Assembly: GCA_013388435.1 (NCBI GenBank)
Contig: JACAFE010000066.1
Coordinates: 1 to 50,275, forward strand
Length of the DNA: 50,275 bases
Direction: 5' to 3'
Source: Nitrospirota bacterium
GTDB lineage: Bacteria; Nitrospirota; Thermodesulfovibrionia; Thermodesulfovibrionales; SM23-35
Positions 1-50,275 of the stretch are shown here, in pieces. Numbering within the stretch: position 1 is the first letter of the stretch; every line of letters starts with the position of its first letter. Below the pieces are notes generated by a model, which saw only the letters and a list, made by a program, of their open reading frames with translations, did not search any database and was not told where the DNA came from. The translations under genes and the position numbers were made by a program.

Positions 1-169
1 CAATATAAAACATATAACCTCTTAATATTTTCTTTTCTTTTCTGCCTTCCTCATTAATATAATAGGTTGGTTCCATAAGTTGTTTGGGTTCGAGATCCCA
101 TAAAATATGTTTCAGTACAGCCTGATCCTCTTTAATATCTTTAAGGCCGGGCATATCTTCAAGCATCAT
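1..169 (-). CDS. Unrecognised protein, N-terminal 56 residues (cut by window edge)
   Basis: The reading frame starts at an ATG whose first bases overlap the stop of the upstream FTR-type gene in an ATGA arrangement, with GGAG about seven bases before it, so it is translationally coupled. It runs off the left edge, so only the N-terminus is seen. It begins MMLEDMPGLKDIKED and is rich in charged residues, with no signal peptide or membrane segment. I do not recognise the family. Its position as fourth gene of a thiol-redox operon suggests a related role, but that is inference only. A second ATG directly follows the first, so the true start may be one codon later. Confidence 0.6.
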   Translation of the reverse strand, partial: MMLEDMPGLKDIKEDQAVLKHILWDLEPKQLMEPTYYINEEGRKEKKILRGYMFYI

Positions 170-504
170 AAATTATCTCCTCTGTCTTTATTCTGTCTTC
201 TTTCAGGGACTTTAACATGTTTGATAGTTCCTTCATTCCATTCTTTTGATACATAAAGTCCACAATAACAACTTCCATAATCTTTAATGTCCGGATCCCT
301 ATAAAGGCAGGGACATATTATATCCTTATCTTTCTCTTTATTGCCAGATGCAAGACGGCATGGACAGGAACGGTATCCATATCTTTGTTCATTAGCAAGA
401 AGCCCTTCAAGAATTTCAAGAACATATTCCTTGTCTTTATTTAATTGAATACCTTGAGATTCAGCGTATTTTGTAAGTACTTCAAATAATCGTTCTTTTG
501 TCAT
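166..504 (-). CDS. Ferredoxin:thioredoxin reductase catalytic-subunit-like protein
   Basis: This 112-residue protein carries the cysteine signature of the FTR beta family: CPC at residues 47-49, CPC at 64-66 and CYC at 79-81. In the family these cysteines hold a [4Fe-4S] cluster next to a redox-active disulfide and pass electrons from ferredoxin to thioredoxin-like partners. The usual third motif is CHC; here the histidine is a tyrosine, and the spacings (14 and 12 residues) differ from the plant/cyanobacterial pattern as I remember it. The gene overlaps the upstream glutaredoxin gene by four bases (ATGA), so the two products are probably partners. No FTR variable (alpha) subunit is visible. 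Cytoplasmic. Confidence 0.85.
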   Translation of the reverse strand: MTKERLFEVLTKYAESQGIQLNKDKEYVLEILEGLLANEQRYGYRSCPCRLASGNKEKDKDIICPCLYRDPDIKDYGSCYCGLYVSKEWNEGTIKHVKVPERRQNKDRGDNL

Positions 505-761
505 TGTAACCCTAATGCTTTTTTGATTGCCTCTTCATCAAAACCTGTTATCACTTCTTCAATTACAATAGTTGGATATGTTGCAGCTGGATTATATTTT
601 TTTACCTCTTTTGACATAAGCCATTGTTCACCGCTGTCAAGCAAATCAACTTCGATATGCTCAAAATTAATCCCCTGTTCTTCAAGAAATTTCTTTGCTC
701 TTTTGCAATTTGGACATGTGCTTAAACCATAAAGTCTCACCTTTTTATTTTGTTCTGCCAT
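501..761 (-). CDS. Glutaredoxin-family protein
   Basis: This 86-residue single thioredoxin-fold domain has the active site CPNC (Cys16 and Cys19) after a first beta strand, a cis-proline segment TYPTIVI near residues 62-68, and a C-terminal helix. It probably reduces or transfers disulfides in the cytoplasm. AGGAGG lies just before the ATG. Its stop overlaps the start of the FTR-type gene, which suggests it is the acceptor or donor of that enzyme. Archaea and anaerobes often pair such glutaredoxins with FTR-type proteins rather than with glutathione. A true glutathione-dependent glutaredoxin is less likely given the neighbour. Confidence 0.88.
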   Translation of the reverse strand: MAEQNKKVRLYGLSTCPNCKRAKKFLEEQGINFEHIEVDLLDSGEQWLMSKEVKKYNPAATYPTIVIEEVITGFDEEAIKKALGLQ

Positions 762-769
762 ATTACCTC

Positions 770-1123
770 CTATGCATTTCCTGCTGGATTATCAGGATGA
801 AGGATATTATACACACCTGGAGCAGATTGTGAAATGTCTTCCATCATCTCCCTGTGTGCTTTTTGAATTACATCAATAGGTAACTTCAGCATTTCGGCGG
901 CATCCTGAAGTGTTTGCCCTTTTGTATAATGCAAATCTGCAATCATAATTTTTAGAGCATCATCTACTATAAATGCCTTTAAATCAGAATCTTTAATATC
1001 AACAGCGTTACAGGCTTCGGTGAAACTCAGGCCATTTGAAAGACCTTTCATTATACGATCCATTGCTTCGTTATAAATAAGAGTTTCAAGTTCAGTATAT
1101 TCCTTATATTTAAAATCATCCAT
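770..1123 (-). CDS. Small helical protein of unknown function
   Basis: This 117-residue protein is all-helical by eye, with no signal peptide, no membrane segment and only one cysteine. Residues about 65-95 (YTKGQTLQDAAEMLKLPIDV) look like a helix-turn-helix, of the kind found in small DNA-binding or protein-binding domains, but this is weak. A strong GGAGG precedes the ATG. It is the first gene of the operon that continues with glutaredoxin and the FTR-type gene eight bases downstream, so it could be the operon's regulator or a partner. I do not recognise the family. Confidence 0.75.
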   Translation of the reverse strand: MDDFKYKEYTELETLIYNEAMDRIMKGLSNGLSFTEACNAVDIKDSDLKAFIVDDALKIMIADLHYTKGQTLQDAAEMLKLPIDVIQKAHREMMEDISQSAPGVYNILHPDNPAGNA

Positions 1124-1204
1124 AAAAACCTCCGTTTTTACTATTATACTATTCTGTAATCTTTCGATTCAAACACACCAAACCATTTATTATAATATAT
1201 TGAA

Positions 1205-1822
1205 ATGGATCCACTTGGGAAAAAAGAACTCATTACCTTCTATGACATGCATTTAAAGAATTTTGGCGACAGGCCACAAGCTGTAAGATGGACACGTGAA
1301 GGCCAAATCAGACGTTATGAAAAATTCCTTGAAATAATTGGCAACTGCAATGACAAATCAATACTTGATTTTGGTTGTGGGAAGGGTGATTTTTATGGCT
1401 TTCTCAATGAAAAAAATATTTCAGTATCTTATTGTGGGATTGATATAAACGAGAATTTGATTTCCCTTGCAAATAAAAAATATAAAGATACACAAGCAAA
1501 ATTCATAGCCATTGATATTGATGAAACCGAGATAGGAAAAATTTTTGATATTGTGATAGCATGCGGAGTTTTTAATTTAAGGATAGCCGGAATCGAAGAA
1601 TTACTAAAACAGACTCTTAAAAAGCTTTTTTCTATTTGTAAAGAATCTTTGCATGCTTGTTTTCTGACAGATTATATTCCTTATAAAGATGTAGAGCTAT
1701 TTTATGTAAAACCCGGAGAAATTCTTGATTTTGTGATTAAGGAAATATCAGAAGATGTGGTACTAAGACATAATAAAGAAGATATATACCTGTCTATATA
1801 CAGAGGAAAAGAAACATTATAA
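1205..1822 (+). CDS. Class I SAM-dependent methyltransferase
   Basis: This 205-residue protein has the glycine-rich SAM-binding motif I ILDFGCGKG at residues 53-61, an acidic motif II end (GIDIN, near residue 80), and the strand IFDIVIACGVF near residues 118-128. The fold is that of a Rossmann methyltransferase; the substrate cannot be told. It has no Shine-Dalgarno sequence, and a perfect TATAAT at 1191-1196 ends only eight bases before the ATG, so the transcript may be leaderless. It stands alone, divergent from the redox operon and convergent with the TPR gene. Confidence 0.85.
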   Translation: MDPLGKKELITFYDMHLKNFGDRPQAVRWTREGQIRRYEKFLEIIGNCNDKSILDFGCGKGDFYGFLNEKNISVSYCGIDINENLISLANKKYKDTQAKFIAIDIDETEIGKIFDIVIACGVFNLRIAGIEELLKQTLKKLFSICKESLHACFLTDYIPYKDVELFYVKPGEILDFVIKEISEDVVLRHNKEDIYLSIYRGKETL

Positions 1823-1841
1823 ACAACATTTTTTATTCGGG

Positions 1842-2357
1842 TCAAAAGGATGCTTTTCCACCTGATTCAACGCCTAATTGCATTACCTTCCTTAAATCTT
1901 CTTTTACATTTTCAGTCATTCCTTTTTTCTCATAAGCTATAGCTCTTTGTTTATAAGCATTGATATTCGATGGATTAAGATTGATTGCTTCCGTAAAATC
2001 CTCTATGGCACGATCCCAGAATCCTTTTTTCATATAAATTATTCCGCGTGCGGTAAAATGATATGAATTATTTGATTCAAGTTTAATTGCTGATGTATAA
2101 TCCTCGAGAGCTCTATCAAGTTGACCCTTAGCTTCATAACAACTTCCTCTTCTTACATATCCGAGAATCAGGTTTTCTTTTAGTTCTTCGGATTTTATTG
2201 CTTTGGTATATAACCTAATTGCCTCGTCATAATTCTCTTCTAATTGAGCTTTTGAAGCAGCAGTTATATCATCTATTGCATCAGCTATTGAAAACAAATG
2301 GCTTGAAATAATCACAAAAAAAACAACTAATAATGAAAAAACAATCTTTCCCCACAT
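1842..2357 (-). CDS. Secreted or anchored TPR-repeat protein
   Basis: This 171-residue protein starts with a short positive stretch and a hydrophobic segment (residues about 5-25) that looks like a signal peptide or N-terminal anchor. It is followed by three to four tetratricopeptide repeats with the usual pattern, for example residues about 47-67 and 115-133 with AIEDFTEAINLNP. Such repeats form a scaffold for protein-protein contacts, here probably in the periplasm. GGGGG precedes the ATG. It is transcribed away from the cytochrome operon terminator. No specific partner can be named. Confidence 0.85.
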   Translation of the reverse strand: MWGKIVFSLLVVFFVIISSHLFSIADAIDDITAASKAQLEENYDEAIRLYTKAIKSEELKENLILGYVRRGSCYEAKGQLDRALEDYTSAIKLESNNSYHFTARGIIYMKKGFWDRAIEDFTEAINLNPSNINAYKQRAIAYEKKGMTENVKEDLRKVMQLGVESGGKASF

Positions 2358-2419
2358 TTATATTTCCCCCAATTTCCTTAAAAGAAAAATCATAATTTAT
2401 ATTTTACTTTTATTATTAA

Positions 2420-2453
2420 AAAAGCGGAATCTGATATTACAGAGACCGCTTTT
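2420..2453 (-). terminator. Rho-independent terminator of the cytochrome operon
   Basis: AAAAGCGG at 2420-2427 pairs with CCGCTTTT at 2446-2453. An inner TCTG/CAGA stem follows a small internal loop. On the minus strand a T-run follows directly. It lies 22 bases past the stop of the b-type cytochrome gene and upstream of the TPR gene. Confidence 0.8.
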
Positions 2454-2475
2454 CTATATTGTATATTTTTAAAAA

Positions 2476-3186
2476 TTAGTGGCTGTGACTTTTATCTTGT
2501 GCATGCGATTCAGAATGTTCCTCATGCCCATGTTCATGACTCTCACCATGTCCATGACCATGATCGTCATGCAATTCCTCATAACCTGTAAACATTGCAG
2601 TTATATGTGCCATTGGTGTGTGTCCAAGTGTTGCCAAGTAAAAGTGGACAATAATAAATGCGCTAAAGAATATCCACAGGAATACATGAATGAGGTCAAT
2701 AATCTGTAAACCTCCTGCAAGATTTACAACAGGCTCAAAGAGTTTTGGATCCCATAATAACATTCCTGTTATAAGTTGAAGCGGGATTAGAGCAACCATA
2801 ATCATAAGATATGAAACCTGCTGCATTGGATTGAATTTATTTTCGAATGTCGAATGATGAGGATTTTCATCACCAACCATAATTCCCCAGCCATAAAATT
2901 TTGCCTGACGCAATGCTTTCTTTGCAAACTCAACAGGACGATGTAAAGGTGGAATGTATATCTTTATATTTCCTGTTGAAAAATAGTAGATAACCCAGAT
3001 GAAGTAATTGAATACAAGTAGCCAGCCAAGCCAGCTGTGGATTTTAACAGCTGTTTGAAAAGAGAAAAAATGAATAGCATTACCGAGTTTTATTTGGGCT
3101 CCAGTGAGTATAAGAATAATAAAGGCTAATGCATTTACCCAGTGCCAAATTCTAATTGGTAGCGGATGAAGAAATATTCGTGTCAT
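2476..3186 (-). CDS. Membrane b-type cytochrome subunit with His-rich tail
   Basis: This 236-residue protein has about four membrane helices, and the opening HPLPIRIWHW is typical of the cytochrome b561 / hydrogenase b-subunit / formate-dehydrogenase gamma family. Histidines in helices 1, 2 and 4 (H7, H14, about H50 and the IVHFYLATLGHTPMAH segment) are likely haem ligands. In this family the protein exchanges electrons between the quinone pool and a periplasmic partner. The last 30 or so residues are an unusual His/Glu/Asp tail (HDDHGHGHGESH and onward) that could bind metal. Its start overlaps the stop of the multihaem cytochrome by one base (TAATG), so they form one complex or chain. Confidence 0.88.
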   Translation of the reverse strand: MTRIFLHPLPIRIWHWVNALAFIILILTGAQIKLGNAIHFFSFQTAVKIHSWLGWLLVFNYFIWVIYYFSTGNIKIYIPPLHRPVEFAKKALRQAKFYGWGIMVGDENPHHSTFENKFNPMQQVSYLMIMVALIPLQLITGMLLWDPKLFEPVVNLAGGLQIIDLIHVFLWIFFSAFIIVHFYLATLGHTPMAHITAMFTGYEELHDDHGHGHGESHEHGHEEHSESHAQDKSHSH

Positions 3187-4871
3187 TATTTCTTACCTCC
3201 CTTCCCCATTCTTCTTAAAGCTCTTATGGGAGAAGTTATGATTCTGAATGATATATGTCCAATAGGAACTGCTATGCCGCCGATTAATGCAACAATAAAG
3301 ATTATATCCAGCAGTTTTACACTTGTACTTCCAAGAACATAAAATTTACTCATCGGGATGATAGAATATACAGAAATAAGCACTTCTTTCTTAGCCGGTA
3401 TAATTAAAGGTTTCCCGTCAGATTTTTTAATAACTATAAATACATTCTGGAAAAGCTCAGCATCAGGCTTATGGCATTTGTCGCAATCCTTAACACCTTC
3501 AGCCTTGCTTGCAATCATATGTGCCTCTGTTGCTTTTTGAACATCCATGTTGCCCGTGAATGTCACACGCACTCCATGTTTGAAAAGCTGAGCAAAAATA
3601 TTCCACATTTCTTTTTGACTGATCATTCCATCTGAATCAGAATCAAGTTTTTTTATAAGTACATCAGGCTCTATCCCAAAAATTTTTGTTAATTCATCAT
3701 CTGATATAGGTTTATTTGTCTTACGGCTGGTAAGTGTTAGATAAATTCCCCTTTCAGCATTTGGAGAATGACAGGCTGCGCATGAAACTGCATCAAAATG
3801 AGCAATTGAAAAAGTTGATAGCTTTACAGGCGGATTATAAAGCCATTTTGTGTGAAGCTTTGCTGCGTCCTTATGGCATTTAAGGCAACCATCTTTTATT
3901 TTTGTAGTCATCTTAGCAGATTCAACATTATGAGCATTGTGGCAGGATGAACAAGCTGGAGCTTTTTCATTTCCTTTAATTCTTGCTTTTCCATGCATGC
4001 TGGCTTCATAAGAAGGACTCATATCAGAATGGCATTTATTGCATGAAACAATACCAATATTTTTATCCTTTTTAGGACTTGCGATTGAATGGTCTCCATG
4101 GCAATCAACACATGAAGGAGCTTTTTCATTTCCTCCTTTTAGCTGGTCAATATGAACACTCATTTCATATAGTTTCGCAGCTTCTTTATGACATTTTCCA
4201 CAAAGCTCGGACGCGGTTATTGTATATGCTCTTCTGCTGTTAAATGACCTTACAGGGTGCTGAGTTTTTGAAAATTCGCTATGGCAGTCTTTGCATAGAA
4301 GTTTTGCATGAACAGATGAGGCAAAAGAATTTTCATCAACATAAACAGATAGAGCTTCTCCATTTTGCATTCTCATGCTTATTTTATTCCTGTGGCATGT
4401 AAGGCAGTAAGCATTTTCCTGAACACCTGCTTTATTAATAGCTGTTGGCCTTATGTAATGTGAACCGTGACATTCAATACATGGTCCCTTTGCTGCCAGA
4501 GCTTTATGAATGGGTTGTCTTTGATTAAGCTGGGCTTCAGTGTGGCAGATTGAGCAATTTCTTGAAACACTTAAAGCATATTCGCTTCTACTTTGAATCC
4601 TTTTTGATTGAGGGTGGTTATCCATATTTATATCAATATGACAACCGCTACAACTTACTTTACCATGCACAGATGCCGCAAATTCGCTGCCATTAATATA
4701 AAGCGACAGGATTTCTTTATTGAGCAGTTTTTTGGTCATAGTTTTGTCTAAATGGCATTGAAGACATAATTTGTTATTTTCGGCAGAGCCTGCTTTTGCA
4801 GCATAAATATACATGGGGTAAAGCATGAAAGAAACTAATAAAAAAATTGACAAGAACTTTTTCTTACACAT
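3186..4871 (-). CDS. 13-haem cytochrome c, membrane-anchored
   Basis: The 561-residue protein has an N-terminal signal peptide (residues about 5-24), thirteen CXXCH haem sites (CLQCH, CSGCH, CSICH, CIECH, CLTCH, CKDCH, CGKCH, CVDCH, CNKCH, CSSCH, CLKCH, CAACH and, after a gap, CDKCH) and one membrane helix near the C-terminus with a basic tail. It should hang in the periplasm and carry electrons to or from the b-type subunit encoded next. Two internal duplications are visible: the segment around haems 1-3 resembles that around haems 5-7, and NEKAPSCVDCH resembles NEKAPACSSCH. Between haems 12 and 13 lies a perfect EF-hand loop, DSDSDGMISQKE. It could serve quinol oxidation, extracellular electron transfer or a terminal reductase. 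Confidence 0.93.
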   Translation of the reverse strand: MCKKKFLSIFLLVSFMLYPMYIYAAKAGSAENNKLCLQCHLDKTMTKKLLNKEILSLYINGSEFAASVHGKVSCSGCHIDINMDNHPQSKRIQSRSEYALSVSRNCSICHTEAQLNQRQPIHKALAAKGPCIECHGSHYIRPTAINKAGVQENAYCLTCHRNKISMRMQNGEALSVYVDENSFASSVHAKLLCKDCHSEFSKTQHPVRSFNSRRAYTITASELCGKCHKEAAKLYEMSVHIDQLKGGNEKAPSCVDCHGDHSIASPKKDKNIGIVSCNKCHSDMSPSYEASMHGKARIKGNEKAPACSSCHNAHNVESAKMTTKIKDGCLKCHKDAAKLHTKWLYNPPVKLSTFSIAHFDAVSCAACHSPNAERGIYLTLTSRKTNKPISDDELTKIFGIEPDVLIKKLDSDSDGMISQKEMWNIFAQLFKHGVRVTFTGNMDVQKATEAHMIASKAEGVKDCDKCHKPDAELFQNVFIVIKKSDGKPLIIPAKKEVLISVYSIIPMSKFYVLGSTSVKLLDIIFIVALIGGIAVPIGHISFRIITSPIRALRRMGKGGKK

Positions 4872-4923
4872 ATAACCCCCTGTGAATTTTAATCAATTTT
4901 TCAAAAGATTTACAAACGTAAAA

Positions 4924-4953
4924 GTTATAGCATATATCAGCAATATAATGCAA
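4924..4953 (-). promoter_or_regulatory. Possible housekeeping promoter of the cytochrome operon
   Basis: On the minus strand TTGCAT (4953-4948) and TATAAC (4929-4924) are separated by 18 bases, about 50 bases upstream of the cytochrome start. Both boxes are near consensus, but the region is AT-rich, so this is a modest call. Confidence 0.4.
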
Positions 4954-5084
4954 GAACATTTTACTATTTATTTAAGATAAATAACTTTTTATAGAATATT
5001 ACGACTAAATCTTCCTTTTTATATTCAAGCATTAACAAAAATCCACATCTATCTAAAAAGATATAGAAATATTTGAATTTTAAA

Positions 5085-5113
5085 TTGACAAAAAAGGTTT
5101 TTTTAAGTTAGAT
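5085..5113 (+). promoter_or_regulatory. Promoter of the tRNA pair
   Basis: A perfect TTGACA at 5085-5090 is followed after 17 bases by TTAGAT at 5108-5113. The predicted start near 5120 lies eight bases before tRNA-Lys. Confidence 0.65.
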
Positions 5114-5127
5114 TATATTTTACCCGA

Positions 5128-5203
5128 GGGCCGCTAGCTCAGCAGGTAGAGCAACGCCCTTTTAAGGCGTGGGTCGTTGGTTCGAATCCAACGCGGCTCA
5201 CCA
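5128..5203 (+). tRNA. tRNA-Lys (anticodon UUU)
   Basis: A complete cloverleaf is seen: acceptor GGGCCGC pairs with GCGGCTC (one G-U pair), the anticodon stem is ACGCC/GGCGT with loop CTTTTAA, and the T arm is GTTGG-TTCGAAT-CCAAC. The anticodon is TTT, and CCA is encoded. Five bases separate it from tRNA-Glu, so the two are co-transcribed. Confidence 0.97.
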
Positions 5204-5208
5204 TTTGC

Positions 5209-5286
5209 GTCCCCATCGTCTAGCCCGGCCTAGGACATTGCCCTTTCAAGGCAGTAACACGGGTTCAAATCCCGTTGGGGACGCCA
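5209..5286 (+). tRNA. tRNA-Glu (anticodon UUC)
   Basis: Acceptor GTCCCCA pairs with TGGGGAC, the anticodon loop is CTTTCAA in a TTGCC/GGCAG stem, and the T arm is ACGGG-TTCAAAT-CCCGT. The anticodon is TTC, the discriminator base is G and CCA is encoded. It follows tRNA-Lys in the same transcript. Confidence 0.97.
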
Positions 5287-5436
5287 ATTTTCAAAATCTT
5301 TTTAATAAGAAAACAAAAGGGCTCAAACCTCTGAACATTAATTGAGACATTTATTCTCAAGTCCTTTATTTTCTGCTCTGAGATGCCATGAAGAAGAATA
5401 TTTCAATAACATTCCAATTTTAGTTTATAATATTCT

Positions 5437-6048
5437 ATGATTGCGATTATTGATTATGGAATGGGCAACCTTCGCAGTGTTGAGAAAGGTTTTCTAAAAG
5501 CAGGAATTGATGCAAGGGTTGTTACCATGCCCAGAGAAATTAATAATGCCGATGCTATAGTATTGCCAGGTGTTGGTGCATTTAGAGATTGTATCGCAAA
5601 CCTCGGGAAAATGAATCTAATTGAGACTATAATTAACTCTATAAAGAAAGGAAAACCCTATCTCGGAATATGCCTCGGCTTACAGATACTTTTCTCTGAA
5701 TCAGAAGAATTCGGTATTCAAAAAGGCATGAATTTATTAAAAGGTAAAGTTGTACGTTTTCGGAGCAGCTTAAAAGTTCCACATATGGGCTGGAATACGG
5801 TAAAATTAGTAAAAAAGCCGCCTGTTTTTAATGGTATCGATGATAATTCTTATTTTTATTTTGTCCATTCCTTTTATGTCAAACCGGATGATGAAGAAAT
5901 TGTTTCAGGTACAACTGATTATGGAATAAATTTTACTTCAATGGTATGGAAAGATAATATTATTGCGACACAATTTCACCCTGAAAAAAGTCAGCAAACT
6001 GGTTTAAAAATTTTGAAAAATTTCGGCGAATTCGTTAAAAAAGCTTAA
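5437..6048 (+). CDS. hisH: Imidazole glycerol phosphate synthase, glutaminase subunit
   Basis: This 203-residue class I glutamine amidotransferase supplies ammonia to HisF in histidine synthesis. It opens with MIAIIDYGMGNLRSVEKG, has the oxyanion loop LPGVGAF, the nucleophile Cys in LGICLGLQ (near residue 80), and the His/Glu pair in FHPEKSQ near the end. The length is normal. The gene stands alone behind two tRNAs, without hisF, hisA or hisB nearby, so the pathway is scattered in this genome. It has no Shine-Dalgarno sequence; TATAAT at 5426-5431 ends five bases before the ATG, which suggests a leaderless transcript. It overlaps the end of the convergent cyclase gene by four bases. Confidence 0.95.
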   Translation: MIAIIDYGMGNLRSVEKGFLKAGIDARVVTMPREINNADAIVLPGVGAFRDCIANLGKMNLIETIINSIKKGKPYLGICLGLQILFSESEEFGIQKGMNLLKGKVVRFRSSLKVPHMGWNTVKLVKKPPVFNGIDDNSYFYFVHSFYVKPDDEEIVSGTTDYGINFTSMVWKDNIIATQFHPEKSQQTGLKILKNFGEFVKKA

Positions 6049-8048
6049 ATCGTCCAAACAGTTGTTCTATCTTTTCCTTCCATTTTTGAACGATAAAGTG
6101 CACGATCCGCGCTTCTTATAATTTCTTTTCTGTTTGCCCCGTCTTCAGGAAAAGAAGCAATACCAATGCTGACGGTAATTGTTTCTTTTGGATATTTCTT
6201 CCAGTTCCTGGGAATCATTTCCCTAACAGCTTTTCTTATTCTTTCCGTAACCAGAAAAGCTTCTTCTTTACCTGTCTGGGGCATAATTACAGCAAATTCC
6301 TCACCCCCAAAACGCGCTATAACATCGCTTACCCTAAGAGTTTCTTTTGCAATAAATGATATTGCTTTTAGCATCTCATCTCCTGAGATATGTCCTTCTG
6401 TATCATTGAAAAGCTTGAAATCATCAATATCAATCATTGCCAGAGAAAATGAAAGATTATGCCTCTCGGATCGGTGAAGTTCTTCAATAAATCTTTCCTC
6501 AAAATATCTTCTGTTAAACAAACCCGTAAGGGAATCTGTAATTGAGAGTTCACGCAAATGTTCGGCAAGATTATAATAATTTGACCTTTCAAGAGCTATA
6601 GTAGCATATGAAGCAAAAGAACGTATCAAAGACATGTCTTCTTCAGAAAAAATTCCGCCAGTAATTTTATCAGCTATATTTAAGACGCCGATTGTTCTAT
6701 CACCTATTTTAAGAGGAATACTTAAAAATGAACCTGTTTTATATTTATATTTTCTGTCCGATTTTATATGATAAATCTTTTCAATATCATCAACAAGCAC
6801 CGGGATTCCCTCTGTAAAAACCTTTCCAGCTATCCCTTCTCCGGGCTTTATTTTTACAGCATCAAAAAGTTTTTTATGAATACCCCTTGCAGCTTTTATA
6901 GTAAGCAATGATGAATTATTCTCTGCCAGAAGCAGAGAACCCTTTTCTGCTTCAGCAAGCCGAACAGATGTTTCGAGTATTGCGTTATAAAGTTCGTCAG
7001 GCTCCATCAATGGTATTATTCTTTCAGCAGCACTCCATAGAGTATTTACATCCCTCAGATATTTTTGATATGCTTCCTGTAATTGTGCCACTCTCAGCAT
7101 TAGACCTGCTGCCCTGCAAGTCTCTGTTATTAATTGAATATCTTCAGCAGATAAGTTAGTATTTATTATATTTAATACCCCGGCTGTTTCATTTCCTGTA
7201 ATAATTGGAAAAACAGAAACTGTAACTATATCTTCGTTTAATCCAGCCCTCATTATATCCATGGCTGAGTCATTATAAACGTAAATTTGTTCTTCTACTG
7301 CTTTTTCGATAAATCCATTTATTTTCAGACTGGTTGTTTTTAAATAATCCCTTAGTTTGCCTGTTGCCAAAATTGGTTCAAGCATTCCATTATTTCTAAT
7401 CAAAATTACGAGACTTTCTGCATTAAAAAAGAAAAGTATCATATCTGATAATATAGAGAATATATTACTTTTCTGATATTCGTCATTAATATCCGAAATA
7501 ATTTCCATCATTATTTTTATTACTCTGTATTTTTTTTCATTAATATTGTATTTGTAATTACCTGTTAGCATTATGGCAAAAATTGATTTAATATGTCGGG
7601 CTGTCTGGATAAAAGAAGAAAGATTTTCTATTATCATCGGCTTGAAACCATTATCTTTTGTTTCTAAAACAGAATAATAAACTTTCTTTTTCTCAATAAA
7701 TCGTTCAAAATCTTTTGATGATAAATATATACCACCTCCTGATATTATGAGAGTATTTTTATTCACACTCACAGGAGCAAAAAAATGGTAACCGCCTTCC
7801 GGTCCTTTAAAAATTGAAACATCGTGAGAAAGAATTGCTTTATTTATAGATTTCCTGACAAATTCATTATATTCGGAAATGCCAGCAGGAGAATACTTAA
7901 TTGTTTTTAATATTTCGGGCTCATTTACTGTTTGCAATATAATATCCCCTTTTGAACTGTATAAAGAAACAGGTATTCCGGCAAGCTTTGCAAGGTGATT
8001 CAATAAAGCGGATAGATTGTCAATATCAAGAAATTCCATCTCTCCCAC
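6045..8048 (-). CDS. Diguanylate cyclase with GAF and N-terminal sensor domains
   Basis: The 667-residue cytoplasmic protein ends in a GGDEF domain (residues about 500-667) with DSLTGLFNRRYF and the active-site motif GGEEF. It should make cyclic-di-GMP from two GTP. An RVSD sits five residues before GGEEF, the standard inhibitory I-site. A canonical GAF domain lies at about 345-500 (GEGIAGKVF, SIPLKIGDRTIGVLN); a second GAF-like region at about 190-310 is weaker. The first 130 residues (LAKLAGIPVSLYSSKGD) recall PocR-type sensor domains. No membrane helices. The frame opens with GTG; an ATG three codons later (8039) is an equally possible start. Confidence 0.92.
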   Translation of the reverse strand: MGEMEFLDIDNLSALLNHLAKLAGIPVSLYSSKGDIILQTVNEPEILKTIKYSPAGISEYNEFVRKSINKAILSHDVSIFKGPEGGYHFFAPVSVNKNTLIISGGGIYLSSKDFERFIEKKKVYYSVLETKDNGFKPMIIENLSSFIQTARHIKSIFAIMLTGNYKYNINEKKYRVIKIMMEIISDINDEYQKSNIFSILSDMILFFFNAESLVILIRNNGMLEPILATGKLRDYLKTTSLKINGFIEKAVEEQIYVYNDSAMDIMRAGLNEDIVTVSVFPIITGNETAGVLNIINTNLSAEDIQLITETCRAAGLMLRVAQLQEAYQKYLRDVNTLWSAAERIIPLMEPDELYNAILETSVRLAEAEKGSLLLAENNSSLLTIKAARGIHKKLFDAVKIKPGEGIAGKVFTEGIPVLVDDIEKIYHIKSDRKYKYKTGSFLSIPLKIGDRTIGVLNIADKITGGIFSEEDMSLIRSFASYATIALERSNYYNLAEHLRELSITDSLTGLFNRRYFEERFIEELHRSERHNLSFSLAMIDIDDFKLFNDTEGHISGDEMLKAISFIAKETLRVSDVIARFGGEEFAVIMPQTGKEEAFLVTERIRKAVREMIPRNWKKYPKETITVSIGIASFPEDGANRKEIIRSADRALYRSKMEGKDRTTVWTI

Positions 8049-8079
8049 AGCTTCTTTCTTAAAATAATACAGAGATTTT

Positions 8080-8538
8080 TTATTTTTTTATTCTCTGCAA
8101 AAGTTCTTTTATATTCAATTGTAAAACCGGATGTCTTATATCTCCTGCTATTTCACTCAGTGGTTTCAATACAAAATAACGTTCATGCATATTCTTATGA
8201 GGAATATTAAGTTTTTCATTATTAATAACCATATTATCATAAAGGAGAATATCAAGATCAATTATGCGGGGCCCCCAATGAAATGTTTCTTTTCTTCCCA
8301 TTTTCTTCTCTATGTTTTTCAGAACTCTTAATAAATCAAATGGTTCCATGACTGTCTCAGCCTCAATGACCATATTCACAAATATTGGTTGTTCTTTTAC
8401 ACCCCATGGTTCTGTTTCATAGATAGAGGACTCTTTTTGTATTATTATTCCCTCTTCTTTCAATAGTTCTATGGCTCTCTTACAATTATCAACTCTATCC
8501 CCTAAATTCGAGCCAATTCCTAAATATACTGTTGACAT
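8080..8538 (-). CDS. folK: 2-amino-4-hydroxy-6-hydroxymethyldihydropteridine pyrophosphokinase
   Basis: The enzyme moves pyrophosphate from ATP to the pterin in folate synthesis. The start motif MSTVYLGIGSNLGDR, the pterin-binding segment ETEPWG, and the signature GPRIIDLDILLYDN are all present. I take the ATG at 8538 (152 residues) because family members begin right there; the frame can be extended four codons to a TTG at 8550. It follows dapL by about 90 bases on the same strand and precedes the cyclase gene, so it may belong to that transcript. No folP or folB is next to it. Confidence 0.93.
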   Translation of the reverse strand: MSTVYLGIGSNLGDRVDNCKRAIELLKEEGIIIQKESSIYETEPWGVKEQPIFVNMVIEAETVMEPFDLLRVLKNIEKKMGRKETFHWGPRIIDLDILLYDNMVINNEKLNIPHKNMHERYFVLKPLSEIAGDIRHPVLQLNIKELLQRIKK

Positions 8539-8631
8539 ATTTTTACTCAATTTTTTCTGAAAAAGATAAATTCACTGGTTTAATCCAGATCATGCTTAAA
8601 CAAATTTTGAAAAACATCTGCATTATTTTTA

Positions 8632-9804
8632 TCAAATAATCTTTTTTATTCTTTCGACCGCCTCTTTTATTCTTTCTACACTCGCTGTTAAAGCAAACCT
8701 CACATACCCTTCGCCGGGAGAACCAAACCCATTTCCAGGAGTTACAAGCACTCCTGCTTTATTCAGGATATGTGCAACAAAACCTGCTGAATCAAACTTT
8801 GAAGGTGTCTTTGCCCATAAATAAAAAGTTGCTTCAGGCCTGGAAAGTTCGATTCCCATTTCTTTAAGACCATTATATAGTATATCCCTTCGTTCCTTAT
8901 ATGTATCCCTTATTTTTGCAAGAATTCTATCTTCTGTATTCAGAGCCACAATTGATGCTTCCTGTATAGCCTGAAAAATTCCTGAATCAAGATTTGTTTT
9001 TACTTTACCTAATCCTGCGAGAACCTCTTTGTTTCCGACCGCGAAACCTATTCTCCAGCCTGTCATATTAAATGTCTTTGACAAAGAATGAAATTCTATT
9101 CCTGTCTCTTTTGCACCAGGCGTTTGTAAATAGCTAAGAGGTTTCTTATCATAATAAATTTCAGTATAAGAAGCATCATGGCATACAATTATGTTGTATT
9201 TAAGAGCGATTCTTACTACTTCTTTAAAAAAATCCAATGTGGCTGATGCAGAGGTGGGATTATTGGGATAATTTATAAACATAAGTTTTGCTCTTTGAAA
9301 AACCCTTTCTGGAATAGACGAAAAATCAGGCAAAAAAGCATTCTTCTCAATTAATGGCATAATATAACTCTTACCGCCTGCAAATAAAGTCCCTACAGGA
9401 TAAACAGGGTATCCCGGAGATGGCACAAGTACTGTATCGCCCGGGTTTATAAATGCCAGAGGAATGTGCCCTATTCCTTCTTTTGAGCCAATCAGGGATA
9501 ATACCTCATTTTTCGGGTCAAGTTTAACACCAAATCTTTTTTTATACCATTCCGAAACAGACTGCCTGAAAGATAGCATTCCTTCATATGAAGGATAACG
9601 GTGGTGAACAGGATTCTCTACAGCTTTTTGCATTGCAGAAACAATATGCCTGGGAGTAGGTAAATCTGGATCACCAATACTAAGGTCTATCAGATCAACG
9701 CCCTTTTTTATCGCTTTCTGCTTCATTTTATCAATAGATGCAAAAAGATAAGGTGGTAGATTTTTAATTCTTGAAGCCATTTCTACTTTAATTCTTTTCC
9801 CCAA
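8632..9804 (-). CDS. dapL: LL-diaminopimelate aminotransferase
   Basis: This 390-residue PLP-dependent fold-type I aminotransferase has the LSIGDPDLPTP opening, the YPNNPTSA segment, the SLSKTFNMTGWRIGF lysine motif (the PLP lysine follows SLS) and the C-terminal FYLWAKTP region. These are typical of DapL, which turns tetrahydrodipicolinate directly into LL-diaminopimelate for lysine and peptidoglycan. Other class I aminotransferases (for example alanine or aspartate) are possible but match less well. The start is a TTG, supported by AGGAGG five bases before it. Divergent from the TPR/cNMP gene. Confidence 0.88.
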   Translation of the reverse strand: MGKRIKVEMASRIKNLPPYLFASIDKMKQKAIKKGVDLIDLSIGDPDLPTPRHIVSAMQKAVENPVHHRYPSYEGMLSFRQSVSEWYKKRFGVKLDPKNEVLSLIGSKEGIGHIPLAFINPGDTVLVPSPGYPVYPVGTLFAGGKSYIMPLIEKNAFLPDFSSIPERVFQRAKLMFINYPNNPTSASATLDFFKEVVRIALKYNIIVCHDASYTEIYYDKKPLSYLQTPGAKETGIEFHSLSKTFNMTGWRIGFAVGNKEVLAGLGKVKTNLDSGIFQAIQEASIVALNTEDRILAKIRDTYKERRDILYNGLKEMGIELSRPEATFYLWAKTPSKFDSAGFVAHILNKAGVLVTPGNGFGSPGEGYVRFALTASVERIKEAVERIKKII

Positions 9805-9974
9805 GTCCGCCTCCTTTATTCTTTTTTATTTTTTTCGTGTTTTTGATATTATATACTATAATATGGTTATTTTTTCAGAAATCTTATATCCTGAAATAAA
9901 GTTTTGTTTAAAATTGACGATTAAATATATATAAAATCTTTAACCTGAATAATAATGACATTGCCAAAAAATTT

Positions 9975-10895
9975 ATGAATAAAGTCAACTGGGAAAATTT
10001 CTATAATGCGGTTAAAAATGAAGACTGGGAAAATGCCAAACAATGTCTTCTTGCTATCTGTGAATCTGATAGAAGAAACCCTCAGATACTTATAAAACTT
10101 GGCGATATTTATCAACGGCTCGGTGACACTAATAATGCTATTTCTTCATACCACAAATCTGCATGGATTCTGAAAAAAGAAGGATTTATTCATAAGGCTC
10201 TTGCACTTTATAAGATAATACTAAGACTTGATCCGAATAATATTGATGCTTTGAAAATTTCACAGGAATTGATTTTTGAAATTGAAGAAAAAAAGAAACA
10301 AAAGCAGGCACCAGAGACACTTAAACCTATTGACAGAGAATCAAGCGAAAAAATGAATATATATTATCTACGAGGTGTGGAATTCGATCGTCAATCACTC
10401 GATGATAAACTTAAGCTGCGTCTTAAAGATATGGCAAAGGATGACTGGATCGCGGATCAGGAAGCAATACATATCCCAACTCTTTTTGAATCACTCCCAC
10501 CCGATGAGATTATTCATATACTTGAATTATCCGCACCACATCGTTATTCCGAAGGCGATTACATTATTAAAGAAGGAGATTCGGGCAATTCAATATTTCT
10601 ACTTCAATCGGGAAAAGCAAAGGTTACAACACATTTACTCGGCCAGGAAATAGAACTCGCAATTCTGTCTGAAGGAGATGTTTTTGGAGAAGTTGCATTT
10701 TTAACTGGAAGGTCCAGAACCGCCTCAGTTATAGCTCTCGGCAAGATAAATGTCTTCGAGTTCAGAAAGTTTTTACTTGAGGAGATTTTCAGTAAATATC
10801 CTGATGTTTTAAGAAAACTTCACATATTTTATGAATGCAGGGTTCAGGATACACTTAATAAAATTAGCGAACAGATTAAAAAAATAGGGCGCTAA
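9975..10895 (+). CDS. TPR and cyclic-nucleotide-binding domain protein
   Basis: This 306-residue protein has two to three TPR units at residues about 5-95 (ILIKLGDIYQRLGDTNNAIS), a linker rich in Lys/Glu, then a CRP-like cyclic-nucleotide-binding domain at about 165-290 with the phosphate-cassette-like segment GEVAFLTGRSRTASV. There is no C-terminal DNA-binding domain, so it is not a transcription factor; it is more likely a scaffold that responds to a nucleotide or another ligand. The typical arginine in the cassette is preserved (GRSRTA). Monocistronic, with its terminator overlapping the stop. Confidence 0.88.
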   Translation: MNKVNWENFYNAVKNEDWENAKQCLLAICESDRRNPQILIKLGDIYQRLGDTNNAISSYHKSAWILKKEGFIHKALALYKIILRLDPNNIDALKISQELIFEIEEKKKQKQAPETLKPIDRESSEKMNIYYLRGVEFDRQSLDDKLKLRLKDMAKDDWIADQEAIHIPTLFESLPPDEIIHILELSAPHRYSEGDYIIKEGDSGNSIFLLQSGKAKVTTHLLGQEIELAILSEGDVFGEVAFLTGRSRTASVIALGKINVFEFRKFLLEEIFSKYPDVLRKLHIFYECRVQDTLNKISEQIKKIGR

Positions 10896-10915
10896 AAATA
10901 ATTTAACGCCCTATT
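10883..10915. terminator. Bidirectional terminator hairpin
   Basis: AATAGGGCG at 10883-10891 pairs with CGCCCTATT at 10907-10915, and an inner TAAA/TTTA extends the stem. It overlaps the stop of the TPR/cNMP gene on the plus strand and lies just past the stop of the secreted-protein gene on the minus strand, where an A-run reads as a T-run. Confidence 0.75.
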
Positions 10916-10930
10916 TATTAAAAAATATAA

Positions 10931-11428
10931 TTATTTTTTCTCAGCTGGTTTTGCTGCAGGCTCTGTTTTTTTCTCTGTTTTCTTTTCTACCTTTGCAGGT
11001 TCAGCTTTTTTCTCAGCAGTTTTAATTGCAATGCTCTTTGCTGTCATTTTGCCGTCAGCTTCGGTATATTTTACTGTAACCTTGTCACCAACTTTAATAT
11101 CAGCGAGAGTCTTTGCTTCTTTACCCATCATTATCTTGGTTTTAGCATCACATGCAACTGTGACATCACCTTTTTTACCTTTTATGGTGATGGTATTTGC
11201 TTTTGCATCAACTGCTGCAACATCACCTGTAACCTGTTTTACTTTAACAGGAGCTTTCTTTTCTTCCATTACTGGAGTAGCCTTTTTCTCTTCAGCCTTT
11301 GCAGGAGCTTTCTTCTCCTCAGCTTTCGCAGGTGCTGCGGTTGTTGCTGTTTTTTCTGCTGCAAATGAAAGCGCTGTAAAGGAAAGCACAAACATAAGTG
11401 ATACAATAATCGCTATTGCTCTCTTCAA
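10931..11428 (-). CDS. Secreted Ala/Lys-rich protein with small beta domain
   Basis: The protein (about 165 residues) has a clear signal peptide (KRAIAIIVSLMFVLS, cleavage near FAA), a low-complexity linker with repeats of AEEKKAPAK, a compact beta domain (VTGDVAAVDAKANTITIKGK to MTAKSIAIK, like DUF5666-type OB folds), and a second Lys/Glu/Ala/Pro tail. It is periplasmic or envelope-bound; the lysine tails could bind nucleic acid, peptidoglycan or LPS. The frame can open at GTG 11437, but AGGAGG overlaps that codon, so a TTG at 11428 or 11431 is the better start. A sigma54 promoter lies upstream and the NtrC/kinase operon is next door, so it is a likely target of that pair. Confidence 0.82.
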   Translation of the reverse strand: MKRAIAIIVSLMFVLSFTALSFAAEKTATTAAPAKAEEKKAPAKAEEKKATPVMEEKKAPVKVKQVTGDVAAVDAKANTITIKGKKGDVTVACDAKTKIMMGKEAKTLADIKVGDKVTVKYTEADGKMTAKSIAIKTAEKKAEPAKVEKKTEKKTEPAAKPAEKK

Positions 11429-11492
11429 CAAAATCACCTCCTTTCATAATTTATTAAAATTTTTTAAAATCATTAAACAACCACAAATAAAT

Positions 11493-11508
11493 AGCAAAAT
11501 ACATGCCA
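11493..11508 (-). promoter_or_regulatory. Sigma54 (-24/-12) promoter
   Basis: Minus strand TGGCAT (11508-11503) and TTGCT (11497-11493) place GG and GC exactly ten bases apart, as sigma54 needs. The predicted start near 11482 is about 50 bases before the secreted-protein start. The downstream edge of an NtrC-type activator gene is 50 bases away. Confidence 0.72.
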
Positions 11509-11558
11509 TATGCTAACTTGTTGAATATGAATAAAATCAGGTTTTAAATATTTCTCTT

Positions 11559-12935
11559 TTAGGGAACAACTTCCTTTTTTGGGGAGTTTGATCCAAGTTT
11601 TTCCCATCTGTACCAGAAAGTTTTATAAGTCATGCCGAGAAGTTTTGCAGCTTTTGCAGCAACTCCATTTGCTTTTTCCATTGCTTTTTTCAATAATTCT
11701 TTTTCTAACTCATCAAAATTGATTCCTTCATCTGGCAAATCTATATCAAGTATTCCTCTACCCTGAATGAATCTTAGTTCGCTTTTTATATCTTTAAGAC
11801 TTATATTCCGTGTTTCGCACATTATTACCGCTCTTTCGATTACTGATTCGAGCTGTCTGATATTTCCTGGCCAGTGATATTCCATAATAGCTTTCATAGC
11901 ATTATCATCTATCCCGTTAATTCTTTTGCCAAATTCACGATTATATTTCTTGATAAAAAAATAGACAAGTTCGGGAATATCTTCTTTTCTTTCCCTTAAA
12001 GGAGGCAGATTTATTGTTATCACTTTTAAACGATAAAAAAGGTCTTCTCTGAATGTTTTATTTTTAATTTCTTTTTCGAGGTCCTTGTTTGTTGCAGAAA
12101 TAATTCTTACATTTATTTTTATGCTGTCACGGCTACCCACCCTTCTTATTTCCTTGTCCTGAAGAACCCTGAGGATTTTTGACTGAGTTAGTGCCGGCAG
12201 GTCCCCGACTTCATCAAGAAAAATTGTGCCGTTATTGGCTGATTCGAATAATCCTATGTTTCTTGAAGTTGCTCCGGTAAAAGAACCCGGTTCATGACCA
12301 AAGAGTTCACTTTCGATTAGATTTTCAGGTACAGCAGCGCAGTTAACCGCGATAAAAGGCTTTGTTTTTCTTGGACTGTTATAATGAATTGCTCTTGCTA
12401 TGAGTTCTTTGCCCGTGCCGCTTTCACCAAGTATCAATACATTTACATTGCTTGAACAGACTTTTTTAATAACCTCGATTGCTTCTACCATTTTTTGTGA
12501 ATGTCCCACAATTCCCTCAAAAGAAAATTTCCCGAATAAATCATTCTGAAGGCGTAAATTTTCTTTCTGGAGTATTGCTCTTTCGGATGCCCTTTTTATT
12601 GTTACAAGCAAAAGTTCTCTGTCAAGAGGTTTTGTTAGATAATCGAAAGCACCTTTCTTTATAGCATCAACAGCAGATGAAATTGTTCCAAATGCTGTCA
12701 TAACAATTGTTGTAGGCTTAAAAGGTTCTTCAGGCAGGGAATCAATTAAATCAATACCATCCATACCTTCCATTTTTAAATCGGTCAGAACGATGTCAGG
12801 TCTTATCTTCTTTATAATCTCAAGCCCCTCTTCAGCAGAAGAAGCAGTGTGAGCCTCATATCCTTCATCTTCAAGAATAGTTTTTAGAATATCTCTCTGT
12901 AGTTTTTCGTCATCTATGACCAATATAACAGACAT
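11559..12935 (-). CDS. NtrC-family sigma54-dependent response regulator
   Basis: The 458-residue protein has a receiver domain (residues 1-120, phosphoacceptor Asp52 in LTDLKM, with Lys in TKPLD), a sigma54 AAA+ domain (about 140-380) with Walker A GESGTGKE and Walker B FLDEVGDL, and a Fis-type helix-turn-helix at the C-terminus (KAAKLLGMTYKTFWYRWEKLG). The sigma54-contact loop reads GSFTGA rather than GAFTGA. It should activate sigma54 promoters after phosphorylation by the kinase encoded 14 bases upstream. AGGAGG precedes the ATG. Its specific signal is unknown. Confidence 0.95.
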   Translation of the reverse strand: MSVILVIDDEKLQRDILKTILEDEGYEAHTASSAEEGLEIIKKIRPDIVLTDLKMEGMDGIDLIDSLPEEPFKPTTIVMTAFGTISSAVDAIKKGAFDYLTKPLDRELLLVTIKRASERAILQKENLRLQNDLFGKFSFEGIVGHSQKMVEAIEVIKKVCSSNVNVLILGESGTGKELIARAIHYNSPRKTKPFIAVNCAAVPENLIESELFGHEPGSFTGATSRNIGLFESANNGTIFLDEVGDLPALTQSKILRVLQDKEIRRVGSRDSIKINVRIISATNKDLEKEIKNKTFREDLFYRLKVITINLPPLRERKEDIPELVYFFIKKYNREFGKRINGIDDNAMKAIMEYHWPGNIRQLESVIERAVIMCETRNISLKDIKSELRFIQGRGILDIDLPDEGINFDELEKELLKKAMEKANGVAAKAAKLLGMTYKTFWYRWEKLGSNSPKKEVVP

Positions 12936-12949
12936 TAAAGCCTCCTGAA

Positions 12950-14410
12950 CTATACCTGAGTATTTTGGGTGTTAATTGGTAGTGTAATAGTCATGATGCT
13001 TCCCTTACCTTCCTCACTTTTAAAATCAACCTTTCCACGGTGTTTTTCGATGACTCCCTTAGTAATGGCAAGTCCGAGTCCGAGGCCGTTGCTTTTTGTT
13101 GAGTAGAAAGGTTCGAAAAGGTGTGGTATTTTTTCCTTTGATACGCCAATACCTGTGTCCCTGACTATTATTTGAATCTTATTATTTATTGTTTTTGTTT
13201 CAACTTTAATTTCACCTCCATCAGGCATTGCCTGAAAGGCATTAAGTATTATATTAAAAATACAGGTCTTGATAAGTTCAGGATCAACCGATAGCAAAGG
13301 AATACCACCTTTTTGAAAATCTATTTTTACATTATCTTTTTCTGCCTTTATTTTAACAAGATCCAGAATATCATTTATAAGACTTTCAATATTTGTATTC
13401 TGAAAATTCAATTTCATTGGCTTTCCGTAATCAAGAAAATCTCCAACAAGTTTGTTAAGTCTCTGAATTTCCTGTTTAATGCCATTAATCAGTGATTCGA
13501 ATTGTTCTTTTTCTTTCTCTGCTTCAGGAAGGTACTTCTTCTTAATATGGTCTATTGAAAGGCTTATAACATTAAGAGGATTTCTGATTTCATGAGCAAT
13601 GCTTTTTGAAAGCTGGCCTAAAGCCGAAAGGTGCTCTGCTTCACGAAGCTTTTCTTCCAACTCTTTTTCTTCTCTTAATTTTTTCAACATATGATTAAAG
13701 CTCTGCGTCAATTCGCCTATTTCATCTTTTCTATCTGTCGCAAGTTCTACTGTCAAATCTCCAGCCGCAACACTTTTTGCAGCGTTAACCACATTATGTA
13801 TGGGTTTTGTGTACATTAATGATAAAATGACAGCCAGAAGGATACCTATACTAAATACTATAATAATTGCAACTATTCTTTTAATTGCATTATTCTCAAT
13901 AATCTCTGAAAAATCTTCTACATTAATCTTTAAATGTATATATCCATAATGTGCATCCCCTGCAACAACAGGAAGTATGACATTGTAAACCTTACCTTCT
14001 TTTGTAACAGGATCCCCAAGCTCTGCCTTGATAATTCTTTCTTTTTTTGTCGGACCGAGTTGTTCGCCGATTTTTTGTGGATTGGTACTTGCAACAATCT
14101 CATCAGAAGGGCTTATGATCGAAATTTCTTTTACACCTTTTGCATTAAGCTTTTTCAGGTAATTATGAAGTCTCATCTCATCCGTATATCCTGTTGTAGT
14201 AACTTCCTCTACCCCGACCTGTATTGCTTTGGATAGTTCTGCAGTCTGTTTCTCGAGTTCATTCATAAGAGCTCTTTCTGATTGTGAATAAAGATATGTA
14301 AGCACAGAAATAACAATTAGACTAAGAAAAAGCATCATGCCTATTAATTTTTTATTAAGTGAGATGCTTAAAAAATATTCCTTTATATTCATAGTATTTA
14401 TTTTAACCAT
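12950..14410 (-). CDS. Sensor histidine kinase, partner of the NtrC-type regulator
   Basis: The 486-residue protein has an N-terminal membrane helix (about 20-42), a periplasmic sensor region of about 130 residues, a second helix (about 180-203), a HAMP domain (about 204-258), a HisKA domain with the phosphoacceptor in SIAHEIRNPLN (near residue 277), and a HATPase domain with N box LNAFQAMP and G boxes DTGIGV and GLGLGLA. The last residues read INTQNTQV. It should autophosphorylate and pass the phosphate to the regulator downstream. It starts divergently from livH with a 61-base gap. Confidence 0.94.
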   Translation of the reverse strand: MVKINTMNIKEYFLSISLNKKLIGMMLFLSLIVISVLTYLYSQSERALMNELEKQTAELSKAIQVGVEEVTTTGYTDEMRLHNYLKKLNAKGVKEISIISPSDEIVASTNPQKIGEQLGPTKKERIIKAELGDPVTKEGKVYNVILPVVAGDAHYGYIHLKINVEDFSEIIENNAIKRIVAIIIVFSIGILLAVILSLMYTKPIHNVVNAAKSVAAGDLTVELATDRKDEIGELTQSFNHMLKKLREEKELEEKLREAEHLSALGQLSKSIAHEIRNPLNVISLSIDHIKKKYLPEAEKEKEQFESLINGIKQEIQRLNKLVGDFLDYGKPMKLNFQNTNIESLINDILDLVKIKAEKDNVKIDFQKGGIPLLSVDPELIKTCIFNIILNAFQAMPDGGEIKVETKTINNKIQIIVRDTGIGVSKEKIPHLFEPFYSTKSNGLGLGLAITKGVIEKHRGKVDFKSEEGKGSIMTITLPINTQNTQV

Positions 14411-14471
14411 AAATAAACATAAAAAACATACAACTCTTTTCTCCTTTTACCATTTTCTGTTAAAATTCACC

Positions 14472-15374
14472 ATGCTTCTGCAACAATTAATTAATGGTAT
14501 TACTCTTGGCAGTGTATATGCTCTTATTGCCCTGGGCTATTCTATGGTTTACGGAATTCTTGAATTAATCAACTTTGCTCATGGTGAAATTTATATGTTA
14601 GGTGCATATTTCGGTATCATATTCTTTGGATTCCTTACAGTGCTCGGGGTAACAAACTATAGCATATTTTTATCTCTGATTCTGACTTTCTTACTCTCGA
14701 TAATGTTTTGCTCGGCTTATGGCTTTACAATAGAAAAAATTGCTTACAAACCTCTGCGTAATTCTACACGTCTTAGCCCTTTAATAAGCGCGATAGGGGT
14801 ATCAATATTTCTTCAGAATTATGTGATGCTAACACAGGGTGCAACTGATAAAGTCTTTCCTAATTTATTCGGTGCCAGAGGTTTTTATTTTCTTTCAATA
14901 AGAATGACATATATTCAGTTATTTATCATTATCGTGTCTATTCTGATTATGATATTCCTTCGACTCTTTATAAGAAGAACCAAAATTGGAAAAGCAATGA
15001 GAGCTGTTGCTCAGGATAAGACAATGGCATCTTTAGTAGGAATAAATATTGATACCATAATATCTATTACATTCATAATTGGTTCTGCGCTTGCAGCGGT
15101 TGCCGGACTTATGGTTGCAATGTATTATGGTCTTGTAAATTATTTCATTGGCTATATTGCAGGGATTAAAGCCTTTACTGCTGCTGTGCTTGGAGGTATA
15201 GGAAGTATAAGAGGAGCAATGGTTGGTGGTCTGCTTCTTGGACTCGTTGAAAGTCTCGGCGGCAGTTATATCTCTGGTGAATATAAAGATGCTTACGCAT
15301 TTGTTATTCTCATAATAATATTACTTGTAAAGCCCGGAGGTCTTTTTAGAAAGGCAGAATTAGAGAAAGTTTAG
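14472..15374 (+). CDS. livH: Branched-chain amino acid ABC transporter permease LivH
   Basis: The 300-residue inner-membrane permease begins LLQQLINGITLGSVYALIAL and has FAHGEIYMLGAY and GLVESLGG, all typical of LivH. It forms the channel with LivM. The frame can be extended 45 codons upstream to 14337, but that stretch overlaps the divergent kinase gene and is unlike LivH, so I take the ATG at 14472. TAAAAT at 14461-14466 ends five bases before it, and no Shine-Dalgarno sequence is seen. First of four co-directional liv genes; no livJ/K binding protein is present nearby. Confidence 0.94.
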   Translation: MLLQQLINGITLGSVYALIALGYSMVYGILELINFAHGEIYMLGAYFGIIFFGFLTVLGVTNYSIFLSLILTFLLSIMFCSAYGFTIEKIAYKPLRNSTRLSPLISAIGVSIFLQNYVMLTQGATDKVFPNLFGARGFYFLSIRMTYIQLFIIIVSILIMIFLRLFIRRTKIGKAMRAVAQDKTMASLVGINIDTIISITFIIGSALAAVAGLMVAMYYGLVNYFIGYIAGIKAFTAAVLGGIGSIRGAMVGGLLLGLVESLGGSYISGEYKDAYAFVILIIILLVKPGGLFRKAELEKV

Positions 15375-15377
15375 AAT

Positions 15378-16505
15378 ATGTCTCTTCTTAAACCATTAAT
15401 TATCTCCATCTGGTTTGCTTTGCTTTTTCTACCCTTTAAGGGGTTAAAGGCTGCTTTATTTTTTTTAATAATACTTTTACTAACTCTGCTTTTATTTAAC
15501 TCATTATTTAGATATAAGAATATATTTAAAGATCCTTTGCAGAAAATTTTTAATCTTTTCGAATTCAATATTCTCACCCCTCTTTACGAATCTATTTATT
15601 TAAGGTATGTATTATTTGCTGCTTTACTTGTTATTCCGTTTTTTGTAAAAGATTATGTGCTCGATGTTGCCATCCTTTCATGTATTTATATTATCCTTGC
15701 TCTCGGTCTTAATGTGGTTGTTGGATTTGCAGGCCTTCTTAATCTTGGTTTTGTTGCTTTTTATGCTATAGGAGCTTATACATACGCTTTACTTAATACA
15801 AAGCTCGGGATCGGATTCTGGTCAGCCTTACCTTTTTCAATGCTACTGACCACAATCGCAGGTTTTCTCCTTGCTATACCGGCATTAAGGTTAAGAGGTG
15901 ATTACCTTGCGATTGTGACTCTTGGTTTTGGAGAAATTGTCAGGCTGATTTTAAACAACTGGGATACACTCACAAAAGGGCCAAACGGAATTTCTGGAAT
16001 ATCAACACCCGTTGTTTTTTCTTTTACATTCTATAAGCTAACCCATTTCTATTATTTACTGCTATTTTTTGTAGCAATTACAATTTTCATAACAAAAAGA
16101 GTTCACAAATCAAGAATCGGTCGTGCATGGATTGCTATAAGGGAAGACGAGATCGCTGCTTCAACTATAGGAATTAATACTACCATGTATAAACTATATG
16201 CTTTTGCGTTTGGAGCTTTCTGGGCCGGGCTCGCTGGTTCTATTTTTGCCGCTAAGATGCAATTTGTTTCTCCCGAGAGCTTTACTTTTATGGAATCCGT
16301 TTTGATTTTATGTATGGTTATATTAGGAGGTTCGGGAAGTATAAGCGGGGTTATTGTTGGAGCATTTTTACTGGTACTTCTTCCGGAATTATTGCGCGAA
16401 GTTCAGCTTTATAGAATGCTCGCACTTGGGGCAGGACTTGTAATTCTTATGATTTTCAGACCTCGAGGAATTCTGGGAGGTAAAAGTGCATCTCTTAGAA
16501 TTTAG
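15378..16505 (+). CDS. livM: Branched-chain amino acid ABC transporter permease LivM
   Basis: The 375-residue inner-membrane permease has the LivM signature (ALGLNVVVGFAGLLNLG near residue 108, the permease loop IREDEIAASTIGINT and LGGSGSISGVIVGA). It has roughly 70 extra residues of membrane-spanning sequence at the N-terminus compared with the shortest LivM proteins. It starts three bases after livH and overlaps the start of livG by 20 bases, so translation is coupled. Confidence 0.94.
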   Translation: MSLLKPLIISIWFALLFLPFKGLKAALFFLIILLLTLLLFNSLFRYKNIFKDPLQKIFNLFEFNILTPLYESIYLRYVLFAALLVIPFFVKDYVLDVAILSCIYIILALGLNVVVGFAGLLNLGFVAFYAIGAYTYALLNTKLGIGFWSALPFSMLLTTIAGFLLAIPALRLRGDYLAIVTLGFGEIVRLILNNWDTLTKGPNGISGISTPVVFSFTFYKLTHFYYLLLFFVAITIFITKRVHKSRIGRAWIAIREDEIAASTIGINTTMYKLYAFAFGAFWAGLAGSIFAAKMQFVSPESFTFMESVLILCMVILGGSGSISGVIVGAFLLVLLPELLREVQLYRMLALGAGLVILMIFRPRGILGGKSASLRI

Positions 16506-17247
16506 AAATATTTCAATGCACTTTGGCGGTATAAAAGCGATTGAAGATCTTGATATGAGAGTTAAAGAAAACCAGATAATGAGCATCATTGGTCCAAATG
16601 GCGCTGGCAAAACAACAATTTTCAATTGTATTACAGGACTGACCAGACCGGTTAAAGGTTCAATATTTTTTTCAGATGTTAATATTGTAAATCTTCAACC
16701 CCATGAAATTGCAAGGCTCGGAATAGCAAGAACATTTCAGAATATCAGGTTATTCAAGGAGATGTCTGTTATTGACAATATAATTGTTGCCCAGCATTGC
16801 AGGACATCTTCAGGAATTATTGATGCTGTTCTAATTCTCAGGAAATTCAGGCTGGAAGAAAGAATAATTAGAGAAAAAGCTATGGAATACCTTGAATTTG
16901 TAGGTCTTTACGATTTTGCAAATACAATGTCCGGCAGTTTGCCATACGGAGCACAAAGAAAACTTGAGATAGCAAGGGCGCTCGCATCCGAACCATCTCT
17001 TATATTGCTTGATGAACCTACAGCAGGAATGAATCCACAGGAGACAGTACAGGTTATGGAACTCATAGAGAAGATAAAGAAACTCGGCAAAACAGTTTTG
17101 CTTATAGAGCATGATATGAAAGTTGTTATGGGTATTTCGGAATGGATTGTTGTTATGGATCATGGTGTTAAAATTGCCGAAGGCATTCCGGAAGATATCA
17201 AAAACAACAAACTCGTAATCGAAGCATATTTGGGCAAGGAATACTAA
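16486..17247 (+). CDS. livG: Branched-chain amino acid ABC transporter ATPase LivG
   Basis: The 253-residue ATPase has Walker A GPNGAGKTT (near residue 33), the signature LPYGAQRKLEIARAL, Walker B LILLDEPTAGMNP and the switch His in LLIEHDMK. The GTG start has GGGAGG five bases before it, inside the end of livM. Energises the transporter at the inner face of the membrane. Confidence 0.95.
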   Translation: MHLLEFRNISMHFGGIKAIEDLDMRVKENQIMSIIGPNGAGKTTIFNCITGLTRPVKGSIFFSDVNIVNLQPHEIARLGIARTFQNIRLFKEMSVIDNIIVAQHCRTSSGIIDAVLILRKFRLEERIIREKAMEYLEFVGLYDFANTMSGSLPYGAQRKLEIARALASEPSLILLDEPTAGMNPQETVQVMELIEKIKKLGKTVLLIEHDMKVVMGISEWIVVMDHGVKIAEGIPEDIKNNKLVIEAYLGKEY

Positions 17248-17255
17248 ATCAGCTT

Positions 17256-17954
17256 ATGTTAAAACTTGCAAATGTTCATACATTTTATGGAAATATTGAA
17301 GCCCTGAGTGGAATTAATTTAGAAGTTAATCAAGGCGAAATTGTATGCCTTATAGGTAATAATGGAGCTGGAAAATCTACTACTTTAATGACAATATCAG
17401 GGATATTAAGGCCTGTCAAAGGAGAAATATTGTTTGAAGGCGAAAGCATTAAAAACATACCTCCGCATAAGATAGTGGAAAAAGGCATAAGTCAGGTTCC
17501 CGAGGGCAGAAGAATCTTCCCGAAATTGACTGTCATGGAAAATCTTGAGATGGGAGCTTTTTTAGGTAAAGGCAATTTTGATGAAATGCTTAAAAGAATA
17601 TTCACCCTTTTCCCTGTTCTCAAAGAAAGACAAAATCAGACAGGAGGCACATTGAGCGGTGGAGAACAACAAATGCTCGCTATAAGTAGAGCTTTAATGT
17701 CATCTCCCAAACTTCTTCTTCTTGACGAACCATCCCTTGGACTTGCACCAATAATTGTGAATAAAATTTTCACAACTATCAAAGAAATAAACCACGAAGG
17801 TGTAACAATTCTTCTTGTGGAACAAAATGCAATGGCTGCTTTGAAACTTTCACACAGAGGGTATGTTATTGAAAATGGCAGAATTGCATTTGAGGGAGAA
17901 AGCAAGTTCTTGATTAATAATGAAAAAGTAAGAAAAGCTTATTTAGGCGATTAA
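17256..17954 (+). CDS. livF: Branched-chain amino acid ABC transporter ATPase LivF
   Basis: The 232-residue second ATPase has Walker A GNNGAGKST, PEGRRIFPKLTVMENL, the signature LSGGEQQMLAISRAL, Walker B LLLDEPSLGLAP and VEQNAMAAL; all typical of LivF. It follows livG by eight bases and closes the transporter operon. The transporter may take amino acids, urea or other amides; the ligand cannot be set without its binding protein. Confidence 0.95.
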   Translation: MLKLANVHTFYGNIEALSGINLEVNQGEIVCLIGNNGAGKSTTLMTISGILRPVKGEILFEGESIKNIPPHKIVEKGISQVPEGRRIFPKLTVMENLEMGAFLGKGNFDEMLKRIFTLFPVLKERQNQTGGTLSGGEQQMLAISRALMSSPKLLLLDEPSLGLAPIIVNKIFTTIKEINHEGVTILLVEQNAMAALKLSHRGYVIENGRIAFEGESKFLINNEKVRKAYLGD

Positions 17955-17994
17955 TTCTAAAAATGTCTTTTAAAATTTCAGAAATTTATTCCCG

Positions 17995-20652
17995 ATGAAC
18001 TGGCACCAGAAAGATATAAACAGCGTTTATAAAGAACTGCATACTTCTGAAAAAGGAATATCTTCAGAAGACGCTCTAAAACGTCTTGAAAAATATGGTC
18101 CCAATGAACTGAAAGAAAAAGAAAAAAAGACTGTTTTCATGCTGTTCCTTGATCAATTTAAGGATTTCATGATTCTTGTCCTGATCGCAGCCGCTATTAT
18201 ATCAGGTTTCATAGGAGAACCTATAGATACTTTAGCTATTATTGTAATCGTCTTTATTAATGCAATTATAGGCTTTATTCAGGAATATAGGGCTGAGAAA
18301 GCAATGGCAGCCTTAAAAAGGATGGCAGCTCCATTTGCAATAGTAAGCAGAGATGGAATTGCTAAAAACATTCCGGCATCCGAAATAGTTCCAGGTGATA
18401 TTGTATTTCTTGATGCAGGCAGGATTGTTCCTGCGGATTTAAGGTTAACGGACTCACAAAGATTAATGGTCGAAGAAGCAGCATTGACCGGGGAGTCTAT
18501 TCCTGTCGAAAAAGTTTCAACAGTAATCTCCGATGAGAATATTCCTCTGGGTGATAGAAAAAACATGGCATATAAAGGCACTTTTGTAACTTACGGTAGA
18601 GGCGCAGGAATTGCCACAGCCACAGGAATGCAAACAGAACTTGGTAAGATCGCAACAATGCTTCAGGAGCAGGAGGAAGTAAAAACACCATTACAAAAGA
18701 GACTCATTAAATTCGGCAAGAAACTTGCCGTAGCCATTTTAGTAATCTGTGCAATTGTTTTTGTCTTTGGAATTATCAGAGGAGAGCCTCCGTTATTAAT
18801 GCTTCTTACAGCGATTTCACTTGCGGTAGCTGCTATCCCCGAAGCGCTTCCCGCTGTAATAACAATATCACTCGCCCTTGGAGCAAAGAAACTCGTGAGA
18901 CAAAATGCTCTGATTAGAAAACTGCCTGCAGTCGAGACTCTCGGATCTGTAACTTATATATGCTCTGATAAAACAGGAACCCTTACTTTAAATAAAATGT
19001 TCGTAGAACAGGTTTATGTTGACAATAACATATTGAAAATCAATGATAACAGTTTACACAATTCAGAAAATTACAGGCCAGTCGATTTACAGTTCAAAAA
19101 AAGTTCTCCCTATGATTTTGTAATGGCAGGACTTGCATTGAATAACGACGCTACAATTGATAAAGAAGGCAAAATTATAGGTGATCCTACTGAAATTGCT
19201 CTTTACGAAGTCGCAAAAAGTGCCGGGTTCGATAAAAAAACTCTTGAACAAAGCTATCCGAGAATATCAGAAATTCCATTCGATTCAATAAGAAAGTGTA
19301 TGACAACAATCCACAGGATAAGTACATCAGAATTTTTCTCTTTCACAAAAGGAGCTGTTGAAATATTAATTGAAAAATCTTCTCATACATTAACATCTTC
19401 GGGTCTAATAGAAATAGACAGAAAAGAGATTCAGAAAGTTGCTGAACAAATGGCTTCAGAAGGTCTCAGAGTAATTGGTATTGCAATAAAAAAGCTCGAA
19501 AATGTTCCTAAAAAAATACAGACAGATATTATCGAAACCAACCTCATTTTTCTTGGCATTGCTGCAATGATGGATCCACCCCGTGAAGAAGTAAAAGAAG
19601 CAGTATCAATGTGCAAAACCGCAGGTATTATTCCGGTAATGATAACAGGCGATCATCCTATAACAGCTCAGGCTATTGCAAAAAGATTGGGAATTATCAA
19701 TGGTAATTCTGATTCAATAATAACAGGCAAAGAGCTTGAACAGCTTACCATGGAGGAATTTGAATCAAAAGTTGAACATATCAGAGTTTACGCAAGAGTA
19801 GCGCCAGAACAAAAACTTAAGATAATCAGAGCTTTGCAGGATAAAGGGCAATTTGTTGCCATGACAGGTGATGGTGTGAATGATGCTCCTGCATTAAAAA
19901 GGGCTGACATCGGCATTGCAATGGGAATTACAGGCACAGATGTTTCGAAAGAAGCAAGTCATATGATATTGCTCGATGACAATTTTGCAACGATTGTTAA
20001 GGCTGTAAAAGAAGGCAGAAGAATTTTTGATAATATTCGTAAATTTATAAAATATACTATGACAAGCAATTCAGGAGAAATATGGACAATTTTTCTCGCT
20101 CCTTTTTTCGGCTTGCCAATACCCCTTCTGCCTGTGCATATTCTATGGATAAATCTTGTAACAGATGGATTGCCAGGTCTTGCACTTGCTGCTGAACCAG
20201 CAGAAAAAAGAATAATGCAAAGACCGCCACGACATCCTGAAGAAAGCATTTTTGCTCATGGTCTCGGCATTCATATTATTTGGGTGGGATTATTAATGGG
20301 TTTTGTCTCAATTTTCACACAGGCATGGTCAATCAAAAATGGATTGCCTCACTGGCAGACAATGGTTTTTACAGTTTTATGCTTAAGCCAGATGGGGCAT
20401 GTTCTTGCGATAAGATCCGAAAAAGAATCCCTTTTCAGTCAGGGATTATTTTCAAACATGCCTCTTACGGGTGCTTTCTTATTGACCTTACTACTTCAGC
20501 TCGCAACTATTTATGTGCCTTTTCTGAACCCTGTATTTAAAACTTCACCATTGACTTTAAATGAATTAATATTAACACTCATCCTTTCTTTTATAGTCTT
20601 TTTCGCTGTGGAGTTAGAAAAATTATATAGAAGAACAAGGGGTGTTGAATGA
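17995..20652 (+). CDS. P2A-type calcium-transporting ATPase
   Basis: The 885-residue pump has a cation ATPase N-terminal domain, about ten membrane helices, the TGES actuator motif ([10 protein letters not shown]), the phosphorylation site CSDKTGTLT, the KGAVE nucleotide site, and [10 protein letters not shown]. Helix 4 has PEALPAV (SERCA has PEGLPAV) and helix 6 has NLVTDGLPG, which match Ca2+ pumps of the SERCA/PMR1 type. It should export Ca2+ or Mn2+ from the cytoplasm using ATP. It starts 40 bases after livF and overlaps the HPP gene by four bases. Confidence 0.93.
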
Positions 20653-21134
20653 GAAGTTCTTTTAACAAAATGTCTGAAGAATTAAGATTATTCTGGAAAC
20701 ATTATGTCTTTCAAAGTCTGCTTGCTACTGTTACAGTTTTTGTAGTGTTATTGCTTTTAAGTATTAAACACGCGGTTATTATAGCGTCGATTGGCGCAAC
20801 CGCATTTATTGTTTTTGCAATGCCGAAGAGTATAACAGCACAGGCAAGAAATGTAATAGGTGGACATACGATCGGTATTATCTCAGGTTCTGTATGTGCC
20901 TTAATTCCCCATCCAACAATTTTTTTGACCGCATTTATATACTCTTTTGCTGTAGGCATATCAATTTTTTTGATGGTTGTTCTCGACGCAGAACATCCTC
21001 CTGCAGCAGGAACAGCAATGGGATTTGCTATAACAGGCTTTAGCATCAATGCAGCTCTCGCACTCGGGATAAGCGTCGTAATTCTCTCTTTAGCACACCA
21101 CTTATTCAAATCTTATTTGAGAGATTTGACCTGA
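20649..21134 (+). CDS. HPP-family membrane protein
   Basis: This 161-residue protein has four hydrophobic helices and the EHPPAAGTA motif that gives the HPP family its name, plus [18 protein letters not shown] proteins have been linked with nitrite or anion transport in chloroplasts and cyanobacteria; here its substrate is not known. Its start overlaps the end of the Ca2+ ATPase (ATGA), so the two are translated together. Confidence 0.9.
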
Positions 21135-21216
21135 AATAATAATTAAACGTAAGAATTATTTTGGTTAAATAATTTTTTAAGCAATATCTGTATTATTCGG
21201 GTTAATATAATAAATC

Positions 21217-22050
21217 ATGAAAAATATTCCATACAAACATCTTATATTATTTTTTCTGACTGTATTATCTACATTAGCTGTTGGAGCAATGCAAGCCGGT
21301 GTAGATATTTTTGCAGAACCTTCAAAAATTTATAAAGGGATTCCTTTTGCCGCAAGTCTTATTATTATATTGTTAACACATGAATTCGCCCATTATTTTA
21401 CATCAAAAATGCACGGTGTTAAAGCAACACTTCCTTATTTTATACCCGCTCCAAACCTGATAGGCACATTTGGAGCGTTCATCAAAATGAAGTCACCAAT
21501 AATAAACAGAAAATCTCTTATAGATATTGGTGCATCCGGACCAATTGCGGGTTTTGTCGTTTCTGTTATTGCTTCCATAATCGGACTGAACATGTCAAAA
21601 ATTGTATATATAAAAAATTTAAATCCTGAGATTGTTTTTGGGGAGTCAATACTTTTTAATCTCCTTTCGTTAATAACACTCGGCGTTACCCCCGCAGAAC
21701 ATGACATACTTCTTCACCCGGTAGCGTTTGCCGGCTGGATAGGTCTTTTTGTTACATCAATGAACTTAATACCTGTCGGACAGCTTGATGGAGGACATAT
21801 TGCATATGCATTATTGGGAGAAAAACATGCCCGAATTTCATTTATTCTTGTTTTAATAATGTCCTTGCTCGGTATTTTCCTATGGGAAGGCTGGATTATC
21901 TGGTCATTACTTCTGCTTTTACTTGGAATCAGACATCCGCCGGTTTTATACTGGGAACCATATCTTGATAGCAGAAGAAGATTTATTGGATGGCTTGCGC
22001 TTTTAATATTTCTCTTAACATTCATACCCATTCCCTTTAAAGTGCCTTAG
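21217..22050 (+). CDS. Site-2-type intramembrane metalloprotease (M50)
   Basis: The 277-residue polytopic protein has the zinc motif HEFAHYF (near residue 55) and the second metal motif in PVGQLDGGHIAYALLG (near residue 190), the pattern of S2P/M50 proteases. It cuts transmembrane segments, often anti-sigma factors or membrane regulators. No PDZ domain is seen, so it is not RseP-like; it resembles the archaeal/plant EGY1 type. No Shine-Dalgarno; TATAAT at 21206-21211 ends five bases before ATG. No substrate candidate is adjacent. Confidence 0.92.
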   Translation: MKNIPYKHLILFFLTVLSTLAVGAMQAGVDIFAEPSKIYKGIPFAASLIIILLTHEFAHYFTSKMHGVKATLPYFIPAPNLIGTFGAFIKMKSPIINRKSLIDIGASGPIAGFVVSVIASIIGLNMSKIVYIKNLNPEIVFGESILFNLLSLITLGVTPAEHDILLHPVAFAGWIGLFVTSMNLIPVGQLDGGHIAYALLGEKHARISFILVLIMSLLGIFLWEGWIIWSLLLLLLGIRHPPVLYWEPYLDSRRRFIGWLALLIFLLTFIPIPFKVP

Positions 22051-22095
22051 ATTCTGTTTCTTCAGCATATTAATAGTTCGTAGTATAATTTAACA

Positions 22096-24216
22096 ATGAC
22101 CATAATTCATCAAAATTTTTTCTTTATCTTCATGGGTTTCAATTCCATGCTTCTTCAGGTTATCGTTCTAAGAAACCTGCTTTCTGTTTTCTCAGGTAAT
22201 GAACTCGATATCGGAATAACCCTGTCTTCCTGGCTATTTTATGTTGGACTTGGAAGCATGGCAGGAAAATATATAAAAATCAAAAATGCTTTTGCCATCT
22301 CCTTCATTGTAATTGGCATAATTTCATTTCCAACTATCATAGGGATAAGAACTCTTCGCTCTTTTTTAGGGCTTTCACCCGGCGAAATTATTCCTTTGTC
22401 CAGTATTTTTTCATTAACTGCTCTCATACTTTTACCACTATGTTTTTCAACGGGCATTCAATTCCCTTTAGCTGTATCAGGGTTTCAAAAACAGAACACT
22501 GCAGGAAAAATATATGGATTAGAGGCTATCGGTGCTTTCATGTCCGGTAGCGCTTTCACCTTTATTATTGCAGGAAACTTTAGCTCTATTTATACGATAC
22601 TTATCCTTTCTTTAATCAGCATATTGGCCGGAGCCTATATTTCAGGGAAAAAATTAAATTTATTATTTTTAGGTTTCCCGTTGATATATTATCTTTTTGT
22701 TCTTTACTTTTTCCCATTAAATATTAATCTTCCAGGATTTAATCTAATAAAATCGATTGAGTCAAAATATGGTGAAATTCAGGTAATTCAAAGAAATGAT
22801 CAGAAAAGCTTATTTGTTTCAGGACAACTACAGTTTTCATATCCCGATTTTCAGACTGAAGAATTAAATGCCCATCTTGCAATGACAATGCATAAATCTC
22901 CATTTAGAATACTTTTAATCGGAGGTTCACCCGGCATTCTTAGAGAATTGATTAAATATCCTGTAATGAAAATAGATTATATAGAAATTGACCCTGAAAT
23001 TGTTAAGATTTCTAAGGAATTAATAAAAGAAAATGACAAGTCAATACTGAAAGATTTCCACATTTCTTTTAAAACAGAAGATGGCAGATATTTTATAAAA
23101 AATAATGTTTCCGGAACTTACGATTTAATAATGTTAAATATACCTCCGCCATCAACAGCAGGACTGAATAGATTTTACACACAAGAATTCTTTTTAGAAG
23201 TTAAGAAAGTCTTAAAATATGATGGCCTGCTTATGCTCAGTCTTCCGGTCTCCTTTGGATATATGAGCAAAAGTGTCCAAACTTTAAACGGTACAATTTA
23301 CAAAACACTCGATAGTGTATTTAACCATGTTGAAGTTACATCACAGGAATATGGAAAAATATTTGCTTCTGATTCACTAATAAATACAGCACCTTCATTA
23401 TTATCCGAAAGGTTCTTAAAACATAACTTACAGACCGGGTATTTTCACAGTGGAATATTTGATGATGCGTTTGAAGAATTTGATATTAAATATGTTAAGG
23501 AAAGAATAAGCCGGATAAATAATATTAACAAAGACACGAGACCTTTAGCATACTTTTATAATCTTATGCTCTGGGATGAAATACAGGGCACGGAAATCTT
23601 TTTATTTATCCAGAAATTAACAAAATGGCATTTAATTGTTTTTATAACTACTATTTTTATATTATCCCTGCTATTTCTAAAAAACAGGAAAAAGAAAATA
23701 TACTTTTCAATGTTTATAACAGGTTTTTATTGTATGACATTAACCATATGTTTAATACTCGGTTATCAGGCAATATATGGATATGTCTACGAAAAAATCG
23801 GACTCCTATCCGGTTTATTAATGATTGGATTATGGATTGGCACAAAAATTCATGAGAAAACCAGAGATACAAATAACATATTCCTGATCCTTGATTTATT
23901 GTCCATAGCAGTTTGTATCCTTTTTTTAATTTCATTCCGGTACGGGATAGCCTTCTATTTAATTATATTATCTACAGGCATTGTTACAGGTAAGTGGTTT
24001 GCTTCTGCGACAAAAGCTATCGGAGAAGGAGGCTCTTTATACGGCATTGAACTTATTGGTTCTTTTATAGGTGCGATTTCATCAACAATCGTCCTTATTC
24101 CTTTATTTGGTTTTACCACAACAATAATTCTGCTTATATCAATTAAAGCAATTTCTGCATTATTTCAATTGCATTTCGGGGTTAACAGGAAGTTATTTTC
24201 TATTTACAGAAAATAG
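22096..24216 (+). CDS. Membrane-fused spermidine-synthase-like protein
   Basis: The 706-residue protein has an N-terminal half-transporter (about seven helices, residues 1-215), a spermidine-synthase-like Rossmann domain (about 220-470; ILLIGGSPGILRELI, YIEIDPEIV, SGTYDLIMLNIPPPSTAGLNRFYTQEFF) and a C-terminal set of about seven helices (500-695). The motif GGGDG of true spermidine synthases is replaced by GGSPG and the catalytic acid region by NIPPP, so aminopropyl transfer is doubtful. Such fusions are common in Nitrospirota and Deltaproteobacteria. TATAAT at 22084-22089 lies six bases before the ATG. Its end overlaps the convergent regulator gene by 24 bases. Confidence 0.88.
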   Translation: MTIIHQNFFFIFMGFNSMLLQVIVLRNLLSVFSGNELDIGITLSSWLFYVGLGSMAGKYIKIKNAFAISFIVIGIISFPTIIGIRTLRSFLGLSPGEIIPLSSIFSLTALILLPLCFSTGIQFPLAVSGFQKQNTAGKIYGLEAIGAFMSGSAFTFIIAGNFSSIYTILILSLISILAGAYISGKKLNLLFLGFPLIYYLFVLYFFPLNINLPGFNLIKSIESKYGEIQVIQRNDQKSLFVSGQLQFSYPDFQTEELNAHLAMTMHKSPFRILLIGGSPGILRELIKYPVMKIDYIEIDPEIVKISKELIKENDKSILKDFHISFKTEDGRYFIKNNVSGTYDLIMLNIPPPSTAGLNRFYTQEFFLEVKKVLKYDGLLMLSLPVSFGYMSKSVQTLNGTIYKTLDSVFNHVEVTSQEYGKIFASDSLINTAPSLLSERFLKHNLQTGYFHSGIFDDAFEEFDIKYVKERISRINNINKDTRPLAYFYNLMLWDEIQGTEIFLFIQKLTKWHLIVFITTIFILSLLFLKNRKKKIYFSMFITGFYCMTLTICLILGYQAIYGYVYEKIGLLSGLLMIGLWIGTKIHEKTRDTNNIFLILDLLSIAVCILFLISFRYGIAFYLIILSTGIVTGKWFASATKAIGEGGSLYGIELIGSFIGAISSTIVLIPLFGFTTTIILLISIKAISALFQLHFGVNRKLFSIYRK

Positions 24217-24525
24217 AGGTTCGCTTATACTTTCGCTCTTACAAACAGGACACTTTCCCGGCTTTTTTAGTTTGTCTCTTTTTATAAATTCAAATCCACA
24301 TTTTTTACAGACAGAAGGGTAAACTTTCAGATTACATTCTTTTTTACTTCCTGTTGTTCTACGTATGTGTTCAAGATGTTCGTAAACTTCTTTTTCAGGA
24401 ATTGCTACCTGACTCGATATTTCTTTCGCTGACAATACCATTCCGTCAATCATATGAAGTATTGCCTGCCTTATCGTTTCTTTTCTCTCAGCAGGTGTGC
24501 AAGGCTTGAGTGGTTTGTTTTTCAT
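24193..24525 (-). CDS. HTH/zinc-ribbon transcriptional regulator
   Basis: This 110-residue protein combines a winged-helix-like domain (residues about 15-60, GMVLSAKEISSQVAIPEKEV) with a C-terminal zinc ribbon, Cys pairs CKKC and CPVC. This matches COG3357-type predicted regulators. I start at the ATG 24525; the frame extends to 24609 but that would overlap the HD-GYP gene by 77 bases. It sits seven bases after the HD-GYP stop and is probably in the same transcript. Confidence 0.85.
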   Translation of the reverse strand: MKNKPLKPCTPAERKETIRQAILHMIDGMVLSAKEISSQVAIPEKEVYEHLEHIRRTTGSKKECNLKVYPSVCKKCGFEFIKRDKLKKPGKCPVCKSESISEPLFSVNRK

Positions 24526-24532
24526 TAATTTT

Positions 24533-25648
24533 CTACCCTGATAGAACCCTAAACATTGATTTAATGAAATTATCCAGAAGGAATGGATTAAACATTCCTT
24601 CTGATTCATTTTTCATCAAGAAAAGTATTTCCTCAAATTCCTGTTCTTTACGATACGGCCTTCTGCTTCTTAAAGCGTCGAAATAGTCTGAGATTGCAAC
24701 TATCTGCGAGCAAATATGCTGTTTCCTGCTATTATTCTTTATCTCAGGATAACCCTTTCCATCGAATCTCAGATGATGTTCATAAGCTACAATTGGCGCA
24801 AGCCGGGTTAGCCCGTTTATTTTTGCAAGATATTTTGAACCATAAACTGTATGAAGTTTGATTTCATTCCATTCACGGTCATTAAGTTTTTCTTTTTTTT
24901 CTAAGATATTAACATTAATAAAAACCTTTCCAACATCATGTAAAAGAGCGGCGATCCCTATATCATGCTTCAAGTCTTCTCTAACTCCGAGTGATTCAGC
25001 CTGAAACATTGATAATACAGCAACATTTGTGGCATGTACATATGTATATTCACTCGTGGATTTTACAGGGCATAATAGCTTCAGGACATTAGATTCTCTC
25101 TTGAAAGCAGCAGCAAATTTTAAAACGATCTCTTCCAGTCCGTAGGTTTCAAGTTTCTTAAAGTGCGACACACCAGTAAATATTTCCCTTACACCATCTG
25201 CCTGTAATCCCGATAATTTACTTATATCTCCTATCTTAAAATCTTCCGCTAATTTTTGTCCCCCTAATCTTATATCAACAATACCGGTTACAATATGTGG
25301 GTATCCTTTTACGGTTTTCTCTTTATCTAACAAAGAAACTATAAAATCTTTTATTTCATTAAATTCAACACCTTTCAAAATATCAACACGAGAGATACCT
25401 TTGCGTTTTAGTTTCTTCATCAGATTTATTACATGTATCCCTGCGTTTCTTATTAATGTTTTATTAACAACTATGTCATCTTCTATAACCATAATCTCGA
25501 CAGAATCTGAATTATTGAATAAAATATTCAAAACATCTATGGTTTTAGTAATGAACTCACTGACAGATGCATGCTCTCCTGAATAAAGAGAACAGTTTGA
25601 AACAGCAGACGAAAATGATAGAAGAAATTCATTCAAAGTTTCAATCAT
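24533..25648 (-). CDS. HD-GYP domain protein with shared N-terminal domain
   Basis: The 371-residue protein has a C-terminal HD-GYP domain (residues about 180-350), with LLHDVGK, the conserved EHHLRFDG and GKGYP, so it should hydrolyse cyclic-di-GMP to GMP or pGpG. The N-terminal 130 residues are not a receiver; they align without gaps with the N-terminus of the HEAT protein encoded upstream (LYSGEHASVSEFITK versus IYPKDHPSVEKSLNR). The two genes overlap by eight bases. Cytoplasmic, no membrane segments. Degenerate metal residues were not checked position by position. Confidence 0.92.
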   Translation of the reverse strand: MIETLNEFLLSFSSAVSNCSLYSGEHASVSEFITKTIDVLNILFNNSDSVEIMVIEDDIVVNKTLIRNAGIHVINLMKKLKRKGISRVDILKGVEFNEIKDFIVSLLDKEKTVKGYPHIVTGIVDIRLGGQKLAEDFKIGDISKLSGLQADGVREIFTGVSHFKKLETYGLEEIVLKFAAAFKRESNVLKLLCPVKSTSEYTYVHATNVAVLSMFQAESLGVREDLKHDIGIAALLHDVGKVFINVNILEKKEKLNDREWNEIKLHTVYGSKYLAKINGLTRLAPIVAYEHHLRFDGKGYPEIKNNSRKQHICSQIVAISDYFDALRSRRPYRKEQEFEEILFLMKNESEGMFNPFLLDNFIKSMFRVLSG

Positions 25649-27791
25649 GTTTAACTCTCTGTATCAATCTTCTTGATTCGTTTTTTATAATTTCATTTTC
25701 TGATTTCAGGCCTTCTCTTAAAATATCCTGAATGCTATCAAGTGGATAGTTCTTTAAAGATTTATATATTTCTTCTTTAAGATTTTCCATGGCATTTTTA
25801 AAAAGTATTCTTCTTGAAGATAGCAATTCTTTCAAAGCTACTATAGCTTTCGGATCTCCTATTTCTCCAAGAGCCTTAACAATTGAGATCTTCTGATATA
25901 TATCATAACTGCTTAATATCCTTTTCTTTAAAATATGTAAAAGGTCATCAACAGCTTCATTAACCCTGTATATGCCCGCAAGTGTTGCTGCCATTTCTAT
26001 ATTTTCAAACGACCCGGATTTTAGATAATTCCTTAGAGATTTAATCCCATATTCATCACTGGAATTTAAGAGACACCTTAAGGCTTCAAAACAAACTTTT
26101 TCTTTATCATGATGAACATAAGGTTTTACACGATCCAATATCTCAGGATTCTTTGAATCAGCAAGAAGATAAAGCATATTTCTTTTTACAAACCATCTTT
26201 TATCTTCGAGCCTTTTCAAAGCTTCTGGAATTATTCTGTCTCCAAAACGTTTCAATAAATTTATTAAAAACTTTCTGATAATTGGCGACTCCTCGTCAGC
26301 AAGGGCATCCATTAATAACGGGATAATAAGTTTTCCATAATAGTCGCAAAGAAGCCAGACTTCCTCTCTTGATTGTCGTCCGAATATCCTGAATGAATCA
26401 ATAAGCCTTCTTAAAAACTCTTGCGAGTAAAATAATTCAATAAATTTTTCTGTTATTTCAGGGTATTTTTTGTTTTCTTCATTGTAAGAAATCAATTTTA
26501 AGAGTTGATATATCTGACCGAATTGTCCTGTATATACAAATTCATCAACTCTTTCACCAAGAAGGTTCATTAATACTTTATATTCCTCAATATCTGTAAC
26601 AAAATCTGATGATAGTAAATCAATAATTATCTGACTAAAATATTTTTCAATATAATCGTCATCATATTCTTTGTCGAATTCTTTTATAATACTGGAACCG
26701 GCAAAAGGCGATGAATATTCAAGGATTTTTCTGATTTCAGACATGTATTTTTCACTAACAAATTTTTTCCCGTCATCTTCAATCATCAGTTGTTTTGCGT
26801 CACCAGAAAGAAATATATCATCAACTACATATTCGCTTCCTGAAACAAAATGCTCGTCAACTGCAGAAGGCAGAGAAGAAAATTTGTCAATAAGATTTTT
26901 AAGGTTTTCGGGTATCTTCAGATTTTGTTCATTAATTGAATTTATAAATTTAACCGCCTCATCTACACTTATTTCATTAAAAATTGCCTTTGCAGCTTGA
27001 ACATCCTTTGATACAATTTTGACAGTCGAAGCGAGAAACTGTTTTTTAATTTCAGGTTTCAAAGCACTGATCAATTTATTTAATTTCCCCATCTCTTGAT
27101 CGGAAAATATATTTGATGAAGGCCTGCTTATATATGAAGTTATTACTTTATCATATGTCTCCTCTTTTACCTCATCCGTAATAGTTCTGTTAAGAAAATC
27201 GCCGAGAGAATCAGGTGGAATACCCTGAATAATATCAGACACATCTTCTGAAAGAAGAGCACCGGTAAGCAGTCCATATATATACTTTTCCCAGATAGAT
27301 GATTTTCTTTTATCATCCTTTATATCAGTAGAATCAACAAAAGAGAATGCATCATAATTAATAAAACCAAGATTTAGTTTTTTTAGTGGTTGTTCAATAA
27401 ACTTCTTTTCGATTAACTCGGGAGAATCAACCAGTGTTTTATCTGTAATTGTTTTTTGAAATTCATATAGTTCATCTTTTGTAATGCCTTTTTTAAATGT
27501 TATATAAGCAATTCCCAATCTATTCATATAAAGTGCAAAATCTTTATAAACAGGATTTTTCTTTTCCAGGAAAAATTCATCTATAATAAGGGTATCTTTT
27601 GCGATAGCTATTGTAATATCTTCTCTTAATTCAAAAATTTTTTGTAATAAATCAAAACAACGGTTTAATGATTTTTCAACAGAAGGGTGGTCTTTAGGAT
27701 AAATTGTAACATTACGTCTCGCTATATTGAGTTCAATGATAGCATCACTAAGAAGACGTGCATCTATACTTAGCTCTTTTTCCCCTGGCAT
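25641..27791 (-). CDS. HEAT-repeat protein paired with HD-GYP
   Basis: The 716-residue protein has an N-terminal alpha/beta domain (about 1-140) homologous to the one in the HD-GYP protein, a long helical middle, and HEAT/PBS-lyase-type repeats from about residue 480 to the end (for example SIVKALGEIGDPKAIVALKE). HEAT repeats form a curved surface for binding partners. It is expressed in the same operon and overlaps the HD-GYP start by eight bases, which suggests a direct complex. The frame may start at a TTG two codons earlier (27797), but ATG is preferred. The function of the pair is unknown. Confidence 0.88.
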   Translation of the reverse strand: MPGEKELSIDARLLSDAIIELNIARRNVTIYPKDHPSVEKSLNRCFDLLQKIFELREDITIAIAKDTLIIDEFFLEKKNPVYKDFALYMNRLGIAYITFKKGITKDELYEFQKTITDKTLVDSPELIEKKFIEQPLKKLNLGFINYDAFSFVDSTDIKDDKRKSSIWEKYIYGLLTGALLSEDVSDIIQGIPPDSLGDFLNRTITDEVKEETYDKVITSYISRPSSNIFSDQEMGKLNKLISALKPEIKKQFLASTVKIVSKDVQAAKAIFNEISVDEAVKFINSINEQNLKIPENLKNLIDKFSSLPSAVDEHFVSGSEYVVDDIFLSGDAKQLMIEDDGKKFVSEKYMSEIRKILEYSSPFAGSSIIKEFDKEYDDDYIEKYFSQIIIDLLSSDFVTDIEEYKVLMNLLGERVDEFVYTGQFGQIYQLLKLISYNEENKKYPEITEKFIELFYSQEFLRRLIDSFRIFGRQSREEVWLLCDYYGKLIIPLLMDALADEESPIIRKFLINLLKRFGDRIIPEALKRLEDKRWFVKRNMLYLLADSKNPEILDRVKPYVHHDKEKVCFEALRCLLNSSDEYGIKSLRNYLKSGSFENIEMAATLAGIYRVNEAVDDLLHILKKRILSSYDIYQKISIVKALGEIGDPKAIVALKELLSSRRILFKNAMENLKEEIYKSLKNYPLDSIQDILREGLKSENEIIKNESRRLIQRVKHD

Positions 27792-27814
27792 TTTCAACTA
27801 ACCTTAATTGGTTG

Positions 27815-28834
<1,020 letters not shown>

Positions 28835-28867
28835 TTACTTTTAAAATTATTTTTTTACAAAAAAAAA

Positions 28868-28886
28868 GGCGGGTTTCATACCCGCC
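28868..28886 (-). terminator. Strong terminator after rplU-rpmA
   Basis: GGCGGGT at 28868-28874 pairs with ACCCGCC at 28880-28886 around a five-base loop. On the minus strand the hairpin is followed by a T-run of eight. It separates rpmA from obg, so obg is read through only partly or from its own promoter. Confidence 0.88.
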
Positions 28887-28906
28887 TTCTGGATTCTTAC
28901 TTTTTA

Positions 28907-29173
28907 TTACTGTACAGGCATTTCAGGATAAACACTTATTTGAAGCCTTGTCCTGTCCTTTCTTTCAAAGTTGACAAATCCATCTATCTTGGCAAAAAGT
29001 GTATCGTCAGAACCTTTTCCAACATTAACACCAGGATGAAACTTTGTGCCGCGCTGTCTCACAAGAATATTGCCTGCACGCACAAACTGACCACCAAATC
29101 TTTTGACACCAAGTCTCTTTGACTCGCTGTCTCTTCCATTCCTTGAACTACCCACTCCTTTTTTATGTGCCAT
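28907..29173 (-). CDS. rpmA: 50S ribosomal protein L27
   Basis: The 88-residue protein begins [20 protein letters not shown] and continues with the L27 core ([19 protein letters not shown]). It belongs to the peptidyl-transferase region of the 50S subunit. There is no extra Firmicutes-type N-terminal cleavage peptide. It starts two bases after rplU ends. Confidence 0.97.
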
Positions 29174-29175
29174 AG

Positions 29176-29493
29176 CTATGCCTCCAGAATTATATCTTTA
29201 ATCTTTAATGATGTGTAAAATTGCCTGTGACCATTTGTTTTCCTATAAACTTTACGCGGTCTTTGCTTATGTACAATAATTTTGGGGTATCTTCCAACGC
29301 CCTCAACAGTTGCAACTACCTTTGCCCCGGCAATATAGGGAGAACCATGAATTATCTTCTCATTGTCAGAGATCATCAGTATTTTATCAATAACTACATC
29401 TGTGCCACTTTCAGCATTTAATTTTTCCACTTTTAATACTGAATCCTTCGTAATTTTATATTGTTTACTACCAGTTTCTATTATTGCGTACAT
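29176..29493 (-). CDS. rplU: 50S ribosomal protein L21
   Basis: The 105-residue protein begins [20 protein letters not shown] and has the L21 signature near [17 protein letters not shown]. It binds 23S rRNA. First gene of the rplU-rpmA pair; a good GGAGG lies before the ATG. No recognisable L21 leader motif was found in the 190 bases upstream, which are AT-rich and hold a dispersed repeat. Confidence 0.97.
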
Positions 29494-29590
29494 AATTTTT
29501 ACCTCCGAATAAATATTTTAATATATTTTAAATTTAAAAAACAACTACTATCTTTTACACAATAATACATATAACTTAAAAAAAAGCAAT

Positions 29591-29637
29591 TGAAATAATG
29601 CAGATGTTGAGAAAAAATTTATTTTCTGATAACAACC
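29591..29637. repeat. Dispersed intergenic repeat, copy 1
   Basis: This 47-base stretch matches 33385-33431 in the same orientation at 40 of 47 positions (my count), including an identical core GCAGATG and AGAAAAAATTTATTT. Both copies lie upstream of ribosomal protein genes on the minus strand (rplU here, rplI there). It may be a remnant of a mobile repeat or a regulatory element. Confidence 0.7.
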
Positions 29638-29681
29638 CCTTAGTCACCTCGGGGTCACCCGTAAAATACGTTCACATAAAG

Positions 29682-30368
29682 TTATAGTATATCTTTTTCA
29701 AGCGAGTTAATAAAAGATATCAAAATGTCCTCATCCTGTTCTGACATCTTAAGGAATTCAATCCCTACTTCATATTTTTTGATACTCTCATCTGCTATTT
29801 CTCTTATATTCGAAATTTTAGTAATAATCCTCAGGCTATGTGAATTAATAAAGAGTTCCATCTCACATTGCGAATCGATTTCGAGCGGGATTTCTGTCTC
29901 TACAAGCATTCCCGACATGCTTATTTTTTTCACTTTATACTCATGAGGGACATCAACCTGCATTGTCTTATTGCCAGATAATTTAAATCTAACCCCGCCA
30001 AGTCTGTTTTCGAGTTTTCTGGTTCTATTTTGATTTATAAAGTTCTGAAGCATTAAAGCCTTTTCGCTCAGTGTATCTGTAAACTTTATCCCGGCTCGAT
30101 AAACAGGCATTACTGTTCCTGTATCTTTATTTAGTTTTGAAATAAGAAATGCCCAGACTACTTTTCCTCTGAGATTAAGCAAATTTTCTCCAAATTTTAT
30201 TTTAAAAGAATATTCACGGTTGATTTCAAGACGTCTTGGTGTCTCAATTGCAGCGCCATCTATGCTTATATTAAGGACTTCTATATCAGAAGTATAAAGG
30301 ACATTACCCTGTAATCCTTCAACAACATATCTTTTGTTTTTCCTGTTTTCGGCTCTTTGATCTGTCAT
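29682..30368 (-). CDS. Double PilZ-domain protein
   Basis: The 228-residue cytoplasmic protein has two PilZ-like beta domains. The first (residues about 8-115) has a basic N-terminal segment RKNKRY and the NISIDGAAIET motif; the second (about 120-225) has KKISMSGMLVETEI but lacks a clear RXXXR. The first should bind cyclic-di-GMP, the second may be degenerate. It overlaps the Memo gene by four bases. The two-domain form resembles YcgR-like proteins. Confidence 0.86.
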   Translation of the reverse strand: MTDQRAENRKNKRYVVEGLQGNVLYTSDIEVLNISIDGAAIETPRRLEINREYSFKIKFGENLLNLRGKVVWAFLISKLNKDTGTVMPVYRAGIKFTDTLSEKALMLQNFINQNRTRKLENRLGGVRFKLSGNKTMQVDVPHEYKVKKISMSGMLVETEIPLEIDSQCEMELFINSHSLRIITKISNIREIADESIKKYEVGIEFLKMSEQDEDILISFINSLEKDIL

Positions 30369-31168
30369 CTTACAATAATTCCGGCATAACCTACAACTTG
30401 TTCATAATCACCGCTAATTTCTCCAGAAGTTGCGTATTTAACGAGTTTGGCTGATTGTGCTCCAAGAGCTTTCGCAGCATAAAGCATAACTGTGACAGGA
30501 AGGTAACCACACATACTGATTTTTTCTATCAAAACAGTATTATAAAGTCCCCCGGGATCAAGAGAAAGAATTTTATTAATCGCCTTTTCATCTTTTTTTC
30601 TTGCTACATTTTCCGGCACATAATGGCTCATGTCAGAACTCGCGATAATCATTACAGGGTAACCTGCAGATTTAATCGCATTTGCTATTGCTTCACCAAG
30701 AATTTTGCACTCCTCAGCCGTTGCCATAAGTATAGAAATAGGAACTATCTTAACTTTATCCGAGAAATATGCAATAAATGGAAGTTGTACTTCAAGTGAA
30801 TGTTCAAACATATGCGCACTATTATCCTTTATTATTACCGATGAGTTTTTATAGATTTTATAAGCGAGTACTTTATCAATTGTAAAAAAGCCTGTGGGAA
30901 TCTCCCACTGTCCTTCTTCCATTATAGATATTTGAGGGCCTATTCCTGTATGATTTGGTCCTAATAGTACAAAAGTTTCGGGAAATTGTATTTCTGAAAA
31001 AACAGCTCCTGCAACATGTCCAGAATAAATTAGACCTGCATGCGGGGATACCGCACCAATTGCCTTCTGTTTTTTTATTCCCTTTACTATATATTGTTCT
31101 ACCTGTTCTTTTAGCTTCTCGGCAGAACTATAATAAAATTGTCCTGCAACAGCTGGTTTTCTTCTCAA
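30365..31168 (-). CDS. MEMO1-family protein (AmmeMemoRadiSam system protein B type)
   Basis: The 267-residue protein begins with RRKPAVAGQFYYSS and has SPHAGLIYSG, LGPNHTG, SSDMSHYV and MCGYLPVTVML, the conserved metal and cysteine sites of the MEMO/AMMECR1-associated family. Related to extradiol dioxygenase and nitrilase-like folds; the reaction is not established. The usual partners (AMMECR1 protein and radical SAM enzyme) are not in the window. TTG start that overlaps the dnaB stop (TTGA), with GGAGAGG before it. Confidence 0.92.
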   Translation of the reverse strand: MRRKPAVAGQFYYSSAEKLKEQVEQYIVKGIKKQKAIGAVSPHAGLIYSGHVAGAVFSEIQFPETFVLLGPNHTGIGPQISIMEEGQWEIPTGFFTIDKVLAYKIYKNSSVIIKDNSAHMFEHSLEVQLPFIAYFSDKVKIVPISILMATAEECKILGEAIANAIKSAGYPVMIIASSDMSHYVPENVARKKDEKAINKILSLDPGGLYNTVLIEKISMCGYLPVTVMLYAAKALGAQSAKLVKYATSGEISGDYEQVVGYAGIIVR

Positions 31169-32535
31169 AATTCCTCTCCTTCATACTGCTGAAACTCCCT
31201 ATCGGACATATTCATAAATCTTGTGCAGTGTGAAAGGTATGCAAGATCAACAGTACCTGTTGGACCATTTCTTTGTTTTGCGATTATAACTTCTGCAAGT
31301 CCTTTTTTAGCTTCCTTATTATAAACCTCATCCCTGTATAAGAAAAGTATAACATCAGCATCCTGTTCTATTGCTCCTGATTCCCTGAGGTCAGCAAGAA
31401 TAGGTTTTGGTGGCCTCCTTGCCTCAACACTCCTATTTAATTGGCTTACAGCAATGACAGGGACACTTAGTTCTTTTGCCAGGGCTTTCAAAGAGCGGGA
31501 TATATCTGATATTTCCTGTTCACGTCTTTCAAAACTGCCTTTGCCTTTCATTAATTGAAGATAATCTACAATTACAAGACTGAGACCATGCTCTATTTTA
31601 AGACGCCTTGCTTTTGCTCTTAATTCAAGCACAGTAATTGCTGATGAATCATCAATATAAATAGGAGCACCTGTGAGATTTCCTGCAGCAGCAGTTAGTT
31701 TATGCCAGTCTTCTTTTTTTATAAAACCTTTTCTGATGCTATTAGAGTTTACCATAGCTTCTGCACAGAGCATTCTGAATGCAAGCTGTTCTTTTGACAT
31801 TTCAAGGCTAAAAATAGCAACTGGTTCTTTCATTTCAAGCCCAACATGCTGGGCAATATTAAGTGCAAAAGCTGTTTTTCCCATTGAAGGTCTTCCGCCA
31901 ACAATAATAAGATCACCTTTCTGAAACCCTGTTGTCATTTCATCGAGGTCTTTAAACCCTGAAGCAACACCTGTAATTGTTTCTTTTTTGTCATAAAGAT
32001 GCTCAATCATCTCAAAACTACTTTTAATAACATCTTTGAGTGTTACAAAAGAAGTTTTAACCCTTTTTTCGGATATGTCAAAAATTGATTTTTCAGCATA
32101 ATCAACAATATCTTCGGCATCAAGATTATCTTCATATACCTTACTTGAAATGTCATTAACTGATCTTAAAAGTCCCCTTAATAATGACTTTTCCCTTACT
32201 ATGCTCGAATGATAACGCACATTAGCTGCTGTTGGCACCATGTTAACCAATGTTGAAAGATAAGTTACCCCGCCAATTACCTCTATGTCGTTGCTCTTTT
32301 TAAGTTGGTCGGTGAGAGTTATAATATCTATTGGTTCATTCTTATCAAAAAGTTCTATCATTGCTTTGAATATTTTTCTGTGAGCTATTCTATAAAAATC
32401 TTCTTCTTCAATAATTTCAAGGGATTTTGGAAGTGCATTATTATCAATTAAAATAGCGCCAAGAACTGATTGTTCAGCTTCCAAATTTTGTGGAGGTAGT
32501 CTATCAAGATTTACTGTAGCTTCTTTTGCTTGCAT
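31165..32535 (-). CDS. dnaB: Replicative DNA helicase DnaB
   Basis: The 456-residue hexameric helicase has the N-terminal helical domain (LPPQNLEAEQSVLGAILID), Walker A GGRPSMGKTAFALN (near residue 205), Walker B LVIVDYLQLM and the arginine finger region RRPPKPILADLRESG. No intein. It follows rplI, the common order rplI-dnaB, and leads into Memo and PilZ by coupled translation. Confidence 0.96.
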   Translation of the reverse strand: MQAKEATVNLDRLPPQNLEAEQSVLGAILIDNNALPKSLEIIEEEDFYRIAHRKIFKAMIELFDKNEPIDIITLTDQLKKSNDIEVIGGVTYLSTLVNMVPTAANVRYHSSIVREKSLLRGLLRSVNDISSKVYEDNLDAEDIVDYAEKSIFDISEKRVKTSFVTLKDVIKSSFEMIEHLYDKKETITGVASGFKDLDEMTTGFQKGDLIIVGGRPSMGKTAFALNIAQHVGLEMKEPVAIFSLEMSKEQLAFRMLCAEAMVNSNSIRKGFIKKEDWHKLTAAAGNLTGAPIYIDDSSAITVLELRAKARRLKIEHGLSLVIVDYLQLMKGKGSFERREQEISDISRSLKALAKELSVPVIAVSQLNRSVEARRPPKPILADLRESGAIEQDADVILFLYRDEVYNKEAKKGLAEVIIAKQRNGPTGTVDLAYLSHCTRFMNMSDREFQQYEGEEF

Positions 32536-32638
32536 GATTTTCCAGCTGAATAAGGGATTTAACTTATAATATCAAATCCTGTTTAATAATAAACATCTCT
32601 AACCAAAATAAGTACAAACCTGTTATTATTTACTAACT

Positions 32639-32672
32639 GGAGGATTTATTTTCACCCCTTATAAAATCCTCC
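32639..32672. other. Stem-loop between rplI and dnaB
   Basis: GGAGGATTT at 32639-32647 pairs with AAATCCTCC at 32664-32672. The T-rich run follows on the plus strand, where there is no gene; on the minus strand no T-run follows. It may act as an attenuator or RNase barrier between rplI and dnaB rather than a true terminator. Confidence 0.5.
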
Positions 32673-32679
32673 TTTATTT

Positions 32680-33123
32680 TTATTCTGGTATCACCTGTAC
32701 ATTAACTGTGGTTATTACTTCGGGATGAAGCTTGACATTAACTGTATATGTACCTAAACGTTTAATTGGTTCCTCAAGAACTATCTTCTTTTTATCTATA
32801 TCTATGCCCTGATTCTTAAAAGCTTCGGCTATATCCATTGAAGTCACAGAACCGAAAAGTTTTTCTTCCTCTCCTGCTTTTGCTTTTATAACCACACTCA
32901 GATTTGCCATTTTCTCAGAAAGGTCTTTTGCCTGATTCATTATTTTTTTTGCTTTTTCCTGTATAATTCTTTTTTGATGCTCAAGAGCTTTCATATTTTT
33001 GACATTAGCTTCTAAAGCAATGCCTTTAGGTATGAGAAAATTTCTTGCATATCCATCAGATACATCAACAACCTGCCCCATATTTCCTAAACCTTTTACA
33101 TCATCCTTCAATATAACCTTCAT
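32680..33123 (-). CDS. rplI: 50S ribosomal protein L9
   Basis: The 147-residue protein begins MKVILKDDVKGLGNMGQ, has GYARNFLIPKGIALEA and a long central helix, then the C-terminal RNA-binding domain (residues about 80-147). The usual upstream rpsF, ssb and rpsR are absent; a 585-base intergenic stretch and Hsp20 genes precede it. GGAG lies before the ATG. Confidence 0.96.
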   Translation of the reverse strand: MKVILKDDVKGLGNMGQVVDVSDGYARNFLIPKGIALEANVKNMKALEHQKRIIQEKAKKIMNQAKDLSEKMANLSVVIKAKAGEEEKLFGSVTSMDIAEAFKNQGIDIDKKKIVLEEPIKRLGTYTVNVKLHPEVITTVNVQVIPE

Positions 33124-33384
33124 CCATTTTCTCCTTTATCCATAAAAATTATAATTTTCATTTCAATAAAAAGATTATCAATTCACAGCATATTTTTTAC
33201 AGAAAATCAACGAATTTTTACAATGCAAAAAAATTACCAGTTATTTTTTATTTTATGAAAACTATTATAACATAAATTATAAGAGTCTAATAAAACATTT
33301 TAACCCTCGAAACGCAGACAATAAAAAAGAATTTATTTATAATGTCATAACATTACCCCAAAATGCTTTACCAAAAAATGCTAC

Positions 33385-33431
33385 TGAAGTATTGCAGATG
33401 CTTAGAAAAAATTTATTTACCAATAACAACC
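33385..33431. repeat. Dispersed intergenic repeat, copy 2
   Basis: Matches 29591-29637 at 40 of 47 bases without a gap. The flanks on both sides are unrelated, apart from a few bases at the right end (CCTTA). Confidence 0.7.
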
Positions 33432-33501
33432 ACCTTAATACCATTTTAAACGGGAATTTCTGGCGGAATCTCTTTGATAATTTTGATAATAAGGTTATAA
33501 A

Positions 33502-33597
33502 GCAAAGAGCAAAGAGCTAAGAGCGAATAAAAAAATAATACATAGCGAATAACAAATAACTTATGGCAAATAGCTTATGGCTCTATGCTCTTTGCCC
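33502..33597. repeat. Imperfect inverted repeat and degenerate word cluster
   Basis: GCAAAGAGCAAAGAGCT (33502-33518) matches the inverse of 33580-33597 at about 15 of 17 bases. Between them, words such as ATAGCG, TAACAAATAAC and TATGGC recur in drifted form. This short-word style is known to me from other AT-rich environmental bacteria; its origin is not clear. Confidence 0.5.
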
Positions 33598-33657
33598 TTT
33601 TTCAATGAGGCTGAAAGCAAAGCATATAAGCCTTACGGATAGAATTTTAAAAATAAA

Positions 33658-33698
33658 AAACCACAGATAGCTATTAAATAAACCGCTACCTGTGGTTT
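33658..33698 (-). terminator. Terminator of the Hsp20 operon
   Basis: AAACCACAG (33658-33666) pairs with CTGTGGTTT (33690-33698), with a further TAGC/GCTA inside. On the minus strand TTTTTTATTTTT follows. It ends 11 bases after the last Hsp20 stop. Confidence 0.88.
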
Positions 33699-33708
33699 AT
33701 TGACAAGA

Positions 33709-34200
33709 TTATTCTGCTTTTACAGGAATCTTTTTGGTTTCTTTTATAGCCTTTGCTGTCTTTGGCAAAGATACAGTAAGAACTCCTTTTTTAAATTCAG
33801 CTTTTACCTTATCTGTATCTATCTCTGCAGGCAAAGGAATTGTGCGTGTGAATGAGCCATAGGATCTTTCCATTCTATAATAATCTTTGCCTTTGTCTTC
33901 TTTTTCCTGTTTCTTCTCACCTTTGATAGTTAGAGTATCCTTTGTGAGTGAAACATCGAGGTCCTTATCATCTATTCCTGGAAGTTCTGCTGAAACAGTA
34001 ATCTCTTTATCAGATTCCTTAACATCAACTTTTGGAGTAAATGTCCCAACCCCAAATTTTTCCCATGATGGCCAGACATCAAAACCTCTGAAAAAGTTAT
34101 CGAACAGAGAATTCATTTCTCTTCTTAAAAGCTCAAATGGGCTATACTCTGCTCTTTTTACCGGAAGCTTCTCCTTTGTTGCAGGACTGTTTTTTGGCAT
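33709..34200 (-). CDS. Hsp20-family small heat-shock protein
   Basis: The 163-residue protein has a short disordered N-terminus, FELLRREMNSLFDNFFRGF and an alpha-crystallin domain (about 50-150) with the conserved GVLTVSLPK near the end, followed by a KKIPV tail in place of the usual IXI. It holds unfolding proteins in soluble form. Third gene of the operon; AGGAGG before the ATG. It is the most standard of the three. Confidence 0.94.
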   Translation of the reverse strand: MPKNSPATKEKLPVKRAEYSPFELLRREMNSLFDNFFRGFDVWPSWEKFGVGTFTPKVDVKESDKEITVSAELPGIDDKDLDVSLTKDTLTIKGEKKQEKEDKGKDYYRMERSYGSFTRTIPLPAEIDTDKVKAEFKKGVLTVSLPKTAKAIKETKKIPVKAE

Positions 34201-34218
34201 ATCTTAACCCTCCTTTTT

Positions 34219-34626
34219 TTATGCCTCAGCTGTTACTGCTATCTTTTTAGTTTTAGCAGCCTCTGCTTTCGGCAAGATTATTTTAAGAACCCCATTTTTT
34301 ACTGTTGCCTGTATTTTTTCTCTATCAACTTCTTCAGTTAAAGTAAAAACCCTTTTGAAATCTCCTATACCATATTCACTAATATAAAGCGTATGCTTTT
34401 CAGGGACTAAAGGATCAACTTTACCATAGATGGTTAATTCATTCTTCTCGAGTGTAATATCAACAGATTTTTCATCAATTCCAGGCATATCTGCTGTTAA
34501 AACAATATCTTCTTTTCTTTCTATTATATCAACATGGGGCATATATACTGTCACTGCTCTTGTATGTTCTCCTTTGTGAGGAGATTCAGCTTCCTTTTTT
34601 TGAATATCTTTTGTTGTGTCTGCCAT
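34219..34626 (-). CDS. Hsp20-family small heat-shock protein (short form)
   Basis: The 135-residue protein consists mainly of an alpha-crystallin domain (about 30-125; DIVLTADMPGIDEKSVDI, GVLKIILPKAEA). The N-terminal arm is charged and short, which may change its oligomer. Middle gene of the operon, with AGGAGG before the ATG and about 20 bases to each neighbour. Confidence 0.92.
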   Translation of the reverse strand: MADTTKDIQKKEAESPHKGEHTRAVTVYMPHVDIIERKEDIVLTADMPGIDEKSVDITLEKNELTIYGKVDPLVPEKHTLYISEYGIGDFKRVFTLTEEVDREKIQATVKNGVLKIILPKAEAAKTKKIAVTAEA

Positions 34627-34645
34627 GTTATTTCACCTCCTGTAA

Positions 34646-35077
34646 TTATTCAGATTTTACGGTTATCTTTCTTGGTTTTTCAGCTTCTGCACGCGGAAGT
34701 TTAATCTGCAAAATACCATTAATGTATTTTGCCTCAACTTTTCCTGACTCTATTGCAAAAGGCATTTCAATTGTTTTTGTAAATTGTCCATACCAGCGTT
34801 CTCTTCTGTGGTATGTTTCACCTTCTTTTAATTCTTCAGGTTGCCTTGAACCACGTATTGTTAAGGTTTTGTCAGCGACAGAAATATCAATGCTTTCAGG
34901 GTCAACTCCAGGAATTTCTGTAGTTAATAGAGCTTCATCAGTTGAAACCCATACATTAACTGCAGGGAATTCAATATCAGAAGAAGTTGCCCACCGTGAC
35001 AATGCTCGATGCATCCTATCAAATTCTCTCCAGGGATCAAATGACCAACCAAATCTTTCAAAATCCGACCAGAGCAT
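34646..35077 (-). CDS. Hsp20-family small heat-shock protein
   Basis: The 143-residue protein begins MLWSDFERFGWSFDPWREFD and has an alpha-crystallin domain (about 40-140; LTTEIPGVDPESIDI, GILQIKLPRAEA). First gene of the heat-shock operon, controlled by the CIRCE operator and sigma70 promoter just upstream. AGGAGG before the ATG. The three paralogues differ clearly from each other, so they are old duplicates. Confidence 0.94.
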   Translation of the reverse strand: MLWSDFERFGWSFDPWREFDRMHRALSRWATSSDIEFPAVNVWVSTDEALLTTEIPGVDPESIDISVADKTLTIRGSRQPEELKEGETYHRRERWYGQFTKTIEMPFAIESGKVEAKYINGILQIKLPRAEAEKPRKITVKSE

Positions 35078-35124
35078 TTTTTATACCTCCTTTTTTAATG
35101 ATATTTGAATTAATGTTTATTTTC

Positions 35125-35163
35125 AATTAATTAGCACTCTAAGAATGAGAGTGCTAATTAATT
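35125..35163. promoter_or_regulatory. CIRCE operator (HrcA site)
   Basis: TTAGCACTC (35131-35139), nine bases, GAGTGCTAA (35149-35157): a perfect CIRCE element. The palindrome extends by six further bases on each side. It overlaps the predicted start of the Hsp20 transcript, so HrcA would repress all three genes and release them upon heat. hrcA itself is not in the window. Confidence 0.96.
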
Positions 35164-35167
35164 TTAA

Positions 35168-35195
35168 ATTATAACAGAAAAAGATTTTTTGTCAA
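35168..35195 (-). promoter_or_regulatory. Sigma70-type promoter of the Hsp20 operon
   Basis: On the minus strand a perfect TTGACA (35195-35190) and a perfect TATAAT (35173-35168) are 16 bases apart. The start would fall near 35161, inside the CIRCE palindrome. Confidence 0.9.
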
Positions 35196-35297
35196 GACCT
35201 TATTATCTATAAATTAACTTATAAAAATTTTTAATAGGAAATAAAATGCTATAATTAATGACAACAATTTAAAGAATATATTACGAGAATACTTGTT

Positions 35298-35957
35298 ATG
35301 AGCTCGGACACTACAGAAGGAAAAATATATAAATCCAGCGAGGAAATAATCCATGGGATTACTCATGGCATAGGAATTTTATTTTCACTCATAGGTATGA
35401 TAATTCTTTTATACTTTGCGATTATACATGGAACTACCCGTCATATTATTAGCAGTACAATTTATGGAGTATCACTGCTTTTACTTTATACTGCTTCTAC
35501 CCTTTATCATAGCATTCAAAATCCTAAGACAAAAAATATCTTAAGGCAATTAGACCATACATCAATTTATATTTTAATAGCTGGCTCATATACACCTTTT
35601 ACACTTGTTAATCTTCGTGGCATATGGGGATGGACATTATTTGTGATAGTATGGAGTCTTGCATCTGCCGGAATAATTATGCAATTAACACCATTGAGAA
35701 AATGGAAAATAATAAGAATGCTCATTTATATAGTAATGGGCTGGACTGCGATAACAGCTATTAAACCCCTCTCAATCTCTATTCCCCATAATGCTTTTAT
35801 TCTTATAGTATCAGGAGGGATAATCTATACCGCCGGGATAGTTTTTTATCTCTGGAGAAGAATTCCCTTCAATCATGCAATATGGCATGTTTTTGTTCTC
35901 GCAGGCAGCACAATGCATTATTTTGCAGTTCTTTCTTCTTTAAATCATTCACTGTAA
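35298..35957 (+). CDS. Hemolysin III / PAQR-family membrane protein
   Basis: The 219-residue protein has seven membrane helices. It has HGITHGIGILFSLIGM, LYHSI and DHTSIYILIAGSYTPF and the C-terminal HAIWHVFVLAGSTMHYFAV, with the histidines and aspartate that form a metal site in the family. Despite the name it is a predicted membrane hydrolase or lipid-related protein; no toxin role should be assumed. A TATAAT at 35250-35255 lies about 40 bases upstream. Confidence 0.9.
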   Translation: MSSDTTEGKIYKSSEEIIHGITHGIGILFSLIGMIILLYFAIIHGTTRHIISSTIYGVSLLLLYTASTLYHSIQNPKTKNILRQLDHTSIYILIAGSYTPFTLVNLRGIWGWTLFVIVWSLASAGIIMQLTPLRKWKIIRMLIYIVMGWTAITAIKPLSISIPHNAFILIVSGGIIYTAGIVFYLWRRIPFNHAIWHVFVLAGSTMHYFAVLSSLNHSL

Positions 35958-36040
35958 ACTGTCACCCTTTATTATTGGCTCTCTGGATTTATGTCATGAT
36001 AACCTATTTTCATTTCGAGGAACTATAATATTTTAAGTTT

Positions 36041-36101
36041 GAACGGAGTGAGAAATCTTAATTATCTGGTAGCCGAAAAGCAAGATTCCTCACATACGTT
36101 C
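36041..36101. repeat. Imperfect intergenic palindrome
   Basis: GAACGGAGTGAGAAATCTT (36041-36059) nearly matches the inverse of AAGATTCCTCACATACGTTC (36082-36101), so a long hairpin forms. The style (GAACG-GAGTGA-AATCT) recalls the short palindromic repeats scattered in many environmental genomes. It sits between the convergent hlyIII-like and ytxH-like genes. Confidence 0.6.
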
Positions 36102-36169
36102 GGAATAACAGGCAAAAGACTCAAACCTGACTGATAAAGGGTTCGGAATTGCAGACTAAGTTTCAGAGA

Positions 36170-36511
36170 TTATAACCCGAGCGCCTCGGCTATTCTTTTC
36201 TTTTGTTTTTCTATCGTCTTCTGTCCATGTTCAAGATTTTTCAGGATTTCTTTTTTTGCACTATCCGAAATATCCTTGCCGCTGTCAATAAGATCAGATA
36301 TTTTTTCTTTTACATCATCAGCAAAATCATTGATAGTATCAATTGCGTCTTCAACAATATTTACAGTTTCTCTCTTGATTTTACGAGCTGTTTTTGCAAT
36401 ATCTTTTCTTGTATCTTTACCGGATTGAGGGGCGTAAAGCAATGCAATTCCGGCTCCTACTGCTCCACCGATTAAAAATGCAAGCGCTATTTTCTTATAA
36501 TCTTCGTCCAT
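36170..36511 (-). CDS. YtxH-family gas-vesicle-like stress protein
   Basis: The 113-residue protein starts with a hydrophobic GAVGAGIALLYAPQSGKDTR segment typical of YtxH, followed by a long charged coiled-coil-like helix (about 40-110). Such proteins are anchored in the membrane and rise in stress. The start is the ATG at 36511 with AGGAGG five bases before it; a GTG directly upstream at 36514 is too close to that site. Confidence 0.85.
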   Translation of the reverse strand: MDEDYKKIALAFLIGGAVGAGIALLYAPQSGKDTRKDIAKTARKIKRETVNIVEDAIDTINDFADDVKEKISDLIDSGKDISDSAKKEILKNLEHGQKTIEKQKKRIAEALGL

Positions 36512-36549
36512 CACTGCCTCCTTTTAATAATTATTGTATTGTCAAAATT

Positions 36550-36571
36550 AAACAGAGAGTTTGCTCTGTTT
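36550..36571 (-). terminator. Terminator-like hairpin after rsmA
   Basis: AAACAGAG (36550-36557) pairs with CTCTGTTT (36564-36571), six-base loop. On the minus strand it lies between the rsmA stop and the ytxH start and is followed by a T-rich stretch. Confidence 0.55.
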
Positions 36572-36725
36572 ATTAAGTTTCACCAATTATAAAACCTTAA
36601 ATGAATTCAAGACAGGCAAATTATATCAACCACAAATATTATTCAAACCACATTTTTAATGTTACTTAAATTATAATAGTTTGATTTTATCAATTCCAGT
36701 AAAATATTACAAAGTTTAAATATAT

Positions 36726-37502
36726 TCATAAATTTGCAAGACGTGCGAATTCTTCGATTGTTAATGTCTCGGGTCTTCTATGAGGATCTATTCCTGCATT
36801 CAATAGCAACTGTCCTGGATTCTCATACAGAGCTTTCAATGAATTCGAAAGCATCTTTCTACGCTGTGAAAATGCTGTCCTGATTATTTTAAAAAATCTT
36901 TTCTCATTTAAAACATTTACCGCAGGTTTCTCAAGAATCTGCATCTGTATTACCGCTGAATCAACTTTTGGTATCGGCCTGAAAGCTTCTCTGGGAATTA
37001 TAAATTCAAAAGACGGTTTGGCATAATACTGAACCATTATTGACAGTATGCCATAATCTTTACCGCCGGGCTTTGCGATAATCCTTTCGGCAACTTCTTT
37101 TTGAATACTTATAGTAATTGATTTCAGATTGTGTAAAAATTCTCCTTTTTCAGATTTAATTTCAAGCAAACGAAATATAATTGGAGTAGTTATATAATAC
37201 GGGATATTTGCAACTACTTTGAAAGGAGGCAGTTTATTAAAAGGATATTCGAGTGCGTCTCCATATACAACATTTATATTTTCATATATAGATAATTCTT
37301 TTTGAATTTTTTTATAAAGCTCTTCGTCCAGCTCAATTGCTATTACCTTTGCAACTTTTTCTGCGATTATTTTCGTCATTGTACCATAACCCGGACCTAT
37401 TTCTACCACAAGGTCGCCTGGTTCAAGTCTTGCCGACTCAACTATTCTTCGAATAATTTGAGGATTATAAAGAAAATGTTGTCCGAGTGATTTTTTTGCC
37501 AT
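36726..37502 (-). CDS. rsmA: 16S rRNA dimethyladenosine transferase
   Basis: The 258-residue enzyme dimethylates two adjacent adenines near the 3' end of 16S rRNA during 30S maturation. It has KKSLGQHFLYNPQIIRRI, SAM motif I EIGPGYGTM, NIPYYITTPII and the C-terminal RxF-type region. Normal length. It follows the MFS gene by eight bases on the same strand, so the two are co-transcribed. Confidence 0.96.
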   Translation of the reverse strand: MAKKSLGQHFLYNPQIIRRIVESARLEPGDLVVEIGPGYGTMTKIIAEKVAKVIAIELDEELYKKIQKELSIYENINVVYGDALEYPFNKLPPFKVVANIPYYITTPIIFRLLEIKSEKGEFLHNLKSITISIQKEVAERIIAKPGGKDYGILSIMVQYYAKPSFEFIIPREAFRPIPKVDSAVIQMQILEKPAVNVLNEKRFFKIIRTAFSQRRKMLSNSLKALYENPGQLLLNAGIDPHRRPETLTIEEFARLANL

Positions 37503-37510
37503 AGATATTG

Positions 37511-38776
37511 TTACCTTATTATGCCTGCAGTATTACTTAGGTTAGATACATGCTTTTGTTTTATATTCGAATGACCTCCGTCCACACTATAAAGTATAAT
37601 CATTCCGATAATAAAAAACATTGCTACAGAAAGAATCGCCGGTCTCTGACTTCCAAAGGTGCTTGATATATACCCAAAAATTAAGGGCCCGATGACTGCG
37701 GAAGATTTTCCAGCGAGCGAATATATACCAAAATATTCTGCTTCTTTACCCGATGGAATAAATTGAGCGAAAAATGCTCTTGATGCAGCCTGTATTGTTC
37801 CGAGCCCGAGGCCTGCGAATGAAGCGAGTATCCAGAAAAGCATTTTGGTTTTTATAAAATAAGCTGCTATTGCAACAGACATCCACATTACAAGAGAAAG
37901 CGTCACAACTTTCTTAGGACCCCAAAAATCTATTGGCTTTGCCATTATAAAAGAACCTGTAAGCGCGGTTGTCTGAACAATCAGGTAAAGAAAAACAAGC
38001 TCCTGAGAATCGAATCCCAATGTTACTGAAGCAAAGATGCTTGAAAAAACAATAACTGTATTTACACCATCTTCATAAATAAAATAAGAAGCTAAAAATT
38101 TTAATGAATTTTTATTTTTAAAAATCTCTGCAAAAGTTTTTAAAGTATATTTTAAACCTTTTATGCCTGAATTCAACAAAGTATCTTGCTTTCTGTTGTC
38201 AGGAAGAAATATAAATGCTGGCATGGAGAAAACAGCAAAAAATGCTGCCACCATAAGCCATACAAAACTGAAATTTCCTGTTTTTACAAAGTATAGAGCT
38301 ATAAGTAAAGCAGAAATAGAGCCGCCATAGCCTACCATAAATCCCCATGCAGATACTCTTCCAGTGAATTCTCTGGGAGCAATCTGTGGTAAAAATGAAT
38401 TATAAAAGACAAGACCTCCTTCCATTCCTGCATTTGCAATAACAATAAGAATAAAACCGGTTAATGCCATTCCCCTGTCAAGTAATGAAAAACATGCAAC
38501 AGCAGATATGCAAAGCATTGTATATATAAAAAGAAACTTCTTTCTTAATCCGCCATAATCAGCAATGCCTCCAAGAAATGGGGAACTAAGTGCAACTATT
38601 GCCATGCTCAAAGAAATAGCCCTGCCCCACCATAAATCACCAAGACCATTTTCGTTGCCAACAATGAAATTTGCATAATAAACAGGGAAGATTACCGCTG
38701 CTATTACTGCTGAATAACTTGAATTCGCAAAATCAAACAGGGTCCAGCTAATTATATGTTTTTTATTCAAAGACAT
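37511..38776 (-). CDS. UMF1-type MFS transporter
   Basis: The 421-residue protein has about twelve membrane helices. It begins with the UMF1/Atg22-type opening ISWTLFDFANSSYSAVI. The family exports small molecules; the substrate is unknown here. Good start (MSLNKKH). Immediately upstream of rsmA. Confidence 0.9.
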   Translation of the reverse strand: MSLNKKHIISWTLFDFANSSYSAVIAAVIFPVYYANFIVGNENGLGDLWWGRAISLSMAIVALSSPFLGGIADYGGLRKKFLFIYTMLCISAVACFSLLDRGMALTGFILIVIANAGMEGGLVFYNSFLPQIAPREFTGRVSAWGFMVGYGGSISALLIALYFVKTGNFSFVWLMVAAFFAVFSMPAFIFLPDNRKQDTLLNSGIKGLKYTLKTFAEIFKNKNSLKFLASYFIYEDGVNTVIVFSSIFASVTLGFDSQELVFLYLIVQTTALTGSFIMAKPIDFWGPKKVVTLSLVMWMSVAIAAYFIKTKMLFWILASFAGLGLGTIQAASRAFFAQFIPSGKEAEYFGIYSLAGKSSAVIGPLIFGYISSTFGSQRPAILSVAMFFIIGMIILYSVDGGHSNIKQKHVSNLSNTAGIIR

Positions 38777-38825
38777 TCTTATATAATAAATGAATAAATC
38801 ATTTATTTGTTAAAAGGGTGGAATT

Positions 38826-39740
38826 ATGAATATTATTGTATGTGGTGGAAATGGTTTTATTGGCTCGAATCTTGTTAAACATCTTCTTAAAAAAGGGCAT
38901 AGCGTAACAATACTTGATAGAAACAAAACACGCTTTACTTCACCGAATTTGAAGTCTTTTCAAATCGATTTATTAAAACCTGAATTGTTTCAAGAGAAAT
39001 GGTTCGAAAATACAGATGCTGTTATCAATCTTAGTGGAAAAGATATTTTCACATTCTGGAATAAAGAAGCCAGAAAAATGATATGGGAAAGCAGGGTAAC
39101 TGTAAATAAGAACCTTATTGATTTCATAAGAAAACTTTCTGATAAACCAAAAGCATTCATATCTGCATCTGCTGTAGGTTTTTATGGCAATAATGGAGAA
39201 AATAAACTCACTGAAGAATACCCTCATGGTGAAGGTTTTCTTGCAGATGTTTGTATCGCATGGGAAAAGGAAGCACGAATGGCTGAAAAATATGGAATTC
39301 GTTCTGTACAGGTTAGAACAGCACCCGTGCTTCTAAAAAATGGTGGTATCATGCATCAAATGATGAAATCCATGCGATTTGGATTTACCTTTGTTTTTGG
39401 AGATGGCAGACAATGGTTTCCATGGATTCATATGCAGGATTTATTAAGAATTTACGAAGATGTAACAGTAAATGATAATTTTTCTGGTCCTGTTAATGCC
39501 TCTTCACCTAATCCTGAAAGGTTTAAAGATTTTGTTAAATCGCTGACAAAATTTCAGAAAGCTTTAATAATCCCGCTACCAGTCTTCTTAATCAAATTAT
39601 TTCTTCAGGAAACAGCAGATGTTTTATTATTCAGCCAGCGGGTTATACCTGCAAAACTCGAAAAAAATGGTTTTAAATTTATGTATCCAAATTTAGAAAA
39701 CGCTTTAAAAGATATTTTTAGCCCAACTTCCGCAGTTTAG
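38826..39740 (+). CDS. SDR39U1 / TIGR01777-family epimerase
   Basis: The 304-residue NAD(P)-binding protein has the GGNGFIGSNLVKHLL dinucleotide loop, SASAVGFYG with the catalytic-type Tyr, and a C-terminal DUF1731-like tail (about 250-300). The reaction is not known; relatives have been linked to cell division or sugar-nucleotide work. AAGGG lies before the ATG. Divergent from the MFS gene. Confidence 0.9.
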   Translation: MNIIVCGGNGFIGSNLVKHLLKKGHSVTILDRNKTRFTSPNLKSFQIDLLKPELFQEKWFENTDAVINLSGKDIFTFWNKEARKMIWESRVTVNKNLIDFIRKLSDKPKAFISASAVGFYGNNGENKLTEEYPHGEGFLADVCIAWEKEARMAEKYGIRSVQVRTAPVLLKNGGIMHQMMKSMRFGFTFVFGDGRQWFPWIHMQDLLRIYEDVTVNDNFSGPVNASSPNPERFKDFVKSLTKFQKALIIPLPVFLIKLFLQETADVLLFSQRVIPAKLEKNGFKFMYPNLENALKDIFSPTSAV

Positions 39741-39786
39741 TGACAAGAAATTAATAATATCAATAAGTTAGGTCTAATTTTAGTCA

Positions 39787-39951
39787 CTATTTTCTGTTTT
39801 TGGAAGCCCGGATTTTCCTTGGAGGAATAATCTCAGAAGATATCCCCAGCAGTTTATATAATTCGATATGCTCAGGCTTCGGCTTTGACGCCTTGCGGAT
39901 AGTAAGCACTTTACCATTAGTTGCAGGAAGAATAATTATGCAGACCTGATG
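39787..39951 (-). pseudogene. Possible transposase C-terminal remnant
   Basis: A 54-residue open stretch ends in a stop at 39787-39789 and is preceded directly by an in-frame stop. Its residues (NGKVLTIRKASKPKPEHIEL) look like the C-terminus of an IS4/IS1634-like transposase, from memory only. No start codon is required here; it is a fragment. It begins inside one arm of the inverted repeat. Confidence 0.4.
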
Positions 39952-39991
39952 TTACCTCTCACATTAAACTAACCGAGAAACTCAAATTAAA
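39946..39991. repeat. Inverted repeat pair, left arm
   Basis: The minus-strand sequence here matches 40525-40570 at 39 of 46 bases, and all seven differences are transitions (my count). Shared core: TTTAATTTGAG and AGTTTAATGTGA. It overlaps the transposase-like remnant. Confidence 0.75.
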
Positions 39992-40461
39992 GTATAGTTT
40001 AATATACTTAGATAATTAAAAAAATTCGCCTATAAAACAATGTAGAATACACCCCTTCTCTTTTTCTTTTACAATATTTTTACATAAAAAATTTTACTAC
40101 CTTTTATCCACTTTTTAGGTTATTTTATCCATGCGGTTAAATGTAAAAATAATTTTTAAAATTTCATATTACTATAATAAACAATTTAATGTAAGGGCTA
40201 ATTATTGCTATTATCAGTCACTATTTTATAAATCAGGCGGCATTTTATGTATGTGTTTCTTTTCTTTGTATTTCAATATGTTATGCAGATGAGAATTTTT
40301 TAAAAGCCATCTTTTTGAAATTTGTGTAGAAATTGGGTTAGCCATAGAGCAAAAAGAAAAATGTTTTAATAATAAAAGGGTAATTATTAGCCTGACGTTA
40401 TGATTTTCAAATAAAAAATATATAAGAAAGCATAATTCAATATGCAGTGTTCTTTTGCATA

Positions 40462-40507
40462 AAGGAGGAATCGGTCCATTAATTGCCCCTTCCTCCTTGC
40501 CTTTTTT
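40462..40507 (+). terminator. Orphan rho-independent terminator
   Basis: AAGGAGGAA (40462-40470) pairs with TTCCTCCTT (40490-40498), then GCCTTTTTTT. No plus-strand gene precedes it. A possible promoter TTGCTA-16-TATAAA at 40205-40232 would give a transcript of about 270 bases. Confidence 0.65.
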
Positions 40508-40524
40508 TATTTTATATTGGTCAA

Positions 40525-40570
40525 TTTAATTTGAGTTTTCTGGTCAGTTTAATGTGAAAGATAACACCAG
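40525..40570. repeat. Inverted repeat pair, right arm
   Basis: Partner of the left arm. Just here two direct copies of GGTCANTTTAATNTGA (about 40519-40536 and 40542-40557) are spaced by a few bases, a layout seen in the multiple terminal repeats of some insertion sequences. Confidence 0.75.
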
Positions 40571-40850
40571 ATTTTTTGTCTTAAATAGGCAAATAATATC
40601 TTCCGGAGATTTTGTTGTTTGTAGGTTTATATTATTTACTCCTGGTTTCATCATTTTTTCTATTAATTATCATCCTTCATATTTAAAAAATTACAAATCA
40701 TCTCTTTCGCCTATCCGGGCGAAGCCGATTACTATATGGCTGGTATCTGAAGTCTGAGCCATCAGATGTTTGCCTTCAGCCTATTAGTCTCGGGCTTGCT
40801 CGCCTCAGGCAGATTAAATAATTTTATTTTTGTTATCTGCACTTTCTGGG

Positions 40851-41828
40851 TTAATTTTTCAATTTTACTGCAAGTTTTATAGCTTCAATCATGCTTGAAG
40901 GATCAGCTATTCCTTTCCATGCAATGTCATACGCTGTCCCATGATCAGGTGATGTTCTTACGAATGGAAGACCCACTGTGATATTTACTCCTTTATCAAA
41001 AGCAATCATTTTCAATGGAATCAGCCCCTGATCATGATACATACAAATTACTATATCAAATTCACCTTTATATGCTTTATGAAATATAATATCAGGTGGA
41101 TATGGTCCTTTAGCATTAATCCCTTCTTTCTGTGCATATTTAATCGCAGGAGTTATCTTTCTAATTTCTTCATCTCCGAATATTCCAGATTCTCCTGCAT
41201 GTGGATTCAGCCCCGCAACTGCTATCTTCGGATTTTTTATTGAGAACATTTCACAAGCTATTTTTGCGAGGCGGATTGTTTTTAATATCTTCTTTCTTGT
41301 AATTAAATCAGGTACATTTCTTAATGCAGTATGAATTGTTACGAGAATAATCTTTAAAGGTCCGCCTGCAAACATCATCGCATAATCTTTTGTCCTGGAG
41401 AGATTTGCGAGCATTTCTGTATGGCCATGCCATTTGCTCCCTGCCATCTTGAGTGATTCTTTTGAAATTGGAGCAGTAACAATAGTATCAACTTCCTTTT
41501 TTAAAGCAAGAGCAACAGCCTTTTGGATAAATAAAATACATGCTCTTCCACTTTCAAGAGTAGGTCTATTCATAATTTTATTTTTTATAGAATTGGATTC
41601 GTGGATTATATAAATACTGTCTTTTGCTGGTTTAGCCTCAGATATTGATTCTATTGCTTTTAATCTTGCGGGAAGCCTTAATAATTTTTTTGCTGATTCA
41701 ATTACAGATATATCTCCTATTACAACAGGTATGCATATTTTCCTGAGATCTGAGGAACTCAGTGCCTTAAGAATAATTTCAGGGCCTATTCCGCCCGAAT
41801 CTCCCATAGTTATCGCAATTTTTTTCAT
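40851..41828 (-). CDS. pdxA: 4-hydroxythreonine-4-phosphate dehydrogenase
   Basis: The 325-residue enzyme acts in the DXP-dependent pyridoxal phosphate pathway, oxidising and decarboxylating 4-phosphohydroxy-threonine. It opens with KIAITMGDSGGIGPEIILKAL, has the metal-binding MYHDQGLIPLK and the LPFVRTSPDHGTAYDIA motif. Normal length. The cat start and neighbours are unremarkable; pdxJ is not in the window. Confidence 0.96.
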   Translation of the reverse strand: MKKIAITMGDSGGIGPEIILKALSSSDLRKICIPVVIGDISVIESAKKLLRLPARLKAIESISEAKPAKDSIYIIHESNSIKNKIMNRPTLESGRACILFIQKAVALALKKEVDTIVTAPISKESLKMAGSKWHGHTEMLANLSRTKDYAMMFAGGPLKIILVTIHTALRNVPDLITRKKILKTIRLAKIACEMFSIKNPKIAVAGLNPHAGESGIFGDEEIRKITPAIKYAQKEGINAKGPYPPDIIFHKAYKGEFDIVICMYHDQGLIPLKMIAFDKGVNITVGLPFVRTSPDHGTAYDIAWKGIADPSSMIEAIKLAVKLKN

Positions 41829-41858
41829 AATATGTTCTTTCTGTATAATTATTTAAAA

Positions 41859-42212
41859 TCAGGTATTAACAACTTGTTGTATCGCAGAAGCAGGGTTGTT
41901 TGCCTTCACAGTTGCCAAAAGCTCAAACCCGTGCTCCTTCAAATTATTCATGTACCATTTATTTCCATTCAAGCCAACTATAATATAAATTCCAAATTCA
42001 ATTATGATTACCATTACAGATGTCTCAACATTATTGAAATAAATTTCTATTGATGTTAACAAGACAATGCCGCATATTAATATAAAAGCATGCACCCATA
42101 ACTTTTTTATAAAGAGCCAAATTACCGAGAACAAAAATCCTGGCCATGAGAAACCAATCTTAACTGCCTGGTAACCAAACGCATAATGTTTATAAACATT
42201 AAAAGTTTTCAT
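41859..42212 (-). CDS. DUF2628 membrane protein
   Basis: The 117-residue protein has a short N-terminal strand followed by about two to three hydrophobic segments and the family phrase IGFSWPGFLFSVIWLF. The function of DUF2628 is not known. It lies between the SurA-like gene and pdxA on the same strand. Confidence 0.85.
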   Translation of the reverse strand: MKTFNVYKHYAFGYQAVKIGFSWPGFLFSVIWLFIKKLWVHAFILICGIVLLTSIEIYFNNVETSVMVIIIEFGIYIIVGLNGNKWYMNNLKEHGFELLATVKANNPASAIQQVVNT

Positions 42213-42238
42213 ATCCCCTGAAAATTCTTTGTCTATTC

Positions 42239-42727
42239 TTAGAGTTGAATTTTAACACACGTTCTTGCTTTAAGTTCATTTATATGTCTTTTTAAATATT
42301 CGTTTAAATCCCGCTCAACAAGATATGTTTCAATTTCATCCCAAACATCCTCTATTTGTTTGCCTTCAAATTTGTCGGGATTAGTTCTATAAAAATCATG
42401 TATATCTTCTTCTTTTACTCTGATAAGTGATTTTATTTTTAAATCTATATATTCATTTAAAATTTCTTCATCTGTTGGCGCTTCAAGCCTGATTTTTTTT
42501 GCCTCGCCGAGCAATAAAACCCTGTTTATCATAGTATTAAGAACTTCCTCTTTTGTTATTTCAGGAAGAACTTTTTTCGTTTCCAAGAATTTAGTTTCAA
42601 GTTCACTCAGGGTTATTGCCTGTGTATCTACATACGCAACAATTCTATCGTTTATCCCGCCAGAAACTACTGAATTGAACACTATAAAAAATATAAATGT
42701 TACGGAACAAATAACCTGTTTTTTCAT
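42239..42727 (-). CDS. SurA-N-like periplasmic protein without PPIase domain
   Basis: The 162-residue protein has a signal peptide (about 1-23) and a helical domain like the SurA/PpiD N-terminal chaperone part (INDRIVAYVDTQAITLSELE), with no parvulin domain. It probably helps outer-membrane proteins cross the periplasm. It follows bamA in the tamB-bamA operon by about 45 bases, which fits this role. Confidence 0.85.
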   Translation of the reverse strand: MKKQVICSVTFIFFIVFNSVVSGGINDRIVAYVDTQAITLSELETKFLETKKVLPEITKEEVLNTMINRVLLLGEAKKIRLEAPTDEEILNEYIDLKIKSLIRVKEEDIHDFYRTNPDKFEGKQIEDVWDEIETYLVERDLNEYLKRHINELKARTCVKIQL

Positions 42728-42774
42728 AATATTACCTGTAATATGTAACCTAAAAAGTATATTAATTTTAAATA

Positions 42775-45459
42775 TTAAAAAGCATGGCCTATGCTGAAAT
42801 GTATTTCACCAGCGCTTTCACCACTTTCTCTCTGTAACTTTCTGCCGTAATCAATTCTAACAGGCCCAACAGGAGTATTATACCTTAAGCCTAATCCAGC
42901 AGTGAATTTAACATCAGGGATATTTATATCTCCTGTTTTTACCCATACATTTCCGCCATCAATAAATGCAACTACACCAAAATTTTTACTGACCGAGGCT
43001 CTTAATTCAAGATTTTCCATTAAAAACACATTTCCGCCAATAGGGTTGCCATCGCTTCCTTTTGGACCGAGAGTATCCTGATCATACCCTCTCACTGTTG
43101 TTCTTCCACCAAGGAAAAAACGTTCTACAATTGGAAGTTCATTTGTATCAAAATATCCCTGAGCAACACCACCCCTTAATGAAGCGGCTAAAACTAAACC
43201 CCTGGCTATTTCATGATAAATATTTCCATAAACTGTAAGCTTCGCAAAATTCGTTTCTGATAGAAATATTGGTGAAGTAAACTTTAGAGCCACACCAGAA
43301 AAAATGCCCTTTTTAGGGTAAAACTGATTGTCTCTTGTGTCATAAACAAGTCCTATTCTAAGACCACTTATAATAAGAGTACCAGTATCTTCCTTGCTTA
43401 AGACCACATCAGGTTTAACATCAAAAGTATTTACAAGTGAAAAATCATAGTATAATTCACCTCTCAATACCTTACTTATTTTTTTCTCAAATCCTGCAGC
43501 GATACTGTGTCTTATTAGTTTATAGCGAGTTTCACGGGTATCTATATTAATTTCTCTTTTATCCTCACCAAGAATAAAAACTCTAAAAGGAAGTTCTTTT
43601 TTCATAAACCATGGCTCATAATATTGCAATACATAACGTTTTTCAAGGGAACTCAATTCCAGACGCAATGAGGCTTCCCTGTTCATTCCCATAAGATTTC
43701 TGTAAGATAAATCAATAATTCCTCTATACTGTTCATATTCAGCATATCCCAGACTTACTTCTATAGCTCCTGCATTTCCTTCTTTTAGTCTAATCAGTAC
43801 ATCTTTCTTACCTTCATAAGTGTCAAGAGGTTCCATATAAATATCTGAAAATAAACCAAGTTTATAAAGCTTTTGTCTTTCTTTAGACAGAAGACTGGCA
43901 TCAAATGGGGTATTCTCTTTCTGTTGTAATTCCCTTCTTACTACATTAAATTTTGTTTTTTGATTGCCGGTTACAATTGTCTTTCCGAATAGAACTAACT
44001 GACCCTCATTTATATTAAATAACAGAGAAGCGCTCCCATTTCTTATCTCACGTTTAACTTCGACTTTCACATCCGGGAATCCTTTTGATATATACGACTC
44101 GATAATTCTATACCTTGCGTTCGCAATATCAACTTCATTGTAAGCATCTCCAATTTTTATGTTTATTAGATCCTTAATTTCATTTTTCAGAACAGAAGAT
44201 GCACCTGATATTTGAATTTCATTTATCAGTGTTTTTTTACCTTCATTTAAAGTCACGTATATATCCATCTTTTCATTTGAACCATCATATACTGCCTGAA
44301 TTTCCTCCACATATACATCTAAATAGCCAAGCGCATTATAAAAGTCCTTTAGAGCATCTCTATCAGAATCAAGAATCTCGGAATTATAGATTTTACCTTC
44401 TTTAAGTGACATTATTTCCTTGAGCTTATTTTCTTTGATTGTATTGCCGCTAAAAGATATTCTGCCAACTTCCACCAAAGGTCCTTCAAATATAAAAAAG
44501 TTTACATTGATAATATTGTTTTTTTCTGAAACAACAGGCGCTATCTGGGCGAATGCATAACCCTCTGTGTAATATATATGAAGCAATCTGCTTAAAGCTT
44601 CCTGTAAAATATCATCATTAAAATCCTCTGCTTCTGAAAAAGGAAGTTCTCTTAAAAGCCTCCTGTCTGATATTGAACTGTTACCGCTTATATTTATTTT
44701 GAGTTGTTTTCCTGGATTGACTGAAAATGAGAGGACGCCATCTTTAAAAATGGGTTCGCTTATCAAAGGCTTGAAATAATCTTTCTTTTTATAATATGCC
44801 CTTATTCTGTCTAAATCTTTTTTTAGAATTGACCTATTAAATATACTTCCAGCAGTTAGCTTCATGACAGACTTAATTTCTTCTGGGCCATTAATATCAA
44901 TTCTTTTTATTATCTCTGGAATTCCTGTATTTACTTCGAGCTTAATATCAACTTTATATGGAGATTTAAGTCTAACTGTCTTTATAGCAATTTCTGCATG
45001 AGGAAATCCAAGAAAAGATAATTCTTTTTTTAGTTCGTCAATCGCCCTTTCAAATGGCTCACAGGACAAATATTGACCTTCTTTGATTGGAAAAATTTCT
45101 CTTATTTTTTTTGTTGAAACATCATGCTGTCCCGATATAGAAATTTTTCTGACAGAATCTTTTTCCTTTACCAAAATAGATACTTTTACCCTTTCACCAT
45201 CTTCGGCACTAACAGAAATATCATCGAATATTCCTTTTAAAAAAGCTCTTTTTATGCCTTTACGGACAATATCGGAATCTATGTTTTCGCCGACTTGAAT
45301 ACCGAGAAGATAAAGCAGTTCGTCCTTTTGAATAGATGAAAGTCCTTTGACTTCCACTTCTGAAACTATCGAGGCATGTGCATATGTTACAAATAGAAAA
45401 ACAATAAATACACAAAAAAGATAAAAAACCCGAATTTTATCCAGAACAAGACTTTTCAT
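42775..45459 (-). CDS. bamA: Outer-membrane assembly protein BamA (Omp85) with seven POTRA domains
   Basis: The 894-residue protein has a signal peptide, then seven POTRA-like units (residues about 30-570, each with a repeated strand-helix-helix-strand plan such as VEVKGLSS, ISISGQHD, INISGNSS, ISFSGNTI, IQISGASS), then a 16-strand barrel with the L6 motif VRGYD. It inserts beta-barrel proteins into the outer membrane. Most BamA have five POTRA units, TamA three. It starts six bases after tamB and precedes the SurA-like gene, so the three probably act together. The C-terminus ends in F. Confidence 0.93.
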   Translation of the reverse strand: MKSLVLDKIRVFYLFCVFIVFLFVTYAHASIVSEVEVKGLSSIQKDELLYLLGIQVGENIDSDIVRKGIKRAFLKGIFDDISVSAEDGERVKVSILVKEKDSVRKISISGQHDVSTKKIREIFPIKEGQYLSCEPFERAIDELKKELSFLGFPHAEIAIKTVRLKSPYKVDIKLEVNTGIPEIIKRIDINGPEEIKSVMKLTAGSIFNRSILKKDLDRIRAYYKKKDYFKPLISEPIFKDGVLSFSVNPGKQLKINISGNSSISDRRLLRELPFSEAEDFNDDILQEALSRLLHIYYTEGYAFAQIAPVVSEKNNIINVNFFIFEGPLVEVGRISFSGNTIKENKLKEIMSLKEGKIYNSEILDSDRDALKDFYNALGYLDVYVEEIQAVYDGSNEKMDIYVTLNEGKKTLINEIQISGASSVLKNEIKDLINIKIGDAYNEVDIANARYRIIESYISKGFPDVKVEVKREIRNGSASLLFNINEGQLVLFGKTIVTGNQKTKFNVVRRELQQKENTPFDASLLSKERQKLYKLGLFSDIYMEPLDTYEGKKDVLIRLKEGNAGAIEVSLGYAEYEQYRGIIDLSYRNLMGMNREASLRLELSSLEKRYVLQYYEPWFMKKELPFRVFILGEDKREINIDTRETRYKLIRHSIAAGFEKKISKVLRGELYYDFSLVNTFDVKPDVVLSKEDTGTLIISGLRIGLVYDTRDNQFYPKKGIFSGVALKFTSPIFLSETNFAKLTVYGNIYHEIARGLVLAASLRGGVAQGYFDTNELPIVERFFLGGRTTVRGYDQDTLGPKGSDGNPIGGNVFLMENLELRASVSKNFGVVAFIDGGNVWVKTGDINIPDVKFTAGLGLRYNTPVGPVRIDYGRKLQRESGESAGEIHFSIGHAF

Positions 45460-45465
45460 ACATAT

Positions 45466-48400
45466 CTATTTAAACTCAAATCTGAACTTAATGTCACCAC
45501 CAAGACTTCCTCTTTCATCTCTAAGACCTATCAAAGATACATTTTTCCCGACCAGGTATTCAAGTTTTATTATTTGTTCTTCGGATGCACCAATTGAATT
45601 GGTATATGTAACAAACAACCTGTCTCCTATTAATCTTTTAGATACAGTAACCTGTGGGCCAACAGTTCCTGTTTTTGTCGAAATATACGGCTCAACCTGA
45701 AATCTATCAAGTCCTGTAATAGAACGCAGTCTTTCCTCAATAACATCCTGCACTTTGCCTGTTATAAATGATGTTGCTTCACCAGCGCCGATTCCACCTT
45801 CAAGACCTTTTAGTTGTTTTCCAATCTGTCCTACTGTTAATAAAGCAAGTATGTCAACTTCATCAAGTCTCGGGTCAGAAGACAGGGCAAGATTGAAATG
45901 ATCCATTTGACCTTCAAGGGCAAGTCTTATGTTATATCCTTTCACAAGAGTTTCAGCAGTAAGATTGATAACAGGCTTTATTCTGTTTGGATCCGCAAAA
46001 TCAACACTTGCAAATATAATCTTGAATTCATTATTTCTGAAATATACATATCCTTCATTTGATTCAACCCTTCCAAAAATAATAGGACTTAAAATAGTGC
46101 CCTTAAGTATCATATCTCCTCTGATTTTTACCGGTGTTCTTGCAATATTATTATCAATTAAAATATTTTCATCGCCGGAAATTCTTATGTTCAATTGTGC
46201 TTTCTCAAAAATAGAGACTTCGGGTCTGATTGTCTCTTTTGGTTTTACAGCAAGGAGCCAGCTTCTCCATTCCACCATTTCTTTATATCGTCCTCTCTTT
46301 ATCTTCACATCACCGTTGATGTTCATTGAATCTGATGTCCCTCTACAAAGCAATTTGCCGTCAAAAGTCACGCTAAAATCTTTCGAATAAGTCGTGGTAA
46401 CATTATCAACGTTTGCCTGGACATAGAATCTTTTTATTGACAGCCCCTTGAGATAAACAACTCCTGAAAGAGAAACATCTCCACCACCAACTTTACCGGT
46501 TAGTTTTTCAAGAACAATCCTGTCTTCATCTATATTGAGATTCCCATTAATTGAACTGATATAAGAAGGGAAATCTTTGAGGCCAAATGAAGTATCTTTT
46601 AATATCATGCTTCCATTAATCTCTGGATCATCCCATCTTCCGCTTATGGATAATTTAAATTCGGAGTCACCTTTAAGATAACCGATTTTTCTTGAGAGCC
46701 CCTTTAATGGAGCAAGATTTGTTCTTCCTTCGAACATTAAATCATATTCTTTGCCTATTTCAAACCCACCAGAAATTTTAAAAGAAGAAGCTCCACTTTT
46801 AATGGTCACCATTTTGATTGAGAATTTTTTATTGTTTAGAGAAAAATGGGCAGGTGTATCATTTGTAAAAGTCTGGCCATACAATGAAAGGGTTAAATGT
46901 TCAATATATGCAATTGCAGAAATATTTTGCCTGTCCCCTTTAATGTTTATTTTTCCTTCAAGGTTCAACTGAAGATCTTCTGGGACTTCCTTAAAAAATG
47001 TGCTTGCGATAAAATCATATCTTCCCTGCTGTATGATTATGTCTGCATTCCATGATAATTTATCATCAAAATATCCGCTTCCCTTTATTTTCAGACTTTC
47101 ATTAAACAGAGAACCATTTAAAGATATATCTCTGTTCTTAATAGTTGCTGTTACTGAGCCGTTTATTATATTTTTACCCCTGAAAGTTCCTTCTGTTGCT
47201 TTTGCAAGAAAAATTATATCAGGATTATCAAAAGTACCATGTCCCTTTGATTCAAATGAAAAAACAGCATTTTCCGGAATTCTTCCGGCTATTGCGTCTT
47301 TTAGATAAAATTTTTCAGATAATGCATTGTATGAAAACCTATCCCCGGAAGAAAAAGAAGCTTCTGCTTTTACCAGTGAATCACCTTTCCGAAGTTTGGC
47401 ATCTTTCAGGGAAAAAGTGTGGCCTGAATACTCAAATTTCGAGCTTCCTGAATCAAATGGCAATTTGAATACTGTGGCTTTTTCCACAGTTCCATTTCCT
47501 TTAACCTGAAGAGATTCTCCTTTGCCTGTTAATTTTATATCAGCATTCATCCTACCTGTGCCATCGAAGTCCCTGTAAAAAATCTTAACTGCTTTACCAA
47601 AGTCTGCATTTTTAATGGTTGCACTAATATCATAGACAGGTCTTGAAAGGTCAAAAAGTTTTTGTGCCTCGGGAAAAAATATTTTCCCTTTAACAGAATG
47701 CTGCTCGTTTTCTGATTTAAAAACAGCCTCATAAATTTCGAGAAGATTTTTATGATAATTAACATAAGCTTCAATATCAGAGACAGGATATTCCTCAATA
47801 ACACTTTTTTTCATAAAAATTTTCCCCGAGATTTTCGGGTCATCAAAAGTACCCTTAATATCTCCTGAAAAATCAGCTGAGCCCTTAATTTCTTTATAAT
47901 AAGGCAACACAAGATCAGAAGAATTATCCGAATGTAATTTTGCTTTTAAATTAATGTTTTTTTCTCTAATATCAAGAACTCCGTTAAGTTCGGCATTTGT
48001 CAAATTTGTATTAATTAAAATATTAGAAAGAGACAGCATATTATCTTTTAAAGAAAAGGCTCCTTTGATAGAATTTATTCTTGAAAGAACATCTTCTGTA
48101 GGTTTATCATAGTTTTTAAACCATATTTTCTGTACAGAGATACGTGATCTATAAATAAAATTACCAATGGGACTAAAAGACTTCCCTTCTGAAAATAATT
48201 CTCCGTCTGTTTTGCCAGATGGTATTCCGGGATCCCATCCAATAAGATTTAAAAGGGGTTTACTATCAGTATCCCGGAATTTAATATTCAAGGTAAAATA
48301 ATCAACTACCGGCAGATGTATTGATGCTTCTGCCTTTGCAGAACCATTATAAAGATGTGCATCACCATTTTTAAATTCCATTAACCCATTTTTATATGTA

Positions 48401-49506
48401 ATTTCAGTTCCGAGAGCATCTATTTCAACACCGAAGAGATTTCCATTTTTCATATTTGCTTTTCCTATGGCAAATATATCATTAAGACTTCCTGTTATCT
48501 GTCCTTCAAAATCAGTGAATCCCTCGACTTTTTCCTTAACTTTTAAAATTTCCATTAGCGTTTGCAAATAGAATCTTCCGTTTAATTTCAAATCAAGTCC
48601 TATATCTTCAAGTTTGATTCTATTTGATTTTGAATTCTTTTCAGTTAATATCTGAGAATGATTTCCTATTAAATTAACATTCCCTTTAACAAAGACACTT
48701 CCTTCACCGCTCGTTTCAAGCTTAAGGAGTTTTTTAATTGATCTGACTATCAAGGAAATTTCTGTTGAAAAAGACCCTTTGCCTTCAGAATAATAACCTG
48801 AACTGCTTATTTTTGACCCATATGCATCTATTTGAAGTTTCTTTATTTCTATCCGATCTTTATTGAAATCTATAGCCGCATAGGCACCAAATAATATTTC
48901 AGGCCAGTCTTTCTTCAAAAACTTAAGTTCTTTTATTTTTGTATCAAGCTTCTGGATATCGCCAATAATAAATTCACCGGATAAGCCTTTTACCTTGGCT
49001 TGTGCATTAAGCATTTCATCACTTAGTAATAAATCACCCTGAGAGACTTCGACAACTTTAATTTTCACTTTAAATGCTTTTTCTCTTTCCTGTTCGAGAT
49101 AAGTTCTTACATGCTTTATTATCTCTTCTAATTTATTTTTAGATAAAGTAATGACAGGCTCTTCAATAACAAGTCTTCTTAGAATTATCCTTTTATTGAA
49201 AATTTCCGAGAGAGATGCATAGGCTTTAACTTTCTTAGTTGAAAGAATAGTAGCGCCTGCTGGTTCCTTTATAACTAAATCTTTTGCAATAACATATAAT
49301 GGTAAAATGTTTATTGATATTTTTTTAGCTTCTAATTTTTGACCTGTTGCGAGCTCAAGTTCGGGAATTATAATGTCCTTAAGGGCATCTGAAGCAGTCC
49401 TGCTATGGAGAAAGATAGTCAGCCCGGAAAAAATAAGGATAAACAATAATAGTATGATTATCTTAAGATGACCTGCATTTTTCTTCTTTTCTTTTATTTC
49501 AGTCAT
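45466..49506 (-). CDS. tamB: TamB-like inner-membrane/periplasmic bridge protein
   Basis: The 1346-residue protein has one N-terminal membrane helix (about 13-32), an AsmA-like region, a long beta-helical-type repetitive body and a C-terminal DUF490/TamB domain (about 1000-1346; ILALLTVGQIG, VTYTNSIGASEEQIIKLEYLV). TamB-like proteins span the periplasm and take part in lipid transport or barrel assembly. It is the first gene of the operon tamB-bamA-SurA-like. No tamA with three POTRA domains is seen. Confidence 0.93.
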   Translation of the reverse strand: MTEIKEKKKNAGHLKIIILLLFILIFSGLTIFLHSRTASDALKDIIIPELELATGQKLEAKKISINILPLYVIAKDLVIKEPAGATILSTKKVKAYASLSEIFNKRIILRRLVIEEPVITLSKNKLEEIIKHVRTYLEQEREKAFKVKIKVVEVSQGDLLLSDEMLNAQAKVKGLSGEFIIGDIQKLDTKIKELKFLKKDWPEILFGAYAAIDFNKDRIEIKKLQIDAYGSKISSSGYYSEGKGSFSTEISLIVRSIKKLLKLETSGEGSVFVKGNVNLIGNHSQILTEKNSKSNRIKLEDIGLDLKLNGRFYLQTLMEILKVKEKVEGFTDFEGQITGSLNDIFAIGKANMKNGNLFGVEIDALGTEITYKNGLMEFKNGDAHLYNGSAKAEASIHLPVVDYFTLNIKFRDTDSKPLLNLIGWDPGIPSGKTDGELFSEGKSFSPIGNFIYRSRISVQKIWFKNYDKPTEDVLSRINSIKGAFSLKDNMLSLSNILINTNLTNAELNGVLDIREKNINLKAKLHSDNSSDLVLPYYKEIKGSADFSGDIKGTFDDPKISGKIFMKKSVIEEYPVSDIEAYVNYHKNLLEIYEAVFKSENEQHSVKGKIFFPEAQKLFDLSRPVYDISATIKNADFGKAVKIFYRDFDGTGRMNADIKLTGKGESLQVKGNGTVEKATVFKLPFDSGSSKFEYSGHTFSLKDAKLRKGDSLVKAEASFSSGDRFSYNALSEKFYLKDAIAGRIPENAVFSFESKGHGTFDNPDIIFLAKATEGTFRGKNIINGSVTATIKNRDISLNGSLFNESLKIKGSGYFDDKLSWNADIIIQQGRYDFIASTFFKEVPEDLQLNLEGKINIKGDRQNISAIAYIEHLTLSLYGQTFTNDTPAHFSLNNKKFSIKMVTIKSGASSFKISGGFEIGKEYDLMFEGRTNLAPLKGLSRKIGYLKGDSEFKLSISGRWDDPEINGSMILKDTSFGLKDFPSYISSINGNLNIDEDRIVLEKLTGKVGGGDVSLSGVVYLKGLSIKRFYVQANVDNVTTTYSKDFSVTFDGKLLCRGTSDSMNINGDVKIKRGRYKEMVEWRSWLLAVKPKETIRPEVSIFEKAQLNIRISGDENILIDNNIARTPVKIRGDMILKGTILSPIIFGRVESNEGYVYFRNNEFKIIFASVDFADPNRIKPVINLTAETLVKGYNIRLALEGQMDHFNLALSSDPRLDEVDILALLTVGQIGKQLKGLEGGIGAGEATSFITGKVQDVIEERLRSITGLDRFQVEPYISTKTGTVGPQVTVSKRLIGDRLFVTYTNSIGASEEQIIKLEYLVGKNVSLIGLRDERGSLGGDIKFRFEFK

Positions 49507-49714
49507 TTTTTATTTAAATTAATTTAAAATCTATTTTTAAGAACCTTTATATTTTAACAATATCTTCTTATACTTGACTACTAATCCACTCTCACCCCCG
49601 GCAAACAGATTTTGTGGCTTGATTTATTATTTCAAATTAAATAAATATTATAACTTCATATAATTATAAATAAATATATATTAATAAATAAAATAGCAAC
49701 AGTAAATTTATTTC

Positions 49715-49744
49715 TTGACTTTCATTAGCTTTCCCATATATATT
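49715..49744 (+). promoter_or_regulatory. Possible promoter of the permease gene
   Basis: TTGACT at 49715-49720 and TATATT at 49739-49744 are 18 bases apart. A start near 49751 gives a leader of about 165 bases that carries the hairpins below. Confidence 0.5.
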
Positions 49745-49789
49745 GCTTTATAATTGAATTGTTATAAAGATATTAATTAATAATGTTTT

Positions 49790-49827
49790 GGCTTTTTTTC
49801 AAAAAAGCTTCTTTACATAGCTTTTTT
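49790..49827 (+). promoter_or_regulatory. Leader with competing hairpins
   Basis: Three arms follow each other: GGCTTTTTTT (49790-49799), AAAAAAGCT (49801-49809) and AGCTTTTTT (49819-49827). The middle arm can pair with either the first or the third, giving two mutually exclusive structures; the second has a terminator-like end. Confidence 0.45.
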
Positions 49828-49916
49828 AGAGTAAATTTTAAAATAAGGAAGGGGGTGAATACTTCTCATATTTATAAGTTAATCTTATTAACTAATCAAT
49901 TGAAGGAGGATGAGAC

Positions 49917-50275
49917 ATGAGTTTTTTAAGAAAGACTTATGATTTTTTCATGGCTGCTTCAATAGCTCATGCTAAATGGGATTATGAAGTATCCATGAAT
50001 ATTATCAAAAACAGGAAGAATGTGTTGATTCTTTTAATCCTTCTTCTACCAATACTTGCAGTATCATGGATTAATGCAGCAGACATTATCGGTGGCAAGA
50101 CAGCTTATGCTCCTGCTCATTATTCAAATCTAATCTTTACTGTCTCGATTGCAGTAGGTCTTGCTGCAGGTTTGATTACCGGATGTATTGGCGCTGGCGG
50201 TGGATTTATTATTACGCCTGCTCTGATGGCAGCAGGTGTCAAAGGAATTCTTGCTGTTGGAACAGATGTCTTTCA
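49917..50275 (+). CDS. TauE/SafE-family permease, N-terminal part (cut by window edge)
   Basis: About 119 residues are visible. An unusual N-terminal arm of about 35 residues precedes a first membrane helix (36-54), then the family motif LAAGLITGCIGAGGGFIITP (near residue 82) with AVGTDVF just before the edge. TauE/SafE permeases export sulfite or related anions, or taurine-derived products; the substrate is not known. AGGAGG lies seven bases before the ATG. Sulfur metabolism is plausible given the likely lineage, but that is inference. Confidence 0.88.
   Translation, partial: MSFLRKTYDFFMAASIAHAKWDYEVSMNIIKNRKNVLILLILLLPILAVSWINAADIIGGKTAYAPAHYSNLIFTVSIAVGLAAGLITGCIGAGGGFIITPALMAAGVKGILAVGTDVF

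Follow-up and report, generated by a model that had tools for sequence, protein, structure and literature searches.

Gene organization of the locus

The window, a contiguous stretch of 50,275 nucleotides from a Nitrospirota bacterium, harbors two overlapping genes on the reverse strand, which encode a HEAT-repeat scaffold protein and, directly downstream, a predicted HD-GYP cyclic-dinucleotide phosphodiesterase (Table 1). The original prediction had placed an overlap of eight bases between the two genes, which was borne out upon direct reading of the stop/start region. For the HEAT gene, a TTG codon 6 bases upstream of the ATG provides an alternative start (25641-27797, reverse strand, 718 aa); the ATG is more likely the start, as the HEAT protein of the congener begins at the same methionine.

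Table 1. Features of the HEAT/HD-GYP locus and its immediate neighbors.
Feature	Position	Strand	Remarks
PF0610-like winged-helix and zinc-ribbon gene	24193..24525	-	PF21476 and PF23470 above cut-off
HD-GYP cyclic-dinucleotide phosphodiesterase gene (predicted)	24533..25648	-	371 aa; Pfam HD_5 3e-18, HD 7e-15
HD-GYP catalytic domain	24536..25063	-	residues ~196-371; HDVGK 237-241, HHLRFDGKGYP 291-301
Shared N-terminal domain, HD-GYP protein	25274..25636	-	residues ~5-125
Stop/start overlap HEAT/HD-GYP	25641..25648	-	exactly 8 bases, ATGATTGA, read directly
HEAT-repeat scaffold gene	25641..27791	-	likely ATG start at 27791, 716 aa; Pfam HEAT_2 1e-14
All-helical HEAT solenoid	25644..27296	-	residues ~168-718; AlphaFold2 model best from ~380 onward
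Shared N-terminal domain, HEAT protein	27348..27752	-	residues ~16-150 (718-aa numbering); includes YPxxHP motif
obgE	27815..28825	-	Pfam GTP1_OBG 7.5e-67

On the same strand, the pair is flanked upstream by obgE, 23 nt from the ATG of the HEAT gene, and downstream by a PF0610-like gene, which starts 7 nt past the HD-GYP stop codon and is probably co-transcribed with the pair. The name of the latter family comes from an archaeal (Pyrococcus) protein. Among 83 pair loci, obgE adjoins the pair in five and the PF0610-like gene is present in four, placing both outside the conserved unit. Generally, none of the neighboring genes was conserved across these loci and none provided a clue to a target; as no family occurred in more than 10 of the 83, the unit moves alone, without its neighbors. 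Upstream of the pair, at a distance of about two kb, a gene at 29682-30368 (reverse strand) encodes a protein with two PilZ stretches, and related PilZ genes are located near a HEAT/HD-GYP pair in a few other loci.

The two proteins share a homologous N-terminal domain

By BLASTP, residues 5-120 of the HD-GYP protein aligned with residues 16-129 of the HEAT protein at 20% identity and 51% positives (E 7e-8). Only two gap positions occurred, both past some 108 ungapped columns, and Tyr22 of the HD-GYP protein corresponds to Tyr33 of the HEAT protein (718-aa numbering). The original prediction of an end-to-end alignment without gaps therefore stands with respect to homology and to the ungapped stretch of about 108 columns; the offset is, however, 11 residues and not 15, and the limits proposed earlier (20-110 and 35-125) were too narrow, as the homology extends from about residues 5/16 to about 125/150.

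N-terminal profiles were built separately for each side from relatives gathered from 60 related genomes. The HD profile retrieved the complete HEAT set of 43 sequences, one of which was a misfiled HD protein, with a median E value of 4e-12 and a worst value of 2e-6, compared to 0.083 for the best shuffled decoy. The HEAT profile matched 42 of 42 HD proteins with a median E value of 4e-7, its weakest match (0.005) overlapping with the best decoy (0.002). Direct alignment of both profiles by hhalign yielded a probability of 99.5% (E 4e-23, 108 of 113 columns), compared to less than 1% for unrelated profiles (GGDEF, HD core, HEAT core). With cleaner sets and longer ends, the probability was 99.3% over 129 columns for one type of pair (type A, see below), extending into a common strand with an HIxxGxxD motif, and 97.7-98.0% within a second type (type B) and across types. 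As judged from these alignments, the N-termini of the two proteins are homologous over up to about 130 residues.

AlphaFold2 models, based on 22 sequences for the HD-GYP protein and 19 for the HEAT protein, predicted the same order of elements for both N-termini (α-α-β-β-α-β-α, followed by a strand). In the HD-GYP protein, helices were placed at residues 2-21, 27-43, 71-82 and 96-106 and strands at 49-55, 58-61, 87-91 and 119-122, with pLDDT values mostly between 82 and 96 up to residue 120; in the HEAT protein, helices were placed at 10-31, 37-54, 81-92 and 106-117 and strands at 59-65, 68-71, 95-101 and 140-144. The pLDDT values of the blocks were mostly in the 80s and 90s on both sides. The predicted secondary structures of the two domains thus match, and together with the profile alignment they assign both N-termini to one family, as had been proposed. 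That the similarity merely arose by chance or by convergence of short alpha/beta segments appears extremely improbable: the two copies in the window are only 20% identical, as such an origin would allow, but the pairwise E value, the high profile match next to the values below 1% for unrelated profiles and the identical order of helices and strands all argue against it.

A search of 57 members of the domain against Pfam families, including receiver, PAS and GAF, yielded nothing consistent and no convincing match, in agreement with the earlier notion that the domain is neither a receiver nor a PAS domain. Similarly, NCBIfam held no family covering the N-terminal part, and no credible match to the domain profile occurred among PDB sequences; the best one, a designed protein, was hit by three weak fragments only and was judged spurious. 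A degenerate GGDEF domain, suggested by a reminiscent order of helices and strands, was rejected (hhalign 0.5%).

Further downstream in the models, the linker between the N-terminal domain and the HD domain was poorly modeled (pLDDT 39-59), and the HEAT region was predicted as an all-helical alpha-solenoid, for which Foldseek returned alphaRep, karyopherin and PP2A-A solenoids. Pfam HEAT_2 above cut-off, the AlphaFold2 model and Foldseek consistently classify the predicted protein as a HEAT-repeat/alpha-solenoid protein. Foldseek matches of the full-length models were dominated by the HD-GYP and HEAT parts, those of the HD-GYP model being 4mcw, 4r8z and 9rbz.

The catalytic part and comparison with known systems

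The catalytic domain aligned residue by residue with PmGH (4mcw; phmmer E 3.9e-28), for which eight metal ligands have been named (PMC4159591). Seven of these are kept in the window protein (H205, H237, D238, H266, H291, H292 and D321) and the eighth, Glu185, is replaced by Tyr201, a replacement also present in the alignment of V-cGAP3; thus, the metal site is likely binuclear. The metal-site and GYP residues were invariant across 22 relatives, including H237, D238, G240, K241 and both histidines preceding GYP, and the HDxGK motif occurred in all 96 distinct pairs. Compared to the motif HHExxDGxGYP, the loop of the window protein (HHLRFDGKGYP) retains HH and GYP but not the glutamate, a position at which most pair members have Leu, Met or Ile and none of the 93 fitting the pattern has Glu. 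These residues suggest that the HD-GYP protein is probably an active phosphodiesterase on c-di-GMP or cGAMP. The presumed substrate is c-di-GMP, with cGAMP as a possible alternative; the second-best PDB match of the protein was V-cGAP3, named as cGAMP-specific.

PmGH (4mcw), DvhD (9rc0) and V-cGAP3 (5z7c) likewise combine an HD-GYP catalytic domain with an N-terminal regulatory domain. In contrast to these, the N-terminal domain of the window enzyme is absent, by sequence, from Pfam, NCBIfam and the PDB, and the enzyme is co-encoded with a HEAT partner bearing a homologous domain. The HD-GYP fold also occurs in Bd1817 of Bdellovibrio (3tm8; Foldseek TM 0.5-0.6 to the window protein), but its sequence match is confined to the linker and the HD part and does not include the N-terminal domain; according to PMC4159591 and the PDB title, Bd1817 has no activity, and its GYP motif is without the tyrosine. 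An alpha-solenoid of HEAT_2 repeats is common to the window HEAT protein, PBS-lyase-type HEAT proteins and the PP2A A subunit, from which the window protein differs in having the new N-terminal domain and in being co-encoded with a phosphodiesterase in one operon. HD-GYP enzymes and HEAT scaffolds as such are already known. However, no description of the domain, of the two-gene unit or of its spread was found in Pfam, NCBIfam, PDB sequences or the literature searched, nor did literature on HEAT combined with HD-GYP, GGDEF or PilZ describe this pair. The domain merits a family entry, as it marks proteins currently annotated as no more than HEAT or HD proteins.

HEAT and HD-GYP genes form a near-obligate pair

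The pair was identified in Nitrospirota (Thermodesulfovibrionia), Geobacteraceae, Desulfuromonadales and Acidobacteriota, i.e., in at least three phyla. A scan of named genomes yielded 72 loci from these groups; at those with enough downstream DNA, broken genes excepted, the HEAT gene was directly followed by a domain-bearing HD-GYP gene. A domain-bearing HEAT gene was located directly upstream and on the same strand for 97 out of 106 distinct domain-bearing HD-GYP proteins. The remaining nine also had a HEAT gene upstream, but one in which the N-terminal domain was truncated by the end of the contig, disrupted, hidden under a longer overlapping reading frame or scored below threshold. The HEAT gene always came first, with no other order seen among the 106, and 67 of the 97 pairs overlapped (median gap -4 nt). 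The co-occurrence across genomes thus agrees with the pairing proposed in the original prediction, as the two genes are adjacent almost without exception.

As many of the pair loci had been found by the HEAT query, searches with the domain only, unselected for pairing, were added. Among 99 genomes from the phylum of a Geobacter MAG, these revealed 44 pairs along with 28 singles and 2 tandems, and among 99 Acidobacteriota genomes 22 pairs along with 17 singles and 2 tandems; over both phyla (198 genomes), the adjacent pairs total 66. Of the 47 positive Nitrospirota genomes, 41 had an even number of domains. Most of the HD-GYP-sized singles were checked, and a HEAT gene upstream or a contig end was found in all but one. 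The sole exception, in an Acidobacteriota genome (L242:4346-4996, reverse strand), is a 216-aa orphan consisting of the N-terminal domain and a C-terminal HD stub, in which the catalytic core is deleted and which has no HEAT gene; it is a decayed copy. Thus, an intact domain-bearing HD-GYP protein does not appear to occur alone.

Paralogous pairs descend together

A second, paralogous pair, consisting of a HEAT protein of about 550 aa and an HD-GYP protein of about 470 or 400 aa, is present in most of the related genomes with the domain, so that at least two pair types exist. The genome of the window is without a second pair, which is present in its congener and in most relatives; this reflects either loss or an assembly gap. 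Distances among HD-GYP proteins and among HEAT proteins were closely correlated over 96 pairs (Mantel r 0.97; largest of 500 permutations 0.18), which indicates that the pairs duplicate and descend together. A tree of the 192 N-terminal domains separated the HD side from the HEAT side without error (96:96, support 0.956) across pair types, and by this tree the two sides predate the split into pair types and have been kept apart since. When solo proteins (see below) were added, the HD-side group was not cleanly separated, with 22 misplacements in a tree of what is a short domain.

At His26 of the HD-GYP and His37 of the HEAT protein (YxxxH/N motif), His is common to both partners in 67 of the 74 type-A pairs and Asn in 19 of the 22 type-B pairs, a switch that may rest on one or two events. 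Column covariation between the partners ranked (43,43) 6th of 11,881; with an Neff of about 83 and a signal that tracks the pair types, this is only suggestive.

The domain also occurs outside the HD-GYP pair

Domain-bearing HEAT proteins without an HD-GYP partner were found in 26 distinct cases, among them proteins with the architectures GGDEF-AAA_16-N(-N)-HEAT and N-HEAT-cNMP-PilZ, in which N denotes the domain. The former are large proteins from the Desulfobacterota side (L199:1529-5773, L200:2366-6610, L203-L205 and L214), in which GGDEF and STAND-like AAA_16 domains are followed mid-chain by the domain, in single or double copy, and then by HEAT repeats. This architecture was confirmed by Pfam for L199 and L203, and the others were matched by length and domain position; these are apparently undescribed diguanylate-cyclase architectures. 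In the latter (L206:5013-10055 and L207:3919-6675), the domain and HEAT repeats precede C-terminal cyclic-nucleotide-binding and PilZ domains. In addition, solo N-domain proteins of 734-751 aa occur (L215:4440-6644, L216, L222, L224, L226 and L227); a C-terminal GGDEF match was weak in L215 (E 2.7e-6), weaker in L227 and absent from L216.

As HEAT proteins carry the domain without HD-GYP, some of them in fusion with GGDEF or PilZ, its role is not confined to this pair, and it has some function of its own, which may be self-association or binding of a shared ligand. Some relatives contain tandem copies in a single chain. The idea that such tandems represent a fusion of one HD-type and one HEAT-type copy was not supported, since the copies do not sort in this way.

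A possible enzyme-scaffold unit

It is an open question how a cell separates its many cyclic-dinucleotide phosphodiesterases from each other and directs them to their targets. A dedicated scaffold gene that accompanies the gene of the enzyme, and whose product has the same N-terminal domain, offers a clear and testable candidate for local control, present in widespread environmental bacteria including the Geobacteraceae. With some reserve, we favor a dedicated enzyme-scaffold pair, in which the phosphodiesterase is docked to its own HEAT scaffold through the homologous N-terminal domains. The two copies would descend from an old duplication and now represent two distinct types, which may pair across the proteins as a pseudo-symmetric heterodimer or hetero-oligomer. 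The overlapping genes would provide both chains in one place and in matched amounts, and the solenoid may bind a target or signal and thereby position, activate or restrain the phosphodiesterase. We infer the direct contact between the N-terminal domains, and likewise the control of the enzyme by the solenoid, from this arrangement; a heteromeric contact best accounts for the near-obligate adjacency in a fixed order, the overlap of stop and start, the joint duplication and the existence of two stable domain types. The enzyme seems to depend on the scaffold, whereas the scaffold seems able to do without the enzyme. However, a functional linkage without contact would lead to co-occurrence and joint descent as well, and the 26 HEAT proteins that bear the domain without HD-GYP, the tandems unsorted by type and the solo proteins that blur the HD-side group speak against this reading.

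The shared domain might instead sense a common small ligand or peptide, to which enzyme and scaffold respond in parallel without touching each other through the domain. The conserved polar positions (Tyr, His/Asn, Asp, Glu), which suggest something beyond a hydrophobic interface, and the presence of the domain on the GGDEF-AAA-HEAT and HEAT-cNMP-PilZ proteins are in line with this, but a sensor would also be expected alone on HD-GYP enzymes. As intact domain-bearing HD-GYP genes always adjoin a HEAT gene, and only one of the 11 HD-GYP-like matches in the genome of the window has the domain, we regard such a sensor as rather unlikely. The parallel His/Asn state would be expected from a pseudo-symmetric interface as well as from a shared ligand, and may reflect very few events. 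Many N-terminal regulatory domains homodimerize, and if this occurred separately in each protein, the operon would reflect nothing but a common pathway. HEAT proteins with the domain but without a partner would fit this, and tandem copies are compatible with any self-association; given the near-absolute pairing, the overlap of the stop and start codons and the His/Asn state that changes in parallel in the two partners, separate homodimers appear quite improbable.

More tentatively, and with considerable doubt, the domain may act as a general adaptor, linking HEAT scaffolds with cyclic-dinucleotide enzymes: paired with HD-GYP for breaking, fused to GGDEF-AAA for making and to PilZ/cNMP for reading the messenger, with type-specific pairing setting which scaffold controls which enzyme. 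If so, parallel pairs within one cell would stay insulated from each other through this type-specific pairing.
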